A program made the position numbers and the translations under genes. A stretch of DNA of 64,000 nucleotides, from contig NC_073354.2 in assembly GCF_027580225.2 (NCBI RefSeq), positions 21,969,001-22,033,000 on the forward strand, given 5' to 3'. The DNA is from Misgurnus anguillicaudatus (lineage: Eukaryota; Chordata; Actinopteri; Cypriniformes; Cobitidae). How positions within the stretch are numbered: position 1 is the stretch's first letter; each line of letters opens with the position of its first letter. Positions 1 to 64,000 of this stretch are shown in pieces. The notes under the pieces are model-generated. The model worked only from the letters and a program-made list of their open reading frames with translations, had not been told where the DNA came from and made no database searches.

Positions 1-2
1 CC

Positions 3-209
3 GCAGAAGAACATTCTGCAACAAACTGCTCAGTGCCAACAGAATCCCAGAATGGGAGAGCAGCAAATAAGGCTGCATTTGGTAAAGTGACTGATCACTT
101 AGGTGTTGTACAGATGGCAGGACCACAGCAAGAATACAGGGCCGTTATGCCACATAAATTACCAGCAATAACACAGCTGCTGGAAAGTTTTTCTTTTTTA
201 TTGAAATAA
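3..209 (+). CDS. Possible terminal exon, open to the left edge (unidentified)
   Basis: One plus-strand frame is open from the window edge for 68 codons and ends in TAA at 207-209, with an AATAAA-like string overlapping the stop. The composition is protein-like, rich in Gln, Ala and Thr and without low-complexity runs. All three minus-strand frames of the same stretch are broken by stops. I recognise no domain, and there is no clear splice acceptor inside the window, so this could be the last exon of a gene lying to the left or a chance open frame. Confidence 0.25.
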   Translation, partial: AEEHSATNCSVPTESQNGRAANKAAFGKVTDHLGVVQMAGPQQEYRAVMPHKLPAITQLLESFSFLLK

Positions 210-584
210 ATTACAGATTTGTCGAGGAAGCTAAACCGTGAGTACCAAACAACTTCAAAGGGCTTAACCAGATTTATTTTGGATTTAAACGGAATCTTTT
301 AAGACATGGTAACAAATAAAGCAATAATCTGGTCACACCAGTCAATTCTTTTAAAGTAGGAAATACTGCCATAACCAGGCCAGACGCCAAAAGAAACGTG
401 TCAACGTGGTTCCTGCCATCATGTTCAATTTTATCATACCAAAGATGCCTTTGGGTTCTAACGAAAAGGCAAAAAACAGGCATATGCAAAACCGCTTAGC
501 ATATCTAAACGGAAAGAGAGAGAAACCGGTTTGAGAAAAAATATTGCTGGGAATGGCGACGCTTATGCTGGGTTCACTTTAAAC

Positions 585-754
585 CAGGGGTGGACATTCC
601 TGGTCCCGGAGGGCCACCGCCCCGCAAAGTTCAGCTCCAACCCCAATCAAACATCCTGCAGCCTTTGATTGGATTTTTTCAGGTGTGTTTGATTAGGGTT
701 GGAGCCAAACTTTGCAGGACAGTGGCCCTCCAGAACCAGGAATGCCCACCCCTG
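585..754. mobile_element. Short hAT-type MITE (170 bp) with exact 8-bp target duplication
   Basis: The ends are inverted copies beginning CAGGGGTGG, and the element is flanked on both sides by CTTTAAAC (577-584 and 755-762). An 8-bp duplication and a CA-starting terminus are typical of the hAT superfamily. It has no coding capacity. Its interior resembles the element at 20391-20581, including 'tccaaccccaatca'-like text. Confidence 0.8.
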
Positions 755-839
755 CTTTAAACCATACAATTTTGTCTTAAATTTAGAACGATCCATTTGT
801 TGTAGTGTGATTTGGAAAACGACAATGGGTGCCAAAAAT

Positions 840-1436
840 TAGGGTTGTAACAATGATTAAATAATCGTCTCATTGCGATTGTTTGACTTCATCACGATGA
901 TTTCAGATCACCGCAATGATTGCACATCTCTCTAAAAAACACAAGGGGGAGCTGCAGCACCTATAAATGAGACAGTATCAGATGGCGCTCCTTAACTGAC
1001 AGTGTAACACGATGCCTTGCAAAGCAATTCAATACAGTGCAAAACTTTGATAAGCAGTATGAACTGCCAGGTAAAACATACATTTCCAAAACAGCAATTC
1101 CAAATTTAGGGAAGTGAAGGATGCTATTCTTAGTTTTCAGTACTTTATTGTGTTTATTTCTAATTAAGAATTTTCAGTTTTTGAAAGATATATTCATTAA
1201 ATAATTGCTTTTAAATATGTGTTATGTGTATTAATATTTTCTACCAGGTCAACCTTGCAAAAGATTTTATTTAAATAATCACAACAATGTGTGTAAATTA
1301 TTGCATGACTGTTTACACAAAAAAAATGTATGAGAATTAAATGTCAAAGCAATAAAACAGACAATTAATCGGCATAATCTTCACAATTTATCAGGTAATA
1401 AACCGTCAGCCAAATTTCATAATCATGACAGCCCTA
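840..1436. mobile_element. hAT-like MITE, about 600 bp
   Basis: The ends read TAGGGTTGT on the left and ACAGCCCTA on the right, imperfect inverted repeats of a common fish hAT-derived terminus. The interior is AT-rich and non-coding. I could not find a clean 8-bp target duplication, so the boundaries are approximate. Confidence 0.45.
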
Positions 1437-3637
1437 GTCAGAATGCAATACTCGATTGTTTTATATCATATAGTGTCGAATTCACGATTTCCCGACAATT
1501 TTTATTTATTTGGTCTTTGACAACAACAGCTTCTGTCATATCTGTTATGTTGAGCTACTACAACAATACTCTTACCTTTATAGCAAATAATTTATTATTG
1601 ATTTGATTTTCGTGATTATTATTGGTTGCTAGTTCCGCCTCTTTGATGACATCATTCACACTGTCAAGGACAGTAAGCGATTATTGGCCGAGATGCAACG
1701 TTTAGTTTTTTAACCCACAACACAACAAGAACTCAGAAGTCAAAATCGCATAACCTGATACAGTGACATCACAACATACAAAAAAATGCATAGCCTAAAC
1801 CAGGCATGAGTCAAGGACAGTTAAGAAAGAGTCTCTTGTTCAGCGTATTATGCTGAGTTAAAGCTCACACAGTTTCTTTATCTACATCTTTACATACACA
1901 AAAAGAGGTGGTCCACAGGGAACCAACAGGGGTTTGTGGTTTAAAGATGTCAAGTGTTCAGCCACAGCTGCACTTCCCTTATAGGTTAATTCTGTAAGCA
2001 CTATATTATTTAATACAAACAGCTTAAGTAAATTATATTTTGTAAGAATATTTAAACTTTTAAATAACATTTTAAAGAATGTTGAGCAATGCACTAGCAA
2101 CGCAAAGGGTGTGCGTTTGATTCCAGGAACTGATAAAAAACTAAGAAAATGTATAACTTGAATGGACTGCAAGTCTCTTTGTCAAATGCATGAAGTAAGT
2201 GACGTCTGCCAAATGTATATGTAAAAGTTTAAGGCTCTGATAGTCCAAGTTTGCGACTGAAATAGTTAATAAAGTTGTAGAAATTGTGTGTACAAGTAGC
2301 ACAAAACACAACACTTTTATGCTGATTGTAAATTAGAACAACCAACACATTATAAAGCAATTTAGTCGTAGGCAGATGACAACCCTAATCTTGTTTTCAC
2401 GACGAGAAATGGCAATGACTTTATCACCTCCCCGACTATTAGGCATTCAACCCCCTTTGAAATAAACAAAACGTTTATACACGTTTAGATCAAAAGTTGA
2501 CAGCTATTTAGAGCAGTACATAACCCGATTACGTTAGTGTGCATGCGTGTTGATACTGTAGTTATTTGTATAAATCAGAAATAAGCCCCAGTATTCTCGG
2601 GTTTAAAGTCACACGCGCCGACACGTGCAACTGTTCCGAGCTCGAGTACAACAAAGAGAACAGACTGTAAGTACTGCCATCAAACTACTGTGGATACAGT
2701 ATGAACACAATACAAATACACAAAAATAAGAAAGGATAGGAAAAGATGGACCATTATAGCTGGTGGTTAAGGTTTCTTCTTAAAAGAAAGATTTGTTTAA
2801 ACTTTAAGAAAACTACTTTTTAAAGTCAGCCAATGTTATGTGTACACTGTTTACGGCACAGTGCGTATGTGTTTGCTTTCACTTTATGCGCTTCGGCCTA
2901 TTTGCATCACAGTAAAATATAACGAATATTATAAATGCACGTTATCAAAAGAAAACACGACATGAACACGATAACACTGTCATAGTAAGTACTTAGTAAG
3001 TGGCTGACGCAAAAAACAAAACCCTACAAAGATATTTGATATCTCTGTCGGCGCCCCACATACATAGGTAATAGCTTAACAGATTTTAAAAATACGTCGT
3101 GTAGGCAAAACATTAACGAACACGGAAATATACGTTGAATAATGAAAAACTAAATATTTAACAGCTCAGTAAAATGGCAGCTTATAGGTAATAGCAAGCT
3201 AACAACAGGCTTTGTCCGCATCGCCCGACCGGCGACTTTTGTAATCGCGTTATGACACTTTAATTACACACCATGTTTTCTACATTAAACTCGTTATTTT
3301 AAATCTTAAGGAGTGCGGGTGTACATGTTTTTTTTTTTTAAATAATCGTGATTATTAATGACACATACACTTTGTGATACAGTGTGATCGAAATACAGTG
3401 CTTTGGATAAGATTACGATTCACTAGCGAGCTAGGATAGTCGTGTCCGTGAATAATAAAGTCCGTAACTCACCAAACTAGTCTTGTTTCTGTATTTAAGT
3501 GTAAAGAATTAATCGTCTGGCTATCGGTAGATGTTAGCATTTACGCTAACCACTGGTTCTGATCATAAACACTCTGCGTGGCTAACCTTGTTAGCTCAGC
3601 TAACTAACGTTAACCTTCACAGCGCAAAGAAAAGATC
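1437..3637. other. Non-coding stretch left of the candidate first exon
   Basis: AT-rich sequence without convincing reading frames. If the minus-strand exon at 3638-3901 is real, this would be its first intron. No recognisable gene, RNA or intact repeat was seen. Confidence 0.4.
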
Positions 3638-3901
3638 TTACCAGTGAATGCCCTCCTCTTCAACAATCAGTATCGGGTTACCATGGAGCTGCTTTAAATG
3701 AATGGAAATACCAGGATTACAACAATCGTCGTCGGTATTAATATCGCTGGAGATTTTGACGGCTCTTCTTCTTGATCTGATCATCCGTCTACGGGGAAGC
3801 TTTGAGAGCAGCCAGCAGCGGAGCGAGATCGAAGTACCTCCCCAGCACACAGCGCTCAGAGCTCCACCAGTGGCCTCGCTCTCACACCGTCTCCATGACA
3901 A
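3638..3901 (-). CDS. Candidate first coding exon of an unidentified minus-strand gene
   Basis: A minus-strand frame is open for 87 codons and runs into a good splice donor: the exon-end bases CACTG are followed by GTAAG, reading leftward at about 3642. The likely start is the internal Met followed by Ile-Arg-Ser-Arg-Arg-Arg, giving a basic start and then an acidic Asp/Glu-containing segment. The surrounding 300 bases are much more GC- and CpG-rich than the rest of the area, and a GGGGCGG (Sp1-type) box lies at about 3927, as expected for a housekeeping promoter. I do not recognise the protein, and no downstream exon was identified in the window. Confidence 0.35.
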   Translation of the reverse strand: MSWRRCESEATGGALSAVCWGGTSISLRCWLLSKLPRRRMIRSRRRAVKISSDINTDDDCCNPGISIHLKQLHGNPILIVEEEGIHW

Positions 3902-3960
3902 CCAGGCCGAACTGTACGAGAAAGGGGCGGAGTTTAGGAGATATGCTAGTTCATGAGAAA
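3900..3960. promoter_or_regulatory. GC-box-containing candidate promoter between divergent genes
   Basis: A GGGGCGG box lies in a locally GC-rich island between the minus-strand exon ending near 3901 and the plus-strand thioesterase gene starting at 4631. It most probably serves the minus-strand gene. A role for the plus-strand gene about 0.7 kb away is only possible. Confidence 0.3.
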
Positions 3961-4195
3961 TCAGCTGTAACTTGGAAGAGGTGTTAATATTTTTTGTAAA
4001 TCATATAGTAATTCTTGTGAAATTATTTATACAAAAAGCTAAATATATGAACACCCAAACTCCTTGCAGTTTATTTAGTGAAATGCAGGTATAAAAATAA
4101 TATTTGGAAATTGTGTTTCCATTTTGGAAATGTGTGTATAAATATATATAATTTTATTAAATGTTTTGAGAGTTATGTAAGTTCTACTCATTTCT

Positions 4196-4324
4196 AATGG
4201 ACACGCTTTTATCTTTATTATTGTATAAAAACTTGTAAGAGGCTGGGCAATACAACCAACATGATCTCACAAAGTTCCGTCTTACAAGTTTTTATACAAT
4301 AATAAAGACAAAAGCGTGTCCATT
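4196..4324. repeat. 44-bp-arm hairpin at the duplication breakpoint
   Basis: The left arm 4196-4239 and the right arm 4281-4324 are inverted copies with a single mismatch, separated by a 41-bp loop. The end of the left arm and the adjacent loop bases (about 4226-4256) recur at about 7930-7960, where the second duplicate begins. The right arm is absent at the equivalent place in the second duplicate. Confidence 0.85.
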
Positions 4325-4630
4325 CAACACAACACAACTGTTTCAGCTATGTCAACGAATACTTGAATAACTTGAGTACTTGAATCTTCACATGATACTT
4401 GATACTATTGTTATATTATAAATGTTTATTAAATACTAATTTGATTTTAACCGTCCATAATATTTTTATTAGGTATAATAGTTTTCATTTTATACGTTTA
4501 GATATCATACTTTTCTGTTTTAGACAAAAAACCAAACAAACTTTAAAGAATTAAATAACTATACAAAATTCCGTATCCTCCGAACTCTAGAGGGCACCAT
4601 CGTCATCCTGGTCATTGTACAACAGCTGAA

Positions 4631-6281
4631 ATGTTGTCGGTGGTCAAGTTCGCGTTTAGACCATTCGCAAGAAAAACTCTTGCAAAAATGCAGTATACCA
4701 CAGGGGTCAACATTGATTTGTCGCCCAGTTACAAATGCTCATTTGAAGACCCAGTGCACGTGACCGTAAGTGGTTTAAATCCGCAACAACGCGTGGATCT
4801 TCGCTCAAAGATCACAGATGATAATGGTTTTGTCTTCAAGGCTTCGGCCACATACAAAGCAGACGACAGTGGTCAAGTTGACCTTAGCCGCCACCCCTCG
4901 CTTGGTGGTAGCTTCACCGGTGTTGAACCAATGGGCTTATTCTGGTCACTGAACGCTGGTGAGCAAATCTGCAAGTTTGCAAAAACAGATGTGACGCTTC
5001 CTGCTCTCGTTGACATTGAAGTGTTAAGCAACGATAAAGTAATTGCTAAAGCGACAAATGAGAGACACTGCATGGCTGAAGGTGTCCGGAGGGTTCCTAT
5101 AACCGAAGGCAGAATCAGAGGAGTTCTTTTCATGCCACCTGGTCAGTTAAATGCCCCACTTTTATTTTTATATTTATGAACTGACATTACATATTCTGTG
5201 TCTTACAGCACCTCTCTGTGGTGAAAATGGAAAGATGCAGTCTAATACTCCTACATTTTAGGTCAGACTCAGATTGAAATTTGTTAAAGCACAAATAATG
5301 GTCTTAATGCTGAGTGCATTTGTTATTCAGGAACAGGACCATTTCCTGGGATTTTGGATACATATGTATTCAGAGGATTTCCTTTTGAGTTGAGGGCAGC
5401 TCTGCTGGCAAAGCAAGGGTTTGCTGTGTTAGCCTTGGCCTTTCAGGGTTACCAAGATTTACCCAAAAAAGCCGAAAAATTTGATTTGGAGTATTTTGAA
5501 GAGGGTATAACATTTCTGCGACAGCAGCCTGAGGTCAGTATACACACACATCCCTTCCTTGTTATTGTAGCATCTTAAGCATTTGCACAAAATCTCTTAA
5601 AAGTATCACAAATGTAATTTTGAATGTCAGTAATCTACATCAGTCATTTCCAGCATTTCTTTCCTTTATTCATAGGTCAAAGGCCAAAAAATAGGCCTAA
5701 TTTCTATCTCAAAAAGTGGAGATCTTGCTTTGTCAATGGCATCTTTCCTGTCTGGCATATCGGCTACAGTTTGGATCAACGGATGTAACGCAAATACACT
5801 GGTGCCTATCCACTACAAAGACATTTGCCTTCCACCCCTGCTTTGGGACACTGGTAAAATAAAAATGACACCATCAGGCCTTTTAGATATTGGGGATGTT
5901 ATGCATGACCCCATGTCTAAAGAATACCTCCCATGTGTTATACCCATTGAGCGTGCTACGGGTAGCTTCATGTTTATCATGTCAGAAGCTGACAGAAATT
6001 GGCAAAGTGCCTATTATGCAAGGTTAGCATGCGATAGACTCAAAGCGCATGGGAAAAATAACTACGAGCTGTTGGCGTATGAAAAGGCAGGTCACTTTAT
6101 TGAGGTGCCCTATATGCCATTTTGTCTCGCAAACTATCATGCCGCAGCGGGCCAAGTGGTTTATTTTGGTGGGGAGCCCAAGGCCCATTCAGAGGCGCAG
6201 TTGGATGCATGGGCAAAGATTTTGACATTTTTTAAAAAACACTTAGGTGCTGCTGATTACAACTACAAATCAAAGCTTTAA
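4631..6281 (+). CDS. BAAT/acyl-CoA thioesterase family enzyme, copy 1 (ends SKL)
   Basis: Three exons, 4631-5141, 5331-5533 and 5676-6281, join in phase to 439 aa, close to the usual 420-480 of the family. These enzymes hydrolyse acyl-CoA to fatty acid and CoA or, in BAAT, conjugate bile acids to glycine or taurine. Exons 1 and 2 hold the N-terminal domain (VDLRS, GVEPMGLFWS). Exon 3 holds the alpha/beta-hydrolase core, with apparent triad Ser250 (in SISKS), Asp344 (EADRNW) and His378 (KAGHF). Serine rather than BAAT's cysteine favours thioesterase. The C-terminus SKL is a canonical PTS1 peroxisome signal. The first 20 residues are basic and acid-free, like a mitochondrial leader; a second Met 57 bases downstream would skip it. 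The gene is co-directional with its duplicate at 8268-9934. Confidence 0.93.
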
Positions 6282-7927
6282 AATGTGATGACACTAAAGG
6301 AAAGATTCTGCATGCTTGTTCTATTAATAGACATCTAGTTACCTGTATGTTTGTAGTTAATTAAGTCATTAAGATCAAGCCACTGTTTGATTAAGTGTGA
6401 TTTGCTTCTAATCCCTCTGATATGTTTGTTTTTCATACAAAGTATGGCAATTTTTCATATAGTCAAGCAACCAATGAATATGTGTGTTACCTAGGGATAT
6501 CACACATACTGCCAACATACAGTGTATATATAGCTTAAATGTCTATATGTATACTAAACAAAATGTGCATTTATACATTTGTTAATAAAATAAAAATCTT
6601 CCTTCCAGTCCTTGTATTATCTCACTCAATGTCTTTTTTATTGCACAGCCTTGTTTTTTTTCTTCACAGCAGTCTTAAGGACTTCTTCAATCTTAAGAGT
6701 AAAAATGTGTTGTTGCTGGTGTCTTTTTGAATTATCAGCACATCTCTTTTACACGAAGGCTGAGATCCTTTTTCAGCATACCCTCAGTGTTACTAAAGCA
6801 CTCCATAAAACATATATTAAGAACCATTGCTGTTAACTCATACTGTTAGAGGAGCCTCTTAAAGGTTCCTGTTGATTAACTGGAATAAATGTATTATTTA
6901 TATAGGGACTGTTAAAATAACCCACAGTGCCAATCCCAAGAATTGATTATTGCATTCACTCATTCAAGCACACTCATGTAGATGAAGAAAACTGCCTACC
7001 TAAATCTAGGGTTTTACTCTTGATGGCAGGGAATTCAAAGGGTTGGCCTTAACAGGTTTTCAAATACAAATCCCTTTAAAGAAGGCGGTTGTTCGTAATG
7101 TGTTTGTTGGTTGTTTGGAGTAGAAATGGCGAGATTTATAGTCTTGGTTCATCTTTTACAGTCCCTACAGTCTTTCACATTTGTTTTTATATAAGATAGA
7201 TTATTTTTCACTGCTTACAGTTAAAAAATGTCATCTTTAAATAGATAATTTTGTTACTGAAAATAATACAGTACTTGAAATGCTTTATTGTTTGCATATG
7301 GAGGAATGCTGTCCTGAGATATTCATGATGAGCAACTCCAAATAAAGTTTAAATATTTGATCGTTAGTGTCTTTAAACATGATTATTTTTATTTCTTGAG
7401 CATTGGATTATAATTCATCTTTACCTATTTCTAATGTATCTTTCGAATGACTAAGCATAATTCAAACGCGCCTATTAAAGGGATAGTTCACCCAAACATG
7501 AAAATTCTGTCAAAATTTTCTCATCCTCATGTTGTAACCTGTATGCATTCTTTTTTCTGATGAACACAAAAGAAGATATTTTGATAAATGATATATCACA
7601 CAGCTGACGTACCCAATGAATTCCATCGTATTTGTTTATCCTAACAAATTAATAAAGTAATATGTCCTGTACAACAAAGATAAAGTATTAAAATGGTATA
7701 AGTATGTGGAGGTTGGTTATTTTCACAGAAACTATAGCTTTATGTAAGCTACAGTGGTCTGTCTTCAAATGTATGAACTCTATTCCCACTGGCCATTGAT
7801 GTTCACTTGCCAGAATGTATTATTGCGAGGAAAGACTCATGGTAAACAGAAGAATATGCTATAGCTGTGAGAGTATGCAGTTTCCAATGAAAAATATGTT
7901 AGCATATTACAACAGATTTTATTCAGA
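6282..7927. other. 3' flank of thioesterase copy 1
   Basis: Overlapping AATAAA signals lie at 6584-6594, about 300 bp after the stop codon. Most of the rest is homologous to the flank of copy 2. A stretch near 7478-7570 is a partial copy of the MITE family seen complete at 17469-17800, recognisable by its 'gggatagttcaccca' end. No other gene is seen. Confidence 0.6.
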
Positions 7928-8267
7928 AAAAACTTGTAAGAGGCTGGGCAATACAACACAGATGGTCCTGTTTCAGCTATGTCAATGGATACTTGAATAA
8001 CTGCATTTTACTTCACATGATACTTGATACTATTGTTATATTATAAATGTTTATTAAATACTTTTATTTAATTTGAACCGTTCATAATGTTTTATTAGGT
8101 GTAATATTTTTTCATCTTATACGTTTAGGTATCATACTTGTCTGTTTTAGACAACAACAACAAAAACTTTAAAGAATTAAAAAAACTATACAAAGTTCCC
8201 TATCCTCCGAACTCTAGAGGGCACTGGGCACCATCGTCATCCTGGAGGTCATTGTCCAACAGCTGAA

Positions 8268-9934
8268 ATGTTGTCGGTGGTCAAGTTCGTGTTTAGACCA
8301 TTCGCAAGAAAAACTCCTTGTGCAAAAATGCAGTATACCACAGGGGTCAACATTGGTTTGTCGCCCAGTTACAAATGCTCATTTGAAGACCCAGTGCACG
8401 TGACCGTAAGTGGTTTAAATCCGCAACAACGCGTGGATCTTCGTTCAAAGATCACAGATGATAATGGTCTGGTCTTCACGGCTTCGGCCACATACAAAGC
8501 AGACGACAGTGGTCAGGTTGACCTTAGCCGTCATCCCTCGCTTGGTGGCAGCTTCACAGGTGTTGAACCAATGGGCTTATTCTGGTCACTGAAAGCTGAT
8601 GAGCAAAGCCGCAAGTTTGCAAAAACAGATGTGACGCGTCCTGCTCTCGTTGACATTGAAGTGTTAAGCAACGATAAAGTCATTGCTAAAGCGACAAATG
8701 AGAGACATTGCATGGCTAAAGGTGTCCGGAGAGTTCCTTTAACCGAAGGCAGAATAAGAGGAGTTCTTTTCATGCCACCTGGTCAGTTAAATGCACCACA
8801 TTTATTTTATATTTATGAACTGACATGGGGTATTCTGTGTCTTACAGCACCCCTCTGTGGTGAAAAGGGAAGGGTGCAATCTAAAACTCTTAATAGATTT
8901 TAGGTCCGACTCAGATTGAAACCTGTTAAAGCGCAAATAAAGGTTTTATGCTGAGTGTATTTGTTATTCAGGAACAGGACCATTTCCTGGGATTTTGGAT
9001 ACTTATGTATTCAGAGGAGGTCCTTTTGAGTTGAGGGCAGCTCTGCTGGCAAAGCAAGGGTTTGCTGTGTTAGCCTTGGCCTTTCACGGTTACCAGGATA
9101 CCCACAAAAAAGCAGAAAAAATTGATTTGGAGTTTTTTGAAGAGAGTATAACATTTCTGCGACAGCAGCCTGAGGTCAGTATAAACACACATCCCTTCTT
9201 TGTTATTATAGCATCTTAAGCAGTTGCACAAAACACAGAAAAAACTCCTTCATAAGTATCACAAATGTAATTTTGAATATCCGTAATCTACATCAGTCAT
9301 TTTCAGCATTTCTTACCTTTATGCATAGGTCAAAGGCCAAAAAATAGGCCTAATTTCTATCTCAAAAAGTGGAGATCTCGCTTTGTCAATGGCATCTTTC
9401 CTGTCTGGCATATCGGCAACGGTTTGTATCAACGGATGTAACGCAAATACACTGCTGCCTATCCACTACAAAGACATTTGCCTTCCACCCCTGCTTTGGG
9501 ACACTGGTAAAATAAAAATGACACCATCAGGCATTTTAGATGTTGGGGATGTTATGCATGACCCCATGTCTAAAGAATACCTCCCATGTGTTATACCCAT
9601 TGAGCGTGCTACGGGTAGCTTCATGTTTATCATGTCAGAAGCTGACAGAAATTGGCAAAGTGCCTATTATGCAAGATTAGCATGTGACAGACTCAAAGCG
9701 CATGGGAAAAATAACTACGAGCTGGTGGCGTATGAAAAGGCAGGTCACTTTATTGAGGTGCCCTATATGCCATTTTGTCTCGCAAACTATCATGCCGCAG
9801 CGGGCCATGTGGTTTATTTTGGTGGGGAGCCCAAGGCCCATTCAGAGGCGCAGTTGGATGCATGGTCAAAGATTTTGAATTTTTTCAAAAAACACTTAGG
9901 TGCTGCTGATTACAACTACAAATCAATGCTTTAA
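8268..9934 (+). CDS. BAAT/acyl-CoA thioesterase family enzyme, copy 2 (ends SML)
   Basis: Exons 8268-8781, 8972-9174 and 9329-9934 join in phase to 440 aa, with the same introns and donors as copy 1. The apparent triad is Ser251, Asp345 and His379, again inside the unusual SISKS elbow. In exon 3, 9 of 201 residues differ from copy 1. The last tripeptide is SML instead of SKL, a weaker but plausible PTS1. The N-terminal leader has one extra codon (TPCAK against TLAK) and keeps its basic character. The frame is intact throughout, so both copies are probably expressed. The exact orthologue among fish acot/baat genes cannot be decided by eye. Confidence 0.93.
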
Positions 9935-11828
9935 AATGTGATATACATGACACTGAAGGATTCAAGATCTGCATGCTTGTTCTATTAATAGACATCTAAT
10001 TACCTGTATGTTTCTAGTTAATCAAGTCATTAAGATCAAGCCACTGTTTGATTAAGTGTGATTTGCTTCTTATCCCACTGATATGTTTGTTTTTCATACA
10101 AAGTATGGCAATGTTTTATATAGTCAAGCAACCAATGAAAATGTGTGTTTCCTAGGGATATCACACATACTGCCAACATACTGTGTATATATAGCCTATA
10201 TAAATGTCTACTATGTATACTAAACAAAATTTGCATTTATACATTTGTTAATAAAATAAAAATCTTCCTTCCAGTCCTTGTATTCTCTCACTCAATGTCT
10301 TTTTTTATTGCACAGTCTTGTTTGTTTTTTCACAGTCTTGAGGACCTCTTTAATCTTAAGAGTAAAAATGTGTTGTTACTGGTGTCCTTTTGCTTTATCA
10401 GCACATCTTTTCTACACGAAGGCTGAGATCCTCTTTCAGCATACCCTCAGTGTTAATAAAGCACTCCATTCAACACATATCAAGAACCATTGCTGTTAAC
10501 CTATACTGTTAGAGGAGGATCTTAAAGGTTTCTGTTGATTAACAGGAATAGATTTATTATTTATACAGGGACTGTTAAAAAAAACCCACAGTGCCAATCC
10601 CAAGAATTGATTATTGCATTCACTCATTCAAGCACACTCGTGTAGATGAAGAAACTGCCTACCTAAATCTAGGCTTTTACTCTTGATGGACGGGAATTCA
10701 AAGGGTTGGCCTTAACAGGTTTTCAAATACAAATCCCTTTAAAGAAGGCGGTTGTTCTTAATGGAGTAGAAGTGGGGAGATTTATAAAGTCTTGGTTCGT
10801 CTTTTACAGTCCGTACAATCTTTCAAATAGACTAAGGACATTGTGTTTTTCATTGCTTAAATTAAAATATTTTCATGTCCTGTACAACACAGATAAAGAA
10901 TTAAAATGGTAAAAATATGTGAAGGTTGGTTGTATTTTCACAAAGACTGTAGCTTTATGTAAACTACAGTGGTCTGTCTTCAAATGTATGAACTCTATTC
11001 CCACTGGCCAATGATGTTCACTTGCCAGAATGTATTATTGTGAGGAAAGACTCTTGGTAAACAGAAGAATATGCTATAGCTGTGAGAGTATGCAGTTTGC
11101 CATGAAAAATTTGTTAGCATATTACTTCAGATTTTAAAGGAGACTAAAGATTAAACAGAAGCTTGCCTAAAAGCTTGACAATTATGTCACATATAATGAA
11201 GCCTATAACTTAAACAGATTAGCTCTTCATTTACATTTATTTAGACTTAGAAATGAGAGAGCATTTAACATTTTATTAAAGGAGCCAACAATAAGTGTAG
11301 TCCAAGTTATTTTTTACAAATATTAGAGTCCTGCCAAAGCTACAATCGAAAATGCTTACTAAAAAAATAAAAATGCTTACTACAATCTACTGTTTTGCAG
11401 ATGCCCTATTGTACTGTAACATTGTGCTTTTTTAGGCTATGAATGTCAGTGTAAAATTGTGCCTTCATATGGTGTGTTAACACTGAACTCACATAAACTG
11501 TAGAGATTCCTCATGGGTTGTCAAAATTCCCCTCTTACCGATCGCTCCACAAGAAAACAAGCAAACAAAAGCAGAGCTTATTGAATGCAAGACTGCAGGG
11601 TGTAGCTACCATTGCTGTTTTTAAGGTCTGCACGTGTTAAGCATTCTTAGTAGACATAATGTAAAGCAGAGAATGTAAAGAATATTTAAAAGTGTGGATT
11701 TAGTGCAGACATTATATCCATCTTAACAGTTGGCCTTACAAGGTGTTTTATTTAAACGAGAACATCACAGATATGAAAACTGTATTTAATTGGCTTCAAT
11801 AGCAGTTTTAAAGTGCATGGATTGAGTT
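9935..11828. other. 3' flank of thioesterase copy 2 and intergenic DNA
   Basis: Overlapping AATAAA signals lie at 10250-10260. Up to about 11130 the sequence matches the flank of copy 1. Beyond that it is AT-rich with no gene or clear repeat. Confidence 0.6.
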
Positions 11829-12277
11829 ATTAAAGGAAAACACCACCGTTTTTCAATATTTTACTATGTTCTTACCCCAACTTAGATGAATTAATACTTA
11901 CCTATCTATTTTCAATGCATGCACTTTTAATCTTTGTAGCCTACAGTGCTTCTTGAATGTGTTAGCATTTAACCTAGCCCCATTCATTCCTATGGCTCCA
12001 AACAAAAGTTTTATTTTGTGCCACCATACTTACTCGTGTAACTACTCATGTAACAGTCTTTAAATAGGGAAAACATGGAAGTATTTGGTGGCTTCTAAAT
12101 TCATCCCTGTTTGAAGCCATAGAAATGAGTGGGGCAAGGCTAAATGCTAACACATTCACGAGGCACTGTATTGAAACAGTGCACGCATTGAAAAAAGATA
12201 TATGGTATGTATTAATTTGTCTAAGTTGAGGTAAGAACATAGTAAAATATTGAAAAACGATGGCGTTTTCCTTTAAA
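11829..12277. mobile_element. Foldback MITE, about 450 bp
   Basis: Both ends carry TTAAAGGAAAAC-type inverted repeats, and the two halves are extended inverted copies of each other (for example 'tttttcaatattttactatg' and its complement). It has no coding capacity and abuts the next MITE. Confidence 0.7.
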
Positions 12278-13017
12278 GTCCCACTGAAGTGCCTTCGAAT
12301 GTGCACTACATAGTATGAATATGGATAGTATGAATGAATTCGGACGTACTATATCCGCCACGTTTGATACATCACGTGACATACGTCATCAAAACAAGTC
12401 GTTAACTGGAATGACTTTAATCAAGTGCAATTTAAACACAAGGGACAGCTGTTTAATATATTTATTTATATTTATTTACATTTATTTACGTTACCGCTTT
12501 CATGTAATTTTGAATGAAACACACAAAGTGTCCATCGAATGAACAGCTCGGATCGGCTTTTTGCCTACTGTTTTTCAAATAATATGAATTCGGACATACT
12601 ATTTGCCTCGCCGGCTGCTTTTCGCACACTATATAGTATAAAAGTAGGCTGTTTTGAACGCGCCGAAAACTCAGAACAGAACTATAGAGAAGCCCCTCCC
12701 CCTCTTTTAAAACAACCAATAGTGTTTCATTTATGACACAGTCCAGCAAAGACATAGTGTAACAAAACGTAAAGGGCGGGACGCTTCAGCATCTAAAGAG
12801 CGTTTGATCGGACAGGAAATTTAATGAGAAGCTGAAGTGTAGGATGATGTCATAAAAATTCTAGACTTTTTTAGCGCACATTTTAAATGCTTGTATCTTC
12901 TTGTATAAGAATTTTGTCAGTGTCTTGGACAACACCGGTTTAAATTTATTCTTTAGCCTAACGTATAAATACTAAAAGGAGAAAAGTTAAATTTTAATTT
13001 CATGTGGGCTTTAAAGG
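12271..13017. mobile_element. MITE, about 745 bp, with CTTTAAAG-type ends
   Basis: The left end reads CTTTAAAGTCCCACTG and the right end, inverted, reads CTTTAAAGCCCACATG. The interior shows no surviving transposase. It shares its terminal TTTAAAG with both neighbouring MITEs, which suggests serial insertion at the same motif. Confidence 0.5.
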
Positions 13018-13397
13018 TGCAGTGTGTAAATTTTTGCGGCATCTAGTGGTGAGGTTGCAAATTGCAACCAACAGCTCAGTTCACAGCTCACCCCTTGCTT
13101 TTGAAATGCATAGAGAAGCTACGGTAGCCGACACAGAACAAACATGTCATCATTGGAGACAACTTAATAAAAAAGTTTGTCCGTTAAGAGCTTCTGTAGA
13201 AACATGGCGGCACAAAATGGCGGCTTCCATGTAAGGGGACCCTCGGTGTATGTAGATAAAAATGTCGCATTCTAAGGTAATAAAAACATGATGGTGCATT
13301 ATGAAAGGTCTTTATACACCCCTGATAATATAGTTTTGTATATTATTTTGCATTTCTGTCAAGAGAGCCTTCTAAAAATTACACACTGCACCCTTAA
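13010..13397. mobile_element. MITE, about 390 bp, with GGTGCAGTGTGTAA ends
   Basis: The left end TTAAAGGTGCAGTGTGTAA is matched by its inverted copy at the right end, followed by TTAA. There is no coding capacity. Confidence 0.7.
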
Positions 13398-13599
13398 CCT
13401 TAACAGACGCACCTTACACTCTTAATAAGAAATGCTGGGTTCTTTTCAAAACAGCCTTGGCTCAAAAAGGGACATAACCCAGCTGATGGTTTAAATTAAT
13501 CCAGATTTATTTTATATTTCATGCAAAAAAGATTAAAAACAACAAAATTGTATGACTTGAAGAACTCTGTAAACATTATGCAAAATCTTGCAACTCCCA

Positions 13600-13605
13600 C
13601 AGAAC
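13600..13605. repeat. Left target-site duplication CAGAAC of the 15.75-kb transposon
   Basis: CAGAAC directly precedes the left terminal inverted repeat, and the same six bases directly follow the right one (29360-29365). Confidence 0.9.
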
Positions 13606-14216
13606 TATGGTGGACCACAAGAGTCATGCAAAATGCAATAACGAACTCCAATATTTAATAACTACCTGGACAATCAAAAATAGCAATTAATACATTTGTT
13701 TAAAAATTCATTTATTAATCTATAAATAAATAGACAAAGTTACAAAAAAAATCATTATGTAACATTTTATTAGGCAATAAAAAGTGAGATTATAAAAATA
13801 ATGTAGAAATGAAATATTAATACATTAATAAACAGTTCAAATCAATACAACAATCCACAAAAACAACACAAAACACCCAACAAGTCCATCATTCCAAATT
13901 GCACTTACAAATTCCCAATTAAACAATGGAACCTCAAAATGCACTTCAAAAGCGATCCAAAAAGAGAAATAAATAACTGGATTTATAAATTGAACTACAA
14001 ATACAGGTTTAAATTAGGCATTTAAAAGGGCATTTCCGTTTAACATTTCTGTTTTCATTTTCCCGATGGTTCTCCTTATTCTTTTCGCTACTCGATTTGC
14101 TTTTCGTTTTAGCTTCTCTATTTAGCTTTTCCGTGACTCTTTGGGTCCTTGCAAATGGTCAAATGAGAAATGCAAATTAACTATGGCCAGGTGGATGTAA
14201 CAAGCTCGCTGATTGG
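13606..14216 (+). repeat. Left terminal inverted repeat (611 bp)
   Basis: Aligned against the inverted right end. The outer 227 bp differ at 5 bases plus one indel, and the inner 258 bp at 5 bases. The middle 13833-13958 differs at 22 bases plus one indel, every substitution being C here and T in the inverted right end. The inner edge carries inverted CCAAT boxes (ATTGG) near 14211-14224, just upstream of the transposase ATG. Confidence 0.93.
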
Positions 14217-14280
14217 CTCTGATTGTACGTCATGCGTAGATTGATCTCGGATGAGGACCTGAGAAAGACGGTAACTTAAA

Positions 14281-17200
14281 ATGGAGGAAACGTGGACCAA
14301 CACTATAAATGCTGTAATTTCTTTGGCTAACTATGTGGAGAGTAACATTAATGATCTAGTGAACTATGATTATGCGTTGACGACATTGCTTAATCTTAGA
14401 AGAAACCTGGAAGCATCCAGTCGGCATGTTGAGGACACGGTATGGACTAAGTTTAATGACGTGGAGCGTTTAATTCGCATTGGTAATGTCTCAGAGTTTC
14501 AGCCCAGTATTGACATACCACAAGACCAACTACAAATGCAAATCTCACTTGGCATCCCTCGCAGTGAGATGGCAAAACGTTTTGGTGTGTCTTTGAAAAC
14601 ACTTAATCGCAGGATTACACGATGGGGGTTAAGGTAAGATAGCTGCTATGGATGATGACATACAGACACATAACGATATAAAGTTGTTTTTAATAGCTTT
14701 ACTTTTTGTGTACACAGACGAGTGGACTTGAACAAAAGTGTTAGTGACGCTGAGTTAGACGTGATCGTGTCTGACATTCATCGCAATTTCCCCAGCGCTG
14801 GCTACAAGCTGATACTAGGTCACTTGAGGTCAAAGCAACTTTTTGTCAAACGTAAGAACTTGATTTATTTGTACACTGTTATTGAACACTTTAAACAGAA
14901 TAATACTTTCAACCAAAATACTGGCCTTATGAAAATTGTGGGCAGACATTTGTTTATTATCAAACGGTTAAGTTCCGGGGCTCATACTGGTTGAGTCTTG
15001 TTTTAGGCTGTTGTAAAAGAGCTTATTGCTTTTATTAAATGTAACAATTAATGTCTTACAAGATCATGTGTTAATTATGCAATTACTCTATTTTAGGGAG
15101 CCGTGTACTGGCATCGTTAAGGCGAGTAGACGCTGAAGGAGTTCTGATGCGTAGGCTCTCACTACGCACCGTTAGACGAAGAGTGTACTCTGTACCAGCT
15201 CCAAATAGCCTGTGGCATGTTGACGGGAATCATAAGCTTATAAGGTAGGCCAAATCCGATGCTCTAAACTTCTGTTCACAATTGTCAGATAATGGGGGTT
15301 GTTTGGTGGGGGAATTATGTTGATAATGGTCTCACTCAGATCATTATATTTTCTTGGAGAAATTGTCTTACCCCTTTTTGTATTTGTTGTTAAGAGCTGA
15401 TTAGTAATCCAGTTTACACTTTAACACTAGTAGAATTTGTATGCAGTGGATGCACCGTGAGTTTATGATCTTGTTTTCATTGTGTTTGTGTGTGTTATGG
15501 TAGAGAAATTTTGAGTGTTTTATCTTACAGATTAGTATAAATGTTTTATATGGTATGCTTTTAATGGGTTTTTTGGTTAAGGTCTACATGAATTAAGTTT
15601 TAAGTTGTCTCTCTGTTGCTTGCATATGAATGTGTTGTTCCACAGCTGGGCCTGGAGGAGATGAGGGTGTCCATGGTAAGGATAGCAAAATGGTTGTATG
15701 ATGTGTTAGAGAACAAAGACACTGTTTTTACCACCAGTGTGAGGATTTATGTATGTCTTGAAGGGTACAGAGATAAAGCCACAGCATCACCAAGTTGTTA
15801 TGAGAAGGAGCTAAGGGGCCTAAAGGCAGGAGTCTGCTGAGCATTGGGATAGTACAGAGTGAAAGAAAGGCAGGGCTACTGGACCACTATATAATATACT
15901 GAAAAACTCAGAACGGGGTCATTATCATTTTACCAGGTGTACACCCTATGACCAGTATTGTTTCAAGCTGTCGGACACAATTCTTTAATAAAATACTTTG
16001 AAGAGAATTTTACATCTCAACCGTCTCTGATTCTCCTGAAAAAATTCACGACAGTGTGTGTCTGTTAGAGCTGCTGTGCAGAGTGGCTTATATACATTAT
16101 CTCTTAATATTTGCAGATGGAGAATAGTTGTGCATGGTGGTGTTGATGGGTTTTCACGGCTCATTGTTTACCTGACTGCAGCAACAAACAACAGAGCCCA
16201 AACTGTTCTGGAAAGTTTCCTGTCAGCAGTGGACCAGTATGGCGTCCCCTCAAGAGTCAGATCAGATAAGGGAGGGGAAAACGTTCTGGTGGCACGCTTC
16301 ATGGTGACTAATTGTGGAATCAACAGGAACAGTCACATTGCAGGAAGAAGTGTACACAATCAAAGGTGATTGATACTCCAATTAAGTATCTGCTTAGTTT
16401 TAAAATTTGTATTACCGTCTCATTTTTAACTATTTCTTGTTAGTTACAAGCAATGCATCGACCTAATTTGAACTAAATTCAGCTTTTAAATTACATTATG
16501 AATTAGCACAGTTATAGCTTTTATTTGATGTAAACAATTGTGTGAGTTTAGACATTAATAAATTATTTGGACAACTGTAAATGGACCAAATGGCTGTAAT
16601 AGTGATACTTGTAAATAGTTCCTGGACTAACAACTATTAATAAAATACTGACATTTTATTACTTGTTCTAATGCCCTTTCCCAAAGTAAACAAAGACTTA
16701 AGACTATTTAACCTACTACCTATACTGTAGCTTCTAACATTTGTTTTGATTAAATTTTCTAATTTAACACAGTGACTGCATTTATCTATTACATTGCATG
16801 TAAATATAAAATAAAATTAACTGTTAATTTTAACTTTTAAAGTGTTGTTATATGTAACAACTGACACTTGATCTTATTTTTTTTTTAGGATCGAGCGACT
16901 GTGGAGAGATGTTTTTGAAAATGTCCTTGATCTATTCTACAGCACTTTCCTTCGTCTGGAAGCTGAGGGGTGGCTTAATCCAGACAAGGAGACAGACCTC
17001 TATGCTTTACATAGATGTTACATGCCACACATCCAGTCACATCTGCAACAATTTCAGAGAGCATGGAACAACCATTCCTTAAGATCTGCAAGAAACCAGT
17101 CCCCTCTTCAGCTGTGGTCAAGCAAAGAAAGAGATAGACACACACTACACATTTCTCAGGTATTTAATCAATATGGAACCAGTCTTGCATATAATGTATC

Positions 17201-17425
17201 TGACTGTTACACCTGATAAACAAAATTAAATTACAGACAGATGATGACAACAGATGGTGGAGAGGCCCACAACGACCTTCAGTTCAAATTCCTGAGCTAC
17301 ACCTTCCCAGAGACCTGTCTGTGGTAGAACTTTCCACACTGCCAAATCCAACTGTACCATTGGCAGAGATGCTACCAGTGTACATTGAGACTGTACGGAT
17401 TCTTCGAGAAATGCTGGATCATTAA
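14281..17425 (+). CDS. DDE integrase-type transposase, 6 exons, 447 aa
   Basis: Exons 14281-14633, 14718-14851, 15097-15244, 16117-16365, 16889-17159 and 17237-17425 join in phase to 447 aa with no internal stop. Residues about 80-118 form a helix-turn-helix-like region ([22 protein letters not shown]), expected to bind the element's ends. The catalytic core follows: Asp205 in WHVDGNHK, Asp262 in RSDKGGEN and Glu297 in RIERLW, a D-D-34-E spacing like retroviral and IS3 integrases. After the core comes a W/F-rich stretch (LWRDVFENV, then RAWNNH). Introns interrupt just after the first Asp block and just before the catalytic Glu. The ATG lies 65 bp inside the left terminal repeat, so that repeat is the likely promoter. 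The family resembles the 'integrase core domain' proteins scattered in fish genomes. Confidence 0.9.
15245..16116. other. Intron 3 of the transposase gene
   Basis: 872 bp between GT at 15245 and AG at 16116. It holds a chance open frame (15616-15840) with no recognisable domain and is otherwise AT-rich. Confidence 0.75.
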
Positions 17426-17468
17426 AGAACGGATGAACATTGACTGTATATATAACTGATGTATCAAA

Positions 17469-17800
17469 TAGCAAAGACGATCAATTTAATGTTGAAGGGA
17501 TGGTTTGCCCAAGAATGAAAATTGTGTTATTTACTTACACTCATGTTGTTACAAAGCTGTACACATTTTTGTTCTGATGGACACAAGGGAAGACATTTTG
17601 AGAAATGTTTGTGGAACCTTTTTTCTACTATTGAAGTGAATGGGGTTCACAAATGGTTTGGTTACAAACATTTCACAAAATATCCTCCCTCCTGTTCATC
17701 AGAACAAAGAAATGTATACATATTTGAAGGCGAGTAAGTGACACAATTTTCATTTTTGGGTGAACCATCCCTTTAACATTAAATTGATTATCTTTGCTAT
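17469..17800. mobile_element. MITE between the two convergent transposon genes
   Basis: The two halves are inverted copies: the left begins AGCAAAGACGATCAATTTAA and the right ends with its near-complement at 17776-17800. The inner part carries the 'gggatggttcaccca' terminus common in cyprinid genomes. The inverted homology extends about 25 bp beyond that usual terminus. The MITE occupies most of the 610 bp between the two stop codons. Confidence 0.75.
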
Positions 17801-18034
17801 CAGAGAACCACTGTTTATAAGAGTGGTCTGTTGTAATAACAATAAAACAATAGGGCCTGAGCACTGAGGTGCTAGGACCCTAACAACATGTTTTTGTTTC
17901 AAAACTTATTTAAAAGCTTAAATTCAACAAAACTCAGTTCTGATTTAAAAGCTTAATTTTAACATGTTGAATAGTGCACTATAAAACTTCTAAAATGAGC
18001 TATAAATAAAGTGCACAATGAACCTGGTACATTT

Positions 18035-21000
18035 TTAAACTAATCCAAATGTTGGTGCCCAAAGCACAGCATTGCACATTTGTGCTTTAAAAGAATCATA
18101 GTCTTTGTGAACCGGTAATTTTAGAACAAGGACACACGTATTTGCTTCAGGAAATATTTTGCCAAGTTCTTCTGGAAAGACTTCAATTGTGGGCTGAGGG
18201 AAAAAACCGCAGGGAGGTATCGTGGAAGCCCCAGATGCGAACTCGAGCACATTCTCCAAAGTTAGTGGCGCACATTCTCCTTCTAAAAAAAAAGTCTTCG
18301 TTTATTTTAAATACCCAACAATAATGTTTATGTAACTTGAACAAGGTGTTTTATACTTAATGTAGGGCACTTGATAGTTACACATTCCAATAACAGTCTG
18401 AACTACATTAAGTTTTCACAATACATCTTAAAGTCATTTTTAAGTGTAGAAAGGTATGTATTGTATTTTAGGGATAAGACTAAACATTTGGCACAAAAGT
18501 TCACAGCAGCTGTACAAAGCAAAGAAAAAAAATTCATATTGCATGTAACAAAACAGACTTAAATTATTGTACCTTCAACATCAATTAGCCAGTCTCGCCA
18601 GTAGCATACAGTCTGGTTTTCTAGCTCTCTTTTGTGTGTCCCTGATTCTGAAAAGCTGACTTGGAAAAGTGTTGAGAGGTCGCTAGCCTTCAAAGGCCTC
18701 ACATCCTTCACAAACATGCTATGGAACAGATCTGGGTGTGCTCTCATCTCTTTGAGGAGTCCAAGTGTGGTGAAGCCCTCCACAAACCTGCATAAAAAGG
18801 CATTCAAAAAATTCCCAAATTACCATCTACAAATAGGTAATTGACTTTAAGGCCTTAATGATTTGTTTCCACAAAATGTACCGAATGATATATTTGAGCA
18901 CATAGCAGTAATTTAATTAATGTGTGCGTGTTAAACAAATACTTACTGTTGCAATGCAACATTTAATCTGCCCTCAACAAAGAAATTGACAGCAGATTGC
19001 ACAAGTGCATCCCTCTGCTTCAGTGTTGTGATGATTCTGCAAGACCCAACAATAGCCAGGCTGTCCTCTGCCTCCTCTATTGCAGCTTTTGCATCTTCAA
19101 CAGTTCTTGCTTCTTTAATCTAAAAACATTACAATCACTGTTTTAAATGTTGCATGAATTCGTATAAATTATTACTGACAGAGCAAGACTCACTTTTAGT
19201 AGTTTTTCTTTGAATGTGACATCACTCACTTCATCCAATGTTGCACGGGCAGTGGGTTTATCACACACCTGATTAAACAACCTCTCCGAGAAGAAATTTG
19301 GTGCCACACCTCCATGTATTGCACACACAGATATCATCCGTGCTATCTGTGTGTATAGTTTTCCTTCTAAGGCTGTGAAAAAAATAATCTTTATTTTCAT
19401 GACAAAACATGCAATGCTTAATGTGCTGAGAAATACGAGGAATCTTCCCAGTAAATATCTACTCCTACGTATAGGACTGTGTTAATGGCATTTTGTTACA
19501 TTTTTTTAAACAATTTAAAAATCATGTTTTTCGTGATCTCATTTTTAAAACATAAATAATACCTGCAAAATTATAGAGCTCAAAGTTCAATGACAAGCGA
19601 TTTTATTTAACAGAATTCGCTTTTCAAGGACTACAGAGAACGGCTGGTTTGGAATTCAGCCCTCTACTTCCCAATATAAGTGAATGACGTCAATATAAGA
19701 GTTTTTGATTAACCTCTGCCCACAGGACTATGCCAGTTACCAGCTAAACTAAGCTGCTGCTGAATCACACACTAAACCAGCTACACAATCAGAACTCAAT
19801 ACGCATTTCTGAAGGAGGGAATTCATAGAACAAGGAAGACATCAGCCCGTTTTTAGGACAGTGAAAACAAGGGTGTAGAGATTAGGGGTGGTCTATAAAT
19901 CGCCTGCGATTCTTATGCGCATCTCATCAGTAAAGCCGGTTTCATGATTGGTAGTAAATCACCATCACCTGCTTTCAGATGGAGCGGCATTTACTACACA
20001 GAGAACACGATTTTGCTGAGCTTCTCTGTGAAATACAGCTCAGTGTAGTAAATGCTGCTCCATCTGAAAGCAAGTGATGGTGATTTACTACCAATCATGA
20101 AACCGGCTTTACTGATGAGATACACATGAGAATCGCAGGCGATTTATCACCCACACCTAATAGAGATGAGTAACTGTGTGAAAAATACTGCATTTTTACA
20201 TACATGAAACATGAACACGTTATATTGTGCACCATAAACACAGTCAAAGCTTCAAAAACACAGGAAAAACAGGACCTTTAAACCACCTTTAGGGTGGTAT
20301 GTCAATTTTGTATTAGGTTTTCCTTACCTGCAAAAGAACTTTACTGTTCAACAACAATATAATCACATGAAGATAATACACAATGTAGATCAGTGGTGTC
20401 AAATCCGTTCCTGGAGATCTACTGTCCTGCAGAGTTCAGCTCCAACCCCAATCAGACACACCTGAACCTGGCAATCAGGCATTTAGGGCTCCCTAAAAAT
20501 TAGAGTCAGGTGTGTTGAAGCTGGGTTGGAACTAAAATATGCAGGAGGGTAGATCTCCAGGAACAGGGTTGGTCACCACTGATGTAGAACATACCTTGAC
20601 TATCGAGAGCCAGTGTCTTATCTGTCTCTGGTCCTTCAAATATGCTGGACTGATGAATGGCTTTCATAAGCAATCTTAAATACTCCCGAGTGGGTCCACC
20701 ACCATCTACTGAACCTTCGGATATTTGTTCACTGTCAACAAAAATGACATCCAATCTGGCCTCAGGATTAAACTTTCGCCGCTTAAAGGCCTGAACTGTA
20801 CTCTTTAGTATGTTATGGACGTTGCCAGTGTAGTCCCTGCATATGTTTATGTGATTGCTGGCCGGGCACGAAGTGTGATCAATCTTTTCCCCAAGTCTGT
20901 TCAAGATAGTTTTAAGGTCAGTCCTGTACAGTAATGAAAAAAACAAGAGGTAAAATGACTGCTATTTGCAACTGTCAGCAAATCTCATGAAAAGTCCAAG

Positions 21001-24000
21001 GTTAGCTTTAGTTAATGGAAAATCATATTTCAACAGAGTTTAATGAGGACCAGTTTATTTAACATCAGTTAATACCACCATGTAGAAGTTTTATTTTAAA
21101 GGAACAGTATGTAGGATTGTGGCCAAAACTGGTATTGCAATCACAAAACTTGTGGCCAAAACTGGTACTGCAATCACACAACTGGTGGCCAATATACAAA
21201 ATGACAACATAAACATCAGTTGAGGGCTGCAACTCCACTTTTTAAATGACAATATCCTGGCCAGACCACTGTTGTGAGTGATATAAGTATTTGAAATCAA
21301 GGCTTTGAACCTGTTCATGGAACGAAAACGAAAACCAGAAACTTTTGATGTTTTGCAAGGAACAGAAACTAAACCAGAAACTTTCCAAAAATATATGTTC
21401 CGGAACAGAACCGTTAATTGAAAATAATGGTAAATGGTAATACCGTTATTTTTCCGTTCTTTGATAAGATTTCTGTGCAATATGACTCGGTGAAGTTCAC
21501 TTCCGGTCGTCGTTGACTCATCAGAGAAATGGGAAGCTTGCCACCAGCAAGTAGCCCACTAAAGCCCAAGTCTTTAATGCTCAATCATAAGAGGTAGGCT
21601 ACCAAGTATCTCAAGATGTTTGTTTTTTTAATACTAATTAGTGGTGTAACAGTTGATCCATGATCCTTACAGATCACTACCCATGGTTCTGCTTGTTTGC
21701 GATTCGCGGATTAATACACAAATTTAAATAGGTTGAAAGTTGATTATTTGCATGTATTTCAAAGGCTTGCAAATGTTAACACTTAAGTGATTTTAAACAA
21801 TTTAACCGCAAAAAGGTGCTAAAGTGGAAAATGTTCTGTACGCACATGCGTTTGAATGTGTCTGGTCTTACTCCAATCATATGGAATTATCCCTATGCCC
21901 TTCAAAGATCAGAACTCTTGATGTATAAAATACATTTGGCGAATAAAGCACTGAAGAACACCGTAATTTTCACTTTATGTGGAGCAACTGTTTTTGCCGC
22001 ATCTTCTTCCCGAAGCGCTGTTTGGAATTTGTCCTCTGTCTGTGTGTGTGCGCATGTTTAAGTGCACTCAACAAATGTAGGCATGTCAGAATAACAGTTA
22101 TGCCGCTTACATAATGTAGCCTTTTTTAATGTTTGATGACACTTAAGGAAAATTATGTAGACTTATAATTAAAGTTTAATGTCCTAATGATCAGCCTACT
22201 TATTTGTATGTCCCACAGCTGACATGGAACGTTATTAACCGGTTCAGGAACTTTATTTTTTTGTTCTAACCGGTTCAGGAATGTCAACTTTAGGGGTGAA
22301 CCGAAAACCGGAAACGTTAAAATACTGTTTCTGTTGGGAACTAACCAATTGGGAAAAAATTCTGGTTCAAAGCCCTGTTTGAAATGAAAATGATTTCTTA
22401 ATGTCTGGTGACATATCAGGGCCATATTATGATTAATTAATATACATTTCTTACATACGGTTCCTTTAAATAAGTTTTATTTACACTGTGTGTCAAGACA
22501 AAAAACAGGGGATATTATAACGGAGGAATAATCTTTAAAAGATATGTTACTAAAAACATTTGCAAAACAACATACCCTTCATGAAAGAATGAGCTGTCCG
22601 TCTCTGGTAAAAAAGTAGGTGATGATGGCAAAGAAAAAGAAGTTGCTGGCATTGGAAGGAACTGGTTGCTGACACTGGGAGATTCAGCTTGATTGTTGGA
22701 ATCAAGTGCTGGGACAAACTGCAATAAATTAAAAACAAGAGTATTGGCGTACCTAATTTTCCAAAACCGAAAGTTACATTACATTATTCGAGTAAGCGTA
22801 TGTTGGTATAAAGTTATTTACTCTGGTAGAATTAACTACCATATTGTCCCGAATATAAGACAACTTTTTATTTTGGAAATGCCTTTCAATAAACAATGGC
22901 ATCTTACATTCTAGCTTTAGACTAGTGTTTCCCAATCCAGTCCTACATGGCACCCTTCCCAGAGTATTTAAAGGTGCTCTAAGCAAATTCACGCGTTTTA
23001 GACCATAAAATTTTTTTGTTACATACAGCAAACATCTCCTCACTATCTGCTTGCTGGGTGTCCGCTGATCAAACTGTAAAAAAAACGCGATCTCTGTAGA
23101 CAGCCCAGGCTCCACAAACTGCAATAAAAACAAAGTGGCCAAACCTACCACCAGAAACGATTATTAAGTGTTCCAGCCAACAAACGACAAGAAGGATTTG
23201 GGGGTGGGGGTTGGGCACGTTCATGAAAGCACGGAAGGGGGGGGGTTAGCTACGCTCCGTTTGTTTGAAAACAGTTCAAACATCAACAAAAAGTAACTTC
23301 ACACAGATTCCCTTAGAGCGCCTTTAAGATATCTCCATATATTAAACACCAGATTTAGTTCATCAGCTTGTTAGGGCGCACTCACATTATTCCAACCAAA
23401 CTGTGGAGCATGTTTGACCCCCAAATCTTGGTTCGTTTGACTAGTGTGATCATCGCGCCCTGGCCAGCTTGCAGAGGTGGGCACAGTGCTTCCCATTCCT
23501 GGTCCACGAGGCCCTCCTCCCAGAATGTTTTAGATGTCTCCTTATTTAAAACACCTGATTCAACTTATCAGCCTCCTTCCAAAATGGTAAACATGTCTCC
23601 CTAACAAGCTGATTAGTTAAATCAGGTGTGTTAAATAAGAAGGCATCTAAAACTTTCTGGAAGGGGGCCCTCGATGACCAGGATTGGGCAACACTGGGCT
23701 AGAGCACGGTTCACTTGGGCTCAGGCGCAGAACGCGCAGTGTGATCACAAATCGCGCCAGCGTTGTTCAAAAGGAGAGATGTCAATTGCACGACCACTCA
23801 GCTTTATTTGCCTTTGTAAAAACCTTCTGATGTAAGCAGCAGGGTTACATGAATGTCTAAGCTGCATACGTGACTGATCAATTAAACAATATGGCATGTG
23901 AGATGGCAGTGTGTCATCGCGCACCAAACCCCCCAGAATAAAAAAACAAAGACAGACTTTACATCACGATGGGTTCTGTTGTTAAGAGCGCTTTTCTTCA

Positions 24001-27000
24001 AAACAATCACATCCTAATGACGATAGCGTGCCTGGGCTCGGATCTGTCAAAGTACAGTCACAGTGTGAGTGCGTGCTTTTGGGGGAGTAGGGAGAATCAG
24101 GCTCGGTTTGGTATGATATGACTGCGACCTTAGTGTATTAATTAAGGAAACGTTTCAAACATTCTATAAAGAGCCTGAGTAGTGGAATCAGGAGTTTTAT
24201 ATAAAGAAACATCTAAAACTTCTGGGAGAGGGGACCCCAATGACTTGAGTTGGGAACCCCTGCTATAGACAATTAAATATCTATCATACTGTACACCTGC
24301 AAAAATGCAGTAAGTGGTGCCAAATACACAAACAAGTTCACCTGGACTGAAGCTTCTTGATAAACTCTGTTTACAATAAGGCAGTCTTCTACTGTTAATA
24401 AAATATTATTAGGCAATGTGTTTTTTTCTCAATGAGATCGACAGCCTAGGCTAATTGTTATTAAATCCAGATAAACTGCATGTGATAAATGGAACTATAT
24501 TCCATTAAAAGGGTTTAATAAATGTTGGGAACCACACTGGTCCCCTTGGACTTATAAAAAGTATTTCAAATGAAAGCATTTTCATAAGAAAAAGACGAGT
24601 TGGTATTAAAAAAAGCCTTTTTCCAAAAGGTACACTTTAAAGGGGGGTGGGAGTCATCTTATATTTGGGACAATACGGTACTACATAATTATTAAGGTGA
24701 GTCGGGCATAATGTCTAAGAGTACAGTTAACTATTCTCTAAAAATGATAGAAAAAATGACAGTAATAGATGCTTGTTTAGGTATTATGTGAGAACAGCTA
24801 ATAAAATTACTACCAGCAAGTACTATTGCAAATCACACCCATTACTTATTTGTGTATTGATATTAACTTAAAGAAATACTAATCAATATTACCATTAACA
24901 TTAGTTTGTTGACTTTTTTCTAGGCTGCAAATCATGGCTCTCACCTCCAAATCATCAATTTGAATCCAGTGGATGTAAAGTGTTCTTGAACCATTGATAT
25001 TGTTCCCCAAAAGTGTTCCAGTCATGTTGCTTTTAAGAGTTGTTACTGACAGAGCATCTTGAATGTGAAAATACTCTGTAGCATCATCCTCTTCTCCGAC
25101 AAAATCAAATAATATCTACATAACAAATGTAAAAAGAAATCTATTTAATACTAATTTTTAAAACCTCAAAACACTGCACAGTAATACCGCAATCCATGTA
25201 ATCACAATCAGAAAGTAGTGGACAAACCTGAATGGATTCAGACAGAACAAATTTTCTTGTTCTTGTAATGCCACTGGGGTACTTAAATCTGAGTGGAACA
25301 CCATCAGCTGGCTCAGGAACATCAGCCATTCTCAACTGTCTCTCATGTATAGCCTATAAAAATAGAATTGTAATAAAAAATAAAAATAAATGAGAGCTGC
25401 TAAATTTGCAATTATATGTTGACCTTGCTACCATGATCTCGATTAAGTCTAAAATGTAAAAAAAAAAAAACGTAAAACATGTCTGTAGCAACTAATGTGA
25501 TATCTTCAATTGTCTTGTCCAAAGTTCCAACCATATTCAGTTTACTGACAATGTAGACCACACTTCAGAGTCTGAAATACACTTGAGCATTAAAAATATT
25601 TTGAGAACATGTACATAATTTACAACAGATCATACCTTTCTACGTCTTTCTTCATTTTCCAAAGAATGCTTCTGCATATTATGCTTTGACAAACATGTAA
25701 AACAAAATCAAGACAATTATTTCCATTATCCAGATTATGCAATGAAGTGTATAATCAAACAAAAATAAAAACGTGCTGGTACTAACTTGTTGAAGAGGTG
25801 TCATATAAAAAAAAGAAGAAACATAATAATGTCCTCACTTAAACCCACATAAAATTTGTATGACATACCTTTTCTTGATCTGCAAGCAAAGACTCCTGGT
25901 ACTCTTGATCCTGCTGACAACGTAAGGATCGCCATTCATCTAAGGACTCCTGACAGTAATAAACAGATGGACATTTTATTAAACAGAATTTGAGAAACAT
26001 TGAGTAATGTGACTCTTGTGTCAGTGGAAGCAAAAGTGTAGTATCACTTTTAGAATTCAAAATATAACTTAATAAAAATTATGTTTCCCAGGAAAAAGCA
26101 CATGATGTTTTTGTGACAAATTTCATGAGCTAATCCTAATCTGTAAAGTGTAATGCTGTTTACCTGCATTGGCTCGCCTTCTGTTAAATCAATAAACTGT
26201 ACTATTTCAGAATCTGTGGATGATTGATCTATGTCCACTTCAGCTCGATCAGTAGTGTTGGGAAATTCCTGACCATCTGAAGGATAATTGCTTGTTGATG
26301 CTTTACTGATCTCACTTGCGGACCTTGAATGAATATCCAGAGTCAAACATAGGTAATCCATGTAGATTAATAACAGGCACATAGTAAAATAACTTCATTT
26401 CTTTCTAAATGTTAAGATTATGAAAGAAACTATGACTAATCATATAATTATCATTCGGCTGACCATCTCAACTGATAAATATATTTAAAATAAAGGGTTA
26501 AAAGAAAATACAAGAACAGAAATTATATCTGAATTTTCCCAAGACAGACTTTGCTTATGCCGACAACATAACGCAAATGAAATGACTGTACACTGATAAT
26601 AGTACAAGATTTTAAACTGCACATGTGGGGGTCCTGTGCATACCTGCAGCTTTTGACATGATCTTTGAGTTCACAGAAAAAAATATCTTCTTCACAAATC
26701 AGACATCTTTCCTTGGGCCCAGACACAACTGACTCTGGTTCCACCTATTGTTCAGATAATACTAGTACTTTAATCACTTTAACAATCATAGCAATACTAT
26801 AACCAGTACTACTTCGGTGTACAAAATATCAGCAGTGTCATTAGAACTTACAGGAGTTGTATCAATGTCCTTTTGCATTGGACGTATATAGATTATGGCA
26901 CTCTTGTTGTGGTCCTTGATAGATTTGATGGTATACCCTGTGTTCGGGCAAGGCATCACAGAAAGTTTTTTGCTCCTGGTCATACCAGACAATCTTAAAA

Positions 27001-27912
27001 GCTCAAAGCCACCACAGCTATTCAGTTTTGGGTAAGCTGTCAAAATGTGACATTTGAATTCCTCTGCACTGTTTTCATCACCTGTAAAATAAAAGAATAA
27101 ATAAACACTTTTAAATTTTGTTTGATTGTTAAAATTTGAATATTCAGTAATCACTGAGACTATCAACATTACGTCCTTTAACAACATACCGAAAAAAGTA
27201 AGTTTTTTCTCCCCAAGGCCAGCTGCATATAGTTTTTCTTTTTCTACTTTTGTTGGTACCATGATTTGATCAATGCTGTCCAAACAAAAGTAGGATCTTG
27301 TGTAGCTTGATCGACGTTTTGCAGTTGTACAGTGGCTACCTGAAGTCCTGCCAGCATATGGTGCAAAAATTCTGCAAACTTCAGCTGAAAAACAAAATAA
27401 TTCTTTACTGATATTCATCTAAATTGATAGCATGGTTCTTAGATCTTTAAAAACTGTGATGGAAAATAGACTTTGGCATTCCACCATGGTAGTCATCTCT
27501 CCAAAACATTAATTTAGTTATATCTACAGACATGAAAGACATATAGGGATGGTTTCCCGGACCAGGATTAGCTTAATCCAGGACTAGGTCTTAGTTTAAT
27601 TAGGAAATATAACTAGTTTTAACCAACAAACCTTACTAAAAACATTACCTGTGTGCATTTTGAGGTAAAACAAAGGGCACTGATGTGTTTTAAGATATGT
27701 AAGTGCAAGTTGTTTTCAGTTTGGAGAGCTCTTAAAAGTGTTTAAGTCTAGGACTAGTCTAATCCCTGTCCGGGAAACCGCCCCTTAATCCAACAAAATG
27801 TAATACTACTTAACAACGCAATCAATTATCTTCGCTCAGCAACTTGTAAATACAATCACTATAGTTAGGTTGCAATTGATTTGTTGCTGGTAAAATACAT
27901 TACTTTATTAAA

Positions 27913-27984
<72 letters not shown>

Positions 27985-28017
27985 ATATTTTATCAAACTA
28001 ATATATATACACATTAT

Positions 28018-28072
<55 letters not shown>

Positions 28073-28658
28073 GGACGGACAGATCGATAGACGGACCGAC
28101 AGACAGATAGACGGACCGACAGACAGATAGATAGACGGACCGACAGACAGATAGATAGACGGACCGACAGACAGATAGATAGACGGACCGACAGACAGAT
28201 AGATAGACGGACCGACAGACAGATAGATAGACGGACCGACAGACAGATAGATAGACGGACCGACAGACAGGGGTGTCTTTAAATCCGCCGCTGCACACGT
28301 GTGGGCTCGCAATCTAAACGAGTCTTTCAACATGAAATAACAATTAATGTTAGAATTTGCAGGTCGCACATGCGGGAGTTAACGTGCACATGTCCGGCAC
28401 ATGTAAAGCAGTTATTCTCAAACCTGTCATGCAAGACCCGCAATACTGCACATTTTAAACTCATCTTAAACCGCAATTTGAAAACCCCATGCTTGTGTAT
28501 CGTATGGTGGCTAGCATAAACTTACCATCAACAGGGTGTCTTGACAAGGTGGGTGTTGAAGTTGATGATCCTTGTGCAACACCGTCTGTGGATCGGCGCT
28601 CCATTTCACTAGCAATGTCTCTTAAAATTTTTGATATTTCGGTGTTAACGTTAGACAT
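18035..28658 (-). CDS. HECT-type E3 ubiquitin ligase with UBZ-like, SIM-like and UBX-like regions; 15 exons, 839 aa
   Basis: Exons in transcript order: 28658-28526, 27384-27190, 27081-26852, 26744-26644, 26323-26164, 25949-25869, 25671-25636, 25353-25228, 25115-24945, 22718-22576, 20923-20595, 19372-19194, 19119-18947, 18787-18573, 18282-18035. All GT-AG junctions keep frame, giving 839 aa. Residues 1-186 are unrecognised. About 200-219 is a C-x2-C...H-x3-C finger like ubiquitin-binding UBZ types. Exon 5 has a SUMO-interacting-type [11 protein letters not shown]. Exons 6-9 (274-411) resemble a charged helix plus UBX domain ([23 protein letters not shown]). A Ser/Pro linker precedes the HECT domain (about 460-839), with [12 protein letters not shown] and EANTC, whose Cys807 is the predicted thioester cysteine. 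The ATG lies 91 bp inside the right terminal repeat. Substrates are unknown. Relatives in fish are often labelled G2E3-like. Confidence 0.88.
19883..20159. mobile_element. Palindromic hAT-type MITE in HECT intron
   Basis: The arms are about 120 bp and near-perfect inverted copies, with outer ends TAGGGGTGG/TAGGTGTGG. Flanks are GTAGAGAT (left) and ATAGAGAT (right), a 7-of-8 match to a hAT-type duplication. It lies in the intron between the exons at 20595-20923 and 19194-19372. Confidence 0.75.
20391..20581. mobile_element. Short hAT-type MITE
   Basis: The ends are CAGTGGTG and its inverse CACCACTG. Flanks are ATGTAGAT and ATGTAGAA, a 7-of-8 duplication. It sits 14 bp from the donor of the HECT exon at 20595-20923 and may influence its splicing. 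Confidence 0.75.
21097..22470. mobile_element. MITE split by a later hAT insertion
   Basis: The left end TTAAAGGAACAGTATGTAGG and the inverted right end near 22450-22470 belong to one MITE. An undisrupted relative lies at about 53572-53858. The left half contains two direct copies of a roughly 32-bp unit (ggccaaaactggta...). The halves are separated by the element at 21298-22377. Confidence 0.75.
21298..22377. mobile_element. Non-autonomous hAT element, 1,080 bp, exact 8-bp duplication
   Basis: The termini CAAGGCTTTGAACC and (inverted) CAGGGCTTTGAACC are flanked on both sides by TTTGAAAT (21290-21297 and 22378-22385). No transposase survives. It interrupts an older MITE inside the HECT gene intron. 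Confidence 0.88.
22972..23326. mobile_element. MITE with AAAGGTGCTCTAAGC ends
   Basis: Inverted ends 'aaaggtgctctaagc' and 'agagcgccttta'. The same family, in the other orientation, is at about 61940-62282. Confidence 0.6.
23370..24132. mobile_element. Probable MITE with GGCGCACTCACAT-type ends, third nesting level
   Basis: The left 'gggcgcactcacattattcca' weakly matches the inverted right end near 24100-24132. It encloses a further short hAT-like MITE at about 23487-23694 with 'cagtgcttcccattcc' ends. Confidence 0.45.
23487..23694. mobile_element. Short hAT-like MITE, innermost of the nest
   Basis: The two ends carry CAGTGCTTCCCA and CAGTGTTGCCCA (inverted), and the interior halves match each other around 'acatctaaaac'. 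The target duplication is not clear. Confidence 0.55.
27546..27786. mobile_element. MITE family with GGTTTCCCGG ends, copy in HECT intron 2
   Basis: The left 'ggtttcccggaccaggatta' and the inverted right end 'gggcggtttcccggacaggg' match. Relatives lie at 51704-51918 and 61169-61398, and a partial one at about 54374-54590. Confidence 0.7.
27918..27977. repeat. (TA)n microsatellite, about 30 units
   Basis: An uninterrupted run of alternating T and A of about 60 bp in the first intron of the HECT gene. Confidence 0.97.
28018..28270. repeat. (GATA)n microsatellite passing into a 24-bp minisatellite
   Basis: About 55 bp of GATA repeats is followed by head-to-tail copies of a 24-bp unit built from agacggaccg, acagacagat and agat, first as a 20-bp variant. 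The minus-strand frames through it read as an 8-residue repeat (SVGPSIYL), which is an artefact of the 24-bp period and not a protein. Confidence 0.95.
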
Positions 28659-28748
28659 TTTGAGAGAGATCGATTAACGTAACACGACTAACTTACATCG
28701 ATCTTTCTGGCGCCAGAATTCAAGGACTACGCTAGCCAATTCCTCTAA

Positions 28749-29359
28749 CCAATCAGCGAGCTTGTTACATCCACCTGGTCATAGCTAATTTGCATTTCTC
28801 ATTTGACCATTTGCAAGGACCCAAAGAGTCACGGAAAAGCTAAATAGAGAGACTAAAACGAAAAGCAAATCGAGTAGGGAAAAGAATAAGGAGAACCATC
28901 GGGAAAATGAAAACAGAAATGTTAAACGGAAATGCCCTTTTAAATGCCTAATTTAAACCTGTATTTGTAGTTCAATTTATAAATCCAGTTATTTATTTCT
29001 CTTTTTAAATCGCTTTTTGAAATACATTTTGAAATTCCATTATTTAATTAAGAATTTGTAAATGCAATTTAAAATGATGAACTTATTGAGTGTTTTATGT
29101 TGTTTTTGTAAATTGTTATATTAATTTAAACTATTTATTAATGTATTAATATTTCATTTCTACATTATTTTTATAATCTCACTTTTTATTGCCTAATAAA
29201 ATGTTACATAATGATTTTTTTTGTAACTTTGTCTATTTATTTATAGATTAGTAAATGAATTTTTAAACAAATGTATTAATTGCTATTTTTATTGTCCAGG
29301 TAGTTATTAAATATTGAAGTTCTTTATTACATTTTGCATGACTCTTGTGGTCCTCCATA
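28749..29359 (-). repeat. Right terminal inverted repeat (611 bp)
   Basis: Inverted partner of 13606-14216 and of equal length. Its segment 29007-29133 carries T (on the inverted strand) at all 22 positions where the left end has C. The inner edge carries an inverted CCAAT box facing the HECT start codon. Confidence 0.93.
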
Positions 29360-29365
29360 CAGAAC
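29360..29365. repeat. Right target-site duplication CAGAAC
   Basis: Identical to 13600-13605 and directly abuts the right terminal repeat. Confidence 0.9.
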
Positions 29366-30251
29366 CAAATAAAGACTCATCAATCAATCAATGCTCCAAA
29401 ATCTCACAGTGACGTCTTAGTTTAAGCGCCCACCTTTCATTTATAGAAATTGCCACTGACAATGAAGCCATAGTAGCTAAAATCCAGTCAGGTGCCTGAG
29501 GTCGCCACACATTGACACGATGTTGAGAGAGCAACGTTTACCAAAATATCGGTCAGATAGTCTTGTCTATTCAATTATTTATTCTTTATTCAAGCGATTC
29601 TGACGATAATCATCGACAGAAAATGGTTTCATACGGGTATGTCGATCATTTCTCTGTTATACTCTCGAGCACTGTCTTGCTTTGCACAGTATTGGCATGC
29701 AGGAATATCTTATAGTAACCGATATCTTTTGTAGTACTATTGAATTAATGAGGTATTATTTTTATATCATGTTTGTTTATAGGTTTATATACGCATTTCG
29801 TTTCGCAGCACTGTGGATAAGTTTGAACATTGGCGCGTGAGTATTGCTCGATAACGTTAAAGCACCAGTCGTTTTCATATCGCTCCATCAGCATCAATGA
29901 CATGCCTCGTGCGACGTGATCCATGCTCTGAAAACGACTATATTCTTTTCTTTTATGATATTTTTACACGATTTTGTAAAGCCAAGTGTTTGGTTTCAAG
30001 AAAACAACGCGATGGGAATATAAACCCCCTGCAATATCACATTTTGGGACATACGGGCAGCTCTGCGTTTTGCGCTTTCTCTCATCGTTTCGCGCATTTA
30101 GTAATTATGGGCAACTGGGGGAAACTCGAGAAAGTCGAGTGTTAATAATGATGGACGCACCATCTTAACGCACGGGCTCTTTATTTACCCATAACGCGCG
30201 CGCCGCGATAGCGCCAAAAACCGGAGATTTCCAGCGGTGCCTTAGAAATGA
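29366..30251. promoter_or_regulatory. Upstream/5'-UTR region of gpr176
   Basis: 886 bp between the transposon and the gpr176 start codon. GC and CpG content rises toward 30180-30360 (gcgcgcgccgcg near 30196), as at many vertebrate receptor promoters. No TATA box could be fixed, and 5' untranslated exons may exist. Confidence 0.4.
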
Positions 30252-33200
30252 ATGATGATGGAGGCAGACAACGAGAGCTGGGTTTCTCTCTCTGAAAACG
30301 GAAGCGCACATTTGAATGCCTCGAACCTGGGTTTCCTAAACGCGTCACCCCCCGTGGGTCCGTGGGGTGATGCTCAGGATAAAGAGGTGACACGACTGGA
30401 GGAGATCCTGCACGCGCAGGAGACAGCATACAAAAATTTCACCATTACCATTCAAGCTTTCATTCTGATCGGCTCCCTGTTAGGTAAGTGGACAAACACG
30501 AGAAATAAACTACTGTATTGTATTTTCTTAATTTTTTAAGTATTATTAATGATATATTGCATTATCAAGGGCAATGGGTGAAGGATGTCAATGGATGTGA
30601 GATAGATAGATACACAAAATCATATAGGCTGCTACATACAGTATTTCCTGTGATACATCTGATTTTAACAGATGTTATCCTCAGATCAGGTGACAGATAA
30701 ATTGTAAACAAAAGCTGTTAATTATTGTGCATGCACTTACATGAACAGATGTTGTAATAAGTCATGGTACAGCAAATAATTTCCCTTTCCAATCTACGTG
30801 ACATTTAAATCTGTTGTTTTTGGATTTGCTCTTATTGGAACTCATTTGAAAATGTATTTTCAAATCTATTTCTCAAATTGAACAGCCCAAATCAAAAATG
30901 TTTAGTATAAAGTCTAATTATGTTGACAAGATGACAGCACTTACACGTTGCACCACCGTGATTGTCACATGCAGAACCAAGTCACTATGTGTCAAGTCAG
31001 ATCCATCAGAATGGGATCACAAATGCTGATAAACACGTGTATGGATTGACTGCACCGAAAGATGCATTTGCCAAATGCATAAACGGGATGTTGCTATCAC
31101 TGAGAACATTACTGATCACAAAATGAGATGCTGCTCATTCGTTAAGATGTCACATGACAGGTTCCTTAAAAAAGTCTCTTTACTGCCTGTCAGCTCATCA
31201 TCACTCATGGATGGGGTAAAAACAGTTGGTGATGTATCAATTGCTGTAAAATACTGATTATAATCTTTAACAAAAGCAATCTTTGTTTAAGGCATCTGTA
31301 TAAATTGAATGCCAAATTTACAGAAAGGGATGATAGGCTAGTTTACAAAGTGATAAATTCATTGTTCAGAACCCTTCCAGGAAATACACAAGCTTGAGAT
31401 ATTTCTATTGATTATAGCACAAAGTCCTTTTGTTTCACTTGTTTTCTCTAAACTATGCCAGAATTATGAAGCAATTTTCTTAAGACGGAAACAAATGGGC
31501 CACCACATGACCGATCAGCCTCCAAAAAGCCTGGTATAAATGTTAGTAATCTGATGAGCAGCTTTTGCTCTGGATTCGGTCAGATTAATGAAAACAATCA
31601 AATGCATATTTTACTGTTAGTAATTTATGTGAAATACTTTTTAGGAAGTGAACATATATAGTGGTATGAAATTATGTATTTCATCTGAATCTCATGGGCA
31701 TGTTATAAATGACCTACCAATATGACCCTGTCTGTGAAAACCCAGCTAAAATCATTTTTTTGTGATTTACATAAAATTTGGTATCTTAAAGAATTAGTAA
31801 ATTAGTAAAAAAAAATCCAGATAATTTACTCACCGCCATGGCATCCAAAATGTTGATGTCTTTCTTTGTTCGGTCGAGAAGAAATTATGTTTTTTGAAGA
31901 AAAAATCCAGAATTTTTCTCATTTTAATGGACTTTAAAATATTGCAGTTTCAACACAGTTTCAAAGGACTCTAAACGATCCCACACAAGGCATAAGGGTC
32001 TTGTCTAGCGAAGTGATTGTCATTTTTGGCAAGAGAAAAAAGATGCACTTTTAAAACACAACTTCTCGTCTATCTGCGGTCCTGTGATGCACCAGCGCGA
32101 CCTCACGCAATACTTCATCACGTCAAGAGATCACGGAGGACGTATGCGAAACTACGCTTCAGTGTTTGCAAGTGTGGAGAAAGAGGACCGTTCCGACGTT
32201 GTTGTATGTCGAATGATACTAATTAATGTCTTTGTGTCAGTTTATTGTTTAAAATGGTACGCAAATGTACATTTCATATATGTAACACGTGACCTTTCCA
32301 CGGCATTACGCAATTACGTGAGGTTGCTCTGGCTCGTCACACAGCCGGAGGAAGAAGAGAAGTTGTGGTTTAAAAGTGCATATTTTTATTTTTCTTGTCA
32401 AAAATGACAATCGTTACGCTAGATAAGACCCTTATGCCTTGTTTGGGATCGTTTAGAGTCCTTTGAAACTGTGTTGAAACTGCAGTTTTAAACTGCATTA
32501 ATACTATTACGTGTTGGGGTCCATTAAAGTCCATTAAAATGAGAAAAATCCTGGAATGTTTTCCTCAAAAAACACAACCTCTTCTCGACTGAACAAAGAA
32601 AGACCCCAACACCCCGGATGGCATGGTGGTACTTAAATTATCTGGATTTTTTTAAAGAAATGCACTAATCCTTTAAATATTATAAAGTAAATTTTTATTA
32701 TCAAACTTTAATGCTCCTCATCTCATATTTAGATTATTAGAATTTATCCTGGAAAGACAGGATCACATACAAACATGCTTGAAAATATCTTATGTAATAA
32801 TTACAGCTAAGTTAGATGTTTGAAGACGGCAGACAGCATATGCAATACAATGCAAATGTGTTCAATACTTTCAAAGCTAACAGTGGTGTTTCAACTTCAC
32901 ATGGGTTCCATTAGCTGTTCCAAATAGATTATAAAGAGTTAAAGAACTTCTAATGAAACCCCCTTGAAGTCTGACTACCACTGTTAGCCACAAAGGTGCT
33001 CTCTGGGAACAACTGGACAATTGTCCAACACAGTAAGTGTGCACTCATATGTCACCAGGGTAATAACACAGAAGCAGCAACAGATGGATTTTTCTTGCCC
33101 TTATGTGTGCATGGTAATGGGAAAAGATGAAAGCCACGGCCCTTGCGGGAGAAACGCAACTTCTGATAGTGTGTCAGGTGTAATAACCGGCTGTTTGGAG

Positions 33201-36200
33201 AGCACCTGTCACCTAAGTGCTCTGTTAATATCAACATCTAAGGAGAGAAACATCTCAAATTCCGTTTCATTTCAGGCCAAGAGAATTCCACAAATTCCAT
33301 CCGTGCAACATGAAATCATACAATAGATTTCCATTTGGAATGCTGTTGCAGTAGTTTTTTTTCTTGACCTCTCATGCATATTGAAATGGAGTATGAATAA
33401 TGTAATCAGTGATTTAAAAAGCTTATTACTGACAGCAATTACAGCCCCAGATGGAAAACTGATATAAAGCCTTTATAGTATAGAACATGTTGCTTAGGAA
33501 TGATATGTGACTTTGAAATAGCCAAGAAGGGTCTCGCATGCAACTAAAATGGATTGATTTGTCAGACACTGCATCTTACTGTGCACTCACACTGAGACAG
33601 ATCTTTCAGACAAACAGACCGATCAGAGATGAACCATTAGCTAAGTGTTTCAGGCCTGGACATCTGCTACTTGGATTTGTCTGCACATTGATTTTAGAAA
33701 TCCTTCAGAATAAATTGATATAATTGTCCAGCTTAGATTTAGATGTAGTCATTTTGCTGGCACTTTTATCTGAAGTGAGTAAAATCCCTTTCATCTTACA
33801 AGAGCCAACAATAATCAGTACAATAGTATTATATGAGTTCTGCATCTACTGTTTCACTGTTAACTCAAATCATATCATGTGCCATCTTGATTGCCCTAAG
33901 GGTCAAAAAGGAAATGTGACTTTTTCTTGTTTCCCCTCATATTAGTCTGCAACCCAGGTATCCATTGCCATGGGAACTACTATACACAATAAGACGGAGG
34001 CTATTTATGGCTGTCCCATTCTTAAAGGAATAGTCCATTTTCTTAAAAGAAAAATCCAGATAATTTACTCACCACCATGTCATCCAAAATGTTGATGTCT
34101 TTCTTTGTTCAGTCAAGAAGAAATTATGTTTTTTGAGGAAAACATTGCAGGATTTTTCTCATTTTAATGGACTTTAATAGACACCAACAATTAACACTTA
34201 ACTCAACACGTAACAGTTTTTTCAACGGAGTTTCAAAGGACTATAAACAATCCCAAACGAGGCATAAGGGTCTTATCTAGCAAAACGATTGTCATTTTTG
34301 ACAAGAAAAATAACAAATATACACTTTTAAAGCACAACTTCTCATCTAGATTCGGTCCAGCGCGACCTAACGTAAATGCGTAGTGACGTAGGGAGGTCAC
34401 GTGTTACATATATAAAATGCACATTTGCGGACCATTGTAAACAATAAACTGACACAAAACATTAATTAGTATCAGTTGATATACAACAACGTAGGAACGG
34501 TCCTCTTTCAACACACTTGTAAACACTGGGGCGGAGTTTCGCGTTCGTCTTCTCTGACCTCTTGGCGTCATGACGTATTGCGTGGGGTCACCCTGGCGCA
34601 TCACGACCGGATCTCGACGAGAAGTTGTGCTTTAAAAGTGTATATTTGTTATTTTTCTTGTCAAAAATGACAATCTTTTTGCTAGATAAGACCCTTATGC
34701 CTCGTTTGGGATTGTTTATAGTCCTTTGAAACTCCGTTGAAAAAAACTGTTACGTGTTAAGAGTTAATTGTTGGTGTCTATTAAAGTCCATTAAAATTAG
34801 AAAAATCCTGCAATGTTTTCCTCAAAAAACATAATTTCTTCTCGACTGAACAGAAAGACATCAACATTTTGGATGACATGGTGGTGAGTAAATTATCTGG
34901 ATTTTTCTTTTAAGAAAATGGAATATTCCTTTAAATGCATTCATATGTGTTTGCGATCTTCAACCTTTTTTCTCTTCTTTTTCTCTCCTTGCCCCCAGGC
35001 AATGCAGCAGTGCTGTGGTGCACCTGCTACACCAATGTTTTCAAGTCAGTCACAAATCTTTTCATCAAAAACCTGGCTTGTTCCGGCATATGTGCCGGGT
35101 TGGTGTGCGTGCCCTTCGACATAGCTCTTAGTGCCAGCCCCCTGTGCTGCCTGTGGTTTCACACCCTGCTTCTCTGCAAGGCCGTCAAATTCCTACACAG
35201 GCTTTTCTGCTCTGTCACTGTGCTGAACTTCGCTGTCATCGCTCTGGACAGGTGAGTAGATGCACACTCATATCTAATTATTTACATTTTGCTTGATACT
35301 GTAAAAATGGTTATTTGTTTTAACTAAGTTATTTGTTGGAAATCACTATTAGCAGCTAGCAAACAATCATTAAAACCATTTGTTAACAGAATAATCTGGT
35401 TAATGATTGGTAAAACTAGTTATGGGCACCAGCTGTTTCACAAGCTATTGCTTCCATAGCAACGCATTTTTACAGAATCCTTTACCAGTTCAATGAATAA
35501 TTTATTTTGCTTTGCGCTGAAGCTGTTTTTTCTACCAATATTTTTCACTTGAAGGGAAAAATCAAAAATGCAAAGACACACTGCAAGCACACATCACATG
35601 AACACTACTAAATGTAGTGATTTTTATATCTCAAAATGGAACATTACTTTACAGATAATCATATTAAATAATGAAACATTAACATACTGACATTAATATA
35701 TTAAATAATGGAACATTAACATATTCATAAATAACAATAAATGTGAATGCACTGATAATATTAATATATCACATATAGGGCTGTGCCGATACATCGCGTT
35801 CCCCATTAATAAGGCCTGGTTAAAATCGATAGTGTATCGCAATGCTCCGATTCTGTGTTTCATGCACAGCTTGTGCGTGTACTACGGTACTCTGTGATCA
35901 GTAGGAAGTCCTTATCAATCTAAAATCACTGAGTTTGAGTCGTTTATAATGTGCATTTAAGAAAGCAACACTCGCCAAACACAATAATTCAAAATATTTT
36001 TATTATAATGAAAATACCTAAAACAATCTGAAGAACAGCGATATAAATATTCCTTTAGACATTTCCTGGAATAGTGTTTGGTATGCTACTTCTTCTCTGG
36101 CACAAATGGCGTTTCTGCACGAGAGCGCCCTCTGGCTTTTGGATGTGGCAGCATTTCACCGTAATTCATTCAAATTCATTCAAATTCATTCATTGCGAAA

Positions 36201-39200
36201 ACGCGCATTTGCCCGATTAATCAGCACAGCCCTAATCACATATTGAAACGTTAAGATACTGATACTCATACACTCACCTAAAGGATTATTAGGAACACCA
36301 TACTAATACTGTGTTTGACCCTCTTCCGCCTTCAGAATTGCCTTAATTCTACGTGGCATTGATTCAACAAGGTGCTGAAAGCATTCTTTTGAAATGTTGG
36401 CCCATATTATTAGGATAGCATCTTGCAGTTGATGGAGGTTTGTGAATATCCAAGGCACGAAGCTCACGTTCCACCACATCCCAAAGATGCTCTATTGGGT
36501 TGAGATCTGGTGACTGTGGGGGCCATTTTAGTACAGTGAACTCATTGTCATGTTCAAGAAAACAATTTGAAATGACTCGAGCTTCTTGACACGGTGCATT
36601 ATCCTGCTGAAAGTAGCCATCAGAGGATGGGTACATGGTGATCATAAAGGGATGGACATGGTCAGAAACAATGCTCAGGTAGGCTGTGGGATGTAAACAA
36701 TGCCCTACTGGCACTAAGGGGCCTAAAGTGTGCCAAGAAAATATCCTCCACACCATTACACCACCACCAGCAGCCTGCACAGTGGTAACAAGGCATGATG
36801 GATCCATGTTCTCATTCTGTTTACACCAAATTCTGACTCTACCATCTGAATGTCTCAACAGAAATCGAGACCCATTAGACCAGGCCACATTTTTCCAGTT
36901 TCAACTGTCCAATTTTGGTGAGCTCATGCAAATTGTAGCCTCTTTGTCCTATTTGTAGTGGAGATGAGTGGTACCTGGTGGGGTCTTCTGCTGTTGTAGC
37001 CCATCCGCCTCAAGGTTGTGCGTGTTGTGGCTTCACAAATGCTTTGCTGCATACCTCAGTTGTAACGAGTGGTTATTTCAGTCAAAGTTGCTCTTCTATC
37101 ACCTTGAATCAGTCGGCACATTCTCCTCTGACCTCTAGCATCAACAAAGCATTTTTGCCCACAGCACTGCTGCATACTGGATGTTTTTCCCTTTTCACAC
37201 CATTCTTTGTAAACCCTAGAAATTGTTGTGCATGAAAATCCCAGTTACTGAGCAGATTGTGAAATACTTAGACCGGACTGAGCTCGTACCAAGAGTGTGG
37301 TGAGATTGTAACAAGGGCATGGTGAGCTTGAACCTGCTTACGTCACATAGTACCGCAACATCCAATAGGATGCAGTAGCCACCGTTCAACCTGAAGAGGG
37401 CAGCACTCAGACGTTATATATTGTAGCATTGAAAACCTAATGTCAAAAAAGTTACTCAAATCAATGAACAGCACTAATAAAGTCCCATTCTTACAGATCA
37501 TTAACTAAATAAAGTTGGTTTAGGGTTTAGTTACTCTTTAATGTACCGTCATTCATATATCACCTAATAGATTGTTAACATACCAATATTTATATATGAC
37601 ATAATGGAACCTTAATGGACATATATTTTATATCACATAATGAATTTTAACCCAGATATTCAAATATCACGTTATGTATAGTTAACTTGCTGTCTTCTCG
37701 GGTCCCAAGGAATGTACCCGACCCGAATCACCTTTACCCAAACCTGATGTGCAAAAATAATTTTTAAAAGAAAGACCCGACCCGAGAAACCCCCCCAAAA
37801 ATTTGACCAGAGTCTGACCCAAACCAGCGGCAATGTTTTTTAAACGACTGGACCGAATGTAAATGGCACTGACATGTGTGTAGTCTGCATACCCTACATG
37901 CACCACACACAAAAGAAACCCCATTAGCCTCGCATCCAATTTGTCCCGCTGCTTCTTTTATTTTCCTTTGTTATCTGTCAATGACACAGAGGTAACCAAT
38001 AAAATGTGCATTCAAAATTGATTGACAGGTCTCTCTCAACGAAAATGAACCTAACGCCAGCCACACAATGTCGCAAGCGCTCTTGCCAAGCAAAGGGGGG
38101 TTTGGAAAAGGACTCGATGCACACATGTGAGATAGTTTGGGTCGTCTCGGGTCCGTTTGGCAAAAACACATTCATTTTAAATTACCTGCTATTATTTAAC
38201 CCGACCCGTGTCCGAGGCACACCTGAAACTTTTAGACCCGAACCCGCTTAGGTCATTAGGATGTTACCTAATGGTCACGTTCCATGAAGATATTTTAGAA
38301 ATTTCCTATTGTAAATACATTTAAAAAATGCATTTATCATTAGTAAAATGTGTTTAGATTTTTTTCACCCTCAGATTCCAGATTTTTAAAAAGTTTAAAT
38401 ATTCATATATCACATAATGGAACCTTGACGGAAAGGATTTTATATCAGATATTGAACTTTAACACACGAATATTCAAATAGCACAGATATTCAAATTTTG
38501 CTATAAAACATTTGCATCAGGGTTATGTAAGCTAAACCTAAAATACAAAGTATACATTTTAACTAAGATAATTTTCTTCTCATTTATTTCTAGGTACTAC
38601 TGTGTGTTATATCCACTTGAGAGAAAGATATCAGATGCCAAATCTAGGGATCTGGTCATCTACATATGGGCACATGCAGTCATTGCCAGCGTTCCTGTAT
38701 TTGCCGTCAGCAGTGTGACTGATATCTACGCCACCTCCTCTTGTTCTGACAGCCAAACTCTGGGACATCTGGTTTACATGGTCACCTACAACATCACCAC
38801 ACTTATTTTACCACTAGCAGTGGTGTTTCTAGCCATGGTCTTAATTCGTCGCGCATTGAGCACCAGCCAGAAGAAGAAAGTAATTATAGCTGCTTTGCGA
38901 ACTCCTCAAAACAGCATTTCAATCCCGTATGTGTCTCAGCGTGAGGCTGAACTCCATGTCACTCTGTTGTCCATCGTGCTTGTATTTGCACTCTGTAGCG
39001 CCCCCTACGCTGCTCTGGTGGTATATCGTGCTGTGCTGGGAGCCGCAAAAGCCTCATCTTGGTTACAGCTGACTGCACTGTGGCTGCCAAAGGTCTCTCT
39101 CCTCACCAACCCACTGTTTCTCCTAACAGTAAATCGCTCCGTGCGCCGCTGTCTTCTCGACATGCTAGCGCGTCTGCACCGTCGTTACAGTCGAAGGAAC

Positions 39201-39755
39201 ATGGTCAGTGTCGGTGGGCTGGTTGAGGTGGGCGCACTTGGGGGCGAAACTGTAGCTCGCTCTGGAAGCCAGCTTCTGGAGATGTTCAACATCGGCCAAC
39301 AGCAGATTTTTAGACCAAATGAGGATGAAGAAGATGAAAATGAAATTTCCTCAGTGGTCTCTGCCAACTTCCAACCCAAAGATGAAGTACAGAGCGGAAC
39401 CAGCAGGATGGGCGGGCCAGCCGGGGAGTTACGTAAACAGCAGTCTATGGATGGAGTTCGAGAGGAGGGTTTGACGTTACCAAAACATTCCCCTATTCAT
39501 TCTTGTGCCTACTCCTCTTCGCAGGTCGCCCCTGCGACACCCACAGATCCGGACGATACCACCCAGTTTGGGTTTGGGCCGTTTGAACTGCCTCCACAAT
39601 GGCTGCCTGAAACCAGGAACAGCAAGAAAAGACTACTGCCCCCTTTGGGTAACACGCCAGAGGAGCTGATACAGACAAAGCAGCCCAGAGTGAAACCCGA
39701 AAGACGCATCAGCAGAAACAATAAAGTTAGTACCTTCCCTAATGTTGACCCATGA
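30252..39755 (+). CDS. gpr176: G protein-coupled receptor 176, 3 exons, 548 aa
   Basis: Exons 30252-30483, 34999-35251 and 38594-39755 join in phase (splits in Gly77 and Arg162) to 548 aa. In mammals this orphan class A receptor signals through Gz to lower cAMP and sets circadian period in the suprachiasmatic nucleus. The extracellular N-terminus has several N-x-S/T sites. TM1 keeps the GN motif, FIKNLACSGIC matches the family TM2 region, and DRY lies at 161-163. TM7 has NPLFL in place of NPxxY, and human GPR176 also lacks the Tyr. The long tail holds the family blocks RSGSQLLEMF, IGQQQIF, FGFGPFELPPQWL and NTPEELIQTK. Three ATGs in a row begin at 30252 and the first is used here. Intron 1 is 4.5 kb and intron 2 is 3.3 kb; both are repeat-laden. 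Confidence 0.97.
31788..32677. mobile_element. Palindromic MITE, copy A, about 890 bp
   Basis: The outer ends carry 'aatccagataattt' and its inverse, and long stretches of the two halves are inverted copies (ttctttgttc, ggcataaggg, gtttcaaagga and their complements). No coding capacity. Confidence 0.75.
34023..34933. mobile_element. Palindromic MITE, copy B, about 910 bp
   Basis: Same family as 31788-32677. The ends TAAAGGAATAGTCCATTTTC and (inverted) TAAAGGAATATTCCATTTTC match closely. It ends only 65 bp before gpr176 exon 2. Confidence 0.8.
35776..36234. mobile_element. hAT-type MITE, 459 bp, exact 8-bp duplication
   Basis: The ends TAGGGCTGTGC and GCACAGCCCTA are flanked by ATCACATA on both sides (35768-35775 and 36235-36242). 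It lies in gpr176 intron 2 and has no coding capacity. Confidence 0.88.
36271..37277 (-). mobile_element. Truncated Tc1/mariner element
   Basis: The left terminus CACTCACCTAAAGGATTATT is the known fish Tc1-type end following TA. The element runs to about 37277, where similarity stops without the other inverted end. It carries the transposase remnant at 36364-36888 on the minus strand. Confidence 0.8.
36364..36888 (-). pseudogene. Tc1-like transposase remnant (C-terminal part)
   Basis: A 174-residue frame shows the second and third catalytic blocks of a DD34E transposase: GYFQQDNAPC for the second Asp, and SPDLNPIEHLWD for the Glu. The DNA-binding N-terminus is missing or out of frame upstream (36890-37250), so the enzyme cannot be functional. 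It is intronic and antisense to gpr176. Confidence 0.85.
37278..38593. other. Rest of gpr176 intron 2
   Basis: AT-rich with several near-repeats of 'atatcacataatg' text at 37550-37680 and 38400-38480. A more GC-rich segment, 37685-38255, has repeated cccgacccga/gacccg motifs at both ends and is probably another MITE with unclear borders. Confidence 0.4.
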
Positions 39756-39810
39756 AACACACACAATGGACATGATGAGGATTTTATGCGAACAAATCAT
39801 GAAAGCCAAG

Positions 39811-39816
39811 AATAAA
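39811..39816 (+). other. Polyadenylation signal AATAAA of gpr176
   Basis: AATAAA lies 56 bp after the gpr176 stop codon. It is the first such hexamer in the 3' flank. Confidence 0.55.
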
Positions 39817-40670
39817 CACTGTCTCTGTTTTATACTCCAAGTTATTTTGAGATAATTTTTGTTATTTTTGGCTACAGATAAACAGTAGGGTTTATTTACT
39901 TGCTTTTATTACTTGGGGATTATTAACTCTTTCCCTGCCATTGACAAGTTATCTCATTATGATAACCATTCTGAAATCTGATCTCAAACAAAATTACTTC
40001 ACAAAAATGCAATTATTTCAGCTTTTTGCTCAAAATTTGGTATTTTTAAAGAAACCTATCCTTATTTGAGAGGTTATAAAAAAAGAACAAATGAAGATAG
40101 GATGAAATGTTATTTTCCCCGTTTTGTTTGTTTGTTTGAAAGCGGAGGTTCTGTTCTTTCATTTGATATTTTTGTATGTTTATACAGTTCTGTGCGTGCA
40201 AAAGTCTTAGGCCACCATGCCACAATTAGATTTGTTGTTTTTGCAATGTTGTAGTGATCATATATAATTATTTCTCAGTCTCTTTTATATAATACATCCA
40301 GAAAATACAGGAAATGTGTATATAGTATTAAAAACTGTATAAAATGTAAACTGATATGTCAAATTTTTAGGGTAAATTCCCCTTCCACTTGAGCAATAGC
40401 AGGAAACTGAAGGATCTCTTAAATTTAATTAAAATTAAATCCTAATTTTAAAGAAATTAGTCTTTTTACTTTATTCTGCTCAAAAACGCTTAAGATGTGT
40501 TTAATGCCAAGAGAGGTCACACTAAACACCGACGATGCCTAAAGAAGAAATTTTTTGTTGTTGTACATATTTCCTGTATTTTCTGTTTGTATCTTAATAA
40601 AATAGATAAAAAATAAATATGGATGGACATTAAAACTTCTAAATCAACAAGTCTGGTGGTGGTGGCCTAA
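39817..40670. other. Intergenic, no gene seen
   Basis: AT-rich 3' flank of gpr176 with no supported gene or intact repeat. Confidence 0.5.
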
Positions 40671-41040
40671 CTGTGCTCACACCAGCCGCGTTTGAGGCGT
40701 CAAAAATCTACCGCGTCTATTTTGCCGCATGAGCAGTTTTTAGTTTACTCGCTTTATTCACGCGTGAAAGCCGCGCATTAAATTCTAGTCATCGAGACAT
40801 TCACGTGGAAATTTGCGTAATGGGAGGGGCTTCTGCGACTCCGCTCGCTTCCTGTAATCACGTCACTACTAAAGCAAGCTCCTGATTGGTTAACTAAGGC
40901 GGAATCGCGTCTACGCGCCGCGCTAAACGCCTCATTCGCGCCGCGAGACCTCCAGACGCGCATCAACGCGTCTTCACATTGACTTAACATTGAAATCACT
41001 CGCGCTTGACGCCTCTACCGCGGCTGGTGTGAACGCACCA
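40671..41040. mobile_element. CpG-rich MITE
   Basis: The ends GTGCTCACACCAGCCGCG and (inverted) GTGCGTTCACACCAGCCGCG match. The interior is rich in cgcg and gcgtc motifs. It has no coding capacity and stands out as the most CpG-rich stretch of the right third. Confidence 0.7.
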
Positions 41041-42410
41041 TAAGACTTGCACAGTACTGTATATTTATAAGAACATTTTCCTGGAAGGCATTTTGTGAAA
41101 CTTTTGTAAAAAAGGCTGGTGGGGAATGAGTTAATAGACTAGCATATATTAAACTGACTGAATAGGAATCTTTCACAGGAGAAACAAAGGCATGAATTGT
41201 ATAACATTCATTATGTTGCAATGGTTAATAAAATTAATCATGAAATTAATCAATGTTCATGCTGTGTAGAATGCGTCATGAAATCAACTCTTAAACTCTT
41301 TGAAACAGCACCCTACTGCCCACTTTTATATTTAGACTTAGTATGCAGTGTTTCAACCATGTCTTTGGTAAGTAATTAGCTTTTATATACAGGTGGATGT
41401 GTGTTCGATAATTTAGCATACTCATTTCCTGTAATGTAAGGTGTTATAATGGAGGTACTTTAATTTCACAGTGCTAATAACACAATTAAAGAACATAAGA
41501 CTTAATTTCAATGCATGTCATTAGGGAGGAAGTCTTGTATGAGTTGTCTTTCTCTAAAAATCTTTCCTGGAGTATAAAAGAAGCCAGATTACTTGTTTTT
41601 GCACGTTTAAAGTGACATTAAACAGACACTTTCCACATGTCACCATTTCTGTGAAAACCAAGATAAAATCTCATAATCTTGTTTTTCGAGGGCGCACAAT
41701 GCAAAGCTCGTCACTTCAAAATATGTGTTTGGTCATCATGTAAAGTTTTGTGCATCACACACGTGGTGTCAAAATACGTGCCTGCTGCAGATGCTTTAAA
41801 AGGGTTTATAATAAAAGAAAATCTTGCATTTGCCAGATATTCGCTTAATCTCATGTGTAATTACAGTTTAGGGTTAAGTTACTGTCTTGCGAGTATTTCA
41901 TGAACATGAGCGTCTCTTTTATCATAAACCCTTTCGACACTTGTGCAGCAGGCACGTATTTTGACATGACGCATGATGCACATGGTTCACATGATGCAAT
42001 AAACACATATTTTGACATGACATTATATAGTTTCGATATGTCTTCTAAAAACTTTTCATATGATTGCTCCAAAATTGTATTACAGTTTCAAGTTAATATT
42101 TGAACCTAAATGGTCCTGGTTTCTTGTGCACTTTGTATTTTAAGGGAATAATTTTGAATGGATCATGAATTTTTTAGTTGTAGCTATCCAGTTTACCTAA
42201 AAATAAACAAAAACTTAATTACAGAGCACTTTAGTTTATTAAAATACACACATACTCACAAAACAATACCACTGATGGCAAAAATAAAGCTAAAGATTAG
42301 CTTTTAAGTGACTTCAATGGAAGATAAATGTTTGTCATTGTTATTTATTATTAGCAGCGCGTAGTTCATTGGTTTGACTAGGGAACACAAAGGTACCTTG
42401 AATGCGCAGT
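41041..42410. other. Intergenic with a diffuse internal inverted repeat
   Basis: Between about 41690 and 42070 several segments (atatgtgttt, ggcacgtat, gggtttat) recur in inverted orientation, indicating a decayed foldback element. No gene is seen. Confidence 0.35.
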
Positions 42411-42904
42411 TTAAAGGGCACATATTATGCAAAATCCACTTTTACAAGGTGTTTGGACATAAATGTGTGTTGGCAGTGTGTGAACAACAAACCTTGCAAT
42501 GAAAAAATCCACCCTCTCATTTTTAATTCTCATTAGACATGTTGTTTTGATTCTCTTGTTAATATGACGTCACACAAACAAACCCCTGCCCATGCCAACT
42601 GGTACCCAAAAGCTTTTCTGAATGTGTTTGTTAGCACATTGTGGCACTAATGCGGCTAGATATATTATCGTCTCAGACTTTATTTTATAGAAATCAAATA
42701 TATTTTTAACCAAATGTGCTCAATGTCTGTTAGTAAGCGAGTGAGGAATTACATTTAAAGGTGCACACATAAATAGAGGCATTCTGGACATGCTATAATA
42801 AATGATCTATGTGGTATTTTGAGCTGAAACTTCACAGACACATTTTAGGCAACCCCAAGACTTATATTGCATCTTGTAAAAATGGGCATAATATGCCATT
42901 TAAA
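42411..42904. mobile_element. MITE with AAAGGGCACATATTATGC ends
   Basis: The left TTAAAGGGCACATATTATGC and the inverted right TTAAATGGCATATTATGCCC match. Partial relatives lie at about 47926-48155 and 56555-56725. Confidence 0.65.
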
Positions 42905-43413
42905 GCATGTGCCAAATGCATACATGTAATTGCTGTGTTTTTCTCTTTTCACATACCACTTCTGGATTAATTTGTTTGTGTTTTTCTAACCTCTCTCATC
43001 CTCATGATCAGTTCTAACAGAATAAAATATGCTTTCAGTTATACCCTTACCATAGTCAAGTAATACAACTACTACATTGTTTTCCTAAATTTGCTGGTAT
43101 TAACCTCTTGTGATGATGCTGATATAGTTTGTGAGATAAATGCTAATGCTTTAATATGTGCAGTGAACTTCCTCATTAGTACAGAAACAACTAACATTAA
43201 TTTAGTTACAATGTAGCCAGTATGTGTAATGAAGGTTTGATATAGTGTTTTGTGCTTAAATTTCCAAAACGTTCAAGCAAACTGCCTGTGTTTGACAATA
43301 CACAGTTGATTGTCCTGTAGATACTTGGCACTTTAAAAATACAGGAACATTTTTCATGCACTTTTTTGTATTTACAAAATAGTGAGTCATCTGATGAAAG
43401 CAGGGGTACGCTC

Positions 43414-43659
43414 TTAAAGGCGGAGTCCATGATGTTTGAAAGCCAATGTTGATATTTGAAATCACCTAAACAAACACGCCACTACCCCAATAGAATCTGG
43501 ACCTTCGGTTGATAGACCCGCCCCACACATACGCAACCCGGCAAGGATGTCGGTTAGTAGACACGCTTCTTACTGCTGATTGGCTATAAGTGTGTTTTGG
43601 TAGTCGGCCCGTCTCCTTTTCCAAAGCGTTTTTCAAATATTGTGGACTCCGCCTTTAAG
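43414..43659. mobile_element. MITE, about 245 bp, with TTAAAGGCGGAGTCC ends
   Basis: TTAAAGGCGGAGTCCATGAT at the left and its near-complement ending GGACTCCGCCTTTAA at the right. Non-coding. Confidence 0.8.
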
Positions 43660-44510
43660 TAATATATATATAGTATATATACCTCAGAACTGTAGACACA
43701 AGTTTATTGTTGCCTGGCAACCGATAACCCAGTTAATTTAAAGCCACTGGCATGCGTAATAGCCAACTTAATTGGAAGAGACATTGCTGCCTTTTTGTTG
43801 CATTTGGTCAAAGGCTTTCATTTACCATCTTATGTAACATTGTCTCTGATGTCTACTTGATGCTAAATCACATTCCAGCATCCCCTCAGAGTCTCCTCCT
43901 AATATTCATGCATATCTTGTGCTTGTGTTTCAGCGTGCAACAAATTCAAACACTACAAGCTCTTATTTAAACGTGTTACTTATATTTTAGAATAACAGTG
44001 TGGATCTAGTTGATATACCTGATTATAGGAAACCAGTTAATTGAAACATGCTTTATAGTCTTACGATAATCTTTTTCTTAGAACAGGGTTGGTGGTGATC
44101 CATGCACTTTTAGAATGCTGATTTCTAATCTGCACAAAAAATATTATTAGTATAAAAAATCTGGTTTATCAAAGTCAAACTATATATCTATGAATATTCT
44201 GCATTAGAGTGGCTTCGGCAGCTGTCTGCAATGTTTTAAATAGCACATTGACCAGCTGTGGCTTTGGCTTAGGGATATCAGCCCTTTTAACAGAATTCAG
44301 TATAGCAGAATTAGCCACATCTGATAGAGTCACGGCCATAGACACCCGGACAAATGCATCCAACTGAGTAAATGATACCCATATGAGTTCTGCCTACCAG
44401 CATCCTTATGCATGATAAATCTGCTTTCCCTTAAAGGCTACATCAAGGGGCATCCTCACCACATCTCAGGTATCTGGTGAGCAGGGCTGTTCAAAAGCAA
44501 TGAAGATCCA
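43660..44510. other. Intergenic, no gene seen
   Basis: AT-rich with a short TA-rich run near 43662-43680. No coding frame or repeat is supported. Confidence 0.4.
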
Positions 44511-45302
44511 ATATGGGTGATTCTCGTGAAATTAGACTTATGAGGTGTCATGAAACATTTTGATTAAAAAAGTAAATGCAAAGTAAGAGTATCAAAATAA
44601 GAAGCATGCAGTTACAAACATCTCTTCATGTACTATTTGGCACATGATTTCAAATGACATCATACAAACCAATTTTGTTGTTTTTTCCACATTTAAGGGG
44701 AGAATTTTATAATTAAAAAATCTAAAAAATAAAAAGCTTCGGTGCATGTTATACTATAAACATTTACAGTAAAGAAACATGTTGTATTTGTGATCATTGG
44801 TAAATGTAGAGACAATAATAAGGAATATAAATGTGTCCAAGAAAAAATTTCTCATCCTCCGCAACAATTATTAATTATTGTTTAAGCCCTCAAGGAACTA
44901 ACATTTTAAAAAAAAAAATGTTGGAAGGGACATAATTGACTGTAACACTGAAGATGGCTACCAGGGAAGCAGTTCTTATTTTTTTCTCTCCAGATAAAAG
45001 TTGAAATTTTGTTTGTCATAGTAACTAGACAACTTTTTAGTTCTCATTACCAAAACATGAGTTTGTAAATGGATATATTTAATGTAATATCATGTTGCAG
45101 TAATGATATTTTTTGTTAATGATAATCTAAAAAATTTAAGTAATTCTACAGGAAATATTTTTTAAATCCTCTAAAAATAATGGTTATAGTAAGTTCAGAC
45201 TTGAATCTTATATGTGCAAAAAAAATTGGCTTGAAGGGCTTTTTGAAAAAAATCTGAAGCTGGACACCTTCTAAGTCTGGATTTCGTGAGAATCATCCAT
45301 AT
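44511..45302. mobile_element. MITE, about 790 bp, with GATTCTCGTGAAAT ends
   Basis: ATATGGGTGATTCTCGTGAA at the left and its inverted match at 45280-45302. The interior has no conserved frame. Confidence 0.7.
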
Positions 45303-48300
45303 GTGCAATTGGTGAATACTCTTAGTTCAATTTCTAAAGTAACAATGTTTTATTTACTAAGTCTGTAAACTTGTATTAGCAGAAACGTATGCTGTACTTC
45401 TGACTTGCTGTCATCTGGTAGCTCAGTTTATATGCACCATCTTTACCAATGTAACCACACTGGTGCTCATCTTTTACTCACATCAGTCTAAAGAGATATC
45501 ATGGAAGACCAAAATAGAGTTTCCAAAAATATAGGCAACATATGTATATTTGATGGTGTTTTAAAAATGTCTGCCCTCTTATAATGCTTCCTTTACTATT
45601 TAATATTAGGTAACACCAGTGTGAATGGATGACCTATGAATGTTAGATTTGAATGAAATACACAAGTAATGATGACATAGTTCCTGTTTTTTTATGTGGG
45701 ATTACAGTGCAAAATATTTACATAAACTTTCTTCGCATCATCTTTTACAGATAATACAAAAGCTTTGATGACTGGGTTGCATTCATTGGTTAATGTTTAA
45801 TACGTTTAACAGTGTACATGTACTGTAAAAGGTATAACAATTCTACATTTGTATGGATATATCAATATATAATGCACCACATTAAGATCTGTTCCATAGG
45901 ACAAATACTTTTCTACTGGGCAAAATTAATTGAGTTGTCAATGCTTTTGCTTAATCATTTTAAATTGTGCTTTAAATTGAGATAATTGAGTTTAATTTGA
46001 TTTAATTGCATTTTAGTTCTGAACAATTATGAACAATTTGTGAACTGTAAAGGAACTACATTTACTCTCTAATTATATGTCAGTTCTTAATAAAGTTTTC
46101 TACTTGCATGCATTAGAGGGCAGTATAACTTTAAAAATGGAGACATGAAAATAATTTGTTTTGACTGACATTATGCAAAATGGATCAAGTTAACAGGATG
46201 TAAGCTACATGCATGAAACTCATGTCCGTATGTAAACCCACAAAATCAATAATAAAGATTTTAATCCAAACACCTATAATCAATAAATGCTGGTCGCTTA
46301 ACCAAAAAATATAAAAAGCAAGTTCACAGTAAATATCACTTATAATATAATTTTTATGTAAATAAATGAATGACTAATCCAAACAAACTAGGCTGTTTAT
46401 CTGTATTCATTTCAAAGATTACAGTTTTTTATTTTCTGGTAAATAATAATATGATAAATAATAAATGAAAGCGATGACTACTGTAAATATCTAGGGCAAA
46501 CATGTTTCAACTGATCTTGAAAAGGGAAAACTATTTAAACCCACATTATGTTAACACTGTTAATCATAAAAGTTATTGCAAAGATTTTGTCTATCAAACT
46601 TATTAAAGTCAGTTTCGGGCTGTCATTTAGCTGGAAATCAAGAGCTGTGTTTTGGCTTGAGCTGAAGATGATATATTACGGTGTCAAATTATGTAACGTC
46701 TTGCAAAATATTTTTTTTAAGGGTTGTACGAAATGAAATGTAAGCTTAAGGACTTAAAAAGTAGCCCTATTTAGATAATATAAGCCTTTCATCCTAACAT
46801 ACCAATGGTCATTTACAAAATATTAACCACAGTTATGCAAAACTGTACCACAGTTGTGTTGCAATCCACACCACAAGACCTGACATGTTTTGAGAGGAGA
46901 AAGCAAAGGATAATTATATTTTTTAGTTAAAATGCAATATGAGATAAATTCCTGTCCACCCACATCACAGTTAAAAACAAATTAATTCAGAAGTCGTAAA
47001 TTAGGGTTATCAGTAAGATATCACGAGGTCTAGATTATGAGAGAACAACAAAACAGACAAACATAAAAGTCTTGGTGTATGAGACTGCCAAATGATTCTT
47101 TGGCCTTCACTGTGGTCCTCCAGTCAGAAGCAAAACACACTATAAATTCTCATAATGTTGCCATGATGCTGACAGATGGGAATAAACTAATCAGAAACAT
47201 TTTTAAAAATGTGACCTTAATCCTGGAGAACCTAAGAACCCTTTTTTATCAATTAACATTGGCAAAATTTGACCCATGGGTTCTCCAGGGATTAAGTTAT
47301 TGTTTCTTTTTTAATTCAAAAAGAAAGTGTCACTCCCGAGGACAATGTTACTGCTCTGGTGCCGTTTGTTCAGTTCATGGGATTAAGATCTCACATTCTT
47401 CATAGGTATCTAAATAACACAGTAGATTACTGTTTTGTTCATTTCATTTGCTTATCAGTAATAAGAAGGACTCAAAGGAAAGGATAGAAGCTTTAGACCA
47501 TGGTCAATATCAAGGAGTTAAGAAAGGGTTTTTCAATTTTCGAAAGTAATTGTCATGTGTTGTTATCCCAATAAAGGTTTTTGCAAAATTAATTTTAAAA
47601 ATCAAAACTGAGTTCATTGTGTGTGTGTCTGGGGCACCACCCAAACGAGTGTGTATGTACGTTAGTAAATTTGTTAAAGCATGTGACTTGAGGCTGAGCT
47701 CTAATTTCAGTTTCAGATCTGCCTTGGGGCGCAGCACTGTGCGCCCCAAACCCTCCCATTTATGTTGTAAATGAATCAATATTGGTTTTTCATGTTCTTG
47801 ACATCATGTGATTGGATTGTTCTCAGAGTCTCATAACTGCACTAATTGTCATGTAACTACCATTTAGTGCAGAGAGAAAGAGACAGAGACAAAAACATTG
47901 ACAGCACAATTGAGTTTCAATTGCAACAAACCACCATCACTGTGATCAATGTTTGCATTTCATCCGCTCATTTGCATTTTAAAGGGCACACCCAAAAACG
48001 ACACATTTTGCATGCACCTACAAAGTGAGGATTTTAACATGCTATAATAAATTATCTATGGAGTCTTTTGAGCTAAAACCTCACATACGCACTCTGGGGA
48101 CACCAAATATTTATTTTACATCTTAATAAAAATCTCATAATATGACCCCTTTAAGAGGCTTTGACCAGATCGACCAACGGAGTCAAAGTATTGCTGTCTG
48201 TGTGCTCCACCACTTCTTATGGTAAACGGAGTTCACTGGGAGAAAAAAATCATTCATTCAACTGCTTCATGTGATGTTAAACATGTAAAGTGATGCATGG

Positions 48301-49675
48301 TCTCTGTTCTCTTCACACATAAACACATTTGAATTTGCATGCTAGTCTTGTAGGTTCATGATTAAAAATGAACATGTGAGTGAAAACAATTAGTATGAAA
48401 AACTTAAAGTGACGGATAATAATTGAATAAGACAGGATTTTTACAACGCTGTTCATCAAAAAAATGATGGAGATTTAAAAAGTCTATCGCAACCTGGTGT
48501 GTGTGTGCGCGATGGTGTGAATGAATGATTACCTTGATTAGTTCATTACTGATAATAAACCCACATTACACTCAAATCTAAAGATTCATATACATATATT
48601 TCATGCTTTAGTTGACTTCAACAGTAACATTTTCAGCATTTTAGCTATGTATCAGGTGAAGATGTATCATATGATACATCTTCACATGATAAATCTATTT
48701 ACAGTCCTGCATTACTACAATTAAAGACTAAAAGAAGTAAGAATTTAACATAATGTCCACTCCATTTATTTATATCTTTATTTGCCGTGTAATGTGTGTC
48801 AGCTGGTTATACTCGTAAAATGTTGCCACTTTTTATGTGTCTCTTTATTCTTCCAAGGTGAACTATCAGGTTCCAAATGATGTGTTTGGATGACATATCT
48901 GACAAAGCTTATGGAATTTTAAGAATAATCTCAGACCAAAAATGAAAAACATTTTTTTGTGGCAGAGGACATTCATTTTCCAGTATGTCCATTGAAAAGA
49001 ATGAAGCCTTAAAAGTGGGACATTGTCTTCTTCTAGATGTTATTGCATAGCTGGTCTGTTACTCACCTTCTGAATGAAATATGAAGTGTGCTCCAGCTCT
49101 CAAAGCTCATCACTCTGCATTTCAGGTAGCACAGACTGTGTCGTCTCTGAAGACCAACTCGTCCTGGAGAGTTCTTTCACTGTCTGTACTTGAACCTGCC
49201 ATTAAATCCAGCTCATTTTCTTCAAGAGCTCCAACATTCCCACTCTATTACTTTGTCCACAAAGGTGAGTCACACTTTCTATTCAGCCAACCAACCAACT
49301 GTTCCAATCAAAGCCACTCATATGAACTCTTTATTAAAAGCTACCAAGCAGCTCACCAAAACTAGTACATTTAATTTACCATATATTACTGATTGATACA
49401 TCCTAGCGAGCAATTTTGCGTTTAAAACACGTCTAATGGCCATTCAAACACAGCCCAGACGTCTGAAAATTTAATAGATGTCTAACCATATATAGCCCAA
49501 AATAAATAATATTGAACCAAACACCATATAATCACTTTTTGTTTTGCTTACATGATGTAATATCATACACCTCGCAAGTTAATTTGGCAAAAACAACATG
49601 TAACCAAATTCAAGGTTAGTTTTAGCTAGAAGTCGGTTAGCCAAACTATATCGTCTATAAATGACTGCTATACAG
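45303..49675. other. Intergenic, no gene supported
   Basis: AT-rich. It contains a small inverted repeat around 47219-47297 (cctggagaac ... gttctccag) and a partial MITE at about 47926-48155. A stretch at 49125-49263 lies between AG and GTGAG and could be a non-coding exon, but nothing else supports this. Confidence 0.4.
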
Positions 49676-49931
49676 TATACTACCCTACAAAGCCAAAGCG
49701 CAGTAACTACGCATTTGGTCAAAATTGAGTTAAGGGTTAAAATAGGCTTTGTGAGATCTGTTGTGTCTTGTGACAAAGTCTCCTGGTTTAATTTTGTCCC
49801 ATTTCAGAAAAAACCTGTGTGCCAAAATTGCAGTAACATGTTTGACTGGCTGGTGTAAAAAACTTTAAGGGCATTTTTCTCGGTTTCAGTGTTTGCGTAG
49901 TTACTGCACTTAGCCTTTGTAGGGCAGTATA
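49676..49931. mobile_element. MITE, about 256 bp
   Basis: The ends TATACTACCCTACAAAG and (inverted) TATACTGCCCTACAAAG continue as inverted repeats for about 37 bp, including 'gcagtaactacgc'. Confidence 0.8.
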
Positions 49932-49999
49932 GTTAAATGACGGCTTTTGCTTAATGGGATAAAATGCTTCACAAAGACCTTGTGACAACCCACAACGGT

Positions 50000-50287
50000 T
50001 AAAGCAACACTATGTCGTTTTTTTACTTTTAAATAATGTCTCTAAAATTATTTCAGTGATAGAACACCTTTTAACTGGACAAATTGTACTGTTGCTGCAA
50101 CCTGAGCAGCCTTCTAGCTGCTACAAGCACACTCTGAAAGTGGCGGTGGAGGGTAGAGCACACAGCCCCGCCCCGCCCCTCCCCCTGCCTGCAGAAGCGT
50201 GTCTGATACCAGGCACTGTTGCGCTTTTCAACAACATGGGGGAGCTGTAAGTCATTTTTACATGGAAACTACATAGTGTTGCTTTAA
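50000..50287. mobile_element. MITE, about 288 bp, with TTAAAGCAACACTATGT ends
   Basis: The inverted ends TTAAAGCAACACTATGT and ACATAGTGTTGCTTTAA match exactly. The interior is GC-rich near 50165-50190 (ccccgccccgcccctccccc). Confidence 0.85.
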
Positions 50288-51703
50288 ACCCTGAATCAGA
50301 CAGACGAAGGTGAAGCTGTATTAAATATTTATATTCAGGTTCCATCAGTGATGCATTAATTGTTATAGCGTTAGTTTAAGTATTGTATTGTATTATGTTT
50401 TACTGTGTAGTGTACTTGCTAATCATGGTTTTAACAAAATAAAATAGGTTTTGGCCTCAAGAAACAACCTAGACCTTTAAACATGGTTTATTTTTGCACT
50501 CCAAGACACATTTTATTCTCAACTGTTACCTAGCTCCAGACCTTTATTTAGTTCAGAACATCCTTTGTCTCATTTATTTTCTTCCCTTGTAAAGCTGACA
50601 ACTGAACAAAGGTTCGTGAGCTGACTTTGCACTTCAGTAAGTTTATGGGAGTGTATGTCATTTATAAGCGGTTGATGTTTTTTAAGGCCCAAATGCTCTT
50701 TAGCTTGAAATTGAATTAAGGTTTTGCACTGACCACTACAGGAAATTCAAGAGGCATATCATAGTCTTTATTCACTTAAATTACGGGTTCCTCGAATATA
50801 AAAACGTGTGTGTTTTAATACTTTATATATATATATATATATTGAGTTGTTTCTTATTTAAATGATAAAAATTTTTATTTTTCCTACAATCTCTGAGAGC
50901 AGAGACTGGATTTGAATTTAACAACGAAACATCAGGCAACTATAGGATGTTTAGTTTTTGACTTAGAGGATACAGCCAAAACATTCTTAAATCTTTAAGC
51001 TTTTTCTTCAACACCTCTTATGTTTCTACTGTAGTGTCTATTTTGTCTGGCCTGAGATCAGTATGTCTGGTAGACCTGTTTAAACTCAGGTACTGGGCCA
51101 CAGCCATGGAACACTTAATGTTCCTGCAGCTTTGTTCAGCCTACCATATTTCCATAAACACACATTATTGTTCAGAGGTGCTAATGCTTAAACTGTATTG
51201 CGTACCACTGGCTTTAGTTTAGAACGAAGGTGTTGAACATTTTACGCCGTTTAGCGACATGAGCAAAAGGCTTAGGAATGGTAAATGGAAGTTTACTTAA
51301 AGAAATTCATACAGCGCTACAAAGAGAAACTGTTTACAAATTAGATTTAAGCTGTTAGTCAGAGCTCATACCCTGATTTTCAACACTTTGTTTTCAACAA
51401 CTTTAAGCATTGTACAATGAAACGGCTTTCCATGCACAGATGATTCTTTCATGGATGGGCAGGAGTTTTAATTAGTCGGCATGACTAATGGAAAGAGTGA
51501 GCTCAATAAATGGATGGTAGAAGGCATGTCTGTTCACTCGTGCCATTGACCTGATGGCAAAGCAAATTTTTATTGCCTTTTTGATTTAGTGAATATTGTG
51601 TATTTTTTGTAAATGTTATGCATTTACTTTAATTAATAGCATTAATGTTTGCTAGTATTGTTTGAATTAACTACCTTGACTAATTTAGCCTTGACTGATT
51701 TAA
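50288..51703. other. Intergenic, no gene seen
   Basis: AT-rich with a (TA)n run at about 50822-50841. No supported gene. Confidence 0.45.
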
Positions 51704-51918
51704 TGGTGGTTTCCCGGACAAGGACTAGCTTATGCCAGGACTAGTTCGTTTAATTTGGAAGTATAACTAGTTTTAACAAACATGACCTACTAAAAACATT
51801 ACTTTGAATTTGTTACTCAGAATTTGTCAGTGCAAGTTGTTTTCAGTTTGTACAGCTCTTACATTTATTTTATTTTCGTCTAGAACTAGTCTAATCCCTG
51901 TCCGGAAAACCGCCCCTT
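51704..51918. mobile_element. MITE of the GGTTTCCCGG family
   Basis: Matches 27546-27786 along its length, with inverted ends 'tggtttcccggacaagga' and 'ctgtccggaaaaccgcc'. Confidence 0.7.
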
Positions 51919-51937
51919 AGTCTCTATTTAAGTCTAT

Positions 51938-53175
51938 GGGCCCTATTTTAACAATCTGAAATGCAATTGTGAAGCACAAAGCGCAAGTGACTTTTTGGGC
52001 AGATCTTGGGCGCTGTTGCTATTTTCCCGGCGGGAGAAATAACTTTTGCACCAGGCGCAAATCAATAATGGGTTGGTCTGAAGTAGGTTCATTATTCATA
52101 GGTGTGGTTTGGGCGTAACGTAAACCAATCAGAACACTATCCAACATTCCCTTTAAACGCAAGGGCGCAAGTTCCATGGCAGGTTGCTATTATTATGACG
52201 GATTTACCAGGCGCACGCCATGAGCGGTTCACAGCCGAGGAGACCCACGTTCTTGTAAGAGCAGTCAAAGACAGAGAAGTTGTTTTGTATGGGGCTAGGA
52301 GAAACCCGCCCAAATCAGTGTAGGTTAAACAGGCGTGGGAGGAAATAGCCACAATTGTCTCATCAGCTAGCATCCCCAGGACGTCAGGAGACGGGGAATC
52401 CCAAGCTTGCCGGCATAAATCGGGCACGCTGTGTAACGGGAGGTGGATCTGCCTCTACTCAGGACCTGACGCCAGCAGAGGACATCGCTGCGTCCAGCCT
52501 CACCGCTGAAAGGGTTTGGGGGCTTTGAAAATCGGATACAAGAAACGCAAGCAAAGTCCAACCCCAAAGTACACTTACAAATCAAGTTCATATACATTAA
52601 GGTTTCTTATGAAAACATTTTAATTATTATTTACATAAAGTAAACGTAATACAGCCACACAACAAACTTATGAAAAATATTTTAATCGTTATTTTCATGA
52701 GAATTTTTTAACGCAGCCACACAATAAATAAAAACTCTCACCACAATGCTCACCACAATGATTTCCCTTATCTCATGTGTTAATATTTTTTATTGTAACA
52801 ATTTATGATTTGCAAAAATAACTGTTGCATCTGTGTAGATTAGATAAGCAAAGTGTGTGCGCGTTGTGCACTGTATACATTATGGTCAAGCATGCGCCCT
52901 TAAAATAGCATAATGAACCACGCGCAACGCGCCACTGACTAGTTTTTTTTTGCCAGTGGCGCAATTGTTTTTTGAAACTGCAAAATAGCATCAGGGATGA
53001 TTTGCGCCAGAACACACCTCCTTTTTTGCGCTGAACCGCCCAGGGACCGCAAGTTCATTCCCTAGTTTGCCGACGTGCGTCTGTGGAGGGAAAAACCCGC
53101 TGTGCGCCGGTGCAAAATACGAATGATACATGCGTCACTGACAAAGTCAATTGCGCTGGGTGCAAGATAGAGCCC
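51938..53175 (+). mobile_element. PIF/Harbinger-type relic, about 1.24 kb
   Basis: The ends GGGCCCTATTTTA and (inverted) GGGCTCTATCTTG are flanked by TAT on both sides (51935-51937 and 53176-53178), fitting the 3-bp duplication of PIF/Harbinger elements. It encodes a broken Myb/SANT-like protein (52193-52540). Confidence 0.7.
52193..52540 (+). pseudogene. Harbinger Myb/SANT-like DNA-binding protein remnant
   Basis: The frame from 52195 reads RFTAEETHVLVRAV, then LYGARRNPPKSV, the start of the Myb/SANT-like domain found in the second protein of Harbinger elements. It is cut by TAG at about 52321. The same frame then continues with VKQAWEEIA and, after further damage, with family-like STQDLTPAED text in another frame. 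The protein is not functional. Confidence 0.65.
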
Positions 53176-53198
53176 TATGTCTTAGATTAAGCTTATTA

Positions 53199-53400
53199 CA
53201 CTCTAAAAAATACTGGGTTATTTTCAACCCAGCGTTGGGTCAAAAAGAGTCGAGCCCAGCTGCTGGGTTGAAATGAACCCAGAAAATGTTTATATTTGAC
53301 CCAACAATTGGCTAAAATAACCAAGCATTTTGGCTTGAAACAACCCAGCATGGGCTAAATTACCCCTCATCCTAAACCTTACCCAGCATTTTTTAGAGTG
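53199..53400. mobile_element. MITE, about 202 bp, with CACTCTAAAAAAT ends
   Basis: The ends CACTCTAAAAAATACTGGGT and (inverted) CACTCTAAAAAATGCTGGGT flank repeated 'aaccca/tgggtt' motifs. A relative is complete at 60106-60350, and a left-end fragment lies at about 13418-13490. Confidence 0.85.
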
Positions 53401-53463
53401 TATGGCACAGACTGTCTCCACTAACCCACGCCATTTGTAAGCCATCAGAAGATATCAGTTAAG

Positions 53464-54008
53464 CAGTGGTTTTCACACTTTTTCAGCCTGTGGCCCCCAT
53501 TGTGTGCGGTGCATCCCTTTGTGCCCTCCTAAAAAATTCTAAAACTTAACATTTGAATTAAACAAAACATTAAAGGAACCGTATGTAAGAAATTTGTATC
53601 AATTAATCATAAAATGGCCCTGATATGTCACTAGACATTAAGAAATCATTTTCATTTCAAATACTTATATCACTGACAACAGTGGTCCGGCCAGTATATT
53701 GTCATTTAAAAAGTGGAGTTGCAGCCCTCAACTGATGTTTATGTTGTCATTTTGTGTATTGGCCACCAGTTGTTTTGATTGCAGTACCAGTTTTAGCCAC
53801 AAGTTTTGTGATTGCAGTACCGGTTTTGGCCACAATCCTACATACTGTATCTTTAAATTATCCAATGTTGTGCTACTGGTTAGTAGTCTTATTTTCTGAG
53901 GTTTAATCATTTATGATAAATTAATGTAATGTATAAAATGTCAAAAAACTGGGGCCCTCTTGGCACAATCTCCCAAGGGGGACATGGTGCCCAGTTTGAG
54001 CACCACTG
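53464..54008. mobile_element. hAT-type MITE containing a nested MITE
   Basis: The ends CAGTGGTTTTCACACTT and (inverted) CAGTGGTGCTCAAACTG match the common hAT terminus. Between 53572 and 53858 sits a complete copy of the MITE family that is split at 21097-22470. Confidence 0.75.
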
Positions 54009-56554
54009 AGTTAAAGCATATCACTTTTGCGGTATTGCTATGTACAATTTAAACTGAAGGAGGTAAATGAATAGTTCACGCCAAAATCATAAGTAGGGAA
54101 TGCACAAATAAAGTTTATTGCTTGAATGCACCCTAAATTACGTTAGAAGAACGCATCAGCCAAATGTGTTAAAGTCATATAAATAAAACACAAAAGGAGC
54201 ATCAGTCTCTATTTACTTTAACAGTAGAAATAAAAGACCAACCTCAACATTCCTAAACATCTTTTCCATGGAAAAAAGACAGTCATGTAGGCTTGGATCT
54301 ACACAGGCTGAGTAAATGATAACAGATTTTCCATATTTGGGTGAACTACTCCTTCAAACTAAATAATGGACACTAGGGGGTGGTTTCCCAGATAGGGCTT
54401 ATCCTAGTCCCAGACTAAAACGCATGTTTGATCTGAATAAAAAAACATCTAATTTAAAACTAATTTGAGCTCATTAAAAAACATCTTGCACTGACATATT
54501 TCACCTATATCAGTGCCATTGTTTTAGTCCATGGTTTGTTTGTAAAAACTACTTAAATGTCCTAGTATAACTAAGGCAATGATCAGGCATAGATCTGACA
54601 CTGAATGAGTAAGATGACCCAATTTTGAGATTAAAAAGCAACACATATGTGCAGAACAATATTTTACTTTCTTTCATTTTTAGTGTGCAAACATTTCCAT
54701 TGCATGCACACTACTGAAGAAGACAGGCCATGCAGTCAATAAATCAGCTTCGTCTCCTGCAGTTCCGTGTCATTTCTATTGATCAAATTCACAACCTGTA
54801 GTAAAAGGCAAAGTGTTTTTTCATCAGGCCTTTTTAACTTGGAAGCAGCTCATGCTTAACAAGAGCCATATTGGATAGAATGCCGGCCAGTGATTCTTGC
54901 AAAAAGATTTTTTTATCTCGCCTTGTTCTTTCAACCAAACACCAAAGATTGAAGTCGAGTAATAATCAGAATAGATCATTTATTTTATTTTAAATATGAA
55001 ATATATTATGTGAATAATGTTGAAACTTTGCATGTCTGAGCTCGACAAACAGATGTGATTGTATTAGCATATTGGTTCTCTTTAGTTCACACAGTTCTTG
55101 CACATTAGTTTTGATATGACTGCATGATCTGCAGCCTTTCTTTTTTTCTTTATAAATGATTAACTCACAATTTCCATCGGTTCCTGGAAGATTGACTCTG
55201 ACAGGTTTTTTTAACTAATGCACGTGCTACCATAACCTAAGTATTAAACTGAAGAGGAAAATCTGTTCGGCTGAAGTAATGACACATTCCAAACTGCTTT
55301 TAACAGCAGGAAGAATACATTTTGACCAAGACTTTTTGGCATTTTATCCTTGTTGAAATGGACAAGATGTACCGATGCAAGCACCTGGTTTCCTTTATGC
55401 TTTTCCTGACCTAATATTTTAGGTTAAATAGGCTGCATCTGATCACAGTGGAATATATTAAGCAGGTGAACCGAAAATGCCTAAACCAAATGACTAATGT
55501 TGTACTTTGTGTATAGGCACAGAGTCAGTAGTTCCTGTAGTAAAAGATATAAAAGGCAACACTATGTATGACATGGGGCCCCTGCAGTACATTTTAGGTT
55601 GACAGGTTGTTTCCAATAATTTTGGGATTGAAAACTGATAAAAGGGGGGTCATTTTGTAAATTATGGATTTAATTGTGGAGTTGCTGTTAACAGGTTTGT
55701 GAATTTCCAGTCATGCACCTGTGAACTTTTCAAAAAATTTACCTGTGAAAGGACATTTTGTGCTTTGATTTAAGCAAGAAAAGCCCTCGCTTTTAAACTT
55801 TCATTCCAGCACCATAAGATGGTCAGAAATAATACCAGTCTTCTTTGAAGTGCGCCCCCGCCCCCAAGATCAGGTCTTTGACATCACTAACTCATTTAAT
55901 GTCTACGCAAATAACCCTCACCTTCTTGAAGTGTTAGGCTCTGATGGTGTTGTAATAAACTGGATTCATGGTCATCTGGTATTCCGACTGTGTGGACCCT
56001 GAAAGGATTTCAATTCACGATCGACAAAACATCTGCTGTTTTGATAAAAACCCTATTGGCTCATGACCACATTGTTTCGTTGTTGACTGGCGAATGAGTG
56101 AAAGCTGAATTTTGATTGTGGTTAAAAATGTGACCCTATCTGTGAAAACCCATCCAAAGTCATTTTTTTGTGTTCACTGTTTTCTACATGAAATCTATGT
56201 AAGAACATTCTGTGAAAATATAACCTTGATATCATTTGTGGGGGGTGGTCTAAAGCTATTTCATGTATTCTGACTTATTAACACTGTTTTATCTATCTAC
56301 TTATTGTCTACTTATCCGTATATGTACATATATTTTATGTTTTAATCCCCATAAAACTGTAAAAAAAATCTTACATGCTATATAATATATCCTCTAGCAG
56401 TGGTTTCCAACCTTTTTAGCCCTAAGTACCCCCACAGCCCTATTAGTAAGGCTCAAGTACCCATTCATCAAAACTAAACCAAATTTGTGTTTTAAAGACA
56501 AATCATTAGTAATAATTAATTAATTAATTAATTGTAAACATTAATGTAAAAATC
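54009..56554. other. Intergenic, mostly unique sequence
   Basis: A partial GGTTTCCC-family MITE lies at about 54374-54590 and an (AATT)n run at about 56516-56534. The middle (54600-56100) shows neither repeats nor coding frames and could hold regulatory sequence. Confidence 0.35.
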
Positions 56555-56725
56555 ACTGACTGATGAAGCATGTTTATTTCAACAAACCACCATCTTTGTG
56601 ATCCAAAAACGGCACGTTTTTGCTCATGCTATAATTAATTATCTGTAGGGTGTTCACATACGGAATCTGGGAACGCCAAAGACTTATTTTACAAATTAAA
56701 AAATGTCATCATATGACCCCTTTAA

Positions 56726-57303
56726 GGGCCAGATTTACTAACAGCTTGCGCAAACCATCATTTTGGCGTTAAATAACGACTGAACTTACTAAAGACACGC
56801 AGTATATTTAGCTCTAAAAAGGTGTTATTTTTGCGACCTTATTGCATATGCATTTGTAGAAGTTTTCCTTTTAGAAGCAACATTAATGGGAGGAGAGTAT
56901 TACATTTTGCCAGAGGAACATACTTTTTAAATATAGTTTGCCAAGCCATGATATGTTTAATTTGCTGGAGAAAATAGGAGGAGAAGTCACAAGGAGAAGT
57001 CAAATCAGGTGTTTCAAAACTTCTTTTACACTTCATCTTTCGTCCTCTGGTTCTTCTTAGTGTAGTTTTACTTAGTTGGAATTTCACACTCTGGAGTCCG
57101 CATTTTCATTGTGATGGTCTCTTATTTGCATACTAATTTGTGCTGCTCTTAGTAGATTGCAATGGTCATTATGTAAATGTGCTTATGTCATTATTGTGCC
57201 TGTGTATTTTATTTGCGCTTTTGTAGTAAATTACACGTACATTTTCTACTCAGGCGCTTGTTTGGAATTGAGCTCTCATGTCCTTTTTTAGTAAATCTGG
57301 CCC
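56726..57303. mobile_element. Harbinger-like MITE, 578 bp, TAA duplication
   Basis: The ends GGGCCAGATTTACTAA and TTAGTAAATCTGGCCC are exact inverted repeats flanked by TAA on both sides (56723-56725 and 57304-57306). Confidence 0.85.
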
Positions 57304-57340
57304 TAAATTTACTAAAATCTCAATTTAAGTTACTGATAAT

Positions 57341-57498
57341 TAAAGGTGTAGCGGAGGATTTTCTCGAATTTTAGAAAACAACCGCCATCTCCTCTTTTTA
57401 AAAAAATGCAATTGCGCAACACTCCTGATTGACAACTAGGAGGACCAATAGTCTTGATGATCCACCCGGAAAAGAAAATCCTCCGCAATACCTTTAAA
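57341..57498. mobile_element. Short MITE, about 158 bp
   Basis: 'taaaggtgtagcggaggatttt' at the left and its near-complement 'aaaatcctccgcaataccttta' at the right. Confidence 0.75.
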
Positions 57499-58151
57499 GT
57501 GTGCAAAGAACTTAAATTATTTTGTTCAAATATAAAGAGAAACAAAATGTGTTAAGACGTTCACTATAAATACAAAAGACATCATACGGGACAAAATATG
57601 TTAGGCAAAAACAATGCAAATGTTTTTTTTGCGTCATTTGAAAATGCAATGACAGCGAGAATGAATATCATTATTTGAACATTATTTATAGTTAATAAAC
57701 TTTGTGTTATTCAGGTTTATTTAAAATAGTCAGATTGTCCTTGAGTTGGACATCGCTATTGTGTTTTGGAGCATGCAGCGCATTTACTCATGGCTAATAA
57801 TATTAATGATTAGATTAAAACTACATTTTTACAAAGTAGTCCTTTTTACAATGCTTTCCTCACAAAAATCAATCTTAGGTCAATGACTGGACAAACGAAA
57901 GACATTTTTATTAAAAGTAAACGAGATCAAAGCAAAATCTAAATATTTTCGCATACCCCCTGGAAACTCTTCACGTACCCCTGGTTGGGAAGCACTGCTC
58001 TATAGAATCAACTATTTCTGGCTCTCTCCCAAGGGTTTTTTCTCCCCTACTAGGACTTTTCCCACAGGGTTTTTCTCCTAGGAGATTTTTTTGACACCTG
58101 GGGAGTCTGCTGACATTGGCTTAACTTAGCACCTTCTTATATAAGTTACAT

Positions 58152-58395
58152 CAGTGGTTCTCAAACTGGGGGGCCGCGAGATGGTGCCAGGGGGGCCCCA
58201 GTTTTATGACATTTTTATAAAATACATTCATTTATTAAAAAAAAAAATAAGGCACTTTGTATAATTTAATGTTTTGTTTAATTAAAATGTGAAGTGTTAG
58301 AACTGTTTTTTGTCATAAATTTTCTTTGTGGGGGCCGTGATGGAATGCACCGTACAAAAAGGGGGCCGCATGCTGAAAAAGTTTGAGAACCACTG
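58152..58395. mobile_element. hAT-type MITE, 244 bp, exact 8-bp duplication
   Basis: The ends CAGTGGTTCTCAAACT and AGTTTGAGAACCACTG are perfect inverted repeats flanked by AGTTACAT (58144-58151 and 58396-58403). Confidence 0.92.
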
Positions 58396-58403
58396 AGTTA
58401 CAT

Positions 58404-60105
58404 TATTACTACGCTCACTAGTATGGTTCATCTTAACCGTTGTATTCTGCTGCTTACTGTATGTTTTATGATTTTTCTGTGTTATTTCCTTCATCTATTA
58501 ATGTAAAGCTGCTTTGAAACAATAAAAATTGTGAAAAGCGCTACATAAATAATATTGAATTGAACTGTTAAAGAGCTGGGTTTCTCATGCTAAACATAGG
58601 CAAAGTGTCAAAGCTGTTGGACATATGACAAAGTATTTCTGTGCCAAAGTTTTGGAAAGTTTTTTACAAATTTGAGAGATTCACAAGTAACAATCTTGTC
58701 CGTATATCATCCAGATTAGCGCATGCACACACCATCCAAGAGCTGTCACAAAATCAACATCACTAGATAAGTGTGGTGTTGTTTGTGAGGGTAATTTAAG
58801 CTTGTTCAGCATTCCATTGATCCCAACATTATAGGAACAATGCATATAGTTTGTTTAGTAGCAGCAGAGTTGTGCATGTGTGTTTTTTTAAAGCTGGATT
58901 TCGTTGAAATGGGGCGGTCCCATCCAGGTCATGTGTTTTGTTGGCAATCATTGCATAAGTGCATATCATGTAAACGACACGAACATGTAATAAATCATAA
59001 GTTATCCAGAGATACTGGGATAATGTTTTGTGAGTGTTGCTTGCTCGTAACTTGCTCCGCCTGCGGTACCCTCCAGGGGCTTGTTTTATTCTGGGAAAGT
59101 AGCAGTACAGCTGATCTGTCTTTTATAAATCTAATAAAACTGAAGACTTTTCCAAGATATGAAGAATGCAATACTACTCTAAAGTGTGACCTTTATTAAA
59201 CTTTGAAATGAGTAATTTCAAAGATAAAAAGTGAAATCAAACTTTGATGCTCCTAATCTCAAAATTAGATCGAGATTTTAGTGTGGATTTTACAGACAGG
59301 GTCACAAACATTCATAGATATAAGATTAAAGATAACTTGATATGTATATAAAAAGCAAAGAAACAAAAAAATCTTGAATTACTGTACAGTTTTTACTGTA
59401 CAGGCAGGGCCTATACTGGACATCTTAATCACACAAGCTGAACTGGGAACAGCCCTTGAGAAGCTGCATTGAGGAACATCTGTCGTGTGGTAAAGCACTC
59501 TCTCCCTCACTGTTTGTGGGTGGTTTGTTGTACTATTTTGGATTGGGCGCTGTAACTTAGGCCGGTCTGGCAGAGGAGAGTTTGGGTAGAAGCCACAGTG
59601 GCGTCTGTCTCCTGCGGGGCCCTCCGTAAAAGCACCCGCTGGGGACCCAACCATTACATTCAAATGCATGGCAACTGTAATGTTGCTAAAAATGACTTCA
59701 TTTTTGGGGCCGGCTCATTTGAATTTTTATCATTTGAATTGTATAGTTTATCAATTTAGTCAACTGATGTTTGTTAATTTAAGTCAATTACTATTAAGTT
59801 ACTGTAAACACAATTTGATATCCACAACAGATTTACCTTGTTTAGTGTAATTACTATGAACGCAGTGATTCGCTCTATGAATGTGGTTTGCTCTTTCATT
59901 TTGTGGTTGAAATGTTTTCGTCCACCAATGCGGAAAACCTAAGTGTGTACTCTGCCCAGTTAAACCTTCTTTGCCACAGCTGGCAAACTTGCTGGGGCAA
60001 AACATGGAGGCAGCCTGAGAAACATCAGCTGATTTGACCATTGAAGTTCATCAGTATAATGTAAATTCACATGTCTGTTAAAATGTCAAAGACACCATCA
60101 TCACA
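58404..60105. other. Intergenic, no gene supported
   Basis: An open frame at 58840-59199 ends in a stretch (LSFINLIKLKT) that also appears, in the opposite orientation, at about 61705-61760, so it belongs to a dispersed repeat. Nothing else is recognisable. Confidence 0.4.
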
Positions 60106-60350
60106 CACACTAAAAAATATTGGGTTGTTTTTAACCCAGGGTTGGGTAACCACAGGACAGAACACATCTCCGGGCCAAAACGACACAACCATTGGGCCGT
60201 TCTAACCCAACTATTGGGTTGTTTCAACATGGTTGATTAACAATAGCCCAGCAGTTGGGTTGAGGCAGCCAATTGTTTGGGTCATTTTAACCCAGAAATG
60301 TGTTTTGTCCTATAGTAACCCAGCCCTGGGTTAAATATTTTTTAGAGTGC
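60106..60350. mobile_element. MITE of the CACTCTAAAAAAT family
   Basis: 'cacactaaaaaatattgggt' at the left and its inverse at the right, with internal 'aacccag' and 'ttgggtt' motifs. Same family as 53199-53400. Confidence 0.8.
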
Positions 60351-60965
60351 AGCATGCACAGAAGTGATGGAAGCATTGATTTGAAAAGCACTGTGTCCCT
60401 GATTGGCCAGCTAAATCTGTACATTGTGATTGGTCTAAATACCTCTGACGTCAGCCGGAAATCTGACGCCCCTTACAATGTTTGAAAGATTTGCTCACAA
60501 TGCAATGCTAACAGGAGTTAACTTACAGGCTGTGAGTCCAAAGCAGGAGGAATTATGATCCCAGGAAGTAAACTGTTGCCTACAATCCGTGTGTTTGTTG
60601 TAGTCCAAGAAAATAGATTTACGTTGGAGATGATAACTCGCATCATCATTTACTTTGAGGTTTGTGCCTTCGTATCATGTACTAATACACACTTACACAC
60701 CAAAGGAAATGTAAAATCGTGAATCAGACCATAGGTGCTCCTTAAAACGTATTTTTACCCAACCATGTCTTTTGTTTTCCTTCAGAACACAAATGCAGAT
60801 AAAAAAGTGTTCTCAGTCATTAACCACTACCATATATAGTAAACCTTTAAGCTTCAAAAAGACAAAAAAGTTTAGATGTATAACTCCACTTGGGGTCTGA
60901 AGAACAAAGAAAGACATTGGGGGTCCAAACGACATGGTTAGTAAATAATGACAAATTATATTACC

Positions 60966-61145
60966 TGTGTAGAACCATATAGGTGCCATATAGCACCACT
61001 ATAGCACCACATTTGGTTCTACATAGCGCTATATGGTTCTACACAGGTGCTTCACCGGTGCTTCACCGGTGCTATATGGCACTAAAAACGGTTCTTCTAT
61101 GATTACGAGCAAAGAACCACTTTTGGTGCTATATAGCACCGTTTG
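60966..61145. repeat. Palindrome-rich repeat built on GCTATATAGC and GGTTCT motifs
   Basis: At least six copies, in both orientations, of 'ggtgctatatggc/agcaccat'-like text within 180 bp, including the direct double 'tgcttcaccgg'. It is probably a foldback MITE. Confidence 0.65.
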
Positions 61146-61168
61146 TTTAATATGACTTAGGGAACATT

Positions 61169-61398
61169 GGGGTGGTTTCCTGGACAAGGATTAGCTTAAG
61201 CCAGGACTAGGCCTTAATTTAATTAGGAAATTAGTTTGAACAAAGATGCTTTACTAAAAACATTACTTGTGTGGATTTTGAGGCAAAAAGGCACTGATGT
61301 ATTTTAGGATATGTCAGTGCAAGTTGTTTTCAGTTTGGACAGCTCTTACATTTATTTTAGTCTAGGATTTGTGTAATCCCTGTCCGGGAAACTGCCCC
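61169..61398. mobile_element. MITE of the GGTTTCCCGG family
   Basis: 'ggggtggtttcctggacaag' at the left and the inverted 'ctgtccgggaaactgcccc' at the right. Related to 27546-27786 and 51704-51918. Confidence 0.75.
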
Positions 61399-61939
61399 TT
61401 AACGTTTGCCTCTGTGACTTTGATCAGTTTTATATATTATCAGTAGTATATATTAAAAACAGAAGAACTAATAATGTAAGGAGTCTAAAAAGCAACTTAG
61501 TTAAAAATCATTAAGACCAAGCCATCTGTTACATGATTTCTGTATCCTTAAAGTAGCATGCCTAGATGTAAAATTAAACATTTTAGACATTTTGTCACTA
61601 TGTTAACCACTAGAAAAAAATAATTTAAAGTTCACATAACACGCTGTTTCTGCATTTCTGATGTTAATCTGGAGTACCTATAGAGTAGTATTACATCATT
61701 TATATCAAAGAGTCTTTAGTTTAATCAGATTTATAAAAGAAAGATTAGCTTTACCGAATCTTTCCCAATAACGTACAAAAAATAAAGGAGGAGGAGTTAT
61801 ACAGCGGGAGGAGCGAGCACAAGCCACGCAACACCACACCACACTGTCCAACCTATAAGGAAACAACTCTATAACTGTGCCAATAAGCCAGAATGCATGA
61901 AATACCATTGAACCACCACCTTAATAATTGCAAGTGCAC

Positions 61940-62282
61940 ATTAAAGGCGTTCTAAGCGTATCTATGTGACGTAACTTTTTGTTGATGTTTGAACTGTTTT
62001 CAAACAAACGGAGCGTAGCTAACTCCTCCCCCTCCCTTCCGTGCTTTCATGAATGCGCCCCACCCCCAAATCCTTCTTGTCGTTTATTGGCTGGAACACT
62101 TTGTTATGTTTCATGGTGGTAGGTTTGGTCACTGTGTTTTTATTGCAGTTTGTGGAGCCTGGGCTGTCTACAGAGATTGTGTTTTTTTACAGTTTGATCA
62201 GCGGTCAGGTAGCAAGCAGATAGTGAGGAGATATTAAAATATTTATGGTTTAAAACACGTGAATTCGCTTAGAGCACCTTTA
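61940..62282. mobile_element. MITE with AAAGGCGTTCTAAGCG ends
   Basis: Inverted ends 'aaaggcgttctaagcg' and 'gcttagagcaccttta'. The interior is the inverted counterpart of 22972-23326 (shared 'gaactgttttcaaacaaacg'). Confidence 0.75.
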
Positions 62283-64000
62283 ATTGACTTAATGCATCAC
62301 AATGTGACGTTCTTCATACATCTGTGTTAAATTAAAACCTGTGATTTTAAGCAAAAGTAATCAAAGTGGAAGTGTTTTACAAATGGATGTAATTTCTAAA
62401 TAGTTTATTCTTAGTTGAGTCTTGGCGAGATTGTAAAATTTATTTGATTTAGTTTGTGTTGCTGTCGTATAGCACCGTATGCAAAATGTAAATGGTGAAA
62501 GGATGGCTGTCCTGTCAACTTGAACTAAACAAAAGCAGCGCAATGATATTTGAATAAATCGAATTCACAGCTTTACTGCAATTACCAAAGCTAATTTTGC
62601 TGTCGTCACATATGAGTTAAAGCACTGATTTTAAATGTAATTTCACATTTAAAATGTGCTCTGACCTTTCTGCTGATTCCAGTAAAGTCATTTTAAAGTC
62701 TGATCAGCTCCTGCATCTAAACTTCATCCCTCACATGGCACGTCAGACATGTTTTCGTTCTTTATTTGCTGCCCAGACTGTGACAAATGTAAGTAGGAAA
62801 GCTGTCAAAAGCCTTTAATTTCCACCCCGACATTTTAAAGCCCCAATAATGTTCGTTCACCTGATCCAAAGGCGCACTCACAAATTGGTGCTTGTTTCTC
62901 TCGAATCCACGTGACCTGTTTCTCTTGTATGTGAGCTCAGTCTGTCTCTCCTGGCGCATTATGTTACATTGGGACACTTGCCCTCGGTCATAAAACCATG
63001 CAGTCATTTAGTTTGAAGCATTCTCCAGATCACTTCCAAATGCTTAAATGTCATTATGAGGGAGATCAAGCAGTTCAACTACCGTATCTTTATTACCGTT
63101 GGTTTAATGGCTTCTGTGGGAGTGAAGTCATCTTATATCCTTCTAAGTACCATGAATGACCCCATGTGTGGCCGGAGTGAACGTTATGCAAAGGTCCTGC
63201 TCTGATCTCATTTCCTCTGTTTATGATGGCGGCCCGTCCATAAACCGATGCAGTAAAACTGCAAAAATGCGTGTCTGCGAATGTAATTCGTCTTGAAAAT
63301 TATGCAGATGATGATTTCGACCAACACGACCGGTCAGTTTTGGTTATTTCTCGGAAAGGCACCGCGTACATCCTTTTTGGCAGCTCTGTCATCAACATTG
63401 GCAACGGTGTTTGTGATGTAGAAGATCAACGAAACCATGCAGATATTTCGTCTGCTACTTGATTTATTATTTATGTTGCGCTGGATAAGTGAGATTCGTA
63501 TTTGTTCTGACACTAAATCAATTTTGGTTTTGTACCGAAGCATTGAGGTAAATCATTGTTATGTCACATTAATGTCTTTTTGAATAGTAATGATATTTAA
63601 TCTGAAGCCAGGGATTACTCTTACTTAGAATGATTTTCTAAAGGAATTATGGGTATCATATGCTATTCGCTCATGTGCTGCACGTGTGTCATTAAAGCAA
63701 CATTGTTTCTGAGAAAAACTTTTATTTTGGAATGAAGCTGGGAAAATGTTTTTTTATATGCAGACTTTCACACACACATGGTAGCAGATTATTCAATGTA
63801 TTTTTATTGGCCGAACATCAACAGTGACTGATAATAAATGACTTTCTGAGCCCGATGCATCAAGTTAATCAGGAAGTTAATTAGACAATCCCAAAAAGTG
63901 TTTGTTCCACATGTTTTGTGCTTTAACGGATTCTGAACTGATGCAGAGGTGCACAAACCACAGGATTGGCCGAACACTCAAGAAGCTGTCAGGCATGGGC
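62283..64000. other. Repeat-poor right end, no gene supported
   Basis: The longest stretch of the right half without recognisable MITE ends and with balanced composition. Short homeodomain-type sites (agttaatcagg, gttaattaga) cluster at 63862-63890. It could hold regulatory sequence of a neighbouring gene. An open frame at 63271-63462 has no recognisable domain. Confidence 0.3.

Follow-up and report, generated by a model that had tools for sequence, protein, structure and literature searches.

A young IS3EU-type DNA transposon family that likely carries a HECT-type ubiquitin ligase as its regular second gene

The 64,000-nucleotide stretch of Misgurnus anguillicaudatus DNA analyzed here (the window) contains a 15,754-bp DNA transposon, which spans positions 13606 to 29359, has the termini TATGGTGGACC...GGTCCTCCATA, and is flanked by 6-bp target site duplications (TSDs) that match fully, as a preliminary description made from the sequence had reported. 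The terminal inverted repeats (TIRs), which that description had called equal, are indeed of the same length, but their sequences differ, with 578 of 612 positions identical (94%) and 2 gaps. Immediately inside these ends begin two genes, which are transcribed toward each other (Table 1). All introns, 5 in the integrase gene and 14 in the HECT gene, are GT-AG, and the 6 and 15 exons join in frame to give single open frames of 447 and 839 aa, in agreement with the gene structures proposed earlier. The element contains 29 stop-to-stop ORFs of at least 75 aa, 13 of which are exons and 3 microsatellite; a Pfam scan of the other 13 at an E value of 0.01 gave no matches. Because other copies of the element exist, a chance origin of its structure is excluded.

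Table 1. Features of the element and their positions in the window
Feature	Positions	Strand	Details
Left TSD, CAGAAC	13600..13605		same letters as 29360-29365
Left TIR, 611 bp	13606..14216	+	inner end 64 bp upstream of integrase ATG
DDE integrase/transposase gene, 447 aa	14281..17425	+	6 exons: 14281-14633, 14718-14851, 15097-15244, 16117-16365, 16889-17159, 17237-17425
Imperfect palindrome separating the two convergent genes	17468..17800		copies C8, C2, and C9 have A>G/T>C clusters
HECT ubiquitin ligase gene, 839 aa	18035..28658	-	15 exons: 28658-28526, 27384-27190, 27081-26852, 26744-26644, 26323-26164, 25949-25869, 25671-25636, 25353-25228, 25115-24945, 22718-22576, 20923-20595, 19372-19194, 19119-18947, 18787-18573, 18282-18035
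Palindromic stretch, 86% self-complementary, HECT intron	19881..20161		no clusters seen
Palindromic stretch, 72%, HECT intron	20386..20586		no clusters seen
Palindromic stretch, 75%, HECT intron	23481..23699		A>G cluster in copy C4
Microsatellite in HECT intron 1 (TA, GATA, and similar repeats)	27895..28280		excluded from the cluster counts
Right TIR, 611 bp	28749..29359	-	inner end 90 bp upstream of HECT ATG
Right TSD, CAGAAC	29360..29365		same letters as 13600-13605

The integrase matches the Pfam rva_4 integrase core (E = 1.6e-85) and, below the cut-off, rve (1.7e-6; 28.6 bits vs. 32.6), and the catalytic residues D205, D262, and E297 lie where they had been placed before. Its N-terminal part matches helix-turn-helix models only, with weak scores, and the protein is a DDE integrase of the rve kind that lacks an N-terminal HHCC zinc domain, as in IS3EU elements. 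The original label of the integrase, "IS3-like," does not hold: the bacterial IS481 profile matches better than IS3 (5.5e-17 vs. 7.4e-11, both far under the cut-off), and the group to which the element belongs is IS3EU. The accessible parts of PMC10045372 and PMC12730594 define this superfamily by a 6-bp TSD, TA..TA (TAYGG..CCRTA) ends, and an rve-like integrase, all of which are found here, and it is on these three features, TSD, end motif, and integrase kind, that the assignment rests.

The second protein is, judged by its sequence, a HECT E3 ligase, with a Pfam HECT domain (4.5e-11; 43.4 bits vs. a cut-off of 23.9), a predicted catalytic cysteine in the C-lobe, which is Cys807 as first annotated, and a phenylalanine at position −4 from the C terminus. 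Residues 260 to 364 resemble the helix plus UBX of FAF1 (E = 0.0007 to 0.0011). UBX domains use an FPR loop to bind p97; this loop is absent from the UBX-like region, whose Pfam score (0.0069; 17.0 bits) lies under the cut-off of 21, and we therefore do not count the ligase among the UBX p97 cofactors. Residues 200 to 219 fit the C-x2-C-x11-H-x3-C pattern of UBZ4-type ubiquitin-binding zinc fingers (as in RAD18); this candidate finger has no Pfam match and does not match any solved structure significantly (best E value 0.99).

Searches for copies, pairs, and fragments covered this one genome. Seven two-ended long copies, the window's included, were found on six contigs, and all seven enclose both genes. 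The preliminary description had proposed that the integrase and the HECT gene form one mobile unit, and had staked this on the ends elsewhere also enclosing a HECT gene; the search with the ends bears it out. The two-ended copies have both genes and their introns in common, are 97 to 99% identical in their longest pieces, and both genes retain intact frames and splice sites in three of them (the window's, C29, and C8), while C2, C9, and C4 are broken. Exact 6-bp TSDs flank five of the seven and TATGG..CCATA termini are present in six, including the window's, the right end of C8 being one base short. Long copies number at least eight, and non-coding divergence from the majority is 0.2 to 1.0%. 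Short hairpin elements built from the same ends also have 6-bp duplications, exact for 14 of the 22 end pairs measured and with one mismatch for 3 more. The two flanks of the window copy, joined as in an empty site and searched in the same genome, matched only themselves and a dispersed repeat (left 140 bases); no match spanned the join, and thus no empty site was found. The joined site of C9 resembles an insertion into an older repeat. We consider it likely that the element represents a young, autonomous cut-and-paste transposon family of the IS3EU superfamily in which a HECT-type ubiquitin ligase is the regular second gene.

The pairing extends beyond this family. We compared 69 integrase and 86 HECT loci, with exons of one gene merged into one locus, from searches that score the best candidates only. 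A convergent HECT exon lies within 15 kb at 17 of the 69 listed integrase loci (7 that belong to the family of the window's element and 10 that do not), compared with a chance expectation of ∼0.16 pairs if loci were evenly spread; no pair among the listed loci is divergent, and the two same-strand pairs are both on C13. The ten outside loci, always convergent and with integrase identities of 37 to 55%, represent at most eight families, because C14 belongs to the C12:516k family as its second copy and C16 differs very little from C25. In nine of them the HECT exon matches the window's ligase directly, and in C19 it matches the HECT profile only. Catalytic residues are retained wherever the stretch was recovered, as is the TC motif in nine of the ten, those with the exon recovered. 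Across eight families, integrase and HECT distances are correlated (Mantel r = 0.862, p < 0.0001; without C25, r = 0.753, p = 0.001), in a test that left out C19 and C21 (stretch missing or too short) and C14. No TIRs were found in the ∼15 kb around each of pairs A (C12:516k) and B (C12:5.14M), which are known as gene pairs. At the other 52 of the 69 loci, many of them fragments and all drawn from best-scoring candidates, no convergent HECT exon lies within 15 kb; three 370-aa single-exon copies (C5, C16, and C17; 43% identity) may be IS3EU elements without the ligase. None of the listed integrase loci lies within 15 kb of a HECT fragment on C6 (N-terminal part, 67% identical). Because ten further loci, in up to eight families at 37 to 55% identity, keep a convergent HECT gene, the integrase–HECT pairing is old.

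The preliminary description had also argued that the ligase is maintained by selection. In the young family, HECT exons have changed at 11.9 per kb compared with 22.8 for non-coding sequence (p = 0.0004), while the integrase, at 18.6 per kb, does not differ significantly from non-coding sequence (p = 0.37); these densities leave out the TIRs, the palindromes at 17456–17815 and 23480–23700, and the microsatellite, and include the other two palindromes. Counted without copy C2 (HECT) and copy G (both genes), the HECT gene has a within-family pN/pS of 0.42 (p = 0.048) and the integrase gene one of 0.50 (p = 0.14); in this comparison among copies, which had been suggested earlier for both genes, constraint on the integrase is not significant. 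Between families, pN is 0.28 to 0.36 and pS 0.70 to 0.82; there is no clean dN/dS at this distance because dS is saturated in three of the four comparisons. Collectively, these values support selection on the ligase, though this is not proven for ligase activity.

That both genes have traveled and changed together for long suggests that the ligase does something useful for the transposon, and most likely it is an accessory to transposition. Each inverted end would double as a transposase binding site and as the promoter of the adjoining gene, and the integrase would perform a 6-bp staggered strand transfer. The ligase may ubiquitylate a nuclear target, either a host factor or a component of the transpososome, that would otherwise limit expression or movement of the element. 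Alternatively, a host HECT gene might have been captured once and have no role, its frame being open only through the youth of the copies. The low divergence of the copies and the broken state of several (C2, C9, and C4) would fit, but the convergent pairs kept at ten loci outside the family, the covariation of protein distances, the excess of pS over pN between families, and a rate of change in HECT exons half that of non-coding sequence make such a passenger very improbable, and this explanation is already hard to hold. Fish genomes contain large HECT families, and a host HECT locus might have been hit repeatedly by insertions; this is refuted by the seven two-ended copies on six contigs, with genes and introns in common at 97 to 99% identity, and by the ten diverged pairs, leaving it a negligible probability.

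Two further possibilities grant the ligase a role. It might ubiquitylate its own integrase and so hold copy number low, as the few long copies found and a co-divergence that fits a direct protein–protein partnership would allow. However, binding between integrase and ligase is hypothetical and selection on individual copies is usually for more, not less, transposition, and we regard self-limitation as unlikely. Still less likely, the UBX-like domain would recruit p97/VCP to pull the integrase off the transposition product, much as ClpX removes MuA from its product. A FAF1-like region and a HECT domain on the same chain are in keeping with such disassembly, whereas the subthreshold Pfam score and the missing FPR loop speak against it. 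An accessory function remains our preferred explanation. The transposon lineage has retained its own ligase long enough for it to diverge in parallel with the integrase, and the control of vertebrate DNA transposition by ubiquitylation can be studied here in a defined system of two genes that still has intact young copies. The element may also supply lineage-specific HECT genes to fish gene sets.

A separate observation concerns the genomic DNA of the element's inverted repeats, which contain clusters of one-strand A-to-G changes with an ADAR-like neighbor preference. After removal of six clusters in the microsatellite (28025–28137) from the 18 listed, all 12 that remain are of the A-to-G type and lie in inverted repeats. 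The left TIR of the window has a cluster of 21 T>C changes at 13833–13958, with no other kind of change. Cytosine deamination was rejected as the source of the TIR mismatches, since comparison with 57 other arms, which hold T at nearly all of these sites, gives the direction as T-to-C, i.e., A-to-G on the opposite strand. Copies that form a double strand with themselves, through the inverted ends or internal palindromes, would singly gain one-strand bursts of A-to-G changes that follow the ADAR-type 5′ neighbor preference; the changes would arise either when the DNA strand of an RNA:DNA hybrid is edited or when repair uses edited RNA as the template. Gene conversion from a divergent subfamily is disfavored by the purity of the window's cluster, the context of the changes, and the T held by other arms, and conversion from an unsampled donor is possible. 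Patch synthesis by Pol eta or Pol iota, which have a WA preference, is also possible, although with Pol eta A>T and A>C changes would be expected as well. The clusters may be more surprising than the ligase pairing, and they offer a way to test for heritable traces of adenosine deaminases in nuclear DNA. The joint reading, in which adenosine editing is written into the germline DNA of the transposon and the ligase is an ancient, dedicated partner of the integrase, is tentative and falls somewhat short of probable.

Among known systems, Polintons/Mavericks, which are 15 to 20 kb long with long inverted ends, resemble the element in size, 6-bp TSD, ends, and integrase; they were rejected, as polymerase, ATPase, protease, and capsid domains are lacking from the two genes and 13 further ORFs. 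The IS481EU elements of parabasalids have a related integrase, and of the bacterial profiles IS481 fits the window's integrase best. For these elements, however, the accessible text of PMC10045372 gives TSDs of ∼4, 15, or 25 bp with ends of the form TNT..AYA, which do not agree with the 6-bp TSD and TATGG ends found here, and this assignment was likewise rejected. With IS3EU (and GingerRoot) the element shares the 6-bp TSD, TATGG..CCATA inverted ends, and an rve-like DDE integrase; in contrast to those described in the accessible parts of the sources, it is 15.75 kb long, has genes with 5 and 14 introns, and encodes a HECT ligase. The word HECT does not occur in the accessible text of PMC10045372 and PMC12730594, and no description of an IS3EU–HECT unit was found in the literature searched, which did not extend to Repbase. 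Helentrons also encode ubiquitin-system enzymes (VTD and OTU deubiquitinases); these, however, remove ubiquitin and sit inside the Helitron reading frame of an element that moves by a rolling circle (PMC9741609, in part). Host-like enzymes in DNA transposons, held in the preliminary description to be rare, do have precedents: an alpha-kinase and a TET/JBP dioxygenase are encoded by some IS3EU elements of fungi, and in some the alpha-kinase fills the second-gene slot opposite the transposase (accessible parts of PMC12730594). The element described here has the same arrangement of a second enzyme gene opposite to the transposase, with the same 6-bp TSD and TAYGG..CCRTA ends, but where the fungal elements, in fungal hosts, carry a kinase and a dioxygenase, it carries a ubiquitin ligase.

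The window contains a complete 15,754-bp DNA transposon (13606-29359), abutted directly on both sides by CAGAAC, the exact 6-bp duplication claimed in the preliminary description. The inverted ends, described there as equal, are indeed both 611 bp long, but their sequences match at 578 of 612 positions rather than perfectly. Six exons (447 codons) make up the integrase gene, whose start lies 64 bp inward of the left inverted end; the HECT gene, on the opposite strand, begins 90 bp inward of the right one and has fifteen exons (839 codons). All introns are GT-AG, and the genes are convergent, with 609 bp between their stops. As first described, both are open and encode their catalytic residues, D205/D262/E297 in the integrase and Cys807 in the ligase, which also harbors the Phe at -4. 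In Pfam, the integrase core matches rva_4 (1.6e-85) and, below the cut-off of that family, rve (1.7e-6), while the HECT domain (4.5e-11) covers ligase residues 552-838; the nearest solved-structure HECT chains are those of AREL1 (1.1e-5) and Itch (0.0026). The N-terminal half of the ligase contains a C-x2-C-x11-H-x3-C finger and a FAF1-like helix with a UBX-like fold (E about 0.001), which lacks the FPR loop and scores under the Pfam threshold for UBX. The 13 ORFs of at least 75 aa outside the exons and microsatellite of the element gave no Pfam hit.

In the one genome searched (1.12 Gb, 61 contigs), a left-end query yielded at least 70 matches. Among the matches listed, long copies are located on contigs C29, C8, C2, C9 and C4 and, as a pair designated F and G, at C18:21.114-21.153M. 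Their longest pieces share 97-99% identity with the window copy, with 92-96% for shorter pieces near the right end and 77-81% for two 341-bp pieces. Copies of the ends do enclose both genes, the check that the preliminary description had proposed: exons of both are found in all seven two-ended copies, including that in the window. The eighth long copy, G, has one end and HECT exons 1-11 and lacks the integrase. Frames are open and splice sites intact for both genes in three of the seven (window, C29 and C8); C2 lacks a portion of HECT exon 9, C2 and F each have an altered donor site at integrase exon 3, C9 has a stop at HECT codon 837, and integrase exon 1 of C4 carries a 5-bp deletion. Exact 6-bp duplications flank five of the seven; C8 and F are without one, and F sits in a rearranged locus. 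Because non-coding sequence diverges from the majority base by only 0.2-1.0% per copy, the family is young. No empty site for the window copy was seen in the genome searched. The flanks of the C9 copy (C9:9343690-9364412) give the impression that it may lie inside another repeat, in which case a paralogous empty site may exist. F and G sit back to back at C18:21114641-21153470, pointing in opposite directions and 0.83 Mb away from the window copy; both have extra DNA at the same site (element position about 6971-6975) and neither shows a matching target site duplication.

The ends also occur on many contigs as short hairpin elements, mostly about 1.2 kb, in which two 611-bp end copies surround a short loop. 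Most have 6-bp duplications: the 24 loci fetched gave 22 measurable end pairs, with an exact duplication at 14 and one mismatch at 3, as expected if the same integrase mobilises them.

The pairing of integrase and HECT genes is old. The genome was searched with each protein and with a HECT profile, the resulting lists were joined, and a convergent HECT exon within 15 kb was scored. Such an exon is present at 17 of the 69 integrase loci listed, seven of the window family and ten others (C12 at 0.52, 2.92 and 5.14 Mb, C14, C7, C16, C19, C21, C22 and C25), compared with a chance expectation of about 0.16 pairs if loci are evenly spread. The listed loci include no divergent pairs and two same-strand pairs, both in a repeated region of C13. 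Integrase matches at the ten other pairs are 37-55% identical to the window integrase, and nine of their HECT exons match the window ligase directly, that of C19 being found by profile alone. Since the C12:0.52 Mb family has its second copy on C14, and C16 matches C25 at 97-98%, the ten represent at most eight families. Across eight families, integrase-core and HECT C-terminal-exon distances correlate (r = 0.862, p < 0.0001; r = 0.753, p = 0.001 minus C25), although the exons compared are short (HECT about 80 residues), so the correlation shows agreement and not a resolved tree. A search around two of the diverged pairs did not find inverted ends. At 52 of the 69 loci there is no convergent HECT exon; some are fragments or reflect best-candidate scoring, and some perhaps genuinely lack HECT. 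On C6, a HECT fragment stands without any listed integrase in its vicinity.

Two regions of about 2 Mb each are large arrays or amplified regions, C13:32.6-34.5M with at least 14 near-identical HECT exon matches and at least nine integrase fragments (69% identical), and C16:36.4-38.4M with at least 10 near-identical HECT exon matches. Near-identical single-exon integrases with 370-aa open frames at C5:11649963, C16:90369 and C17:10959309, 43% identical to that of the window and with no listed HECT nearby, are perhaps a separate lineage of IS3EU, the superfamily assigned to the element. On the left side of the C12:0.52 Mb pair (C12:511300-516000), repeated GATATCTGTAA / GACTAGTC / TATGGCAAGCCGTTTTAAC motifs are perhaps subterminal repeats of its element.

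Between the window family and the diverged pairs at C12:0.52 Mb and C12:5.14 Mb, pN is 0.28-0.36 and pS 0.70-0.82. Inside the family, the proposal that selection maintains the ligase is supported, with 11.9 changes per kb in HECT exons versus 22.8 in non-coding sequence (p = 0.0004); the integrase, at 18.6 per kb, did not reach significance (p = 0.37). The pN/pS values are 0.42 for HECT (p = 0.048) and 0.50 for the integrase (p = 0.14). By these counts, ligase constraint is not below integrase constraint.

Comparison of 58 arms, or single copies of the inverted end (15 in long copies and 43 in hairpin elements), revealed 11 (6 and 5, respectively) with at least nine A>G or T>C changes that are clustered and in one-direction excess (p < 0.01, uncorrected); every other substitution type reaches at most seven per arm. 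In the window left end, T>C occurs 24 times and A>G never.

Positions of A>G/T>C clusters in window coordinates
Feature	Position	Changes
Main cluster of window left inverted end	13833-13958	21/44 Ts changed, no other change
Clusters in other copies (window-equivalent)	13740-13799, 17480-17795, 23619-23674, 28924-29211	A>G/T>C

When clusters were defined as at least five identical substitutions in the eight long copies, with six further microsatellite clusters set aside, all 12 are A>G or T>C, or all 11 if the C9-left and F-left clusters, which have ten sites in common and so represent one event by descent, are counted once. All 12 lie inside inverted repeats. These repeats occupy 2,256 of 15,354 bp in six stretches, two of which are cluster-free. 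ADAR prefers a 5′ U or A beside the edited A. In the ends, T or A precedes 139 of 146 changed As versus 201 of 276 unchanged, with T favoured (p = 3e-11), and, without F and with each site counted once, 96 of 102 ever-changed versus 113 of 159 never-changed (p = 2e-6). In the internal palindromes the counts are 65 of 75 versus 29 of 60 (p = 1.7e-6), T alone not being favoured (p = 0.84). Judged by base changes and their neighbors, the pattern resembles ADAR editing, and the clusters look like adenosine deamination written into DNA. In vitro, A-C mismatches in RNA:DNA hybrids allow ADAR1 to edit the DNA strand (PMC7955049; see also PMC12925331); simple editing of a perfect hybrid is disfavoured, because fully matched telomeric hybrids were left unedited (PMC7955049). 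Alternatively, error-prone polymerases may have made the clusters, or they may stem from conversion by an unsampled donor. The passages matched in the literature listed include no heritable ADAR-like traces of this kind.

Collectively, these data establish that the element is mobile and leaves 6-bp duplications, and that its two genes are conserved and have diverged together. In the mechanism we propose, each long end would act as binding site and promoter, the integrase would perform cutting and joining, and the ligase would help transposition through modification of a nuclear protein. We lean toward such an accessory role favouring transposition; that the ligase instead serves self-limitation of the transposon seems unlikely, and p97-type disassembly more doubtful still. 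IS3EU elements have TA..TA ends and usually 6-bp duplications, and Repbase held 45 families, 17 autonomous, in May 2022 (PMC10045372); in a table covering four teleosts, zebrafish is the only one with IS3EU copies printed (PMC4746887). Among the literature listed, no description of a DNA transposon with a HECT ligase was seen; Repbase or subscription journals may contain one. The published parallel is a fungal IS3EU set, in which a second enzyme gene, there an alpha-kinase gene, likewise lies opposite the transposase, with a TET/JBP gene between (PMC12730594); in the window element the second gene is the HECT ligase.
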